From Candidatus Thalassarchaeaceae archaeon (GTDB lineage Archaea > Thermoplasmatota > Poseidoniia > Poseidoniales > Thalassarchaeaceae): a stretch of 44,255 nt of DNA. The notes under the pieces were generated by a model. That model was not told the DNA's origin. It searched no databases and saw only the letters and a program-made list of their open reading frames with translations. Numbering within the stretch: the first letter of the stretch is position 1; the number at the start of each line of letters is the position of its first letter. The stretch spans positions 1 to 44,255 of the forward strand of contig JAQXEV010000072.1 in the NCBI GenBank assembly GCA_029250665.1. Reading direction: 5' to 3'. The position numbers and the translations under genes were made by a program. Of this stretch, positions 1 through 44,255 are shown one piece after another.

Positions 1-491
1 AGGTTGAGCAATTCAGCCTTACCTCCAGAGTCCCCTTTGATGGTCGCAATTTTCTCTTCCTCGGGGGAGAGAACTTTGTCGATACGATCTTCAGATAACT
101 TTGCGAAACTACCTGAAAGATGGTCGACTTCGTCGAGTAAAACGATTGTTTTCATCGAATCAGTATTCCCTCCGGAGAAAGCGGCTAACGAAATGTGCTG
201 GCTGCCCCGAGTAGCAGCCCTTCGGATGGCTGCTGCGTTGCGTTCTTCAGAGGCATTCAGTTCGATAATAGACCAACCACGCTCCTTTGCCACTGCTTTG
301 GCCAGCGTGGTTTTGCCAACGCCAGGCGGCCCTGAGAGCATTATACCGCGTTTGTCCGGGACGCGACCTTTGTCCCAACGATCGAGCCATTGGGCTATGA
401 GTCGAAGTTGTGAATCATTACCTTCCATCTCACCCATGCGTGTCGGACGGTACTTCTCCGTCCAGTCTTCGAGGGTCTCGGCCGCGCTCAC
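1..491 (-). CDS. rfcL: Replication factor C large subunit (clamp loader AAA+ ATPase), partial; C-terminus runs off the window
   Basis: The minus-strand frame antisense to ORF 4..519 reads V(M)SAAETLEDWTEKYRPTRMGEMEGNDSQLRLIAQWLDRWDKGRVPDKRGIMLSGPPGVGKTTLAKAVAKERGWSIIELNASEQRNAAAIRKAA...KTIVLLDEVDHLSG; Walker A GPPGVGKTT, Walker B LLDEVD; GTG start at 491-489. Confidence 0.93.
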   Translation of the reverse strand, partial: MSAAETLEDWTEKYRPTRMGEMEGNDSQLRLIAQWLDRWDKGRVPDKRGIMLSGPPGVGKTTLAKAVAKERGWSIIELNASEERNAAAIRRAATRGSQHISLAAFSGGNTDSMKTIVLLDEVDHLSGSFAKLSEDRIDKVLSPEEEKIATIKGDSGGKAELLN

Positions 492-555
492 GACACACCC
501 CTATCGTGGAGCCTCATGAAGATTGGTGGTCGGCTTCGACTGGAGCAGACGGATT

Positions 556-2385
556 TCAGAATAATTCCTGAATTGTGCCGGCAGCCATTCGTTCGAGAAT
601 TTCGTCGACGAAGGAGCGAACCTGCATCTGGTCGTCGCGCCTTCGAATCGTCACGCTACCATCCTTTAACGAGGTGTGGTCGACGGTCAGAGCCCATGGG
701 ATTCCAATCTCGTCGGCGCGTGCGTAACGCCTTCCAATCGATTTACTCGAATCCATCTCAGCGCGCGCCCGTGGTAGCGAATTGATGGCAGAAGTGATCT
801 CTCTAGCCAGTTCGGGCATTCCCTCCTTATCGAAGAGTGGAAGCACCACACAATCGACGCTTGAAATGCCTTCAGCGAGCCTCAGGAAAGTGTAGTCCTC
901 TCCTTCCTTCTGAGCTTCTTCGTAAGCGTGATCGAGGACATGCCAGATGATGCGATCGATACCAAAAGCCGGCTCGATGACGTGAGGTGTGAACCACTCG
1001 CCACTAACGTTAGCAGTCTCCGTCCGGCGCTCAACCATGCTGGAATCAATAGTAACACTGCGCCCATCTGACAATTGCAACTCGAATGGCAATTCATCTG
1101 GCAATTCACTCAGAGCCTCAAGAGCAGCAACTACAGCCCCCGCGTCTGCTCTGAATGTTGGACCGACTACCGCGCCATTCGGTGCTAATCTCTCCACGGT
1201 CTGCGTACGAGGTTCAGCGAATTGCCTCCAAGCGCGCAATCCCTTGGCCTTCGAGTGCGCCTCGTGACTTTCCAAGTCGTGACAAGTCCGATTTGCAATC
1301 CCAACGCACTCGATCCATCCATGCTCACCATGGATCTCACAATCCCAGCAATCCGATGCGTAATGTGCCATCTCTGTGCTAGCATGCTGGCGGAAGCGAA
1401 TCTGTGCCGGATCGATTCCAACCTCAACAAGGAAATCCCAAGTCCGCGCTAGGAACCAAGCAACGGTAGAGTGTCTGACGATGCCAGCATCGAGGGCAGA
1501 TCCGAACCCCATTCTAGTCTCACCAGCATATGGCCCGTCTGGGTCAGGAACTAGGGTGATAATCTCGGTGCGGCGAGCGAGGTCAACGTGTGGGGGATTT
1601 TCTGGGTCGATGAAGTACTCGAGTTCAGCCATATTGAATTCGCGAAGCCGAATCATTCCCTGCCTCGGGCTTATCTCGTTGCGGTATCCCTTTCCAGTTT
1701 GAATCGCTCCGAAGGGCAGCTTTTGTCGAAAGTGCCGATACAGCGCAGGATAGAGCATGAACATGCCCTGTGCTGTCTCGGGTCGCATGAATGCTGTACG
1801 ACCCGAGCTCATAGCGCCTATTTGGGTCGAGAACATCAGATTCATCGGTTGAGCTGCAGTCCAAGCAGCATCTGAGCACGATGGGCATTCTATTCCTGAT
1901 GCGAGAAGCCCATCGACGGCGTCCGCTGCGAGTGAATCTGCGTTTGGATGTAGATGCTCTACCAAGTGATCAGCACGGAAGGCCGAGCCACAAGCTCGGC
2001 ATTCAGTCATCAAATCGTTGAATTCCCCGACGTGACCACTAGCAACCAAAACGGCCTCAGGAGTTATCGTCGGTGAGTCAATTTCGACAATGTCGCCGTG
2101 ACTCAACCAGTGGTCAATCCATTTCTGAGTCAGACGACGACGAATCGCAGCGCCGACCGGCCCGTAATCAATGAGTCCAGAAACTCCACCATAGATGTCG
2201 AAGGCTGGCAGCACTATGCCGCGCCGCCTCAGCATCGCCGACAATCTATCGAGCCGCCTCTCCTCAGCCATCTCTAACGGCGAGGCGACCGTCCGCCTGT
2301 CTTTCAAGCCATCCTCAAACCATTGCCCAAGAACACCAGACTGAGCACCTGATGAGTTAGAGCCGGAAGACCCTAAATTCACCAT
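556..2385 (-). CDS. glyS: Glycyl-tRNA synthetase (archaeal/eukaryotic-type homodimer)
   Basis: 609-aa ORF with class II aaRS motifs: RRRGIVLPAFDIYGGVSGLIDYGPVGAAIRRRLTQKWIDHW, MRPETAQGMF, FGAIQTGKGYRNEISPRQGMIRLREFNMAELEYF, ERRTETANVSGEWFTPHVIEPAFGIDRI. Confidence 0.96.
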   Translation of the reverse strand: MVNLGSSGSNSSGAQSGVLGQWFEDGLKDRRTVASPLEMAEERRLDRLSAMLRRRGIVLPAFDIYGGVSGLIDYGPVGAAIRRRLTQKWIDHWLSHGDIVEIDSPTITPEAVLVASGHVGEFNDLMTECRACGSAFRADHLVEHLHPNADSLAADAVDGLLASGIECPSCSDAAWTAAQPMNLMFSTQIGAMSSGRTAFMRPETAQGMFMLYPALYRHFRQKLPFGAIQTGKGYRNEISPRQGMIRLREFNMAELEYFIDPENPPHVDLARRTEIITLVPDPDGPYAGETRMGFGSALDAGIVRHSTVAWFLARTWDFLVEVGIDPAQIRFRQHASTEMAHYASDCWDCEIHGEHGWIECVGIANRTCHDLESHEAHSKAKGLRAWRQFAEPRTQTVERLAPNGAVVGPTFRADAGAVVAALEALSELPDELPFELQLSDGRSVTIDSSMVERRTETANVSGEWFTPHVIEPAFGIDRIIWHVLDHAYEEAQKEGEDYTFLRLAEGISSVDCVVLPLFDKEGMPELAREITSAINSLPRARAEMDSSKSIGRRYARADEIGIPWALTVDHTSLKDGSVTIRRRDDQMQVRSFVDEILERMAAGTIQELF

Positions 2386-2407
2386 TGGGAGGTGCCCAAT
2401 GCACGTT

Positions 2408-2422
2408 CAGTACGTAGTACTG
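2408..2422 (+). promoter_or_regulatory. Inverted repeat CAGTAC-GTA-GTACTG, 5 nt upstream of TATA-like TTTATG
   Basis: Perfect 6-bp arms with 3-nt spacer in the glyS/lhr divergent intergenic region; TTTATG at 2428-2433. Confidence 0.5.
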
Positions 2423-2493
2423 TACGATTTATGGAAGCGAAGCGTTCATGTACGGTATCAATGCGCTGAATCGTCGTAGTGTGAGGCGAAGTA

Positions 2494-5400
2494 ATGCCAA
2501 AAATCGAGTATGTGGATGATTCTTGGGATACCGAGCAATTGCTCGAAAGTCTTTCACCACCTGTGCGCAACTGGTTCAAGGACAAGTTCCCTGACTTCAC
2601 CGAACCTCAGAAACTTGCAATACCACGTATTCTCAATGGCGAACATCTCTTGCTTTGCTCGCCTACAGGGTCTGGTAAAACACTGACAGCTTTCTTGACG
2701 ATTATCGACGATCTTGTGCGTAAATCGTTAGATGGTTCACTAGGTAATTCGGTTCAGTGCGTTTACATCTCACCAATCAAAGCACTGGCAAATGATATTC
2801 AGAAAAATCTCATTGGTCCTTTGACTGAGATTCGAGAACGTTACCTACCTGGTAGGGCGAAGGAAATCAAGGTTGGTTTGAGGACAGGAGATACAAGTCG
2901 GAAGGAACGTGAAAGGATGCTTCGTAAGCCTCCTCACATACTTATTACGACTCCTGAATCGCTTGGATTGGCTTTGGCTTCGAAGCGCTTCAGGCCTTTG
3001 CTCAATGACCTCCAATGGATGATTATCGATGAGATGCATTCACTGGTGCCGACTAAGCGAGGCACTCACCTTGCTCTGAGCCTTGCTTTGATGGATAGTG
3101 TAATCGATTCCCATGTGCAGCGAATCGGAATATCGGCTACGATGGAACCGTTGGATGCGGTTGCCGAATTCTTGGTTGCCAGCGATTCTCGTGAAAGTGA
3201 TACAGAGCCCCAGCATGTTGCGATTGCGAAGGTATCTGGGTCGAGGCGTCTCGACCTAGACATCATCCTCCCGACGCCTCGATTCTCATCTTTGCCGGTT
3301 AAGGAAATCCTCGACCACAATGTCGATCGCATCAAAGAAATCATCGAGGCTCACACGACGACATTGGTCTTCGTCAATACTCGACAGATGACCGAGACGG
3401 TAGTTCAGAAGCTGAAGATTCTCGGAACAGAAGGAGTTGAAGGGCATCACGGTTCTATGGACAAAGCCATTCGTCTCGATGTCGAGCAGCGCTTGAAGAA
3501 TGGATTATTGCGCAGTGTCGTATCATCATCTTCTCTCGAAATGGGTATCGATATTGGTTCCGTAGACTGTGTCGTTCAGGTGGGCAGTCCTGGTTCTATT
3601 GCCACAGGATTGCAGAGGATTGGACGTGCAGGTCACCAAGTCGACGGACTGCCGCGAGCGCGATTGTTACCAACATCTCCGCAAGACTTACTCGAAATGG
3701 TATCGTTACAAAACGGCATCTTACGGGGATCAATGGACCTACTAAAATTTCCACAAAACTCTCTCGACGTGCTTGCGCAATTCTTGATTGGTCTGACCAT
3801 CATCAGGGAGTGGGACATAGATGAGGCATACGAACTTGTGACTGCGGCTTGGCCTTATCGAGAATTACCATATGATGATTTTATCGAGGTTCTTGACTTA
3901 CTCGAGGAGGAACGCCGAGTCTGGGTCGATTGGGAAGAAAATCGCTTCGGGAAGCGTGGTTATGCGCAGATGATTTACTACACCAACATAGGCACCATCG
4001 CTCCCAGCAATAACTTCCTCGTTTTCACCTCAGACGGAACTCTCGTCGGTCAATTATCCGGTGGATTCGTTGCGAGCCTTCGGCATGGGGATGTCTTCTT
4101 GCTTGGAGGTTCGACATACCGAGTTTCCAGCATTCGAGGAACCCGAGTGAATGTCACTTCAGCTACGGGCTACCGCCCGACGATACCATCGTGGGCGGGT
4201 GAGGCAAATAGCCGAACTAACGAACTGAGTTACGAGGTTCTTGACGTGCTTGAGCGATCATCGACTATGGTGCGAATGGGGCGAGACGTCCGTCCATTGT
4301 TGACGGATGTCTATGGATTGAATAGGCCTGTGGCGAATGCTCTGGCGAATTATCTTGATGAGCATTGTGCGACCACTTTCCAAGTTCCTAACCGCGACCG
4401 GATTATCGTTGAACAGGTCGCTGGCCCGCTTCCAACTTACATCGTGACTACTTGTCGTGGTCGCGCGTTCAATCTCGCACTCGGCTATCTATTCGCTGGA
4501 ATTGCCGTGCGTGACAACATAATCGTCAATGAAATATCATTCGATGAAAATGGCTTCATGATCAAACTGAGTCATGAGGTTGAGATTTCGAAAATCCCTG
4601 AATTATTCAAGGATGGTTCGAGTCGAGAGGTTCTTCAGCGATACATGCTCGACTCGCAACTTTTTGCTAAGAGATTCCGTGAGGTATCGAGCCGAAGTAT
4701 GCTGAATCCTCGACGTATAGGTGCGGAAGAGGTCAGTCCAAAGCAATTCCAGAATCGCGCGGAACAAATCTTGCGTGCTCATCGGCAAATGGAGGATTCA
4801 GTACTCATCCGTGAGGCGATGAGTGAGATTCTAACCAGTGACCTTGAGATGAATGAACTCTCTGATTTCATTTCGCGTATGGACAGCGAGAATGTCAGAA
4901 TCGTCCATCGAAAGGTGAAGATGCCTTCTCCTTTGGGAATGACTCTCTTCATGTCCTCATTCGAGGATTTACTGAGTTTGAGGACTCGAGCTTATCTGAT
5001 CAAGGATATCGACCCTGAGATTCTTCGTCGATTGCTTGGCGCACGTTCGTTAGCAACAGATCTCGACCGTGAGAGGCTTGGTCAGTATTACCAAGACAAG
5101 GTCGCAGTGCCGGACTCTGCAATGGGCCTGTTGAGGCTGATGGACATGGGTGGTGGATTAGAGAAGACATTGATCCATCCACTATATTCCGAGAAACTCA
5201 AGAGTCTCGAGTTCGATCAACTGCGTGCTTGGGTCCACGAACTAGCTGAGCGTGGACTGATTACCAAGGTGCGTAATACTGGTCATTCACAGATTGATGA
5301 CAAATGGTTCTCGGAACGCATGGCTGGCGTGCACGGTACTCTCGGCTGTCTTGCCGCCTCCGGTGCAGATGAGATGGATGATTTACGCGCCCTCTATACT

Positions 5401-7785
5401 GGCGGCCTGACCTTTGACATAGGAATGGATTTCATAGCTGGTCAGGCCAAAACTTGGAAACAAACTTCACTTTCTGATCCAATCGATTGTCTTCGCCTCA
5501 AACTACTCGATATGCTGGGCTCTGAGGGACCTCGAACCCTGGATAAATTGGCAGACAGGCTTCCCTTCCCACGAGCCCAGGTTGAGTCGGTTCTGCAAGA
5601 ACTCGAAATGCGCAACCTTGTCTCAATCGGCTTCTTCACACAGACCAACGATGGAGAATACATCCTGCGTGTCGATGAATATCGCATCACTGGAGGGCAG
5701 GTTGAGGTTGTAGATTATCGAACTCTTCAGACATTGATTCTCCACAAGTCGTTCCAGCAATACGAAGAGCCGGCTGAGGCGATTCGTAACCTAATTCTCG
5801 TCCAACGCCGCGACGAGATGTTACATCGGGTGAAGGATTACAGATTCCGTGATTGGAAGGATATCAAACACGATCCGGATGTCATTAACGGACGCTTACT
5901 GCATAATCGAGTCGGCTATACAATGGAAGATCAATTGCCTATTGTCCTCGGTTTGCGAGGAGACCCTTGGATTGGTCCTCTAGAAGAGGAATTACTGGCG
6001 AAAATTCCGAAGGATGGAATGAGCAGGATGGAACTCTTCGCCGATTACCCGAAGGGCAAGGACCACGTGCATATTCAGCGCTCATTGAAGAGTGCCTTGG
6101 GTAACCTCGAACGTCAATTACTAATCGGAAAGAAATACATCGAATTACCGAATCGAAAGCGCTCGCTCGCAGTCTTCCATCGGATTCACGAGCGCGTTAA
6201 ACCGATGAAATTTGATGAGGCAGTCAAGAACCTCATCGAGAGGATTGGTCCAGTCAGACTCCATACTTTGCGTTTCTTTGTCTCGCGACCAGTCGAAGAA
6301 TTGGCCGAGGTTCTTCGCGATCTCGAAAATTCGGACCGAATTGTCCGCATAGTCGCTCTGCAACCTGATCCGACTGATTATTACTCAAGCCATGAGGATG
6401 CGGAGAAACTCCTCTCGCCTATGGCTGAGGATCGTACCATGCGTATACTCTCCCAGTCGGACCCGTTCTGTTCCCGCTTCATTCAAGAGGTTCGACTTAT
6501 GCTCAAACAGGGATGGTATCATCCTGTTTTCAAGGGGGTAGATCCAGTAGGTCGAATCCTCATGTTTGTCGTAAATGATTACCTTGAAATCAAGGATATC
6601 AACATCCCTCACTCCTACCTTGACGAATTCAAGGACACTTTCGACGAGCTATTGGAAAATTATCGGGACAGGCTCGTCGACGTATCGGTGATTCACGCCT
6701 TCAACGGTGTTCCAGTCCACGATTGCGATGAGAATGTTCAGCAAATATTGGCGGATCTTGGCTTCGAATCGATGGGTGATGAGGAGCGCTATATTCGTGG
6801 AGGTGTAGTTGATCCGATGCCGCGGAAGAAGATTAATCGCATTCTTTTCCATCATCATTCACTGCATCAGAAAACTCGCTTCGAGAATGAAACCATGGCG
6901 CTTGAACACTTAGAAGAATTGCGCGATGATTTTGCTCTACGTGGTCGCTGTGAAATGTTCCGAGTTGATCTCAAATCGATGGCTGCTGCCCACCAACTCC
7001 ACCAAGGAACCAACCTTCGTGGCCACCTAGTCTGGGCGCGAATGACTCACTTCCAGAGACTGCTGACAATAAGGAACGTACCTGCTCCAGAGGAAGATGA
7101 GGATATTTTGCAATTCTTCCGCGAGCACCACGATCCAACCATATTCATGGAAAGGCATGCGATGAAGCGCGGCGAATTCCGCAAACTCATCTCGCCGCTG
7201 GTAAGAAGTGGGCATCTTGTTCAGGATTACCGTGGTGGCTTCAAAGCCGTCGAACCGCTTCGCGATTCTGATCTTTGGGAGGTCAAACGCGATTACCTGA
7301 GAGACCTTGTTCAGCATTATCCAGTAATCACTCTCAAACAAGTCGAGAGGCTCGCGGGTTCACCATTCTCGGCGGAAGAAATTTCAGATGTGATGCGAGA
7401 ATTCGAAGAGGATGGAACTCTCATCAAAGGTTTCCTCGTCGATGATATGCACGATGTATGCTGGGGCCGACATGCATTATTGGAAGGGACAGATGCAATC
7501 ACTCGCACGCGTGACCTTGTAATCCCTCCTTCTGACCCACTAATCCACTACTTCGGCAGTCTGCTTCGTGAGAGATTTGGCTACGGCTCGGCATACCTTG
7601 TATTCCATCGCGAAGAGCCAGTAGCCGCATTCAAAGCAAATACTCGAGAGGGTGTGATTCACATTACTGATTTCGTTGGCGATTCGGACCTTGAGAAAGA
7701 GGCTCTGCGAGTTATGAAGGAATTCGCTTGGGAGCACGATATGCCACTGCGTGGGAAATTGTACGAGCGATTACGAACCCGTTGA
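2494..7785 (+). CDS. lhr: Very large Lhr-type superfamily 2 DEAD/DEAH helicase with long C-terminal extension
   Basis: 1763-aa ORF; LLCSPTGSGKTLTAFL (motif I), IIDEMHSL (II), GISATMEP (III), TLVFVNTRQMTE, SSSLEMGIDIGSVDCVVQVGSPGSIATGLQRIGRAGHQ (V/VI); C-terminal winged-helix-like segments. Confidence 0.93.
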   Translation: MPKIEYVDDSWDTEQLLESLSPPVRNWFKDKFPDFTEPQKLAIPRILNGEHLLLCSPTGSGKTLTAFLTIIDDLVRKSLDGSLGNSVQCVYISPIKALANDIQKNLIGPLTEIRERYLPGRAKEIKVGLRTGDTSRKERERMLRKPPHILITTPESLGLALASKRFRPLLNDLQWMIIDEMHSLVPTKRGTHLALSLALMDSVIDSHVQRIGISATMEPLDAVAEFLVASDSRESDTEPQHVAIAKVSGSRRLDLDIILPTPRFSSLPVKEILDHNVDRIKEIIEAHTTTLVFVNTRQMTETVVQKLKILGTEGVEGHHGSMDKAIRLDVEQRLKNGLLRSVVSSSSLEMGIDIGSVDCVVQVGSPGSIATGLQRIGRAGHQVDGLPRARLLPTSPQDLLEMVSLQNGILRGSMDLLKFPQNSLDVLAQFLIGLTIIREWDIDEAYELVTAAWPYRELPYDDFIEVLDLLEEERRVWVDWEENRFGKRGYAQMIYYTNIGTIAPSNNFLVFTSDGTLVGQLSGGFVASLRHGDVFLLGGSTYRVSSIRGTRVNVTSATGYRPTIPSWAGEANSRTNELSYEVLDVLERSSTMVRMGRDVRPLLTDVYGLNRPVANALANYLDEHCATTFQVPNRDRIIVEQVAGPLPTYIVTTCRGRAFNLALGYLFAGIAVRDNIIVNEISFDENGFMIKLSHEVEISKIPELFKDGSSREVLQRYMLDSQLFAKRFREVSSRSMLNPRRIGAEEVSPKQFQNRAEQILRAHRQMEDSVLIREAMSEILTSDLEMNELSDFISRMDSENVRIVHRKVKMPSPLGMTLFMSSFEDLLSLRTRAYLIKDIDPEILRRLLGARSLATDLDRERLGQYYQDKVAVPDSAMGLLRLMDMGGGLEKTLIHPLYSEKLKSLEFDQLRAWVHELAERGLITKVRNTGHSQIDDKWFSERMAGVHGTLGCLAASGADEMDDLRALYTGGLTFDIGMDFIAGQAKTWKQTSLSDPIDCLRLKLLDMLGSEGPRTLDKLADRLPFPRAQVESVLQELEMRNLVSIGFFTQTNDGEYILRVDEYRITGGQVEVVDYRTLQTLILHKSFQQYEEPAEAIRNLILVQRRDEMLHRVKDYRFRDWKDIKHDPDVINGRLLHNRVGYTMEDQLPIVLGLRGDPWIGPLEEELLAKIPKDGMSRMELFADYPKGKDHVHIQRSLKSALGNLERQLLIGKKYIELPNRKRSLAVFHRIHERVKPMKFDEAVKNLIERIGPVRLHTLRFFVSRPVEELAEVLRDLENSDRIVRIVALQPDPTDYYSSHEDAEKLLSPMAEDRTMRILSQSDPFCSRFIQEVRLMLKQGWYHPVFKGVDPVGRILMFVVNDYLEIKDINIPHSYLDEFKDTFDELLENYRDRLVDVSVIHAFNGVPVHDCDENVQQILADLGFESMGDEERYIRGGVVDPMPRKKINRILFHHHSLHQKTRFENETMALEHLEELRDDFALRGRCEMFRVDLKSMAAAHQLHQGTNLRGHLVWARMTHFQRLLTIRNVPAPEEDEDILQFFREHHDPTIFMERHAMKRGEFRKLISPLVRSGHLVQDYRGGFKAVEPLRDSDLWEVKRDYLRDLVQHYPVITLKQVERLAGSPFSAEEISDVMREFEEDGTLIKGFLVDDMHDVCWGRHALLEGTDAITRTRDLVIPPSDPLIHYFGSLLRERFGYGSAYLVFHREEPVAAFKANTREGVIHITDFVGDSDLEKEALRVMKEFAWEHDMPLRGKLYERLRTR

Positions 7786-8832
7786 AGCCTCAGATTTCGA
7801 ATCTCCACGTAACTGTCGCGGGAGAAGTCGCATGATATTCCGGTGAAGCTCTGGAAGTAAGTCGAAAAGAGCGATTGCCATCAAAAACATCGCAAATAGA
7901 CTGGCCGCTTTCGCAGCATAACTATGGGTAAAATCAAACATACTCAAGCCAAAGAAATCCCAATTTCGGTACTCATCAGTTAACCAAACTATTCCCGCAT
8001 TTCGAAATGTATTGAGGATGTGGATTGTTGGTAAAGCGATCAGTAATCCTCGCGCGCGACGGTTCCATGGAACTGTTTGTAGTGCTACGATTGCGCCTAC
8101 AAAAATGATCATCGATTGAAGGCCGGAGCAACTGAGAATGAAGCCGATATTGACCTCTTCACCAGTAGCATGATACATTGGAATGAAGAACCCACCATCC
8201 CCCAAAGGCGTTGTCAAAAGAAACATGTTCCCATCCCATTCCGAGAGTGTAATCTCGCCTGATCCATGAAGGTCGACCATCACTTCCCCCATCGTATAGG
8301 CACCTAGTCCAGCGAACTCAAGCATCCATTCTGCACTGTGCGCGGTCAGCATTACGAATGCCACATTGAGGTATGGGATGCTGTACACGACATGGTAGGG
8401 TATCATCGACCAAGCTACCATGCCTCTGAACCAGACGATTGATTCTTTTGTTTCAGATGTTAATGTATGAAGGCGGGCGGCTTCAAAGTAAGCGAGGATA
8501 AAACCACCCGGAAGTGCCCCTGCTGTCATTAGGACGAGAACAGGGTCTCCAATCTTGACGTAATACTCCGAAAGCAGGTAAATGAACAAGCCAAGCATAA
8601 TCCAGCCGGCTGCAGCGAGTTTTCCTGAGTATTCTTCTTTTGATTTGGAAAAGGAGACGGCTAGGAGCACCATTCCGAGGCTTCCGATGAGCAAACGGAT
8701 GCCCTCTCCGGTGAAACCGATGGACTCGGCGACAGTGTCCAATACGGCCCCAATGGGTTCCTGCATTGAACCGACTCCAATCATCAACTCGTAAATAGGA
8801 TGCCCTCGCCGGTTCGGCTCAGGGAGTATCAT
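7771..8832 (-). CDS. artA: Archaeosortase/exosortase-family transmembrane transpeptidase (ArtA-like)
   Basis: 353-aa polytopic membrane protein with candidate catalytic motifs ILSCSGLQS (Cys235), IHILNTFRNAGI (Arg277) and FTHSYAAKAASL (His303). The true start may be an internal Met (MIGVG or MQEPIG). Confidence 0.82.
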   Translation of the reverse strand: MILPEPNRRGHPIYELMIGVGSMQEPIGAVLDTVAESIGFTGEGIRLLIGSLGMVLLAVSFSKSKEEYSGKLAAAGWIMLGLFIYLLSEYYVKIGDPVLVLMTAGALPGGFILAYFEAARLHTLTSETKESIVWFRGMVAWSMIPYHVVYSIPYLNVAFVMLTAHSAEWMLEFAGLGAYTMGEVMVDLHGSGEITLSEWDGNMFLLTTPLGDGGFFIPMYHATGEEVNIGFILSCSGLQSMIIFVGAIVALQTVPWNRRARGLLIALPTIHILNTFRNAGIVWLTDEYRNWDFFGLSMFDFTHSYAAKAASLFAMFLMAIALFDLLPELHRNIMRLLPRQLRGDSKSEASTGS

Positions 8833-9400
8833 GGCCTTCGATTTCGATTCGTTCGCCGAGGATTACATTGGCGACTTGCGTCGAACCCTCGCGGATGTCT
8901 CGTTAGAACAGATTCAGGCATTGTTGAACGAATTGGTTGCTGTCGGTGAACGTGGCGGTAGCGTCCACATGATTGGGAATGGTGGGAGCGCAGCCACACC
9001 ATCACATAGTGCTGGAGATTGGTCGAAGGAATTGGGAATTCCAACCATTGCTCACACTGACAATATCTCATCATTCACGGCTTGGGCCAATGATACCGAT
9101 TACTCGAATGTCTTCGCTGGTCAATTAGCAACATTTGCTAAGGCGGGAGATTTGGTAATCGCTTATTCTGGTTCTGGGAATTCCGCCAATGTTCTGAATG
9201 GAATTTCAATGGCTAAAGATGCTGGTTGCCGCACCGCTGCTGTAACTGGTGACTACAACGGCGGTGCTGGTGGTGCGTTGGCTGGAATGGTCGATGTGGC
9301 AATCGTCGTTCCAACTACCTCAATGGAACGAATTGAGGATATGCAACTAGTCATCAACCACATTGTCAAAGAAGCAATGAAGGCCCAGCGCGGCCAGTGA
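8831..9400 (+). CDS. gmhA: Sedoheptulose-7-phosphate isomerase (SIS domain, GmhA-like)
   Basis: 189 aa; VHMIGNGGSAATPSHSAGDWSKELG, LVIAYSGSGNSANVLNGI, AAVTGDYNGGAGGALAGMVDVAIVVP, TTSMERIEDMQLVINHIV. Confidence 0.9.
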   Translation: MAFDFDSFAEDYIGDLRRTLADVSLEQIQALLNELVAVGERGGSVHMIGNGGSAATPSHSAGDWSKELGIPTIAHTDNISSFTAWANDTDYSNVFAGQLATFAKAGDLVIAYSGSGNSANVLNGISMAKDAGCRTAAVTGDYNGGAGGALAGMVDVAIVVPTTSMERIEDMQLVINHIVKEAMKAQRGQ

Positions 9401-9404
9401 TACC

Positions 9405-10046
9405 ATGTTGGCACCGCACCGCGATTCTGCGGGTTTGACAGATTCTCTCGAACTCGAGGCTCTTCCTGGCGGAATCGAGTGGGATGGGCGTATCGCCTAT
9501 CTCGATCGAGATGGCGTACTGAATATCGGTAGTGAAAACTATGTCAATTCACCTGCCGAGGTAGTGTTGCTCCCAGATGCTGGACCTTCTGTTGGTCGAC
9601 TTCGTCGGGCTGGATATCGTATCGTCATCGTAACGAATCAATCTCCTGTTGGGCGTGGTCATTGGAACTCCGCAAATTTGGATTCAATTCATACACGCTT
9701 GCGTGAAATGCTACTCACTGAGGATGTGGATGCTCATCTCGACTTAGTGCTTTACTCACCCTACGCACCATGGGAAGGAGCTTGGGCGCGCAAACCACAC
9801 CCTGGTATGTTAGAGGCCGGCCGTCAATTGCTTGATGCGGCCGCTGACGGTACTGATTTCGAGATACTGCGGCTAATGTTTGACGATGATTGGCAGGACA
9901 GGCCTGATGAGTCAACCTCATTCATGGTCGGTGACAGAGGTGTCGATATGGCTGCCGCACTCGCCTTTGGTGTAACTGGCATCCGTTGTGATCCCGATAT
10001 TGGCCTATCAGGGGTTGTTGATTCTATACTGGGGGGTGCCGCGTGA
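9405..10046 (+). CDS. gmhB: HAD-superfamily phosphatase, D-glycero-manno-heptose-1,7-bisphosphate phosphatase-like (GmhB)
   Basis: 213 aa; IAYLDRDGVLNIGSENYV (HAD motif I), IVTNQSPVGRGHW (II), WARKPHPGML (III), SFMVGDRGVDMAAALAFGVTGI (IV). Confidence 0.85.
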   Translation: MLAPHRDSAGLTDSLELEALPGGIEWDGRIAYLDRDGVLNIGSENYVNSPAEVVLLPDAGPSVGRLRRAGYRIVIVTNQSPVGRGHWNSANLDSIHTRLREMLLTEDVDAHLDLVLYSPYAPWEGAWARKPHPGMLEAGRQLLDAAADGTDFEILRLMFDDDWQDRPDESTSFMVGDRGVDMAAALAFGVTGIRCDPDIGLSGVVDSILGGAA

Positions 10047-11320
10047 GCGGTACCCATGTGAAAAGTGTCGTCCGAATCGCTTTGGATGACACAGACCATG
10101 TCGATCACGCGTGTACAACCGAGCATTTCCAGCGATTGCTGTCAATGCTCCAACTAAGTATCGATGACTTCGCGGTCCTCGAGAGACGACTAGTAAGGCT
10201 CTGGCCTTTCGCACCGAAGAGGACGCGGGGCAATGCTGCATTGTCGGCAGTATGTGAATTGGGCTACGGCTCTTTGGACGATGTGAATAAGATTTGTAAG
10301 AAATTCATTGAAGATTTAGCACTCGAAATCGCGACTGACTATCCGAGTGAAGGTCAGAGACCGGACCCTTGCTTGCTCGTATCAGATGTGGAATTTCCTG
10401 AGGAATGGTATTGGCAAGCCGTTCGGCGCGAAGTTAAGTTGAAAACTCGTTTAGAAAGTCTGCCCGATAGCGCCAAAATCCACTCAATTTCTCCTCAGCC
10501 GGCTGGGCTTATCGGCGCGAGTTCTGCAATCGCTTGGAATCCCTCACAAGGCAGCACTTGGGAATTAATCGCTTGGCGTCAGCCGAACCGAATCAGGACG
10601 AACCGAGAAGTTTCACAACAGTCGATTATCGAGATGTCGGAGAGGTTTACTGAAACATTCACCAATAGAGATCCTACGACAGGTCGTGGCATGATTATGC
10701 CACGCACAAATTGCCCTGTTCTATACGGCGTGCGTGGAAATTCGGCCCAAGAGGTATCAGATGCTCACAAATTCATGCAGTCTCGAGATGATGTAGAGAC
10801 CTGTGAAGCTTGGGCAATCCATCGAACAAATCAGGTTTCAGACGACCATTTACTGGGTTATTATAGCGCAGTTGTAAGTGGTTTGCCTAACGAAGTTCAG
10901 GGAGGGCACTCCTCAATTTTGGTTTGGGATGGTGAGGTTGGAAAAACTCTGATAGCCTTTGCTGAAAGCGGACCAGTCAATGTATTATTGCGTAGAACAA
11001 AACCGGGTGATGTAGTCGATTGGTTGGGTCTGAAAGCTCCTTCAGGTGAGATTCACCTCGAAAGATTACGGGTGAAATCCACAGTCCCAAGAACGGGTGA
11101 GCGACCTGATTGTTGTGGTAAAGCCATGCGCAGTGCAGGTAAAGGTCAGGGGCTCCGCTGCACGGTTTGTGGTTCAATCAAAGAAAAATCTTGGAAAATC
11201 GAATCAATCTCATTCGACGGGCAAAGTGGTGGCTGGGTTGAGCCGACCGCATCCAACCGAAGGCATCTCGCTATGCCATTGAAACGTTCACTTCCAAGTC
11301 CCGCGAAGAATCAAGACTGA
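10043..11320 (+). CDS. tiaS: tRNA(Ile2) 2-agmatinylcytidine synthetase TiaS
   Basis: 425 aa; RIALDDTDHVDHACTTEHFQRLL, RLVRLWPFAPKRTRGNAALSA, central OB-fold-like region, C-terminal Zn ribbon CCGKAMRSAGKGQGLRCTVCG. Confidence 0.9.
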   Translation: MSGTHVKSVVRIALDDTDHVDHACTTEHFQRLLSMLQLSIDDFAVLERRLVRLWPFAPKRTRGNAALSAVCELGYGSLDDVNKICKKFIEDLALEIATDYPSEGQRPDPCLLVSDVEFPEEWYWQAVRREVKLKTRLESLPDSAKIHSISPQPAGLIGASSAIAWNPSQGSTWELIAWRQPNRIRTNREVSQQSIIEMSERFTETFTNRDPTTGRGMIMPRTNCPVLYGVRGNSAQEVSDAHKFMQSRDDVETCEAWAIHRTNQVSDDHLLGYYSAVVSGLPNEVQGGHSSILVWDGEVGKTLIAFAESGPVNVLLRRTKPGDVVDWLGLKAPSGEIHLERLRVKSTVPRTGERPDCCGKAMRSAGKGQGLRCTVCGSIKEKSWKIESISFDGQSGGWVEPTASNRRHLAMPLKRSLPSPAKNQD

Positions 11321-11338
11321 GTCACGGTTGCGAAATCC

Positions 11339-11566
11339 ATGGCTGCTGACAGTCAAACGATTGCGACAGTCTTGTTGAGCATCTCTGCCGCAGGTCTGAT
11401 CTGGTTCATTCTGCGCTTACGGCAGCGACGTAAATTGGACATTGTTGAGATAGAGAAGGAATATTCTGGGAGAGCGAAGAATCCTGATGATTTGATGGTT
11501 CCAGATGACAATGCGATTGCTGAATTGGAACGATTATTGGAGTCGAGCTTCGAATCTGAAGAATGA
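11339..11566 (+). CDS. Small single-pass membrane protein, hypothetical
   Basis: 75 aa; N-terminal hydrophobic helix TIATVLLSISAAGLIWFILRL then an acidic tail; ends at 11566, abutting the convergent gene. Confidence 0.6.
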   Translation: MAADSQTIATVLLSISAAGLIWFILRLRQRRKLDIVEIEKEYSGRAKNPDDLMVPDDNAIAELERLLESSFESEE

Positions 11567-12136
11567 TTATGCGGGGAAGAATCCACTAGTTTTCAACTCT
11601 AATTCGTTGTGTTGCTCTCCGTCGACAAGTGTTCTCCGGTTATTTATTCCATCAACGCGGAAGAGCCAAGTCTGTCTAATTCCATCCAATTGTTCACCCC
11701 GGCTCCTCCAAGGTTCTCCGATTCCCGAGGGCGATTCATACGCCTTCGCTGTGAGAACCAATCGGGTATTTGTGGCTGCGCTAATGATGGATCGCGCCGC
11801 TTTCAGATCGCTTGCTGGGGCACGGCCGCTCGATGGGCACCAATCATCGATGATGACAATATCAGATTCATTGAGACGGGAGATCAGTGGTCCAACTGCC
11901 TTTGCTCTTGTCAGTAGATCTTCTCCGAATTCTAAGATGAATAGACGCTCGAGTTGTTGCTCATTCAGGTTTACCAATATTTGTCTAGTTCTGACTGGGT
12001 CTGGAGCGGTTCTACCGAGCCAAACAACTCGGGAATTCGCTTCAAGAACTGCTGCTGCGAGGCTGAGACATAGGCTGGTGCCGCCAATCCCTGCTTCCAC
12101 AGATAGGTGGACAGCCCCTGAGTCAAGGTCGAGCAT
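11567..12136 (-). CDS. RadB/RecA-superfamily ATPase-like protein with degenerate Walker A
   Basis: 189 aa; LSVEAGIGGTSLCLSLAAAVLEANSRVVWLG in Walker A position (lacks Lys), Walker B-like DIVIIDDWCP, RadB-like tail LVLTAKAYESPSGIGEPWRSRGEQLDGIRQTWLFRVDGINNRRTL. Confidence 0.7.
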   Translation of the reverse strand: MLDLDSGAVHLSVEAGIGGTSLCLSLAAAVLEANSRVVWLGRTAPDPVRTRQILVNLNEQQLERLFILEFGEDLLTRAKAVGPLISRLNESDIVIIDDWCPSSGRAPASDLKAARSIISAATNTRLVLTAKAYESPSGIGEPWRSRGEQLDGIRQTWLFRVDGINNRRTLVDGEQHNELELKTSGFFPA

Positions 12137-12232
12137 GAGACTCGCTTCGCGAACTCAGGGTGGATGAGGATTGCTATCCTTAGGCGTCTCTGAGCGGATA
12201 TCCTCAAGGACTCGCCTACGGTCGATTCATCG

Positions 12233-12436
12233 ATGGCGGAGAGGATTCGTAAGCGGGAAGCGCCGCCGTTTGAAGAGAAGGATTCGAATCTCTTCGTCGC
12301 GTTACAAGAAGATGGATTCTTCAATACGGCTCTGAATGATTCCAATCAATACGGTCCTCATACGATGATTATCTTGCTCGGAATTGTTGCGACTATCACC
12401 GGGGCAGCTTTACTTGCCCTGATGTTCATCTATTGA
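12233..12436 (+). CDS. Small C-terminally anchored membrane protein, hypothetical
   Basis: 67 aa; charged N-terminus then HTMIILLGIVATITGAALLALMFIY; sits in the gap between flanking genes. Confidence 0.55.
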   Translation: MAERIRKREAPPFEEKDSNLFVALQEDGFFNTALNDSNQYGPHTMIILLGIVATITGAALLALMFIY

Positions 12437-12454
12437 TTCTAAGTTCTTACTCGA

Positions 12455-13804
12455 TTATTCAATCGCTGCACGTGCGAGTGCGACTGATTCGTCGACGATT
12501 TCTCCGCTGACACCCAAGTGGCTCATTGGATTGAAAAGTTGGTCTAGTTCATCAGAGGTGAAAGCGGCGGTAATCTCCGCATCCTCGCCACAAACCTCTC
12601 GCAGGTGGCGGCGGTCTGCAACGGCAACCATCGAGGCGCTTCTGAGAACCTCATGCGCTTGGTCACGGTGCATTCCAGTATCGACTAGGGCAAGCATTAG
12701 TTTCTCAGCCATGACTAGTCCGTTTTGAGATTCTATATTGGCGATCATCCGTTCGGCATCGACGACGCACTTGCTCATCACTCGGTCAGTCTTGAGAAGG
12801 ATGTCGTCGAGTAGAATCATTGCGTGTGATAGAGTGAAACGTTCACTCGATGAGTTCGCAAGATCGCGCTCGTGCCAGAGTAGTGCGTTTTGGTAAGACG
12901 GGATTATCATCGCGCGGACGATACGGGCGAGACCTGATGCGTTCTCAGCGGTAATCGGATTACGCTTGTGAGCCATGGTCGATGACCCGACCTGCTTCTC
13001 GACATCGAACCATTCTCCGACCTCAGCGATTTCCGAGCGTTGTAGATTGCGAACTTCTTGTAGCAACTTCTCGACTGAGGCAGCGACATTTGCCATCCAT
13101 CCAACCCACTCGATGTAGCGGTCACGGCCGACGACTTGTGTGGTTGCGACCGGGACGCTCAATCCAAGATGTTCAAGGATAAGTCTCTGAAGTTCCTTGG
13201 CATTCTCACCTTGGGCTGCTCCAGTACCGACAGCGCCGAGGAATTTGCCAGTGATTGCGCGAGCCTCAAGTTCGTCGAGGCGCACAAGATGGCGGCGGAA
13301 TTCATCAACGAATACTGCAATCTTCAATCCGAAGGTAATCGGGACCGCTGCCTGACCATGTGTTCGCCCAAGCATCACTGTGTCGCGCTCGCGCTCAGCC
13401 AAGTCACAGAGAGTTGCCAATACTTGCTTCAGCATCACGCGTTGTAGAATAATAGAATCGCGAATTTGCAGTGCGACGGCCGAATCGACGATATCATTAC
13501 TCGTCGCACCCAAGTGGATACACCAAGCAGCGTCACCAGCTTGCTCAGCCATCGCCTTCGTTAGCGCCATGATGTCATGGCGAGTCTCAGCCTCAATTTC
13601 GTCTACCCGATCTGCAGTGACGATGCCAGGGTCGGAGATATCTGCTATCTTATCGTAATGCTCAGCACTCACGCGCCCGAGCTGACAATGAGCCCAAACT
13701 AGGGCGCGCTCGACGTCCAATTGTCGAGTATGTCGACCCTCTCTAGACCAGATGTCTTTGGCTTCAGGTCGGCCGTAACGGTAGTCCAGTGGTGATACAG
13801 ACAC
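12455..13804 (-). CDS. purB: Adenylosuccinate lyase
   Basis: 449 aa; signature GSSTMAHKRNPITAENASGLARIVRA, LGATSNDIVDSAVALQIRD, MLGRTHGQAAVPITFGLK. Confidence 0.96.
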   Translation of the reverse strand: MSVSPLDYRYGRPEAKDIWSREGRHTRQLDVERALVWAHCQLGRVSAEHYDKIADISDPGIVTADRVDEIEAETRHDIMALTKAMAEQAGDAAWCIHLGATSNDIVDSAVALQIRDSIILQRVMLKQVLATLCDLAERERDTVMLGRTHGQAAVPITFGLKIAVFVDEFRRHLVRLDELEARAITGKFLGAVGTGAAQGENAKELQRLILEHLGLSVPVATTQVVGRDRYIEWVGWMANVAASVEKLLQEVRNLQRSEIAEVGEWFDVEKQVGSSTMAHKRNPITAENASGLARIVRAMIIPSYQNALLWHERDLANSSSERFTLSHAMILLDDILLKTDRVMSKCVVDAERMIANIESQNGLVMAEKLMLALVDTGMHRDQAHEVLRSASMVAVADRRHLREVCGEDAEITAAFTSDELDQLFNPMSHLGVSGEIVDESVALARAAIE

Positions 13805-13877
13805 TGCGTTCCCCGTATCCTGTCGACTTGACGCCCCCCCTTGAGGCTAGCGGATGATGGATAAGAGGCAAAAGGCG

Positions 13878-14636
13878 TCACTGAGAGGCTAATGCAGCAC
13901 TATCGAGTATCCACACACCCCTTCTGCCGGACCATTGCGGTCGGCCCGTGATATCCAGGTTATGTCGGAGGTGTGGTGCGCCGACGACAATGGTTTCGAA
14001 TTCCCCTCCTTCGCCATCTAAATTGAATCGATTACGCTTTGCAGCGAGGGACAGTTTCGAAAGGCTATGCTCGTCTAATTTTACCCCCAACCATTCTTCT
14101 CCAAGCCCGTCGGTCGAAACAGATACAATTCTTACATCGAATCCGTGATCTACTAGTGATTGCATGTGTTCTTCTGGTGAATGATGCCAGAGCGGACAGT
14201 AAGAAATCAATCCTAACCGCTCGCACATTCTCTCGATACGAGTTTTCTGGTAATCTGACCGAAGCGCTCCAACGACCAGCGCATCGACTTCCAAAGCTTC
14301 ATCTTGCAAAACCAAATCTCCTGGGAATTTGATTGACGGCGAATCCTCACGTACCTGTGCGTATGCGGTTGAAACATCGTATCTACCACGGATAGCAGCC
14401 TCGAGATCATCGATTTCAGACTCTTCCTCACCCTCCGAAAGAACTGGCAACCACGGAACTCCCATCGAGGCTGCCTGTAACCCAGCCAGCGAAGTATTCG
14501 GTAATTGAAACATCATCGAATCATCTGAAGTGACGTGCACGGTGACAAGAGATTCGACCGACCAACCCTGCATCAATGCCCACCAACAGGCGTAGGTAGA
14601 GTCCTTCCCTGCTGAAGAGAGGACTGCAACGCGCAT
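13878..14636 (-). CDS. dph6: Diphthine--ammonia ligase (Dph6 / ATP-pyrophosphatase DUF71 family)
   Basis: 252 aa; PP-loop RVAVLSSAGKDSTYACWWALMQG; GEGGEFETIVVGAPH, GDLVLQDEALEVDALVVGALRSDYQKTRIERMCERLGLISYCPLW. Confidence 0.9.
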   Translation of the reverse strand: MRVAVLSSAGKDSTYACWWALMQGWSVESLVTVHVTSDDSMMFQLPNTSLAGLQAASMGVPWLPVLSEGEEESEIDDLEAAIRGRYDVSTAYAQVREDSPSIKFPGDLVLQDEALEVDALVVGALRSDYQKTRIERMCERLGLISYCPLWHHSPEEHMQSLVDHGFDVRIVSVSTDGLGEEWLGVKLDEHSLSKLSLAAKRNRFNLDGEGGEFETIVVGAPHLRHNLDITGRPQWSGRRGVWILDSAALASQ

Positions 14637-14806
14637 GACTCAGCGGAAGGACTCGCACCCATCAATTCACCCGTGACAAAGGTGTTGCCTTTACCACAGT
14701 ATAGTCTCAAATCCCGCGATCTCGCATCCCAACCTTTCCGAGCCAAGCGAGAAGGGACTGCGACCAAGGTTGATAAGAGGCCGGCGCAGGTCCCTCTGCG
14801 TTAGCC

Positions 14807-15517
14807 ATGCAACCAAGCGGACGTGGATATGATCATGGGGTTTCGACCTTCTCGCCAGACGGACGATTGTACCAAGTCGAGTATGCTCGCGAATCGGTGA
14901 AACGTGGGACAACTACTGTTGGCCTCAAGTTCCGTGATGGAGTAGTTCTCATCGTCGACAAGCGCATATCTAGCAAGCTGGTTATTATCGATTCAATCGA
15001 GAAGATGTATCAGATTGACGGCCACGTCGGATTCACTACTTCCGGACTCGTTGCAGACGCGAGGCAACTCGTCGATCGTGCTCGCGTTCAGTGCCAAGTC
15101 AACAGAATGACCTATGGTGATGCGATACCTGTAACCACTCTTGTCAAGAAAATGTGCGACTACATGCAATCTTTCACTCAATATGGGGGTGCCAGACCCT
15201 TCGGCACTGCCTTGTTGATTGCTGGAGTAGATTCCGAAGGTGTACATCTCTTCGAGACTGACCCAAGTGGAGCTTACCAATCGTATCATGCTGGTGCCAT
15301 CGGCCGAGGTCGTGCGTCTGTAATCGACCATTTCGAAGCGAATTGGAAATCAAATATGACTCAGAATGCGGCAATCAAGCTCGGCCTTGAGGCCCTTCGA
15401 GAATCAATCGACGAAGATCTCAATCGAGAAGCTGTGGAAATTGCCATAGTCAATGGTAGTGGCTACACAAAAATGAGCCGTGAAGATACTCTGAAGCATC
15501 TCGACAAGCTCAATTGA
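14807..15517 (+). CDS. psmA: Proteasome alpha subunit
   Basis: 236 aa; RGYDHGVSTFSPDGRLYQVEYARESVKRGTTTVGLKFRDGVVLIVDKR. Confidence 0.97.
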   Translation: MQPSGRGYDHGVSTFSPDGRLYQVEYARESVKRGTTTVGLKFRDGVVLIVDKRISSKLVIIDSIEKMYQIDGHVGFTTSGLVADARQLVDRARVQCQVNRMTYGDAIPVTTLVKKMCDYMQSFTQYGGARPFGTALLIAGVDSEGVHLFETDPSGAYQSYHAGAIGRGRASVIDHFEANWKSNMTQNAAIKLGLEALRESIDEDLNREAVEIAIVNGSGYTKMSREDTLKHLDKLN

Positions 15518-15568
15518 GCCCGATTGCATCCCCGATTGCTCTAAGGGCTGGGCCGAATCTGGCGATTC

Positions 15569-16258
15569 ATGGTAAGCCTCGATGATGCGGTCATCGCTCG
15601 CCTCGAAAAAGGCGGCAATCGTTACGAGATTCTTGTCGACCCCGACCTCGTGGCAGAGTGGAAGGTAAATCCAGAACAGGTATCGTTCGAGGATATGTTG
15701 GCCACAGATGAGGTTTGGTCTGATGTCAAAGCCGGCGACAGGCCAACATCCGATGCGCTCGAGAATATCTTCGGAACTACCGATTTACATTCCTGCGTCG
15801 AGCGCATTCTTACCGATGGAAGCATTCAGTTAACAACCGCTCAACGGAAGCAAATGGTCGACGATAAGCGCAAGCAAATTATCCACGCCATCGCGACGAC
15901 GGCGACTGACCCGAAAACACGCGGACCTCACCCACCTACACGTATCGAAAACGCTCTTTCAGAAGCCCGATTCAGCGTTGATCCATTCCTCTCCGTCGAG
16001 CGCCAAGTTCAGGACGCTGTCGATGCCATCCGTGCATTGATTCCATTGCAATTCATCACAGTACGCTTGGCCTTCCGCATTCAAGGCAGGGATTACGGCG
16101 GAGTGCATCAGTTATTGCGCGATTCTATCCAGAAGGAAGAGTGGCTTTCTGACGGTTCTTGGGTGTGTGTTGTGGAGTGTCCGGGCGGCATGAAATCAGA
16201 CTTAATTAGCCGCGTTTCCAAGCGCAGTTCGGGACTTGATGTTAGAGAGTTGGACTAA
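15569..16258 (+). CDS. sbds: Ribosome maturation protein SBDS/Sdo1 homologue
   Basis: 229 aa; RLEKGGNRYEILVDPDLVAEWK, DEVWSDVKAGDRPTSDALENIFGTTD, HPPTRIENALSEARFSVDPFLSVERQVQDAVDAIRALIPLQF. Confidence 0.95.
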   Translation: MVSLDDAVIARLEKGGNRYEILVDPDLVAEWKVNPEQVSFEDMLATDEVWSDVKAGDRPTSDALENIFGTTDLHSCVERILTDGSIQLTTAQRKQMVDDKRKQIIHAIATTATDPKTRGPHPPTRIENALSEARFSVDPFLSVERQVQDAVDAIRALIPLQFITVRLAFRIQGRDYGGVHQLLRDSIQKEEWLSDGSWVCVVECPGGMKSDLISRVSKRSSGLDVRELD

Positions 16259-16261
16259 ATC

Positions 16262-16298
16262 GAAGAGTCGTAAGCAGACGAGTACATAGCGACTCTTC
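16262..16298 (+). repeat. Inverted repeat GAAGAGTCG-(19 nt)-CGACTCTTC directly after the SBDS stop codon
   Basis: Perfect 9-bp arms at 16262-16270 and 16290-16298. Confidence 0.55.
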
Positions 16299-16299
16299 A

Positions 16300-16314
16300 C
16301 ACACCGTAGGTGTG
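16300..16314 (+). promoter_or_regulatory. Inverted repeat CACACC-GTA-GGTGTG just upstream of TATA-like ATATAC
   Basis: Perfect 6-bp arms with a GTA spacer; ATATAC at 16318-16323. Confidence 0.5.
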
Positions 16315-16327
16315 AGCATATACGGTT

Positions 16328-17038
16328 ATGAAGGGGAGGTCGGTCGCGCGGCCCGATAACATGAGTGGAGACAAGGGCGCGGGCGGACCGCGCGGATCTC
16401 GACAGGCACCTCTGCTTGTCGCACCCGGAGATGATCTGGGTGATTCTGGGGAGCTCGAAGCTGGGCATGGCGTACTCGCCATCAACGGTCGGCTTCGTGC
16501 ATTGAAGCAAGGAAGAATGAGTAATCGGGACGGTACTGTCTCGATAGAGCCGCGACGCACCGCTTACGTGCCGCGGCCAAGCGATCTCGTGATCGGATAC
16601 ATCGAGGGATGCACCAGTAATATCTGGTTCATCGACATCGGTGCGCCGTTCAATGCGATTCTGCCGATGAGCCTCGGACCATCCAAGGCTGAGTTTGGTG
16701 GTATCAGAAAGGTCCTCGACATCGGTGACGCTATCCTTTGTCGAGTTCAAGAGGTCGAAGAGAATCATTCGAGCGTCGTTACGATGAAAGGAATGGGTCT
16801 GCGTGCAATTCGCGCTGGCAGCGTCGAGGACATTGATCCTCACCTGCTTGGCCGACTTATCGGTCGCGGAGGCAACAACCTCCGCCAACTCAAGGAAGAC
16901 ACGGAATGCCGTGTCGTAGCCGGCGATAATGGCCGGGTGTGGCTAGATGGTGACCTCAGTGGTATCATCGATGCTCGTGACAGACTCAACGCGCTTCTCA
17001 CCGAAGCGAAAGTCGAGGAATACAGAGGTGATGCCTGA
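16328..17038 (+). CDS. rrp4: Exosome complex RNA-binding subunit Rrp4 (S1/KH); start may be ATG 16361
   Basis: 236 aa; RPSDLVIGYIEGCTSNIWFIDIGAPFNAILPMS (S1), LGRLIGRGGNNLRQLKEDTECRVVAGDNGRVWLDGD (KH). Confidence 0.94.
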   Translation: MKGRSVARPDNMSGDKGAGGPRGSRQAPLLVAPGDDLGDSGELEAGHGVLAINGRLRALKQGRMSNRDGTVSIEPRRTAYVPRPSDLVIGYIEGCTSNIWFIDIGAPFNAILPMSLGPSKAEFGGIRKVLDIGDAILCRVQEVEENHSSVVTMKGMGLRAIRAGSVEDIDPHLLGRLIGRGGNNLRQLKEDTECRVVAGDNGRVWLDGDLSGIIDARDRLNALLTEAKVEEYRGDA

Positions 17039-17754
17039 TGGGCGGATACGGAGATGTGCAGTGCATAGATGAGAATGGAATTCGATTAGATGGTAGGACC
17101 AAGGATGAGGTTCGACCCGTACACATTGAGACTGGAGTAGTTCCAGTCGCCGATGGTTCGGCCCGAATGACTTGGGGTCTGAACGATGTCATCGCAGCAG
17201 TTTACGGGCCTATGGAAGCTCACCCTCGCAAGATTCAGCGCCAAGACCGTGCTGTGCTTGATGTGCGATACAATATGGCACCTTTCTCGACAACAGACAG
17301 GATTCGTCCAGGATTTAACCGCCGCAGCCGAGAGATTTCCAAGGTTACGGCTGAGGCTCTTGAGAGCGTAGTGCTGACTGAACTCTATCCACGCAGCAAG
17401 ATCCGCGTCGAAATCGAAATTATCTGTGCTGAGGCAGGCACTCGATGCGCAGGAATCACAGCCGCATCAGTCGCTCTTGCCCACGCTGGTATCCCGATGA
17501 GCGACATGGTTGTCTCGGTCGCCAGCGGTAAGGTACACGATATCGTAGTCTGCGACCTGAACAAGGAAGAGGACAATTACGGTGAGGCAGACCTTCCAAT
17601 GGGAATTCTCCCTAACTCTGGAGAACTTGTCTTCTTGCAGATGGACGGTGACCTTTCACCTGATCAATTCCAGGAAGCTTGGGATTACAATATGGAAGCA
17701 ACTAAGGTGATTCACGCCGAGATGGTTCGCGCTCTCAGAGGAGGTGATGAGTGA
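17038..17754 (+). CDS. rrp41: Exosome RNase PH subunit Rrp41
   Basis: 238 aa; IRLDGRTKDEVRPVHIETGVVPVADGSARMTWGLNDVIAAVYGPMEAHPR...DRAVLDVRYNMAPFS. Confidence 0.96.
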   Translation: MGGYGDVQCIDENGIRLDGRTKDEVRPVHIETGVVPVADGSARMTWGLNDVIAAVYGPMEAHPRKIQRQDRAVLDVRYNMAPFSTTDRIRPGFNRRSREISKVTAEALESVVLTELYPRSKIRVEIEIICAEAGTRCAGITAASVALAHAGIPMSDMVVSVASGKVHDIVVCDLNKEEDNYGEADLPMGILPNSGELVFLQMDGDLSPDQFQEAWDYNMEATKVIHAEMVRALRGGDE

Positions 17755-18545
17755 TGGCTATCCCACTTGTCCCTAAACTCCTACGCGCTCACCTCGCGGA
17801 ACTTGCCGCTGAAGATCAGCGTCACGACGGTCGCGGTCGCTTCGTTGGCCGCGACACTGAACTCGAGATCAACTGTCTGCCACGCGCAGAGGGTTCTGCT
17901 AAGGTGCGCATGGGTGACACCATCGTTTACGCTGGTGTCAAGTTCCAGATCATGACTCCATACCCAGACCGACCTAATCAGGGCGGTTTGATGTGCAGCG
18001 CTGAAGTTCGCCCGGTCGCAGGTCGAAACTGGGAGCCTGGTCCACCAAGCCCCCAGTCTATCGAGTTGGGACGTGTCGTCGACCGCGGAATCCGCGAGTC
18101 AGGTTGCATTAACACTGAGGATTTGTGCTTAATTCCTGGTGAGAAGGCCTGGCAGGTCATTCTCGACTTATTCGCAGTATCTGACGATGGAAACTTGTTC
18201 GATGCTTTCGCTCTTGCTGGCATTGCCGCGCTGAAGAGCGCGGTTGTCCCTGCTGAGCGCTTTGGAGTCGGTGAAGACCGACCCCTCGGTGTCGCAAAGA
18301 CTCCAGTCATGTGCTCATACCACAAGGTCGGCGGTCGCTTCGTTTACGATGCTGACAAGAGAGAAGAGCTTGGAGGAGACGAGCGAATCCACATCACCCT
18401 TGGTGATGATGACCACGTTCATTCATTGCAGAAGGGTCTAAAGGGAATCTTCACGGCGGCCGAATTCGCTGAGATCATGGATCAGGCACGCTCTAGGTGC
18501 GCCGAACTTCGCGATCTAATTGACGAAAAAATGGAAGGTGAGTGA
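17751..18545 (+). CDS. rrp42: Exosome RNase PH-like subunit Rrp42
   Basis: 264 aa; DQRHDGRGRFVGRDTELEINCLPRAEGSAKVRMGDTIVYAGVKFQI; ATGA overlap with rrp41. Confidence 0.95.
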   Translation: MMAIPLVPKLLRAHLAELAAEDQRHDGRGRFVGRDTELEINCLPRAEGSAKVRMGDTIVYAGVKFQIMTPYPDRPNQGGLMCSAEVRPVAGRNWEPGPPSPQSIELGRVVDRGIRESGCINTEDLCLIPGEKAWQVILDLFAVSDDGNLFDAFALAGIAALKSAVVPAERFGVGEDRPLGVAKTPVMCSYHKVGGRFVYDADKREELGGDERIHITLGDDDHVHSLQKGLKGIFTAAEFAEIMDQARSRCAELRDLIDEKMEGE

Positions 18546-18546
18546 A

Positions 18547-18915
18547 ATGGCAAAGAGAACACAGAAGGCAGGCGCGACCGCCAAGTTCGGTCCACGATAC
18601 GGTGTTAGTGTCCGCCGACGTGCTGGCTCTGCCCTCAAGAAGAAGTCACGAAAATACACTTGCCCTGTCTGCCAATACCAGAAAGTCACCCGCAAGGTGG
18701 CTGGAATTTGGGAGTGCAAGAAGTGCTCACACACATTCTCTGGTGGAGTATGGGAACCATTCACCCGCGCCACAGACGCGAATTCACGTGTCATTCGGCG
18801 CGGCATGGAAGGCGCTACGGCGACTGACATGACTGTCATCGCACAGCAAGCCGCTCTCGATTACGAGCGAAAGCTTGCGGCTGGTGAGATTGATGTCAGC
18901 GACGAAGAAGAGTGA
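18547..18915 (+). CDS. rpl37ae: 50S ribosomal protein L37Ae with C-terminal extension
   Basis: MAKRTQKAGATAKFGPRYGVSVRRRAGSALKKKSRKYTCPVCQYQKVTRKVAGIWECKKCSHTFSGGVWEP; Zn ribbon CPVC/CKKC; internal ATG at 18547 in ORF 18520..18915. Confidence 0.93.
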   Translation: MAKRTQKAGATAKFGPRYGVSVRRRAGSALKKKSRKYTCPVCQYQKVTRKVAGIWECKKCSHTFSGGVWEPFTRATDANSRVIRRGMEGATATDMTVIAQQAALDYERKLAAGEIDVSDEEE

Positions 18916-19120
18916 AGCTCTCCAGCTCACCCTGAAGGTCAAGAGCCGATTTGCCGAAGCCTTGGAGGCTTCTCTCATCACAGAGGCTGAAGTCAGCCGT
19001 GAATCTGATACAATCGTTGTACAGGAGGCCGAAGCGGTCTTCGTGGACATGCGTGCGCGTTGGAATACAGTGATGCGAGGACTTGCAGCAGCCGACGAGG
19101 CATTGAAAACGCTCGATTGA
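18893..19120 (+). CDS. pcc1: KEOPS complex subunit Pcc1-like protein
   Basis: MSATKKSEALQLTLKVKSRFAEALEASLITEAEVSRESDTIVVQEAEAVFVDMRARWNTVMRGLAAADEALKTLD; size and location between L37Ae and prefoldin beta match the archaeal superoperon. Confidence 0.78.
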   Translation: MSATKKSEALQLTLKVKSRFAEALEASLITEAEVSRESDTIVVQEAEAVFVDMRARWNTVMRGLAAADEALKTLD

Positions 19121-19137
19121 AACAGGGAGATGAGAAC

Positions 19138-19446
19138 ATGGTCGACCAACAGCAGATTCAGAGCCTCGTGCAAGAACTACAGATGGTCCGCGGCCAGATT
19201 CAATCGCTGACCAGTCAACTCAATGAGATTTCACTAACAATCGAAGCTCTGGCTTCTCAAGACCCTGACCGCTCAGTTTACCGTGCTCTTGGCGGCATTT
19301 TACTCGAGGTCGACGATCGCGCTTCACTCACTAACGACCTTGAGTCATCGCGCGAAACAATAGAATCTCATCTCAAGACGCTCAGCGCGCGTGAAACCGA
19401 AATCAGAGCTCAGTACGCCGAAGCGGTTGAATCTCTGGATGATTGA
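19138..19446 (+). CDS. pfdB: Prefoldin beta subunit
   Basis: 102 aa; coiled coil with VYRALGGILLEVDDRASLTNDLESSRETIESHLKTLSARE; internal ATG at 19138 in ORF 19060..19446. Confidence 0.9.
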   Translation: MVDQQQIQSLVQELQMVRGQIQSLTSQLNEISLTIEALASQDPDRSVYRALGGILLEVDDRASLTNDLESSRETIESHLKTLSARETEIRAQYAEAVESLDD

Positions 19447-20429
19447 GGGATTTGATGCAACTCGATATGACTCCGCTCACTGAGTGGGTCGATTCCGCAG
19501 CAGAACGCGGCGCTATCGCCGTTGTCACCCATCGTAACGGCGATATGGATACAATTGGTTCAGGGATTGTCTTAGCGAGGCGAATTGAAAATGCTCGAGC
19601 CTGCGGATTGTATGTCGGTACGCTTGCGCGTAAGATGCTGGATGGCCATTCATCCGATTTCATGCAAATAGATGCTGAGCGCCCTGCTTTCCCTCGCAGT
19701 TTGGGTGGGATTATCGTCGTTGATTGCGCATCGCCGAGTCAAGTTGGATTCACTCTTCCTGACGCACCACTATGTGTTGTCGATCATCATTCATCTGCTT
19801 CTGATCCATGGCCGGACGACGCATTGATACTGCGAGGTAATGCTTCCTCTACAGCTGAGATGGTATGGGATTGGATTCGCGACGCCGACCTTGTCTGTAG
19901 CGCTGAGGATGCGACCCTCCTCCTTGCAGCAATCGTTTCAGACACTGGTCGGTTCAAGCACTCACGTGCAGGATGCCATCGCCGTGTCGATGAAATCAGC
20001 GAAGCATCAGGAATCGACCCCGTCGATGTAATCGAGAAGATGGAATCCGAAGATCTCAGCAATTCACAGCGCATTGCAATCCTCAAGGCGGTTGGTCGCT
20101 GTGAATCGCACCAAATCGGAGATTTGGTTGTGGCAACAACAAGAGCCAGTACACACGAAGGTGTAGTTGCTCACGCTTTGCTTGCATCCGGCGCTCATGT
20201 CGCCTTGGTCCATAAGAAAACACCAGAAGGTCTCAGAGTCACTGGCAGAGCCAGCAGAACAGGGACTCAGAAAGGCGCCGATATTGGTTCAGTGATGAAG
20301 ACTGTCGCTGGGCGTTTGGGTGGAGACGGTGGTGGTCATCCTGGTGCTGCAGGATGGTCAGGAAAGTGTCATCCAGTAGAACTCCAATCGACTCTTTTGG
20401 CTGCATTAACCTCGGAGTTGATTGGATGA
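19443..20429 (+). CDS. DHH-family phosphoesterase (RecJ/NrnA-like)
   Basis: 328 aa; AIAVVTHRNGDMDTIGSGIVLARRI, GGIIVVDCASPSQ, LCVVDHHSS, VSDTGRFKHS, GRLGGDGGGHPGAAG (DHHA1). Confidence 0.92.
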   Translation: MRDLMQLDMTPLTEWVDSAAERGAIAVVTHRNGDMDTIGSGIVLARRIENARACGLYVGTLARKMLDGHSSDFMQIDAERPAFPRSLGGIIVVDCASPSQVGFTLPDAPLCVVDHHSSASDPWPDDALILRGNASSTAEMVWDWIRDADLVCSAEDATLLLAAIVSDTGRFKHSRAGCHRRVDEISEASGIDPVDVIEKMESEDLSNSQRIAILKAVGRCESHQIGDLVVATTRASTHEGVVAHALLASGAHVALVHKKTPEGLRVTGRASRTGTQKGADIGSVMKTVAGRLGGDGGGHPGAAGWSGKCHPVELQSTLLAALTSELIG

Positions 20430-21376
20430 GCGATATACGAGAAATTCTCAATCGTTTGAATTCAGGCGAAATTTCTGCTGCAGAAGTGCCTGATGAAATG
20501 ATTCTCCAAGTCGCTGCAGAGATTCTTTTCGTTGAGGGCGAGGGTCAGGGTGAGATTCTTACTCGCCTGAGTCCACTCCAACGTGAAGTCCTCAGTCTCC
20601 AAGCACTGTTGATGGAAGGTGATCTTGCTAGTGCTGTGGTGATGAGTGAGGAATTACTTGCACGCTCTCGTTCCAAAGAAGAGCGTGACCTCGAATGTGA
20701 AGTTAGGGTTCGAATGGAGAGAGCATTGCTTGCAGTCGATGGCATAGAAACATCCGGTTTGGAATTGAAGTGGTGTACTGAGCGACTGAAGGCCATTGCA
20801 CCGGGAAGTGCACTTCACGGAATTTCACTCCTGAATCAGGGCACATGGCACGCCAATAATGGCGAAGTGATGATGGCGATGGCAGTCCATGCCGACATCA
20901 CTCGTGATAGCGGTCATCCACCTGAAATCAGAGGTCTTTCTCGACTTGAGGTTGGGAGAATTCTCACCGCTCTCGACGACCTCGACCCAGCAATGCGTCA
21001 TCTTTGGACAGCAAAAGCTGTTTTTGCCGATGCGGGAATGGTGGCTGAATCAGTAGTAGCATCCCTAGAATGGCTTGATCTCGCCCTTGAAGAGGTAGTC
21101 GATGATTCTCCTCGCATGCTCAACAGAATCCAGAATGCGGCCCCGCGTGCAGTCCCTGGTTCTTCTTGGATTCCGGCGAATCGTTCTGATGTGGTTGATG
21201 TGGTTGAGGATATTCTCCCAATCCTGCTTACTGATGTTGGTGGTATGGAGCGTAATGACCTAGGATTAATTCTCGATGCGTCGCAAATCTTGGAAGAAGC
21301 ATCGTGGAGCGAGGCGATTGCCGAGAAGTCCGAATCTATTCAGGATGTCAGACTTCTCGAAGCACTCCAATCATGA
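20426..21376 (+). CDS. Helical (TPR-like) hypothetical protein
   Basis: 316 aa from ATG 20426 (ATGA overlap with the DHH gene); Leu/Ala-rich helical repeat-like sequence, no catalytic motif seen. Confidence 0.75.
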   Translation: MSDIREILNRLNSGEISAAEVPDEMILQVAAEILFVEGEGQGEILTRLSPLQREVLSLQALLMEGDLASAVVMSEELLARSRSKEERDLECEVRVRMERALLAVDGIETSGLELKWCTERLKAIAPGSALHGISLLNQGTWHANNGEVMMAMAVHADITRDSGHPPEIRGLSRLEVGRILTALDDLDPAMRHLWTAKAVFADAGMVAESVVASLEWLDLALEEVVDDSPRMLNRIQNAAPRAVPGSSWIPANRSDVVDVVEDILPILLTDVGGMERNDLGLILDASQILEEASWSEAIAEKSESIQDVRLLEALQS

Positions 21377-21744
21377 TCTAGCAATTTCTGGATTTCCTCC
21401 TCTCCCCAGTAGAGGTCACCAGGTATTTCGACACACCAGCCGACCTCACTGATACTATCGTCGTCGGATTCCCATCCGTAGGGTTGTGGTTCTTCGTCAA
21501 TTTCGACACGGACGACGGTACCTCCTGCGAACAGTTGTTCATCGAATGATGTTGCTACGCCAAGTAGTCCAGTTTCTTCGAATAGTTCTCGCAGTGCAGC
21601 GATTTCATTCGGTTCATCCTCTCCTATTGTGCCGCCTGGTAATTCCCAACCTCGTGTGCGATGCTTTACCATCAACCAACAGGGTATTTCCAAAGATTGT
21701 TTTGGTACGCCCCAAACTACTACCCAGGGCTTATCATCAGTCAT
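21340..21744 (-). CDS. NUDIX hydrolase
   Basis: 134 aa from ATG 21744: MTDDKPWVVVWGVPKQSLEIPCWLMVKHRTRGWELPGGTIGEDEPNEIAALRELFEETGLLG; Nudix box GX5EX7REXXEEXG. Confidence 0.88.
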   Translation of the reverse strand: MTDDKPWVVVWGVPKQSLEIPCWLMVKHRTRGWELPGGTIGEDEPNEIAALRELFEETGLLGVATSFDEQLFAGGTVVRVEIDEEPQPYGWESDDDSISEVGWCVEIPGDLYWGEEEIQKLLDHDWSASRSLTS

Positions 21745-22723
21745 TTGACATCGCCTCGCGGATGGATTCGGCGAATGATTGTGCCTCAGTGTCGCCCTCG
21801 GCGGCGAGGCGGCGAGCGATGAAGAAAGCCTCAGAATGCCTACCTTCATCAGCCAGCCTCATTGCTCGATTCAGTTCGGATTCTTTTGTTTCGGTTGCCT
21901 CGCTCAATTGTTCATTTGATGAGACACCGGCAGAGGCAGGCGTGGCAAGATTTTGCATACGTGAGAGGAATTCAACTCTATCCTTGATGTCCGGTGCCTT
22001 CCAAGGAGTCGCTCCTTCACCGTCTATTCTCGCCTCCATACGTTCGCGGAATTCATCACGTGATCTGAGCGTAGGTGAATGTGTTTGGGCTTGGTCGTAA
22101 CAGAACCAAGCGTGGTCGTATTCGCCTCTCCTTTCGTGCAATCTTCCCATGCGCGCCCATGTTTCGTAATTCGATGGACGTTGTGCGAGTAATTTGCCGG
22201 TTAGTTCGAGATACTCATCTTCGTATCCATCCTCGAGCAGGCGTTCCATCCGGCGTGAAAACAGAATGTTTGCACGCTGATCTGCAAAGTCCAGTTTGCG
22301 GATGCGTTCGATGAATTCTACAACTCCGCCGGCCGAACTCATCTTTTCCCACCATGCATCGGGGTCTAGTGGGTCTACTGCGAGAGCACCTTCGAGCAGT
22401 GTTTTGGCAGATCCTGTCAGATCAACCCCATCGAGTTGGGCAAGTAATTCGGGATCGCGTCCGAGAATAAGGAATAATTCGTCTAGAACTGCTCTGATGC
22501 CGATTACATCCTGAGCTCTGACTTTGATTTCTAACAGGATACGCCAGTTATCTGGATGTGTAAAATCGTGTAGAACAGCTTGCCGAGCACTTTGTTCAGC
22601 CCAATTTAGATTGCTCGGCTCAGTTTCAGAAAGTTTGAGGAATTTACTGGCTTGACTTCTATGGCGATTGCCAAGACTTCGACGGGGATGTTGCAGACTC
22701 GCTCCGATGTCGGATGCGGACAT
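21737..22723 (-). CDS. TPR-repeat protein
   Basis: 328 aa; ALAVDPLDPDAWWEKM, RPSNYETWARMGRLHERRGEYDHAWFCYDQAQTHSP, MRLADEGRHSEAFFIARRLAAEGD. Confidence 0.82.
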   Translation of the reverse strand: MSASDIGASLQHPRRSLGNRHRSQASKFLKLSETEPSNLNWAEQSARQAVLHDFTHPDNWRILLEIKVRAQDVIGIRAVLDELFLILGRDPELLAQLDGVDLTGSAKTLLEGALAVDPLDPDAWWEKMSSAGGVVEFIERIRKLDFADQRANILFSRRMERLLEDGYEDEYLELTGKLLAQRPSNYETWARMGRLHERRGEYDHAWFCYDQAQTHSPTLRSRDEFRERMEARIDGEGATPWKAPDIKDRVEFLSRMQNLATPASAGVSSNEQLSEATETKESELNRAMRLADEGRHSEAFFIARRLAAEGDTEAQSFAESIREAMSND

Positions 22724-22732
22724 TTCAGCACC

Positions 22733-24025
22733 TCATAGGACGCTCTCATACGGTGAGCGGTCAATTCCCGGTGGTAGAGTCGCGTCAATGCCAATCTTAC
22801 TTGTCAGGCCGTCTGCCCCTCTACTCGGGTCGAGACTCGAACCTTTCTGACCAGAGAGGATTACTGTATCCTTGTCAGGTTGCCACCGAGTCATCAATGC
22901 CCATTCGACTCGTACTGGATTCGAACAATCGATATCGCTGTTGACGACGGTCACTTGTTTCATTGAACGATGACCGTCGAGTGCTGCGTGAATCGCTTTC
23001 ACACCATCTCCCTCCTCTACTGGCTCGATAGCTACGACAGCCGAAAGCCAACCGCTACCTCCGTCGGTCATGTAGACATCCGTGCATGGGACTACTGCGT
23101 TGACTGCTGCCTTGATGGTCGGAGCACGAGGGAGTCCCATGAGAGTTCTATGTTCGACCTCGGCAGGGATTAATGCGTGGAAGATTGGTGAGTTTCTATG
23201 GTGTACTGAGTCGTATTCGATGACTGCTTCCTGTCGTACGTCGTCGACTGTTCCTGTGATGTCGACATATGGTCCTTCGTCGTCATCGTCCAAAGTGATG
23301 CGGGCACACATTGCATATTCCGCATCGGCTGGTACTTGGATTCCATTTGAAAGAGTTACGAGATTGAGTGGCGATCCATGAAGTCGCTCGTGGAGAGCGG
23401 CAGCGACCTTGAGTTCATCGAGGTCGTGAGTGAATGACATCGCAGCGGCCAGTAGAACAGTCGCGTCGGCGCCATTGACTACTGCGATATTGACCTCGTC
23501 ACCATTCGCCCTCGCCTTATCGGTCATAGTGCGCAGGTGGCGTGGAACGAAGCGCGCGACGCAGTGGTTGGCGTCTCGGAGAAATTGTCGATGGTAGGAC
23601 ATATTTCGGATTCCATTATATTCCGCGATAATGACTGAGGCCGATTGGTACCGCCCACGGTCTTCTCGATAATGCCATGGGATAGGCAGTGCATTCAGAT
23701 CCACGGAGGCCTGCGTATTCTCCAGAACCTGAGCCGAGGTTGCGTCAACAATTTCTGGTTCAGCCGGGTTGGCCATAGCCCATGCGAGTATGTCTATGAG
23801 TTCTCCCGGTGTTACTTCAAACAATGAGCATAATCGGTCGCGTGCTAGCACATTGAGGGCGGAACGTTGGCCCGGGGCCTCAGTGATTGAATTGAACAGA
23901 ACAGGAGCGTGGGAGGTTGCTGAGGAATGGTCAAACATACCATGTTCAACGCTGATTTCATCGTTTACTTCAGCTACGCTACCAAGCAAATCCCTGAAGG
24001 CCATGAACCCAACCCGTTGCGTCAT
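22733..24025 (-). CDS. UbiD-family (prFMN-dependent) decarboxylase; candidate anhydromevalonate phosphate decarboxylase
   Basis: 430 aa; MAFRDLLG, GRYQSASVIIAEYNGIRNMSYHRQFLRD, EGPYVDITGTVDDVRQEAVIEYDSVHHRNSPIFHALIPAEVEHRTLMGLPRAPTI, TRWQPDKDTVILSGQKGSSLDPS. Confidence 0.88.
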   Translation of the reverse strand: MTQRVGFMAFRDLLGSVAEVNDEISVEHGMFDHSSATSHAPVLFNSITEAPGQRSALNVLARDRLCSLFEVTPGELIDILAWAMANPAEPEIVDATSAQVLENTQASVDLNALPIPWHYREDRGRYQSASVIIAEYNGIRNMSYHRQFLRDANHCVARFVPRHLRTMTDKARANGDEVNIAVVNGADATVLLAAAMSFTHDLDELKVAAALHERLHGSPLNLVTLSNGIQVPADAEYAMCARITLDDDDEGPYVDITGTVDDVRQEAVIEYDSVHHRNSPIFHALIPAEVEHRTLMGLPRAPTIKAAVNAVVPCTDVYMTDGGSGWLSAVVAIEPVEEGDGVKAIHAALDGHRSMKQVTVVNSDIDCSNPVRVEWALMTRWQPDKDTVILSGQKGSSLDPSRGADGLTSKIGIDATLPPGIDRSPYESVL

Positions 24026-24063
24026 CTGTTTGAATGTTGGCGAGAGAGGAGCAGTCCCTCACA

Positions 24064-24076
24064 TCACCTATGGTGA
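24064..24076 (+). promoter_or_regulatory. Inverted repeat TCACC-TAT-GGTGA upstream of TATA-like TTATAT
   Basis: Perfect 5-bp arms with 3-nt spacer; CTTATATGG box around 24089-24097; UbiD/rpsL divergent region. Confidence 0.4.
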
Positions 24077-24135
24077 GCCCGTCACGCTCTTATATGGGGG
24101 GTAGGTCGGCGGGGCGTTCCTTCGAGGTGCTGTGC

Positions 24136-24576
24136 TTGGGTCGTGGTTTGTTCTCTGGACCAAAGATGAAGAAGGACCGCAAGCGGTTTCGCTGGGGGGA
24201 GCGGAAATTCAAGAGTCGAGAGACCAAGAGGCGCCAAGGTGGAATCCTCAAGCACGACCCACTTCGCGGTTCTACTCAAGCCAAGGGAATTGTCATTGAG
24301 AAGGTCGGAATTGAGGCTAAACAGCCCAATTCAGGAATACGTAAGGCAGTAAAAATTTCACTTATTCGCACAGGTAACAAACTAACTGCGTTCGCACCAG
24401 GTGATGGTGCAATTTCATTCATTGATGAGCATGACGAGGTTCTCGTCGAGGGTATCGGAGGACGCATGGGTCGTTCGTATGGTGACCTCCCTGGTGTTCG
24501 ATTCAAGGTCATCAAGGTCAACGGAGTATCTCTAGATGAGATGGTCAGGGGCCGAAAAGAGAAGCCAATCAGGTGA
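24136..24576 (+). CDS. rpsL: 30S ribosomal protein S12 (probable TTG start)
   Basis: From TTG 24136: M(L)[108 protein letters not shown]. Confidence 0.95.
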
Positions 24577-25193
24577 GCATCATGTCGGAAACGGAAGAAG
24601 TTCAGCAGCAGGAAGCTCCTATCGCGGGCATCGGTACTATGGTCTTCGGAAAGTGGGATGCTTCCGAGGTTGTTTGCGATGATCCAGGCCTTGCTCCTTA
24701 CATCAATCTCACAACAATCGGCACACCGCACAGCGGTGGTCGCCACGCTAATGCTTGGTTCGGAAAGGCCAAGCTTTCAGTCATCGAACGCTTCATCAAC
24801 AATCTGATGCGATCAGGGAAGTTCAGTGGTAAGAAGCAGCACTGTGCTAAAGCCTTCGAAGCGGCTCTCGACAATATCGCTGAGCGCACAGGAGAGAATC
24901 CACTTCAGCACTTCATCAACGCAATCGTTCACTCGGCCCCTTGTGAGGAGACAACCCGCATCAAGTTCGGTGCAGTTAGTCAGCCAAAAGCAGTTGATTC
25001 GTCTCCAAGCCGCCGGCTCGACGTGGCACTTCGCAACCTCTCCAAGGGTTGTGCCTCCGCTACTGCAAAGAGCACCCGCACACTTACTCAGGGAATCACC
25101 TCAGAGCTCAATAAGGCGGCTGCTGGTGACGTCGCTTCTTTCGCAGTTGGCAAGAAGGATGAGATTGAGCGAATCGCTGCTTCAGCACGATGA
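24573..25193 (+). CDS. rpsG: 30S ribosomal protein S7
   Basis: 206 aa; [78 protein letters not shown]; follows S12 as in the str operon. Confidence 0.95.
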
Positions 25194-25235
25194 TATTCAG
25201 CATCTCGACTTTGAGATCATCAGAATCGACAACCC

Positions 25236-25256
25236 TTGTATCACGTAGTGATACAA
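25236..25256 (+). promoter_or_regulatory. Inverted repeat TTGTATCAC-GTA-GTGATACAA, 5 nt upstream of TATA-like TTTATG (EF-2 promoter region)
   Basis: Perfect 9-bp arms with GTA spacer; TTTATG at 25262-25267; EF-2 ATG at 25308. Confidence 0.65.
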
Positions 25257-25307
25257 TCGGCTTTATGAACCAAAGTCAGGTCGCCGGGCCAACCAGAGGT
25301 TGAGAGA

Positions 25308-27572
25308 ATGGGCCGTAAGGAAGACAACATCGCAAGAGCGACCGAAGTCATGCACACCCGAGAGCGAATTCGCAACCTTGCGATTGCTGCTCACATCGAT
25401 CATGGTAAGACTACGCTCTCAGACAATTTGATAGCTGGCGCTGGAATGATGTCTGAGGACCTCGCAGGTAAATCTCGTGTCCTTGATTTCGATGAGCAAG
25501 AGAGCGCTCGCGGTATCACAATCAACGCAGCAAGTGCTTCTATGGTTCACGCTATTCAGGAAGACGATGGTGATGGCAACCTTGTCTGGGAGGACACGGA
25601 AAAAACCAAGCCGAAGACAAATGATTACCTGATTAATCTCATTGATACACCCGGTCACGTCGACTTCGGCGGAGACGTTACTCGAGCTATGCGTGCTGTC
25701 GATGGATGTATCATCCTCGCTTGTGCAGTCGAAGGAACCATGCCTCAGACTGAGACTGTGGTTCGCCAGGCTCTGAAAGAGAAGGTCCGCCCTGTTCTTT
25801 TCATCAACAAGGTTGACCGCTTGATTAACGAATTGCAAATCGATGGACCAGAGATGATGCAGCGTTTTGAAAAGATTATCCTCAAGGTCAACAAACTAAT
25901 CCAAACTTTCGCTCCTCCAGAAGTCGCAAAGGATTGGCAAGTCAGTGTTGCTGCTGGAACTGTTGCATTCGGTTCTGCGTACTACAATTGGGGAATGTCC
26001 ATTCCTTACATGAACAGGACCGGCCTGAACTTCAAAGATATCTTTGAACACTGCGCTAATGACGACCAGAAGGCTCTTTCAAAGAAGGCTCCAGTTCACG
26101 AGGTTCTTCTCGACATGGCTGTCCAACAGCTTCCTTCCCCGATCGTGGCACAGAAGTATCGTATCCCTAACATATGGCAGGGTGATCTTGAGACAATTGA
26201 GGGCAAGGCGATGCTTGAGTGTGATTCCGAAGGACCTCTATCTCTGATGATTACCAAAATTTGGATGGACCCTCACGCAGGGGAGGTTGCAGTCGGCCGA
26301 GTCTATTCAGGCTCTATCAAACACGGAGAATCTCTCTGGGCTATCGGCGGCGCTAAGGCTGAGCGAGTTCAGCAAGTCAGTATGATGGTTGGCAGTGACC
26401 GAATTCAAGTTTCACATGTCAGTGCTGGAAACATCGCCGCAATAACTGGAATTCGTAGTGCTGCAGCCGGTGTAACAATCGCTCGAGAAAAGGATGCTGA
26501 GCCATTTGAGGCAATCCGCCACTACTCTGAACCAGTCGTTACCGTTGCTGTCGAACCGAAGGCGATGAAAGATCTCCCGAAGTTTATCGACGCTTTGCGC
26601 GGATTGGCTAAGGCCGACGCATCTCTACAAGTTTCCACCAATGCTGAGACAGGTGAGGCTTTGCTTGCTGGTATGGGTGAGTTGCACCTTGAAATTACCG
26701 TTTATCGCCTTGAAGAGGAACAGGGAATCAAGGTCAAGGTCAGCGAACCTATTGTTGTTTACCGTGAGTGTATTGAATCGAATAATGACGGCCGAGCATT
26801 TGAGGGCAAGTCTCCTAACCGTCACAACAGATTCTACATCGAGGCTGAGCCTCTCCCAACTGATGTCATCCAAGCTCTACGCGAGGGTCACTTCGGCGAC
26901 GGTACTGTACGCAACAAGGACTCGAAGTCCGTCGGAGACAAGTTCGCTGAATTCGGAATGGAGAAGAATTTGATGCGTAAGATCTACGCAATCAATGGAA
27001 CAAACGTACTCGTCAACGATACAAAGGGTATTCAGAACTTGCACGAGACTCGGGAACTCATCATTGAGGGCTTCAACGAAGTCTGCAAGAAAGGCCCTCT
27101 CGCCGAGGAGCCCCTAATGGGAGTCATGATGCGACTCGTCGACGCAAAGTTGCACGAAGATGCAATTCACCGTGGTCCCGCTCAAACTATCCCAGCTGTT
27201 CGTAACGCCTGTCGTGGTGCACTAATCCGCTCTCGTCCAGTTGTTCTTGAGCCAATGCAGAATATCCGCATTGACGCTCCTAACGACGTCATTGGCGGCG
27301 TTACTCGCGAGGTTACCACACGCCGTGGAGTCATCGAGGACATGCCAGTAGATGGTGGCACAGCCTCAGTCATCGGAAAGATGCCAGTCGCAGAGACATT
27401 CGGATTCTCCAACGATATTCGCGCAGCCAGTCAGGGTCGCGCAGTATGGAACACTGAGAATGCCGGATTTGAGATTTTGCCAATGGCACTTCTTGAGAAG
27501 ACAGTCGGAGAGATCCGTGAGCGCAAGGGCCTGAAGCCTGAGATCCCTGGTGAAGCTTACTACCTCGATTGA
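25308..27572 (+). CDS. fusA: Translation elongation factor 2 (archaeal EF-2)
   Basis: 754 aa; IAAHIDHGKTTLSDNLIAGAGMMSEDLAGKSRVLDFDEQESARGITINAA, LIDTPGHVDFGGDVTRAMRAVDG; diphthamide-site motif LHEDAIHRGPAQTIPAVRNACRGAL. Confidence 0.97.
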   Translation: MGRKEDNIARATEVMHTRERIRNLAIAAHIDHGKTTLSDNLIAGAGMMSEDLAGKSRVLDFDEQESARGITINAASASMVHAIQEDDGDGNLVWEDTEKTKPKTNDYLINLIDTPGHVDFGGDVTRAMRAVDGCIILACAVEGTMPQTETVVRQALKEKVRPVLFINKVDRLINELQIDGPEMMQRFEKIILKVNKLIQTFAPPEVAKDWQVSVAAGTVAFGSAYYNWGMSIPYMNRTGLNFKDIFEHCANDDQKALSKKAPVHEVLLDMAVQQLPSPIVAQKYRIPNIWQGDLETIEGKAMLECDSEGPLSLMITKIWMDPHAGEVAVGRVYSGSIKHGESLWAIGGAKAERVQQVSMMVGSDRIQVSHVSAGNIAAITGIRSAAAGVTIAREKDAEPFEAIRHYSEPVVTVAVEPKAMKDLPKFIDALRGLAKADASLQVSTNAETGEALLAGMGELHLEITVYRLEEEQGIKVKVSEPIVVYRECIESNNDGRAFEGKSPNRHNRFYIEAEPLPTDVIQALREGHFGDGTVRNKDSKSVGDKFAEFGMEKNLMRKIYAINGTNVLVNDTKGIQNLHETRELIIEGFNEVCKKGPLAEEPLMGVMMRLVDAKLHEDAIHRGPAQTIPAVRNACRGALIRSRPVVLEPMQNIRIDAPNDVIGGVTREVTTRRGVIEDMPVDGGTASVIGKMPVAETFGFSNDIRAASQGRAVWNTENAGFEILPMALLEKTVGEIRERKGLKPEIPGEAYYLD

Positions 27573-27574
27573 TT

Positions 27575-27609
27575 GAGAATACAGTGTACTCTCGGTGAGG
27601 CACTTTTTC
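27575..27609 (+). terminator. Putative terminator after EF-2: imperfect hairpin GAGAATAC-AGT-GTACTCTC then T-run
   Basis: 8-bp arms with one mismatch at 27575-27593; downstream CACTTTTTC; convergent intergenic region. Confidence 0.45.
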
Positions 27610-27624
27610 AATCGACAGATTGTC

Positions 27625-29322
27625 TTAGTTGATTCTAACGAGTTGGAAGTCTGTCATATCTCGCAGAAGTTCAACTGCCGGCGATTCATTTAGAGAATCG
27701 AGGCAGTCGTGAGCGATTTTGTGGTGTTCCATGGCTCTGTCGAGGGCATAGCGAATCGAACCATTCTCTTCTAATTCAGCAACAGCGTTTGCCAATTCTT
27801 CATTCGGGTCTGACTCTGTGCCGAACAATTTGCGAAATGTCGGTAGGTCAGCCCCACTCTCAAGTGCATGGATAGCAATCAGTGTGCGCTTGCCCTGAAC
27901 GATATCAGAGCCAGCCGGCTTACCCAGTGTCTCTGTATCGCTGACCATATCGATATAATCGTCCATAATTTGGAAGCACAGACCCAAATTGAGGCCCCAC
28001 TTAGCCATGTTATCGACGGTCTTACTATCAGCACCAGCCAGAATCGCTCCGGTTTCAGCACAAGTTTCGAACATTGCACTGGTTTTACCTGCGATCATCG
28101 CGATGTATTCATCCTCGGAGACAGTATCACGATCCTCGAATTCGAAATCTTCCTGTTGGCCCTCGGCAACTCGCCTTACCATTTCGCCAATGGTACTGAC
28201 GACGTGGCGAAGTTGTGAGTCTTCGATGTGCTCGCTATCGGCGAGCATCTCGAAGCCTAGGGCAAGCATGGCATCGCCTGCATTAATCGCAGTCGCATCA
28301 TCATAGGCGATGTGCACAGCATCTAATCCGCGGCGTATTGGATCTTGATCCATTATATCGTCATGAACCAAAGTGAAATTGTGTATGATTTCGATACAAG
28401 CTCCTAACGTGTAATGACCTTCATGGCCATTCCCAACAGCATCACCTACGAGGCGTGGCATAATTGCACGCAATCTTTTGCCACCACCGGTGAAAAGGTG
28501 TGACATAGCGCCTCGCAGTCGTTTTTGCTGAATCTTTCTAAGATTCTCCTGAATGACTCCTTCGACGATGTCGCGGTGTTTTCCCAAAGCGGCTAGGACA
28601 TTAGCAGCAGAATCAGAGGGATGCGTCACGGACAATTCCCCACACCTGATTATGTCCGTGCGTGCATTAGAGATTACTTCATCGATGTCTGCATCGCCCC
28701 CATCTAGGTAATTATCGAATATTGCCTCAAACCATGGCGCAACCAATTGGCTCTTCCATCGTCCTTGTCGCGCCATCATTGCTTTCAATCCAGCATCATC
28801 CAACCAATCGATGGCTTGAATCTCATTTCGGTTGAAATCAACTTCACAATCAGCCTTCACAATCATCACGTGATCAATCTCATGTTCGACCCACTCTGCA
28901 TTCCACCGACACTTGTATTCAAATCGGCCAATATGATTGAAATCCCACGAGTCAGTAACTGAGCGAGGGATGCCAAGTTCTTGCTCTAATTTTCGCCGTG
29001 CAGCCTCTTTTACTCCCTCGACCGCATCCCCATTTTCTCCGGCTATGTCCAGAGGATGACTGCAACACGAATTAGCCCAGACTCCTGGAAATGTGATTTT
29101 CTCAGAGGCACGTTGTTGGACAAGAAGACGGCCGTTTGAATCATAAATCAGCACACTGAAAGCACGGTGGCGAATACCCTCTCCAAGATGTGTCTGTAAT
29201 TTGCTTGCCGTATCAATCACAGCATCGTCCTCATCGAGACAGAGGCAAGCCTCTGCCATCATCCCAGCTTGGGATGAGTCGTGCGCGGTGAGTGCGCGGT
29301 CTGAATCAGACATATCTCTCAA
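27625..29322 (-). CDS. Fusion protein: type I isopentenyl-diphosphate delta-isomerase (Nudix) + trans-prenyl diphosphate synthase (GGPPS-like)
   Basis: 565 aa; N-half HRAFSVLIYDSNGRLLVQQRASEKITFPGVWANSCCSHPLDIAGENGDAVEGVKEAARRKLEQELGI; C-half GGGKRLRAIMPRLVGDAVG, LVHDDIMDQDPIRRG (FARM), LCFQIMDDYIDMVSDTETLGKPAGSDIVQGKRT (SARM). Confidence 0.94.
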   Translation of the reverse strand: MRDMSDSDRALTAHDSSQAGMMAEACLCLDEDDAVIDTASKLQTHLGEGIRHRAFSVLIYDSNGRLLVQQRASEKITFPGVWANSCCSHPLDIAGENGDAVEGVKEAARRKLEQELGIPRSVTDSWDFNHIGRFEYKCRWNAEWVEHEIDHVMIVKADCEVDFNRNEIQAIDWLDDAGLKAMMARQGRWKSQLVAPWFEAIFDNYLDGGDADIDEVISNARTDIIRCGELSVTHPSDSAANVLAALGKHRDIVEGVIQENLRKIQQKRLRGAMSHLFTGGGKRLRAIMPRLVGDAVGNGHEGHYTLGACIEIIHNFTLVHDDIMDQDPIRRGLDAVHIAYDDATAINAGDAMLALGFEMLADSEHIEDSQLRHVVSTIGEMVRRVAEGQQEDFEFEDRDTVSEDEYIAMIAGKTSAMFETCAETGAILAGADSKTVDNMAKWGLNLGLCFQIMDDYIDMVSDTETLGKPAGSDIVQGKRTLIAIHALESGADLPTFRKLFGTESDPNEELANAVAELEENGSIRYALDRAMEHHKIAHDCLDSLNESPAVELLRDMTDFQLVRIN

Positions 29323-29381
29323 TCCGCTCGGGATGGGAGTCCCATATAATCAGAATGGCCAGTAGTGGAAGGTTGATTGTA

Positions 29382-30173
29382 TCAAAGCATGATTCGCGTG
29401 CCGCGAGTAGTACCATCGTCGAGTAATTGTATTACACGGTCGGTTTTCCTTCCATCGAGGAACCAAACGTGTTCGACATTTTGTGCGATCATTGCTGCAC
29501 TCTCAAGTTTGAGGAAAATCCCTCCAGTTACATCTTGAGTAGTATCGTGATCTCCAGAAATTTCATGACTTGGCTTCCAAATTGGGATTAGTTCTGCTGA
29601 GGGGTGAGAAGGTGGTGCACTGAGTAGTCCTTCTGTGTCTCCAAGTAGGAATATACAGTGTGTGATTGATTCTGATTCTTGGGCGATTCGGACCATCAAA
29701 TCGTCTCCAGAGAGGATTCCGAATCGCTTTGGTGGGTCGCAGTCCACTACATCACCAAAGGTGACTGCGACGATATCTGTTGGGCAATTTGTAATTGGCG
29801 TGAGTGAGCCGGTGAAATTAGGTCCAGTTTCACGTGCCCATTGCGAGGGAGGAAGGTTTCGTATCTCGATGTTTTGTTGTTCAAGGGCTTCGCAGAGAAT
29901 TGAATCTAGTTCGAGCATATCTTCTCGAATTGAATCGACTGCGAGGATTTGTTCGGTCAGAATTGCCTCGTCAGCACCTTGAGCGATTCTCCACTTCTTG
30001 GCTTTTAGATGACCAAATGATCCCGCCCCGTGAACTATTGTGAGAGCATGGCCTTGCGAAATGAGTTGATGAGTCAAGTTCGCGAGATTTGTGATGACAT
30101 CGGCGTCGGCTGTCTTCATTGCAGACTTGTCGGTAATCAAGCCGCCTCCGAATTTGATGAGCAGATGAGCCAT
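29382..30173 (-). CDS. ipk: Isopentenyl phosphate kinase
   Basis: MAHLLIKFGGGLITDKSAMKTADADVITNLANLTHQLISQGHALTIVHGAGSFGHLKAKKWRIAQG; FGILSGDDLMVRIAQE; amino acid kinase fold. The ORF extends to 30191; ATG 30173 is the better start. Confidence 0.93.
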   Translation of the reverse strand: MAHLLIKFGGGLITDKSAMKTADADVITNLANLTHQLISQGHALTIVHGAGSFGHLKAKKWRIAQGADEAILTEQILAVDSIREDMLELDSILCEALEQQNIEIRNLPPSQWARETGPNFTGSLTPITNCPTDIVAVTFGDVVDCDPPKRFGILSGDDLMVRIAQESESITHCIFLLGDTEGLLSAPPSHPSAELIPIWKPSHEISGDHDTTQDVTGGIFLKLESAAMIAQNVEHVWFLDGRKTDRVIQLLDDGTTRGTRIML

Positions 30174-30272
30174 CTTCGTCAGGCCTGCCACGTGGCTCGC
30201 CTCTTTGGCTTATGCGGCTGAGCGATATCTAGGATAGGTCACCTTCATTGCCTTCGGTTGCCTCGCGAATTC

Positions 30273-30596
30273 ATGGCGAGTGATGGAGAACTCGATCGAT
30301 TCCAGCGTTGGTTGCAGAGCCGCTTGGCTGATGCTGAGAATATCGAGTCTAAGACCGACCGCCATCGAACTATGGTACGTTTGCAGAGTGCGATTCAGGA
30401 ATGCATCAATTTCAGGCAATCCCTTGAGGAACATCGGGCCGTCGAGGATCCATTCATTGTACGTGAATCTCCAGTGAGATCGGTCACTGAGGGTGAAGTA
30501 CGCTCTACCGTCAGTGCTGATGGACACTGTTCTTCATGCGATGCTCAAATGGCTGCAGACTTGGAATTCTGTCCGCTTTGCGGTAAATTCGAATGA
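30273..30596 (+). CDS. Small zinc-ribbon protein, hypothetical
   Basis: MASDGELDRFQRWLQSRLADAENIESK... ending DGHCSSCDAQMAADLEFCPLCGKFE (CxxC...CxxC). Confidence 0.7.
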   Translation: MASDGELDRFQRWLQSRLADAENIESKTDRHRTMVRLQSAIQECINFRQSLEEHRAVEDPFIVRESPVRSVTEGEVRSTVSADGHCSSCDAQMAADLEFCPLCGKFE

Positions 30597-30621
30597 CCTT
30601 AGAAAGGCCAATTGAGTAAAT

Positions 30622-31314
30622 TCACTCTTCTTCTTCTACCCAGCGTGCGCGTGCTAGAACGTACTCAGGGTCGTCATTATCGATGACGCTGATGTATTGT
30701 GCAGGGACATTCTCAGTCAAATAGACTGTAATTCCAGCGTGCCAGATGGTTTCGCCGGCTGCATTCATCTGAGCGGTATCCACTTCGAGGATGGTGGGTA
30801 GGGGGAAGTGCACGTGACCCGCCTCTGCTGCTGAGCGAATCGATGCAGAAAGGTGGACATGAGCGCGACCTCCTGGCGAGATACCTACATCTAGCAGGTT
30901 CTCGGTTTGTTCTGGATCACAAGGGAAGTACAGAGCATCAGGAATGTTATCTGTGGGGAGATCGAGTTCAATTTCCACGGTGTGTCCATAGGTAGCACGG
31001 ATGGTGTTACCACGAATTTCATAGCGGCCCTTTGGGTCAGTTTCGACAATCGCTCGGAAGTGGTGTGGCCGAAGCCAGTGGAATCTCTTACCTCCACTCT
31101 GCTTGAATTGCCGAATGATATCTTTGACATCGATCCAACCGTTGATATCCATTTCAAGGTCGAACTTTTCAGGTGCGTGGCGAAGAACGAGAGCGAGCCT
31201 TCGAGCGAGACTATTACGCTCTCCAGTACGCATTATGAAGCGTCCTTCTGCATTGCATGCAGGGCAAAGATGGTCGTCAGCATAGAAGCCGTGGTTGGTG
31301 CATTCGCGTATCAT
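30622..31314 (-). CDS. kptA: RNA 2'-phosphotransferase (Tpt1/KptA) with N-terminal zinc ribbon
   Basis: 230 aa; CTNHGFYADDHLCPACNAEGRF; RNSLARRLALVLRHAPEKFDLEMDINGWIDVKDIIRQFK, GRYEIRGNTIRATYGHT, SPGGRAHVHLSAS. Confidence 0.94.
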   Translation of the reverse strand: MIRECTNHGFYADDHLCPACNAEGRFIMRTGERNSLARRLALVLRHAPEKFDLEMDINGWIDVKDIIRQFKQSGGKRFHWLRPHHFRAIVETDPKGRYEIRGNTIRATYGHTVEIELDLPTDNIPDALYFPCDPEQTENLLDVGISPGGRAHVHLSASIRSAAEAGHVHFPLPTILEVDTAQMNAAGETIWHAGITVYLTENVPAQYISVIDNDDPEYVLARARWVEEEE

Positions 31315-31354
31315 ACGGGCCGGCGAATTGTGACCCTTTCATGAACCCGCCGGT

Positions 31355-31371
31355 CGAGTCCAAATGACTCG
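31355..31371 (+). promoter_or_regulatory. Inverted repeat CGAGTC-CAAAT-GACTCG upstream of TATA-like CTATAC
   Basis: Perfect 6-bp arms; TATA-like GCTATACTC lies about 9 nt downstream; kptA/thiolase divergent region. Confidence 0.4.
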
Positions 31372-31421
31372 GGGCTGCGCTATACTCAACGGTTATTGGG
31401 CGAGAGCGCGGCGCTTGGTGC

Positions 31422-32555
31422 GTGAAGGCAGTCATTGTCGATTGGATGCGTTCCCCATTCCATAGGGCACACAAAGGCGCACTCAAGGATGTGCGCCCCG
31501 ATGAGATGGCCGGACAGGTGGCTCGGTCATTGCTTGAGCGCACCGGGATTGCTGGTGATGAAATTGATGATCTCCTCCTCGGTTGCGCATATCCAGAGGG
31601 AGAACAGGGATTCAATGTTGGAAGGCTCGTATCATTCCTCGCAGGATTGCCAGATACCGTCCCTGGTGCTACATTCAATCGTTTGTGCGGCTCTTCGATG
31701 CAAGCAGTCCATGTGGCTGCTGCAAACATTCAGGCTGGCTGGGGAGATTGCTTCCTAGTCGGTGGAATGGAGTCTATGTCACGAGTCAAAAGGGGCGGCT
31801 TCAATTGGTCACCACACCCCGGTTTAGAGGAGACATACCCAGAAGCTTACATCAACATGGGTATGACTGCGGAAAATGTAGCTGAAAAGTATGGGATTTC
31901 GCGGCTGCGCCAGGAGGAGTTCGCTCTGGCCTCACACGAAAAATCTGCTGCTGCACAGCAATCAGGTCACTTCGATAGTGAGTTGTGTGAGATTGTTCAT
32001 GGTGGCGATTCGATAGGTGAGGATGGCTGTATCCGGGCTTCAACCAACCTAGAATCGATGGCGAGTCTACGCCCGGTCTTCAAAGAAGATGGGTCAGTTA
32101 CTGCGGCTACATCCTCCCCACTAACCGATGGGGTTGTTTTCTCGATTATTTGCAGTGAAGAATTTGCACTTTCCCACGGCTTACAACCGATTGCAACCAT
32201 AGTCTCGGCTGCGGTTACAGGGTGTCCTCCTGATTACATGGGATTAGGGCCGATTGCCTCAACTAGCCTCTGTCTTGATCGAGCAGGATGGTCGATAGAC
32301 GACATCGATGTTTTCGAATTGAACGAAGCCTTCTCATCCCAAGGATTGGCTTGCATCGATGAACTTGGAATAGATGCGTCAAAGGTAAATTTCGATGGAG
32401 GAGCAATCTCGATTGGTCATCCACTTGGTGCCTCTGGTGCTCGAATCACTTGCAAAGCCGCTTCACTCTTACAGCGAACCGGCGGTCAGAAGGCTATTGC
32501 AACCATGTGCATTGGTGGCGGAATGGGTATCGCAACCGCCCTTGAGCGGTACTAA
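31422..32555 (+). CDS. Thiolase (acetyl-CoA C-acyltransferase), GTG start
   Basis: 377 aa; FNRLCGSSMQAVHVAAANIQAG (active Cys), VFELNEAFSSQGLA, GGAISIGHPLGASGARI, ATMCIGGGMGIA. Confidence 0.95.
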   Translation: MKAVIVDWMRSPFHRAHKGALKDVRPDEMAGQVARSLLERTGIAGDEIDDLLLGCAYPEGEQGFNVGRLVSFLAGLPDTVPGATFNRLCGSSMQAVHVAAANIQAGWGDCFLVGGMESMSRVKRGGFNWSPHPGLEETYPEAYINMGMTAENVAEKYGISRLRQEEFALASHEKSAAAQQSGHFDSELCEIVHGGDSIGEDGCIRASTNLESMASLRPVFKEDGSVTAATSSPLTDGVVFSIICSEEFALSHGLQPIATIVSAAVTGCPPDYMGLGPIASTSLCLDRAGWSIDDIDVFELNEAFSSQGLACIDELGIDASKVNFDGGAISIGHPLGASGARITCKAASLLQRTGGQKAIATMCIGGGMGIATALERY

Positions 32556-33221
32556 TTATTCCTCTTCATAACTCGTGATGAGCAATCCTTCGCAGTTAGG
32601 ACAGCGGTCTTCGATTGATAATCTCGTAGGGATTACGGCGAGTAAACTGCTACAATGTGGGCAGGAAGCATAGACTTCTTCGCCAGCGAGTTCCGACGAC
32701 GATCCGGAGCCTTGTGAAAACCATTGGACGAACATGGGGTGACGAAGCGTCTTGATTCGCCTATTTGTCGCTCTTCCTAATAGTAGCAGAAGTACTGATT
32801 GTATGAGTAAAATCATTTGATTTGATGCTATTGACAACAACCCTTGAACTACGCCAACTGTCATGAAGAACATTGCCAGTAAACGAAGTATATTCGTGTA
32901 TTTTTGGTCGGAACTTGGGTTTTTTTGACGAAAACCGAATGCGATGACGAGAGTATAAAACACAATTAGACCAGCTATACCGAGGGCAAATCCAGTGAAT
33001 AGAGTGTTTCCGAGATTACCAAATGTGGCCATTATCAATACGAAAATGCCGATATCTAAGAGACCGAAGATGAAGAGATGACGATGAATCGCCGCCAACC
33101 GATTGGGGTCCACGACTGCTCCAATCACCTCGCCTACATCACTCAGTCGGTCGGCGACGCACTCTTGAACAACGGCCGTTTGGATTGAATCGTGACTAAG
33201 GACACTGGTGTTGCTGTTCAC
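32556..33221 (-). CDS. Multi-pass membrane protein with C-terminal zinc ribbon, hypothetical
   Basis: 221 aa; about four hydrophobic helices, then CPHCSSLLAVIPTRLSIEDRCPNCEGLLI. The start overlaps coaBC head-to-head, so it is uncertain. Confidence 0.72.
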   Translation of the reverse strand: MNSNTSVLSHDSIQTAVVQECVADRLSDVGEVIGAVVDPNRLAAIHRHLFIFGLLDIGIFVLIMATFGNLGNTLFTGFALGIAGLIVFYTLVIAFGFRQKNPSSDQKYTNILRLLAMFFMTVGVVQGLLSIASNQMILLIQSVLLLLLGRATNRRIKTLRHPMFVQWFSQGSGSSSELAGEEVYASCPHCSSLLAVIPTRLSIEDRCPNCEGLLITSYEEE

Positions 33222-34379
33222 AGCGATGCATTGGCTGGAAAGCGTGTATTGTTGGCCATTACTGGTGGCATTGCAGCAGTCGAATCTATCCGGCTAGCGA
33301 GGGAATTACGCAGACATCAGGCTGAGTTGACTGTAGTAATGAGTTCTGAGGCGACCAAGGTAGTGACGCCACTGGCAGTAGCATGGGCTTCTGATGTGGA
33401 GGTGCACCAAGGTTGGTCTCCTGAAATGGCACAATTAGATGGACATGACATAATACTCATTGCTCCTGCTACTCGTAATACAATTTCGAAGCACATCCAC
33501 GGAATCATGGATTCACCTCTGATGATGGCCCTTTCTGCGGCGCGTGGGAGAGGTGCTCGGATGTGCTTCGTTCCCTCAATGCATCAAGATTTATTCGATG
33601 ATCCTGTGACTCAGGAACTTCTCGATGCCTTGGTGGCAGAGGGAAGTTCAGTCTTGGTCAACGAGGTTGAGGAAGGGAAGAGGAAGCAGCCTGACCCTGT
33701 TGCAATCGTTGCGGCAGTTTGTCATTTAGCCAATACTTCAGACTCCTCGAAAAGTGTGGCAATCACGCTAGGCGCAAACCGAGCACCCATTGACGCAGTT
33801 CGTGCAATTCAGAATGCTTCGTCTGGAAGAACTGGGTGGTTGATTGCAGAATATCTCCATCGAATGGGTCATAATGTCATATGTATCGCTGGTAAAACTT
33901 CAGCTAACCCCTCCTTTGAATTACCAGACATCCGTCGTGATGGGACTCCCGACGGAATGCTCAGAGTATGCCAACAAGTTGCTAATGAGTTTCAGCCCAA
34001 CGTCTGGATTCACGCTGCAGCCGTCCTTGATTACTACACAGAGGCAGAGGATGGAAAGAAGGCCAGTGGAGTAAATAATTGGTCACTTAACCTATCACCT
34101 GGTCCTAAACATATAGCGGAACTTGCCTCTCTTGTTGAAGGTTCAACGCGAATCGGATTCAAACTTGAATCTGGAGTCACACCCGCTACGGTAATCGAAC
34201 GCGCGAGTGACCAGATAGAGCGCTACGGCGTTAATGCAGTGATTGCCAATATCATGGAAGAGATGAATGATCCAAATGAGATTCGTGCTCGAATCGTACA
34301 TGCTGATGGCACTGTCGAAGAAGCCTCCGATGACCGTGCACTGTGCGAAGCCATCAACCGTCTCATCAAGGGTCAATGA
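33192..34379 (+). CDS. coaBC: Bifunctional phosphopantothenoylcysteine decarboxylase / phosphopantothenate-cysteine ligase
   Basis: 395 aa; GKRVLLAITGGIAAVESIRLARELRR (flavoprotein), LIAPATRNTISKHIHGIMDSPL, ITLGANRAPIDAVRAIQNASSGRTGWLIAEYL, WIHAAAVLDYY; GTG start. Confidence 0.92.
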   Translation: MTKDTGVAVHSDALAGKRVLLAITGGIAAVESIRLARELRRHQAELTVVMSSEATKVVTPLAVAWASDVEVHQGWSPEMAQLDGHDIILIAPATRNTISKHIHGIMDSPLMMALSAARGRGARMCFVPSMHQDLFDDPVTQELLDALVAEGSSVLVNEVEEGKRKQPDPVAIVAAVCHLANTSDSSKSVAITLGANRAPIDAVRAIQNASSGRTGWLIAEYLHRMGHNVICIAGKTSANPSFELPDIRRDGTPDGMLRVCQQVANEFQPNVWIHAAAVLDYYTEAEDGKKASGVNNWSLNLSPGPKHIAELASLVEGSTRIGFKLESGVTPATVIERASDQIERYGVNAVIANIMEEMNDPNEIRARIVHADGTVEEASDDRALCEAINRLIKGQ

Positions 34380-34428
34380 AGCCGCTTACAGCGTCACATT
34401 CAAGCGACGCTCGCAGGCGACGCGTACT

Positions 34429-35949
34429 ATGGCGAAGCATGACAAGGCCAAGCGTGGCATCCCCTCTAAGGATGATTTCAACGCTTGGTACCCGGCGATC
34501 GTCGAGATTGCTGACCTTGTCGACAAGAGATACCCAATCAAGGGCATGGACGTATGGAAGCCCTACGGTTGGAAGGCAATGACCTTGATTGACACTCTCA
34601 CGCGCGCGGAGATGGAAAGAACCGACCACGAGGAGTACAACTTCCCATTGTTGGTTCCCGAGGATCTATTGGATAAGGAGAATCGATTAGTTTCTTTGTT
34701 GAAGAAAGCACGTGAAGAAGGAGTCGATCCTTCGGAACTTCGTTTGGATGAGGAAGAAGGTGGTTTCAAGAAAGAAGTGTATTGGGTCAAACACGCTGGC
34801 GAAAACGAACTCGATGTTCCGATGTTTTTGCGGCCTACTAGTGAGACTCCGATGTACACAATGTTCCCTCTTTGGGTTCGTTCCCACGGTGACCTTCCGC
34901 TCAAAACCTTCCAAATTGTCAATACCTTCCGTTATGAGACCAAACAAACACGTTCGTTCATTCGTGTTAGGGAGATACATTTCTTTGAAGCTCATACCGC
35001 TCATAAGGATCAGGCAGGGGCTGATGAACAGATTACTCAAGATGCTGAAATTGTTCAGAATCTATTGCATGATTTGTGCTTTCCAGCAATTGTTTCCAAG
35101 CGCCCGTTGTGGGATACTTTCCCTGGTGCTTGGTACTCGACTGCAGTCGATGTTGTAATGCCGAATGGTCGCACTTTGCAAGTGGCTACTTACCATCATT
35201 ACAAAGATCAGTGGGCTAAGGCATTCGATTTGAAGTATGAAGATACTAATGGTCAAACTCAATTTTGTCATCAGACAACATTCGGGATGTCGGAGCGAAT
35301 GTTGGGTGCAGTTGTCGGCATGCATGGGGATGATGCAGGGCTTATTTTTCCACCAAAAATTGCACCCATTCAAGTTGTTCTGATGCCCGTCGCAGCACAT
35401 TTGGACCATACTGTCGCCCCAACTATCGAGGAAATGGCTGCTCAATTGAAGGCGGCCGGGTTCCGAGTTAAGGTCGACAATCGAGATATTAGGCCAGGCG
35501 CGAAGCACTATGATTGGGAGATCAAGGGCGTTCCACTTCGACTCGAATTGGGTCCTCGTGATATCAAATCAGGCCAGTTCGTAATGAGTATGCGTACTGG
35601 TGGCAAGGAATTCCATGATTCAAGTGAATTGATCAATGTCGTGTCTGATGCTTTGACCAGAACTGAAAACGAATTACGTGTCCGTTCTGCAGCACACATG
35701 TCCCACTTCGTAATTCCATTCCCGGGTATTACTCAGACGGATGGCGGCTGGCAACTCAATAGTGATCTTGAGGATGGTAAGGTCTACGAATTCGCATTTG
35801 ATGGAAATGATTCCGACGCAGAGATTCTTGAGCGTGCTTCAGGCCTCACATTCCTCGGTGATTGTATCGAACCATTTGCGGAACCTCGTCCCTGCGCCGT
35901 CACGGGGCGAATGACCACACGACGCCAGCATCTAGCTCGGATGTATTGA
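34429..35949 (+). CDS. proS: Prolyl-tRNA synthetase (archaeal/eukaryotic type)
   Basis: MAKHDKAKRGIPSKDDFNAWYPAIVEIADLVDKRYPIKGMDVWKPYGWKAM; LRPTSETPMYTMFPLWVRSHGDLPLKTFQIVNTFRYETKQTRSFIRVREIHFFEAHTAH. The ORF upstream of 34429 overlaps coaBC and is not used. Confidence 0.96.
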   Translation: MAKHDKAKRGIPSKDDFNAWYPAIVEIADLVDKRYPIKGMDVWKPYGWKAMTLIDTLTRAEMERTDHEEYNFPLLVPEDLLDKENRLVSLLKKAREEGVDPSELRLDEEEGGFKKEVYWVKHAGENELDVPMFLRPTSETPMYTMFPLWVRSHGDLPLKTFQIVNTFRYETKQTRSFIRVREIHFFEAHTAHKDQAGADEQITQDAEIVQNLLHDLCFPAIVSKRPLWDTFPGAWYSTAVDVVMPNGRTLQVATYHHYKDQWAKAFDLKYEDTNGQTQFCHQTTFGMSERMLGAVVGMHGDDAGLIFPPKIAPIQVVLMPVAAHLDHTVAPTIEEMAAQLKAAGFRVKVDNRDIRPGAKHYDWEIKGVPLRLELGPRDIKSGQFVMSMRTGGKEFHDSSELINVVSDALTRTENELRVRSAAHMSHFVIPFPGITQTDGGWQLNSDLEDGKVYEFAFDGNDSDAEILERASGLTFLGDCIEPFAEPRPCAVTGRMTTRRQHLARMY

Positions 35950-35952
35950 GCC

Positions 35953-36465
35953 CTATTTCTTTCTGAGGCTGTAGGCCATCAAGGCGGCACTTAGAACGAT
36001 AAGAACTCCGTCTACAGTATTGATTGTCATGGTCTCCGTCCAAGAATCCGGAGATTCGTAATCAGCAATTGATGTGAGAGTCAATTGATCCTCACAAGGG
36101 GTTTCGGAATCCGGAGAGTCACAAATCGGCACTATCGAACCAAAACCAACGACTAGATTCGCCATTAACAATGCAAATAGTATGAATGTAAGTGAGAAAA
36201 TAATCCATGAACGCTTTCCCTCTATAGCTTCAGAAACTGGAGGGGGTGCCAAATTTGGTAGGGGCATTTCAACCTCGTGCTTTGAATCTCCATTCGGTTG
36301 GACGATTGAATCGCTTGGCCTTTCAGGAGCTTCGACTCCGAGATGATCTAGTGCATCCCTACCATAGATTGTTTCAGCCATATCGTAGAGTTCTGAATTT
36401 GCTTCTAAGGCATCCGGATCAACAGTCCCATCTAGGAGTCTCTTGACTTCGTCTAATGGGGTCAC
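35953..36465 (-). CDS. Membrane protein with two TM helices, hypothetical
   Basis: 170 aa; acidic N-terminus, TM RSWIIFSLTFILFALLMANLVVGF, Cys-containing loop CDSPDSETPCEDQ, TM VDGVLIVLSAALMAYSLRKK. Confidence 0.7.
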   Translation of the reverse strand: MTPLDEVKRLLDGTVDPDALEANSELYDMAETIYGRDALDHLGVEAPERPSDSIVQPNGDSKHEVEMPLPNLAPPPVSEAIEGKRSWIIFSLTFILFALLMANLVVGFGSIVPICDSPDSETPCEDQLTLTSIADYESPDSWTETMTINTVDGVLIVLSAALMAYSLRKK

Positions 36466-36528
36466 GATGGCCTCGCGTGATGAGTCGTTCTTGAATCAAA
36501 CGCAGTGATGTGGTCGGAATGTTCGTTC

Positions 36529-37467
36529 TCAGACCAAAGATTCGCTCGCGGCGATGATCGCTTCAGTGGTAAGTCCTACCATTTCCAACAATTCTTCACT
36601 ACCGCCACTCTCGCCGAAACGATCCTGAACGCCTAGCATTTTGATTTTGGTAGGATTGGTCTGTGAGAGATGTTCGGCAACTGCTGATCCCAATCCTGCA
36701 ATCACCGAATGATCTTCGACTGTGACGATACCTGAGCATTCTCTCGATAAACGATCGAGAAGTTTTGTATCCAGTGGTTTCAATGTGTGCATGTCTACAA
36801 CCGTCGCATCGATTCCTCGATTTGAGAGCTCTTCTGCTGCATTCATCGCTTTATGGACCATTACGCCGTTAGCGATTATCGCTACATTACTGCCTGTTCG
36901 GAGAACAGACCCTTTTCCTATTTCGAGGGAATTTACTGTATTTTCGTTATACATTCTTGGGGTTTTGTTACGAGCTGTGCGAGTGTATGATGGCGAGTCA
37001 TGGTTGAGTAATGCTGCTGTTAGCCGACGAGCTGATAGGTCATCACATGGGTGCATGACAGTCATTCCGGGTATTGTACGGTACAACGCGAGGTCTTCGA
37101 TTGATTGGGCGCTTGATCCGTCGGTACCGGTGTGTATGCCACCGTGACTTCCACAGATGTGGACAGTGAGTCCGGGTCTCGCTATTCCATTCCGTACTTG
37201 TTCGAATGCACGTTCAGAGAATATTGCAAATGTGCTTGCGAACGGAACTTTGCCGCAGGATGCAAGTCCAGCTGCTACTAACATCATGTTCTGTTCAGCG
37301 ATACCTAGCGATATCGTCCTCTCCGGGTATTTTGCGCGGAAGAGGCAGGACTTTGTTGATTTTCCAAGATCGGCCTCAAGGACTACTACGCGCGGGTCGT
37401 TTGCTATTTCGAGAAGGGCGGCACCGTAGCCATCCCTACTCGCGCCACCGGTGGAAGGTGCACTCAT
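36529..37467 (-). CDS. Transketolase, C-terminal subunit (split)
   Basis: 312 aa; RVVVLEADLGKSTKSCLFRAKYPERTISLGIAEQNMMLVAAGLASCGKVPFASTFAIF, IVTVEDHSVIAGLGSAVAEHL. Confidence 0.93.
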   Translation of the reverse strand: MSAPSTGGASRDGYGAALLEIANDPRVVVLEADLGKSTKSCLFRAKYPERTISLGIAEQNMMLVAAGLASCGKVPFASTFAIFSERAFEQVRNGIARPGLTVHICGSHGGIHTGTDGSSAQSIEDLALYRTIPGMTVMHPCDDLSARRLTAALLNHDSPSYTRTARNKTPRMYNENTVNSLEIGKGSVLRTGSNVAIIANGVMVHKAMNAAEELSNRGIDATVVDMHTLKPLDTKLLDRLSRECSGIVTVEDHSVIAGLGSAVAEHLSQTNPTKIKMLGVQDRFGESGGSEELLEMVGLTTEAIIAASESLV

Positions 37468-38285
37468 GCTAATTCCTCCATTGCTTGGGACAATTCTTCA
37501 TCACTGGGTGCTTTTCCATGGAATGCAGGATTATCCTCCATAAATGAGACTCCTTTGCCTTTCACAGTATGAGCAACGATTGCATTAGGTCCTGGGGTAT
37601 TAGCAGCCCAATTCAGAGCTTCGACTACCTGTTCCATATCATGTCCATCGATTTCTTTCACAGACCATCCGAATGAGTTTATTTTACTCGCTATATCTCC
37701 GATCTCCATTTGTACATCTACAAAGTCATCGTTTTGTATTCTATTACGATCGACGATTACGTGCAGGTTCTGAATTTCATGATAACTCGCTGCCATGAAG
37801 GCTTCCCAAACTTGCCCTTCCTGAGTTTCACCATCACCAATCATGACCCAAGTATGGAATTCTTGTTCGTTTAGTCGGGCAGCAAAGGCACAACCTAAAC
37901 CGAATGACAAACCCATGCCTAGGCTGCCAGCTGAGAAATCAACTCCATTGGTCCACTTCATGTCTACGTGGCCCTGACAGACTGACCCCATTGTACGGAA
38001 TCCATCCAAATCAGACTGCGAAAGGAAGCCCATTTCGTGAAGGATTGAGTAAACTGCAGGTGACGCATGCCCTTTGCTCATAACGAAGCGATCCCGTTCT
38101 CCATTGTTTGCATCATCCGGTGAAACTGACATTTGCGTTGAATACAATCCAACTAAGAGGTCGATTGCAGAAAGGGATCCACCAGGGTGTCCTGCTCCGG
38201 CTTTGTGAACCATGTCTACAATTGCTCGCCGACACCTCTTGGCGCGTTCATTCAACTCGCTGAGTGGAATCGGCTCCGCTGACAC
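37464..38285 (-). CDS. Transketolase, N-terminal (ThDP-binding) subunit (split), GTG start
   Basis: 273 aa; KAGAGHPGGSLSAIDLLVGLY, FVMSKGHASPAVYSIL, GSLGMGLSFGLGCAFAARL, VMIGDGETQEGQVWEAFMAA; 4-bp overlap with the C subunit. Confidence 0.94.
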   Translation of the reverse strand: MSAEPIPLSELNERAKRCRRAIVDMVHKAGAGHPGGSLSAIDLLVGLYSTQMSVSPDDANNGERDRFVMSKGHASPAVYSILHEMGFLSQSDLDGFRTMGSVCQGHVDMKWTNGVDFSAGSLGMGLSFGLGCAFAARLNEQEFHTWVMIGDGETQEGQVWEAFMAASYHEIQNLHVIVDRNRIQNDDFVDVQMEIGDIASKINSFGWSVKEIDGHDMEQVVEALNWAANTPGPNAIVAHTVKGKGVSFMEDNPAFHGKAPSDEELSQAMEELA

Positions 38286-38346
38286 GATACGTGGTTCAGT
38301 GATGGGCCTTTGATGATTTCTGGCTTCCTCTGCCTACTATGTTCTG

Positions 38347-38363
38347 AGATAGATTCACTATCT
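38347..38363 (+). promoter_or_regulatory. Inverted repeat AGATAG-ATTCA-CTATCT upstream of mqnE
   Basis: Perfect 6-bp arms, 34 nt upstream of the mqnE ATG, in the divergent region with transketolase. Confidence 0.35.
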
Positions 38364-38396
38364 GAAATCATCTCGGTATGATTACGAGGGAGCGTA

Positions 38397-39599
38397 ATGC
38401 AGTCAATCTCTGGTCAGGATTCCAATATCGATTGGACTGCGCGATTAGCTGAGATGCCAATCCCACAGTCGATTCGATCAAACAAACTTCTGTATTCTGC
38501 ATATTCCGAACTGTCTTCAAATGGCAGAATATCTGAATCAACTGGTCTATTGTTGATGGACGATGCACCCCTTTCTGGTTTGACCACTCTTGCTTTGATG
38601 GTCAAGCGGTCAAAACATTCCGATGAGGTTTTCTTCAACGAAAACCTCCATGTCAATACCACAAATATTTGTGTCTTAGCTTGTCGATTCTGTGCCTTTC
38701 GTAAAGGGCCTCGTCACAAAGATGCGTATCAGCTCTCGGTCAAGGAATATTTGCACAGAATCGAACCATTCGCAGAACATATCGACGAGGTACATTCCGT
38801 AGGAGGCTTACACCCTACTTGGACCGTGGAGCATTATGCGGAACTGTATCGACAGTGTAAACAGAGATTCCCTCACATCCACATTAAATCGTTAACGGCA
38901 ATCGAAATCAAACACATCGCCGAACGTTCCAATTTGTCGTTTAGTGAAGTCATCAAGACTCTGAAAGAATCCGGATTAGATTCGATTCCAGGAGGTGGTG
39001 CTGAGATTCTCGTCGATTCAGTTCGCGATCGAATATGTCGTGGCAAGGAATCAAGTCAAGAATATCTCGACATTCATCGGGCTGCGCATAGATTGCACAT
39101 TCCGACGAATTGTACCATGTTATTCGGAACCGTGGAATCTTCGGCAGATCGAATTAAACATCTTTCTCTTCTTAGAGAATTACAAGATGAAACGGGTGGC
39201 TTCCAATGCTTCGTTCCATATCCATTCCTCCGTGATAAGACCAGACTCCCCGAGGCCCAATTAGCCAGTTCTAATGAGATATTACGTGTAATCAGTGTAT
39301 CTCGACTAATGTTGGACAATATCCCTCACATCAAAGCATATCGTATGAACATCGGTGACTCAGTCTCTCAGATGGCTCTCAGTGCAGGTGCAGATGATAT
39401 CGATGGAACAGTCGGCCATGAGGAAATTATGCATTCAGCTGGAAGTAAAACACGTTTGGATTCCAGCCGAGCCGACATTTGCCGCTTGATTGAGGACGCA
39501 GGTTATACGCCTGTGAAACGGAATTCTACGTACTCTGAGTTTGAAACCGTCGCTTCTTTAGTTACTGAACGAACAGTGTTGCCAATTATCGAAGTTTGA
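38397..39599 (+). CDS. mqnE: Aminofutalosine synthase (radical SAM, MqnE)
   Basis: 400 aa; NLHVNTTNICVLACRFCAFRKG (CxxxCxxC), EVHSVGGLHPTWTVEHY, LKESGLDSIPGGGAEILVDSVRDRIC, HRAAHRLHIPTNCTMLFGTVESSADRIKHL, LQDETGGFQCFVPYPF. Confidence 0.9.
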   Translation: MQSISGQDSNIDWTARLAEMPIPQSIRSNKLLYSAYSELSSNGRISESTGLLLMDDAPLSGLTTLALMVKRSKHSDEVFFNENLHVNTTNICVLACRFCAFRKGPRHKDAYQLSVKEYLHRIEPFAEHIDEVHSVGGLHPTWTVEHYAELYRQCKQRFPHIHIKSLTAIEIKHIAERSNLSFSEVIKTLKESGLDSIPGGGAEILVDSVRDRICRGKESSQEYLDIHRAAHRLHIPTNCTMLFGTVESSADRIKHLSLLRELQDETGGFQCFVPYPFLRDKTRLPEAQLASSNEILRVISVSRLMLDNIPHIKAYRMNIGDSVSQMALSAGADDIDGTVGHEEIMHSAGSKTRLDSSRADICRLIEDAGYTPVKRNSTYSEFETVASLVTERTVLPIIEV

Positions 39600-39608
39600 G
39601 GTGTAGAT

Positions 39609-40403
39609 TTGTCCTGGACTAGTGTAATTGGTCGTGTAGCATTCACTAATTGTGATCCATTGTTTCATGGTTTGAGTGATGAATGGACCGTGCTTCCTGC
39701 GCCACCTGCATGGTTGACTGGGCACGTTCTTCGAAGAGACTGCATCACTGCGCCTATTCCTACAGCTGACTATGCTCTTCACCATGAGGAACTTATGTTA
39801 CTACCCGAATTGGGTATAGTTGGAATGGGTGCGGTAGGATCTGTTATTCTCTTCGGCACAAGAGAATTAGATAAGATGAGAGACATAGCACTTCCTTCTG
39901 ATTCTTCGACTTCTAAGGTTTTGTTGAGGTGGTTGTTGAATCATAGAGGGCTGGATCCTAAATGCATAGAAACTGGCCCTGATCTTACCTCCATGCTAGA
40001 TCGCTGTGATGGCGCTTTACTCATCGGTGACAGAGCCCTCGCTGCAGCATCCGAGCATCCTGAATTAGTCTGCCTAGACCTAGGTGGAGAATGGACGCAA
40101 GTGACTGGTTTTCCTATGGTTTTCGGTGTATTTGCTTGCCGTCGGGACACGCCAGTAGAGAATCTCAAAATTATCCATTCGGAGCTCTTGGAAAATTACT
40201 CGAAATTCAACCATGATGAAAAACATAAGGCGGCAGTAATAACAGCGGCAGCGGAATCTACAGGTGCCGATTTCGATCGAGTATCACATTATTTCGAAAA
40301 TGAAGTACGAAATGTTCTCGATAATGAATCGAAAAAGGGTCTCGCATTATTCTTGAACGATGTTTGTGGAATGACTACTGACCCAGAATGGGTTGCGATG
40401 TAA
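39609..40403 (+). CDS. mqnA: Chorismate dehydratase (MqnA)
   Basis: 264 aa; periplasmic-binding-like fold: VIGRVAFTNCDPLFHGL, PAWLTGHVLRRDCITAPIPTADYALHHEELMLLPELGIVGMGAVGSVILF, LLIGDRALAA; TTG start; adjacent to mqnE. Confidence 0.82.
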   Translation: MSWTSVIGRVAFTNCDPLFHGLSDEWTVLPAPPAWLTGHVLRRDCITAPIPTADYALHHEELMLLPELGIVGMGAVGSVILFGTRELDKMRDIALPSDSSTSKVLLRWLLNHRGLDPKCIETGPDLTSMLDRCDGALLIGDRALAAASEHPELVCLDLGGEWTQVTGFPMVFGVFACRRDTPVENLKIIHSELLENYSKFNHDEKHKAAVITAAAESTGADFDRVSHYFENEVRNVLDNESKKGLALFLNDVCGMTTDPEWVAM

Positions 40404-40407
40404 CCAC

Positions 40408-40887
40408 TCATTCTGCGTAGTCCAACCGCTTACTAGCAACCCATTCAAGAAGGTCGAGAGCAACCTCGCATGATTCCGCAACAACGACTTCATCATCGTT
40501 GACATACTCTTCCAGCACAGACAATGCTGTTCTATCACCAATCGCTCCAAGTGCTTCTGCTGCTTCGTGACGGACCATCACATCTTCATCAGCATCAGCT
40601 AACCTATCGATGAGATGTGGTACAGCATGTGAATCTTGCATTTGACCCATGACATAAGCGATCTCATGTTTCAGAAGTGCTGACTTGGAGGCAAAGGCCG
40701 CAGCAAGTGCCTCTACCGAATCCTTCCCTCCAATATTTCTCAGAGCAAATAGAGCTCGCATGCGCTGGAACATCTTCTCATCTTCATTACAAATCGTGTT
40801 CCGTAATGTTGCGACTTTGTTGTCTTCACTTGGAGGCGCAGGGTCGACTGAATCGAATTCGGACCTCTCAGGTATATTCTCAGTCAT
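40408..40887 (-). CDS. HEAT-repeat protein resembling a half-length deoxyhypusine hydroxylase (DOHH-like)
   Basis: 159 aa; SVDPAPPSEDNKVATLRN...MFQRMRALFALRNIGGKDSVEALAAAFASKSALLKHEIAYVMGQMQDSHAVPHLIDRLADADEDVMVRHEAAEALGAIGDRTALSVLEEYVNDDEVVVAESCEVALDLLEW; HE pairs H74-E75 and H107-E108, 33 residues apart. Confidence 0.8.
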   Translation of the reverse strand: MTENIPERSEFDSVDPAPPSEDNKVATLRNTICNEDEKMFQRMRALFALRNIGGKDSVEALAAAFASKSALLKHEIAYVMGQMQDSHAVPHLIDRLADADEDVMVRHEAAEALGAIGDRTALSVLEEYVNDDEVVVAESCEVALDLLEWVASKRLDYAE

Positions 40888-41745
40888 TTATTCAACTCCA
40901 ATGAATTCGATTGAATCCGTTTCCAATCCAGCATCAATCATACCAATTCGCTGCCCTTCTTTCAAAAATAATCGAATCGCAGCTCGACCTTCAGGCCCGT
41001 AATCCAGTGTTCTTTTGTTGACGTACATCTGAACAAATTCCCGATTCGTATCATCATCGATACCACGACCCCATGATTTAGCAAATTCCAGAGCCGCGTC
41101 AGGATTCTCAAGTGAGTGTTCGATGGAACGCTTCACGTCTTGGGATAATTGGAGACACAATTCTTCCCCGAGATCTCTCCTTACCACATTTCCACCTAGC
41201 GGTAGTGGTAGTCCAGTCTTCTCATTCCACCATACTCCTAGGTCCAGAACGAGATGAACTCCCTCGTCTTTCCAAGTGAGTTGGCCTTCATGAATAATCA
41301 AACCGACATCGTAGATTCCTGCCTTGACGGCCGGAAGTATTTCGTCAAAGGGAACTACATCTACCTCGACTTCACCCCAAGCAAGTCTTAGCGCGAGATA
41401 CGCAGAGGTATCGAGCCCGGGAATAGCGATTTTGCATGACTTCGCATCCGTCTCATTCATCGGTGAATTAGAAATCAACATAGGGCCATAGCCCTCGCCC
41501 ATCGATGCACCGCAATTCATCAAGACATAATCGTCTACAATACGTGGGAAGGAATGTATGCTTACAGCTGAGATTTCGTATTCCTTGGTTAGTGCCTTCT
41601 CATTCAGAGTTTGTATGTCCAAAAGCACGTGTTCGTAGGTCCTACCTGGTGTTTCGAAAGCACCAGTTGTCAGGGCATGAAACATGAAAGCATCATCAGG
41701 ATCTGGAGAATGCCCGACCCGAATATGTACTCCGGCTTGCTCCAT
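40888..41745 (-). CDS. mqnD: 1,4-dihydroxy-6-naphthoate synthase (MqnD)
   Basis: 285 aa; IRVGHSPDPDDAFMFHALTTGAFETPG, LNEKALTKEYEISAVSIHSFPRIVDDYVLMNCGASMGEGYGPMLIS, IAIPGLDTSAYLALRL, GLIIHEGQLTW. Confidence 0.92.
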   Translation of the reverse strand: MEQAGVHIRVGHSPDPDDAFMFHALTTGAFETPGRTYEHVLLDIQTLNEKALTKEYEISAVSIHSFPRIVDDYVLMNCGASMGEGYGPMLISNSPMNETDAKSCKIAIPGLDTSAYLALRLAWGEVEVDVVPFDEILPAVKAGIYDVGLIIHEGQLTWKDEGVHLVLDLGVWWNEKTGLPLPLGGNVVRRDLGEELCLQLSQDVKRSIEHSLENPDAALEFAKSWGRGIDDDTNREFVQMYVNKRTLDYGPEGRAAIRLFLKEGQRIGMIDAGLETDSIEFIGVE

Positions 41746-41838
41746 ATTGGCCGGCGACAGAAACTACTTCAAAATCGCTTTGCTCTTTCTATTTGAACTG
41801 AGGTAAGTATCAAGAAGCAATATCGAGCGCACCAAGTC

Positions 41839-42033
41839 ATGCCCGACGCTTCGAAACTCTCCACCGCCTCAGGTCAATTGGGACCTGTTTGTGCAGTCAC
41901 TGGCAAGGCGTTGACCTTCGCTGAAGCAATCATCCTCGATGGTGAGTACGTTTGTTTCGAAGCCTATGTCGAAAAGACCGGAGCAGGACCTGCCACTGAA
42001 GGAAAGGAAGTTCAGGGCCTGGACCTAGATTGA
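41839..42033 (+). CDS. Small hypothetical protein
   Basis: 64 aa, MPDASKLSTASGQLGPVCAVTGKALTFAEAIILDGEYVCFEAYVEKTGAGPATEGKEVQGLDLD; compact fold-like composition, no overlapping competitor. Confidence 0.55.
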   Translation: MPDASKLSTASGQLGPVCAVTGKALTFAEAIILDGEYVCFEAYVEKTGAGPATEGKEVQGLDLD

Positions 42034-42106
42034 ATAATCTCTAGAATCCTACCGAGGAATCACTGGAAGACAAAGGGTTGAGTTCATCAGCCTCCCTCTG
42101 CGTATA

Positions 42107-43321
42107 GTGCTCGTGATGGAAGGTTGGAGCAGGTATGCCCTGCGATTCTCTCGATTTTACAGGTCTCTTTCAAAAGATGACTTGTGGACTCCTTCTCGCT
42201 TGAGAAATCGAGAATGGATGTTCATTCATTGGGGTGATAAACCGGTTGATAGACATCGAGGCTTTTCTTCTGACGAATCGCTTCTTGGATACTTGCAACA
42301 AAGAGGCCCCCATTCATGTTTCCACAGTACCGCTTACTATCGACACCCATTGGAACGAAAAATGATTGACAAGGATTGGAGAGGAGCGGATTTAATTTTC
42401 GACCTTGACGGTGACCACCTTCCTGGAGTTTCTGATGCAGATTTCCCAGGGATGTTAGAATTGATTCATGAACAGGCATGGAGTCTTTGGAATGACTTTT
42501 TAGAACCCGAATTCAATATGAAGAGAGAGTTTGCACAATTCACATTTTCAGGCCACAGAGGATTTCACATTCATGTCAGAGATCCCGCTTTGATGGGTAT
42601 GGATTCTAATGCTAGAAGGGAGATTGTCAATTACATCCGAGGAGAAGGTTTGGAAGTTAATGCGGTTTTATCCGGAGATAAAAGTGGTTGGAGGGATCGC
42701 ATTGAAGTTGGAATGCAAAGCGTATTGGATAAATTGCGTATGATCGCTGAGAAGGAGTCTGGAGGTACAGCGATAATGGAGGAATTCTACGGAATTTTAA
42801 ATGGTAATTCAGCCTCAAAAAGAGGAGGGAAATCTGGAGTCAGTAAGGCACGAATAAAATCGCTTGCTGAATCAACCACATCAGAGGAGCGAATTAAGAG
42901 ATTGAGAAGCGATCATTCGCTCTTGGTATTTGGAAAAGAAACCCCTGCGTTTTGGGATCTTGTGAAGGGCGATAGATCCGTAGTCTTGGGAACTGCTGGG
43001 GAGACTGATGAGAACGTTACGGTTGATGTGAAGCGAGTCATTCGTCATCTAGGTAGCTTACATGGAAAATGTGGGCTTCGAGTTACAGAAATTCCATTCG
43101 AAAGACTCGATCCTGACGGTTCCAATCCATTCCGCCCACTCGATGAAGCAGTCGTGCTCAAAGGAGGCGCTGATTCCCGAGTTGAACTCTTACGCGACGA
43201 CATTACAGCGAGATTAGGCGATCGGGAGGTTTCGGGAGGAACTGGGGATGTATACAGCGTTAACGATGCCATGTGCACCTTCCTGTGTTTGAAGGGCTGG
43301 GCACGACAATTACCTGAATGA
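42107..43321 (+). CDS. priS: DNA primase small (catalytic) subunit PriS; start may be ATG 42116
   Basis: 404 aa; WMFIHWGDKPVDRHRGF, GADLIFDLDGDHLPG (DxD), FAQFTFSGHRGFHIHVRDP, VNAVLSGDKSGWRDRIE, VDVKRVIRHLGSLHGKCGLRVTEI. Confidence 0.93.
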   Translation: MLVMEGWSRYALRFSRFYRSLSKDDLWTPSRLRNREWMFIHWGDKPVDRHRGFSSDESLLGYLQQRGPHSCFHSTAYYRHPLERKMIDKDWRGADLIFDLDGDHLPGVSDADFPGMLELIHEQAWSLWNDFLEPEFNMKREFAQFTFSGHRGFHIHVRDPALMGMDSNARREIVNYIRGEGLEVNAVLSGDKSGWRDRIEVGMQSVLDKLRMIAEKESGGTAIMEEFYGILNGNSASKRGGKSGVSKARIKSLAESTTSEERIKRLRSDHSLLVFGKETPAFWDLVKGDRSVVLGTAGETDENVTVDVKRVIRHLGSLHGKCGLRVTEIPFERLDPDGSNPFRPLDEAVVLKGGADSRVELLRDDITARLGDREVSGGTGDVYSVNDAMCTFLCLKGWARQLPE

Positions 43322-43399
43322 GTAGCCTGCTGTTATATCCAATCCACAGAATGTTGAATAATGGCGGTCAGTGGAACGGAGTTGAAAGGAGGCTGGCGT

Positions 43400-44179
43400 A
43401 TGTCGGATGAAGAAGACGATACCTATGATGATCTTCCACTTCCACCTATACCTCCGGGTCTGTCAATCCCCCCACCACCACAGCCCCCTTCATCACTAGA
43501 TATGGAAATTCCAGAGATACCTCCCATGCCCACTCCTCCACCACCGCCCGGTATTTTTCTACCTGAAAACGAAACATTCCTTTCATCAGATTCAATCGAG
43601 ACTGAAGACGATGATTTCAAATCAGCTTGGGAACGAAGAAAGAGTGAAAATCCTGCTTTCGCCACTGAAAAAAGAGATCAGATGTACGGTCATATAGATC
43701 GAATCGCTACTGGTGAGGTTGGTACTCTCCTCGATCGATTTTCCGATCGATTTGGTTCTGAACTTGATCGAGAGATCATCGTCCTTCGGAAGAAACAACA
43801 ACAGGACATGCGCGATATCAAGCCGACTGTAGAACTAATTTCTCCACCCGATGAGGAATATGGAGAAGAAGACGAAGAAGGATCATTTGAAGAAGATTCA
43901 GCTGGTGAAGATAACTTTGCTGAATTCTTTGCAGTGGTGAATGACCTTCTTGGTGGTATGCCTGATGATTTCGTTCAATCTTTCGTAACTTCAGATGATT
44001 TTCCACTATTCGAGTTGGTCGGTTCGGATCCTGAGGGGGCGAGTGAAGATGATCGCAATAGTTTCTTCCTGATGATAAATCGGGTTTTAGGCGAACTTCC
44101 AGACGATATGGTAAAGGAATTCGTGCAATCCCCCGGATTCGGAGTCTTCCAGGAAATGGGTACAATCTACGGAGAATGA
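43400..44179 (+). CDS. Proline-rich, acidic hypothetical protein with internal duplication
   Basis: Start ATG 43400 preceded by SD-like AAAGGAGG (43385-43392); Pro-rich N-terminus PPIPPGLSIPPPPQPP...PPMPTPPPPPG; two C-terminal copies of a roughly 33-aa unit. Confidence 0.72.
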   Translation: MSDEEDDTYDDLPLPPIPPGLSIPPPPQPPSSLDMEIPEIPPMPTPPPPPGIFLPENETFLSSDSIETEDDDFKSAWERRKSENPAFATEKRDQMYGHIDRIATGEVGTLLDRFSDRFGSELDREIIVLRKKQQQDMRDIKPTVELISPPDEEYGEEDEEGSFEEDSAGEDNFAEFFAVVNDLLGGMPDDFVQSFVTSDDFPLFELVGSDPEGASEDDRNSFFLMINRVLGELPDDMVKEFVQSPGFGVFQEMGTIYGE

Positions 44180-44183
44180 AAAT

Positions 44184-44255
44184 ATGGGACTTCTAGAAAA
44201 AGCAGGAAACATCTCTTCTGAAGATGAAAAGCCGGAAACAAAGATTCCAAAGAAA
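44184..44255 (+). CDS. Start of a downstream CDS, truncated by the window edge
   Basis: ATG at 44184, open to the end: MGLLEKAGNISSEDEKPETKIPKK; starts 4 nt after the previous stop. Confidence 0.5.
   Translation, partial: MGLLEKAGNISSEDEKPETKIPKK

Follow-up and report, generated by a model that had tools for sequence, protein, structure and literature searches.

Marine Group II (Ca. Poseidoniales) comprises uncultured archaea that are among the commonest in the sea. The nearest known analogue of the gene described here, the IDI-SQS of diatoms, likewise carries an IPP isomerase (IDI) and a downstream enzyme of isoprenoid metabolism in one polypeptide, but the partner in diatoms is squalene synthase (SQS) and the host is a eukaryotic alga, whereas here a prenyl diphosphate synthase is fused and the host is an archaeon. 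The archaeal GGPP synthases (GGPPS) of Pyrococcus horikoshii (1wy0) and Geoglobus acetivorans (5jfq) are standalone proteins. A bacterial origin has been reported for the type I IDI (IDI1) of haloarchaea and thaumarchaea (PMC3533463). In Marine Group II, G1P dehydrogenase has been reported missing (PMC6962369), and these archaea have been argued to produce either mixed lipids or none of the archaeal lipids known so far (PMC6962369, PMC6461757). A literature search of partial coverage found no published description of an IDI-GGPPS fusion, nor are isopentenyl or mevalonate genes discussed in the main text of major Marine Group II genome papers. The fusion, a conserved architecture of two known enzymes, is apparently undescribed.

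The window, a stretch of 44,255 nucleotides from a Candidatus Thalassarchaeaceae archaeon, belongs to an assembly of 1.48 Mb that is 91% complete. The fused IDI1-GGPPS ORF occupies positions 27625..29322 of the minus strand and encodes 565 aa when read from TTG 29322. Translation more likely begins at the ATG at 29313 (codon 4; 562 aa), since a similar MS../MA.. stretch opens the homologues. Residue numbers below run from the TTG, and the numbering of the 38-sequence alignment is 3 lower. The motifs TFPGVWANSCCSHPL, DDIMDQD and DDYID are all found in the translation. The frame is open in 37 aligned homologues of 47–89% identity, which excludes a chance ORF, and all 38 aligned fused proteins, at identities down to 47%, share the same catalytic and metal-binding residues in both domains. 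The preliminary description had proposed a natural fusion of a type I IDI with a GGPP-type synthase in an archaeon, and this is borne out by an intact single ORF with both sites complete. Its coordinates for the ORF were exact and the strand, then unstated, is minus; an upstream isopentenyl phosphate kinase (IPK) gene and a second, standalone prenyl synthase had been overlooked.

The distribution of the fusion was surveyed in 119 genomes of the class, comprising 98 Poseidoniales genomes, from the families Thalassarchaeaceae (MGIIb) and Poseidoniaceae (MGIIa), and 21 genomes of the sister order, which is probably Marine Group III. A single frame runs across the joint in 89 of the 98 Poseidoniales genomes (83 full length and six cut at contig ends), representing both families and 19 of the 21 genera. 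A stop or frameshift between the domains, which the preliminary description had named as grounds for refutation, is absent from almost every independent assembly. A genome assembled as one contig of 2.06 Mb (G024) has the intact frame, as does AH-287-M04 (L203), apparently a single-cell genome; the named records with the fusion also include Ca. Thalassarchaeum betae and many Ca. Poseidoniaceae. Among the remaining Poseidoniales genomes, one has separate genes (G117), one is cut before the joint (G064) and seven are without the locus. Both the fusion gene and the adjacent IPK gene are missing from G010, G019, G063, G072, G076, G094 and G119, the EF-2 gene was likewise missing from G094 in the search, and in G081 the IPK gene lies at a contig edge. 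Since IPK, where tested, was likewise missing or cut by the end of a contig, the seven absences of the locus are likely to reflect missing sequence and not gene loss. Elsewhere in the phylum sample, IDI1 was found above the cut-off only as standalone frames of 176–240 aa; the five genomes concerned belong to two further families.

The type I (Nudix) IPP isomerase domain (28720..29247, minus strand; residues 26–201) passes the curated cut-off of TIGR02150 (NCBIfam IPP_isom_1) with 142.4 bits against 105.8. It possesses the conserved IDI residues H45, H52, C87 (CCSHP), H89, E115, Y136, E146/E148 (EHE) and W197, among which the roles of the catalytic Cys (CSHP) and Glu (ExE) and of the metal-binding His and Glu residues are presumed from those in the E. 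coli and human enzymes. The best match of the domain is human IDI1 (138 bits; E=3e-39 to the structure 2icj), with E. coli IDI at about 50 bits. The fold (TM 0.89 to 2i6k) and the catalytic residues are common to human IDI1 and the domain described here, which differs in its archaeal host and in the fusion of its C terminus to GGPPS. The IDIs of the sister order are 48–53% identical to human IDI1. A tree of 38 IDI rows, in which human is the sole eukaryote, placed Poseidoniia and human IDI1/2 in one clade (100/100) with the other sampled prokaryotic IDI1 proteins outside it. A pattern-based scan of a genome collection with a human-led query ranked Poseidoniia top by similarity to human IDI1 among the matches listed, with Aenigmatarchaeota, Nitrospirota and Bacteroidota ranking lower. 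A bacterial origin of the domain was considered and rejected, plasmid-borne bacterial IDI1 being about 29–34% identical and lying outside the human-Poseidoniia clade. Thus, of the earlier suggestion that the domain came from bacteria or eukaryotes, the eukaryotic type stands and the bacterial source does not. Unlike the IDI1 of haloarchaea and thaumarchaea, the eukaryote-type IDI1 of Poseidoniia points to gene transfer between archaea and eukaryotes, in either direction. As a separate observation, many E. coli plasmids carry idi beside or overlapping a gene annotated as 'class 1 isoprenoid biosynthesis enzyme', which may be a parallel case in bacteria.

The trans-prenyl diphosphate synthase domain of GGPPS type (27775..28524, minus strand; residues 267–516) matches Pfam polyprenyl_synt PF00348 (5.2e-67). 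Its first aspartate-rich motif (FARM), DDIMDQD (28342..28362, minus strand), and its second (SARM), DDYID (27949..27963, minus strand), are both invariant in the alignment. The domain shares its fold (TM 0.92) and both motifs with the GGPPS of P. horikoshii and G. acetivorans, with the difference that an IDI domain precedes it. Its closest NCBIfam families are the archaeal IdsA and GGPP_syn, without a match at the strict equivalog level (IdsA_Meth, 278.7 bits against a cut-off of 468; GGPP_syn, 250.7 against 500), and because these cut-offs are missed the C20 product is something that we infer. The residue at −5 from the first Asp motif serves as a chain-length rule, Phe being of the C20 type. 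F316, five residues before DDIMDQD, is invariant in the 38-sequence alignment, whereas the second, standalone prenyl synthase of the genome, on contig C108, has Ala at −5 and not Phe; the contrast suggests that the fused domain makes C20. The C108 synthase adjoins a gene which we take to be geranylgeranyl-reductase-like, and this neighbour together with the Ala at −5 indicates that the second synthase is probably a longer-chain enzyme.

The IPK gene (29382..30191, minus strand; NF040647, 138.4 bits, cut-off 120) is the next gene upstream of the fusion and runs in the same direction, with 68 bp separating it from the likely ATG. It was found upstream of the fusion in the examined loci of both families that have enough flank. 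The convergent neighbour on the other side encodes translation elongation factor EF-2 (25308..27572, plus strand; TIGR00490, 997 bits), used as a species-tree marker. A member of the AcnX-type archaeal phosphomevalonate dehydratase family is also found in the window's genome, and with both this family and IPK encoded, the route from isopentenyl phosphate to IPP and on to DMAPP and GGPP is coherent. A profile search found one IDI1 copy in the genome, and type II IDI was above the curated cut-off in none of 60 genomes of the class; a standalone IDI besides the fusion was thus looked for and none was detected. As no other IDI was detected and the second synthase is probably of longer-chain type, this genome probably depends on the fused protein alone for DMAPP and GGPP. 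Some other Thalassarchaeaceae genomes possess an additional standalone IDI1-like Nudix protein scoring 57–76 bits, under the IDI1 cut-off (G006:C11, G015:C18, G022:C34, G043:C14, G076:C12 and G090:C79). Elsewhere in the window, positions 2494–7785 of the plus strand encode a Lhr-type helicase of 1763 aa with a very long C-terminal part, residues 1221–1325 of which give a weak match, under the cut-off, to an AlkZ-like DNA glycosylase.

Taken together, it is highly probable that the fusion of Ca. Poseidoniales is a genuine bifunctional enzyme that makes GGPP from IPP alone and was born from overlapping genes. The neighbouring IPK would deliver IPP, the N-terminal eukaryote-type IDI1 would isomerise a part of it to DMAPP, and the C-terminal archaeal GGPPS would use DMAPP as primer and add three IPP to give the C20 GGPP, which would pass mainly into isoprenoid ether lipids. 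The final lipid is uncertain, because G1P dehydrogenase has been reported missing (PMC6962369). The fused IDI-GGPPS beside IPK is the probable origin of the C20 chains of Marine Group II. The benefit of the fusion may be a fixed 1:1 expression or a local supply of DMAPP, and true substrate channelling, which the preliminary description had proposed, is no more than a possibility. Within each domain the AlphaFold model has high confidence (mean pLDDT 88.7), and its folds match those of human IDI1 and archaeal GGPPS. The relative placement of the domains is uncertain (pTM 0.67) and the confidence is lower in the linker (pLDDT about 58 near residues 231–240), so that the model does not lend structural backing to a channel. 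The linker is also variable in sequence among fused proteins. This variability and the low model confidence, as well as the persistence of related lineages with separate genes, suit another explanation, namely that the fusion serves co-expression or stability only and that its domains work independently, with neither channelling nor a proximity benefit. The chances of this explanation seem evenly balanced. Against it, almost every genus of this varied order has kept the fusion, which is compatible with an advantage of some kind without pointing to a particular one.

The unfused relatives encode both proteins in identical order, which makes the route of fusion visible. In the sister order the IDI and GGPPS genes are separate and collinear, and they are adjacent in 17 of the 21 genomes. 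At the nine junctions read, the IDI stop overlaps the GGPPS start as ATGA (4 nt) in most and as TAATG in two. The genus g20 of Poseidoniaceae also has separate overlapping genes. All five of its genomes are alike in this and have IPK upstream, so the unfused state is a lineage trait; separate genes therefore do occur, in g20 and in the sister order, in a consistent manner and not as an artefact. Thus the relatives make two polypeptides from genes that meet at ATGA, TTGA or TAATG, where one polypeptide is made here. One sister-order genome, G060, with 6% contamination, carries two IDI-GGPPS gene pairs (G060:C1 and G060:C14), one of which may be foreign. In the window itself, transketolase is split between two neighbouring half-genes that overlap by 4 nt (36529–37467 and 37464–38285, minus strand), and the boundary between them resembles the unfused IDI-GGPPS arrangement of the relatives.

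A conserved HxMGEV or KGEL-like tail closes the separate IDIs, and its codons form a purine-rich stretch immediately ahead of the start of GGPPS; in the unfused relatives these codons probably hold the ribosome-binding site for the GGPPS gene that follows. The tail is kept in the fused proteins, as CGELS in the window and MGDV in Poseidoniaceae, and is followed by a short linker into GGPPS. The codons for CGELSV (28627..28644, minus strand) match the C-terminal tail of the separate IDIs. Because of this retention, the joint looks like a fossil of the former gene boundary, and two neighbouring genes overlapping by about 4 nt (ATGA) would have been joined into one. The species tree of EF-2 and RpoB placed g20 as sister to the other Poseidoniaceae (100/100), and the IDI-GGPPS tree grouped it weakly with this family (61/26), requiring a minimum of two changes between the fused and unfused states. 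AU tests rejected neither a clade of all fused lineages (p 0.40) nor one that holds every lineage except g20 (p 0.34), so that the present states may have come about by one fusion with a later fission, by two fusions, or by one fusion with g20 basal.

The joint also bears on an explanation with two products, in which the full-length fusion is accompanied by free GGPPS made from a surviving ancestral internal start, so that the fusion tunes stoichiometry and does not channel. The joint of the Poseidoniaceae genes has the in-frame form (A)TGGGTGATG-N8-ATG, with ATG kept in 36 of 38 genes and TTG in one. A predicted anti-SD pairing at least as strong as −6 kcal/mol occurs in the joint window of 80% of 74 genes, against 37% of control windows, and the Gly-Asp of the joint is encoded by GGTGAT in 23 of 38 cases, against 40 of 126 elsewhere. 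However, MGDV may be kept for protein reasons, the genes counted are non-independent samples of shared ancestry, and the internal site is weaker in Thalassarchaeaceae, including the window, with TTG or GTG; SD-led internal starts in these archaea are, besides, an assumption. A second product of this kind is accordingly unlikely. Equally tentative is a composite account: a self-priming GGPP synthase of eukaryote-type IDI1 and archaeal GGPPS, possibly fused twice, independently in each family, out of a gene pair with coupled translation, with a persisting internal start that may still yield free GGPPS. That one domain is degenerate, leaving the gene only a GGPPS or only an IDI, is very improbable, as the expected residues of both domains are invariant in the 38 sequences and no other IDI was detected. 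A frameshift or assembly artefact is still more remote and is ruled out by the open frame in the 89 genomes, many of them independent assemblies: a single one of 80 named loci (L189) looks split, with an N gap exactly at the joint, and the one contig from a Rhodobiaceae bin (L169) is probably misbinned. The latter contig (CALDQY010000021.1), filed under an uncultured Rhodobiaceae bacterium, has the IPK-fusion arrangement of Poseidoniaceae, hence this assignment.

The bifunctional enzyme proposed here would be a natural counterpart of the fusions that pathway engineers make artificially, and the gene order provides a clear before-and-after case of fusion. Close relatives offer both the fused and the overlapping-gene states, so that the advantage of fusion is open to a direct test. 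A further difference from the diatom IDI-SQS lies in the relation between the joined activities: the SQS of the diatom fusion does not use the product of IDI directly, whereas the GGPPS of the Poseidoniales fusion would take up DMAPP from the isomerase to which it is joined.

Follow-up and report, generated by a model that had tools for sequence, protein, structure and literature searches.

The window analyzed here, a 44,255-nt stretch of DNA taken at its full length, contains an ATG-started ORF on the minus strand (positions 40408–40887) that encodes a protein of 159 aa with four HEAT-type helical hairpins. This protein matched both halves of human deoxyhypusine hydroxylase (DOHH) in the PDB, and we refer to it as DOHH-half. 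Its SVDPAPP segment (residues 13–19; 40831–40851, minus strand) aligned to the linker that precedes the second half of human DOHH (PDB ID: 4d4z). The first of two His-Glu (HE) pairs, H74-E75 (codons 40663–40668), lies with G81 in the SALLKHEIAYVMGQMQD motif (40633–40683, minus strand); the human equivalents are H56-E57 and H207-E208, with the Gly seven residues on. The second pair, H107-E108 (codons 40564–40569), lies in the MVRHEAAEALGAIGD motif (40534–40578, minus strand) and is equivalent to human H89-E90 and H240-E241. The spacing of the two pairs is 33 residues, and the codons of the motifs were confirmed in the DNA. The ESCEVALD motif of the last helix (40453–40476, minus strand) was common to the C-terminal half of human DOHH in the phmmer alignment, and AESCEVALDLLEW was located near the C-terminal end. 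The source genome encodes a single copy. A sequence-only reading of the window had described this ORF with its strand, length, HE pairs, 33-residue spacing, SVDPAPP segment, and closing motif, all of which held when the DNA was re-checked.

The same reading had placed the ORF in an apparently archaeal genome, which also held: aEF-2, PriS, and archaeal-type aminoacyl-tRNA synthetases were recognized in the window (partly by eye), and closely related loci in GTDB were labeled Poseidoniales (MGII). An MqnD-like (VitK2_biosynth) gene is encoded directly upstream (40888–41745, minus strand), and its stop codon adjoins the start codon of DOHH-half without a gap; it is a conserved neighbor in Poseidoniales and not part of the enzyme. 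An mqnA-like gene and an mqnE/C-like gene were found nearby on the other strand, the latter being the only radical-SAM MqnE/C-like gene in the stretch. The PriS gene (42107–43321, plus strand), which scored below the NCBIfam equivalog cut-offs, was a frequent neighbor of DOHH-half in Poseidoniales.

Sequence comparison showed that the homology of DOHH-half is specific to DOHH, well past what chance would produce, and lies above that to generic HEAT proteins. In a phmmer search against all PDB chains, the best match was human DOHH (E = 3.5e-74, 250.9 bits), with one alignment to the N-terminal half (117.8 bits, chain positions 11–138) and another to the C-terminal half including the SVDPAPP linker (132.1 bits, positions 145–287). 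Among natural HEAT proteins, YibA and MTH187 came next with approximately 25 bits, and no designed consensus alphaRep in the displayed alignments scored above approximately 46 bits for a domain. DOHH-half resembles DOHH/Lia1 (EC 1.14.99.29; human 4D4Z) in its HEAT hairpins, in both HE motifs of one half, in the ligand and substrate residues, and in the motifs SVDPAPP, FALRN, SAL(L/F)(K/R)HE, GQ(M/L)Q, MVRHE, and ESCEVALD, and it likewise co-occurs with deoxyhypusine synthase (DHS) and IF5A. It differs in being archaeal and without demonstrated activity, and in its size: a chain of 159 aa with four hairpins and two HE pairs, as against the 302 aa, eight hairpins, and four HE pairs of the two fused halves of human DOHH. 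EpmC/YfcM, the bacterial EF-P hydroxylase, also hydroxylates a modified lysine in a factor of the IF5A/EF-P type but is described as having a non-canonical hydroxylase structure (PMC4231759), unlike DOHH-half, and was absent among the listed matches of DOHH-half.

A competing view is that DOHH-half is an ordinary HEAT or PBS-lyase-like scaffold protein without catalytic iron. In its favor, the Pfam matches were HEAT_2, HEAT_PBS, and HEAT only (with HEAT_PBS and HEAT_2 repeats above cutoff), no NCBIfam model came near its cut-off, and neither database returned a DOHH-specific family. Because no DOHH-specific model was returned by either, we regarded both as uninformative for the identity of DOHH-half. 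The generic HEAT_2 and PBS-lyase HEAT proteins (alphaRep, YibA, MTH187, CpcE/CpcF, and NblB) share the helical-hairpin repeat superfamily with DOHH-half, but their sequence and structure scores are far under those of DOHH. The gap between DOHH (250.9 bits) and the natural HEAT proteins (approximately 25 bits), the invariance of all HE pairs, and the co-occurrence with COX1 described below make the scaffold view very unlikely.

To obtain structural information, we built an AlphaFold2 monomer model of DOHH-half on 49 native homologs. The model had a mean pLDDT of 92.3 and a pTM of 0.84, and contained eight main helices. A Foldseek search against the PDB ranked both human DOHH chains first and second (E approximately 2e-11, query-normalized TM 0.84–0.85, 49–50% identity), followed by alphaReps (E approximately 1e-4, 29–35% identity). 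The predicted fold of DOHH-half is DOHH-like, and DOHH is its best structural match.

Next, we focused on conservation. The fetched loci yielded 149 DOHH-half ORFs, corresponding to 117 distinct proteins, 113 of which were complete. H74, E75, G81, Q82, H107, E108, E111, and G114 were conserved in 100% of the 113 distinct homologs, S139 and A143 were invariant in the alignment, and D15-P16-A17-P18 was conserved at 99–100% (DPAP in 112 of 113). Among homologs matching the motif pattern, the HE pairs were spaced by 33 residues in 106 and by 32 in six. The di-iron center of DOHH is anchored by H56, H89, E90, H207, H240, and E241, and the deoxyhypusine side chain is bound by E57, E90, E208, E241, and two glycines (PMC9117371); the N-half Gly is printed there as G65, whereas our own count gives G63. 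The iron-ligand equivalents in DOHH-half are H74, H107, and E108, and the substrate-residue equivalents are E75, E108, and G81 (the Gly at HE+7), all present in 100% of the 113 sequences. Every DOHH iron and substrate residue listed in that review has an equivalent in the single archaeal half.

The median homolog length was 160 aa, and all 113 complete proteins were single-half; no two-half or multi-domain ORF was found among the extracted DOHH-half ORFs. The presence of two halves on one chain, a defining feature of canonical DOHH, is not met by DOHH-half. At two high-GC copies (L033 and L034), the long ORFs surrounding the gene were considered as possible fusions and rejected, being judged read-through frames. 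In a few Poseidoniales genomes, the copy was broken by stop codons (TAG/TAA in L040 of genome G105, TAG in G339, and TGA in L016 of G097), possibly reflecting gene decay or assembly error.

To position the archaeal protein relative to the two human halves, we compared identities and scores. DOHH-half was 46% identical to the human N half and 49% to the C half, with 40% identity between the two human halves. When the linker was left out, the 113 archaeal proteins scored on average 113.0 bits against the human N half and 111.7 bits against the human C core, as compared with 91.0 bits between human N and C. The archaeal consensus agreed at 46 of the 50 sites where the human halves agree; at sites where they differ, it matched N at 16, C at 22, and neither at 38. 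Nearly equal closeness to both halves, above that of the halves to each other, is as expected of an undivided half predating duplication. The simplest evolutionary reading, which remains an inference, is that DOHH-half resembles an undivided ancestor whose duplication and fusion gave rise to eukaryotic DOHH.

The gene might instead, though less probably, be the truncated C-terminal half of a transferred eukaryotic DOHH with the same function. Three observations can be cited for this possibility. In human DOHH, the SVDPAPP linker precedes the second half only; with the linker included, the C half scored higher than the N half (130 versus 113 bits); and a maximum-likelihood tree with the human halves, in which human was the only eukaryote, had long branches of about 3 changes per column and placed the human halves poorly (AU p = 0.27 for a clade uniting them), without settling the origin. 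Against it, removal of the linker left both halves scoring alike and above human N versus C, the differing sites were a mosaic of N-like and C-like states, and divergent copies were present outside Poseidoniales in nine sampled genomes from six further families. A slowly evolving early transfer of the C half is not excluded by these data, and archaeal ancestry and ancient transfer cannot yet be told apart.

The substrate pathway of a hydroxylase of this kind is also encoded in the genome. One aIF5A was found (L044, 128 aa), with the loop SKPGKHGSAK containing a modifiable lysine and with archaeal IF5A structures as best matches. One clear DHS was found (L001, 337 aa), which scored 273.8 bits against archaeal DHS (PDB ID: 8put), aligned to it over nearly the full length, and kept the active-site stretch SWxK as SWGK.

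We examined the distribution of DOHH-half and its relation to oxygen. Strong copies were found in 45 of 197 genomes of the phylum (Thermoplasmatota), comprising 37 of the 48 genomes of the order Poseidoniales (families f1 and f2) and eight genomes of other families; in a larger sample, 106 of 392 genomes carried the gene, nine of them outside f1 and f2. Among relatives, 232 of 387 were carriers, and the GTDB records among the best 80 of 239 loci all belonged to Poseidoniales (MGII) or to other euryarchaeal or Thermoplasmatota lineages. The sampled class-mates of family f3 and members of family f27, which we take to be probably the Thermoplasma family, gave no strong match, and no homolog was found in the viral contigs or plasmids searched. 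Several fairly complete Poseidoniales genomes lacked DOHH-half, indicating that the gene is dispensable.

DOHH requires O2. COX1 (PF00115) was present in 43 of the 45 carriers among the 197 genomes. Outside f1 and f2, it was present in 36 of 149 genomes but in all eight carriers (hypergeometric P = 6e-6, uncorrected for kinship), and in the 392-genome sample it was present in all nine carriers. Cytochrome oxidase in all nine non-Poseidoniales carriers is as expected for an O2-dependent enzyme, and host oxygen respiration, our proxy for O2 dependence, is met by the carriers as judged by COX1. COX1 without DOHH-half was common, so that oxygen looks necessary but not sufficient.

The neighboring genes raised a further alternative, namely that DOHH-half works as a DOHH-like dimeric di-iron oxygenase but on another substrate, for example in a quinone pathway of the surrounding mqnD-like, mqnA-like, and mqnE/C-like genes. 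In support, almost all Poseidoniales loci, in both families, had an mqnD-like gene as the next gene upstream, in the same orientation. However, nine Poseidoniales genomes (G179, G080, G108, G126, G185, G054, G058, G091, and G129) carried the mqnD-like gene without DOHH-half, four genomes (G022, G037, G064, and G154) carried DOHH-half without the mqnD-like gene, and the examined loci outside Poseidoniales had no adjacent mqn genes, some neighbors there being VIT1, Iso_dh, thiolase, and PCMT. Moreover, the residues with which DOHH binds the deoxyhypusine side chain do not vary among the DOHH-half sequences. We consider the quinone alternative unlikely, and an obligate role in the menaquinone (futalosine) pathway was rejected, as each gene occurs without the other. 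Given this separable presence and the different neighbors outside Poseidoniales, the adjacency of the mqnD-like gene was interpreted as a conserved operon position rather than an obligate link.

Taken as an enzyme, DOHH-half is likely a homodimeric di-iron deoxyhypusine hydroxylase in which each chain carries a single iron site, similar to the form before duplication. In the proposed mechanism, DHS of the genome would make deoxyhypusine on aIF5A, and two identical 159-aa chains would associate like the two halves of human DOHH. Each chain would supply one iron site (H74, H107, and E108) and the substrate-side residues (E75, E108, and G81), the paired chains would form a peroxo-di-iron cavity, and the dimer would then hydroxylate deoxyhypusine. 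The analysis shows that DOHH-half has DOHH-specific homology and the predicted fold, that its ligand equivalents are invariant, that the genome encodes DHS and aIF5A, and that the protein occurs in lineages that respire. The dimer, iron, O2 chemistry, substrate, and activity are inferred, with no biochemical data. The sequence-only reading had inferred a possible archaeal hydroxylase built as a homodimer of half-units, which is supported at the sequence level; homodimerization, iron binding, and hydroxylase activity remain inferred, since only the monomer fold was modeled. The sequence-level checks it had proposed, comparison with generic HEAT families and a search of the genome for DHS and the aIF5A lysine, both favored it, and its idea of an evolutionary intermediate was in line with the pattern of similarity to both halves.

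Hypusine or deoxyhypusine has reportedly been known in archaea since 1990, and there are reports of hypusine in Crenarchaeota and perhaps in Thermoplasma (PMC5178350, PMC9599864). In the open-access literature searched (2012–2021), the archaeal hypusine pathway is stated as unsolved. No DOHH orthologue was found in any archaeal genome or proteome as of 2016 (PMC5178350), and the same absence is stated in PMC3306375 (2012) and PMC8153317 (2021); the statement of the sequence-only reading that no archaeal DOHH was known agrees with these three papers and with PMC6105217. We found no later report of an archaeal DOHH in this literature; subscription papers and preprints were outside the scope of the search, and prior recognition is not excluded. 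In view of these reports, and of the lack of a strong match in the sampled f27 genomes, archaea may have another route to hypusine besides DOHH-half. The archaeal hydroxylase reported missing has a strong candidate in DOHH-half, which, as a specific, easily expressed 159-aa protein of abundant ocean archaea, makes the unsolved pathway directly testable. On balance we lean, with some reserve, toward a bolder reading, in which it would be the first deoxyhypusine hydroxylase from archaea, built as a homodimer of half-units and keeping the architecture that preceded duplication. In aerobic archaeal lineages, hypusine hydroxylation would then either be older than eukaryotes or have been passed between archaea and early eukaryotes. 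The single-half form also offers a natural model for the origin of a di-iron enzyme through gene duplication and fusion.

Two further genes were observed. A second, divergent DHS-family protein (L002, on contig C117 of genome G000, positions 413–1360, minus strand) adjoins AdoMet decarboxylase and may serve polyamine synthesis. In the window, a 565-aa ORF (27625–29322, minus strand) appeared by eye to encode a Nudix-type isopentenyl diphosphate isomerase joined to a polyprenyl diphosphate synthase.
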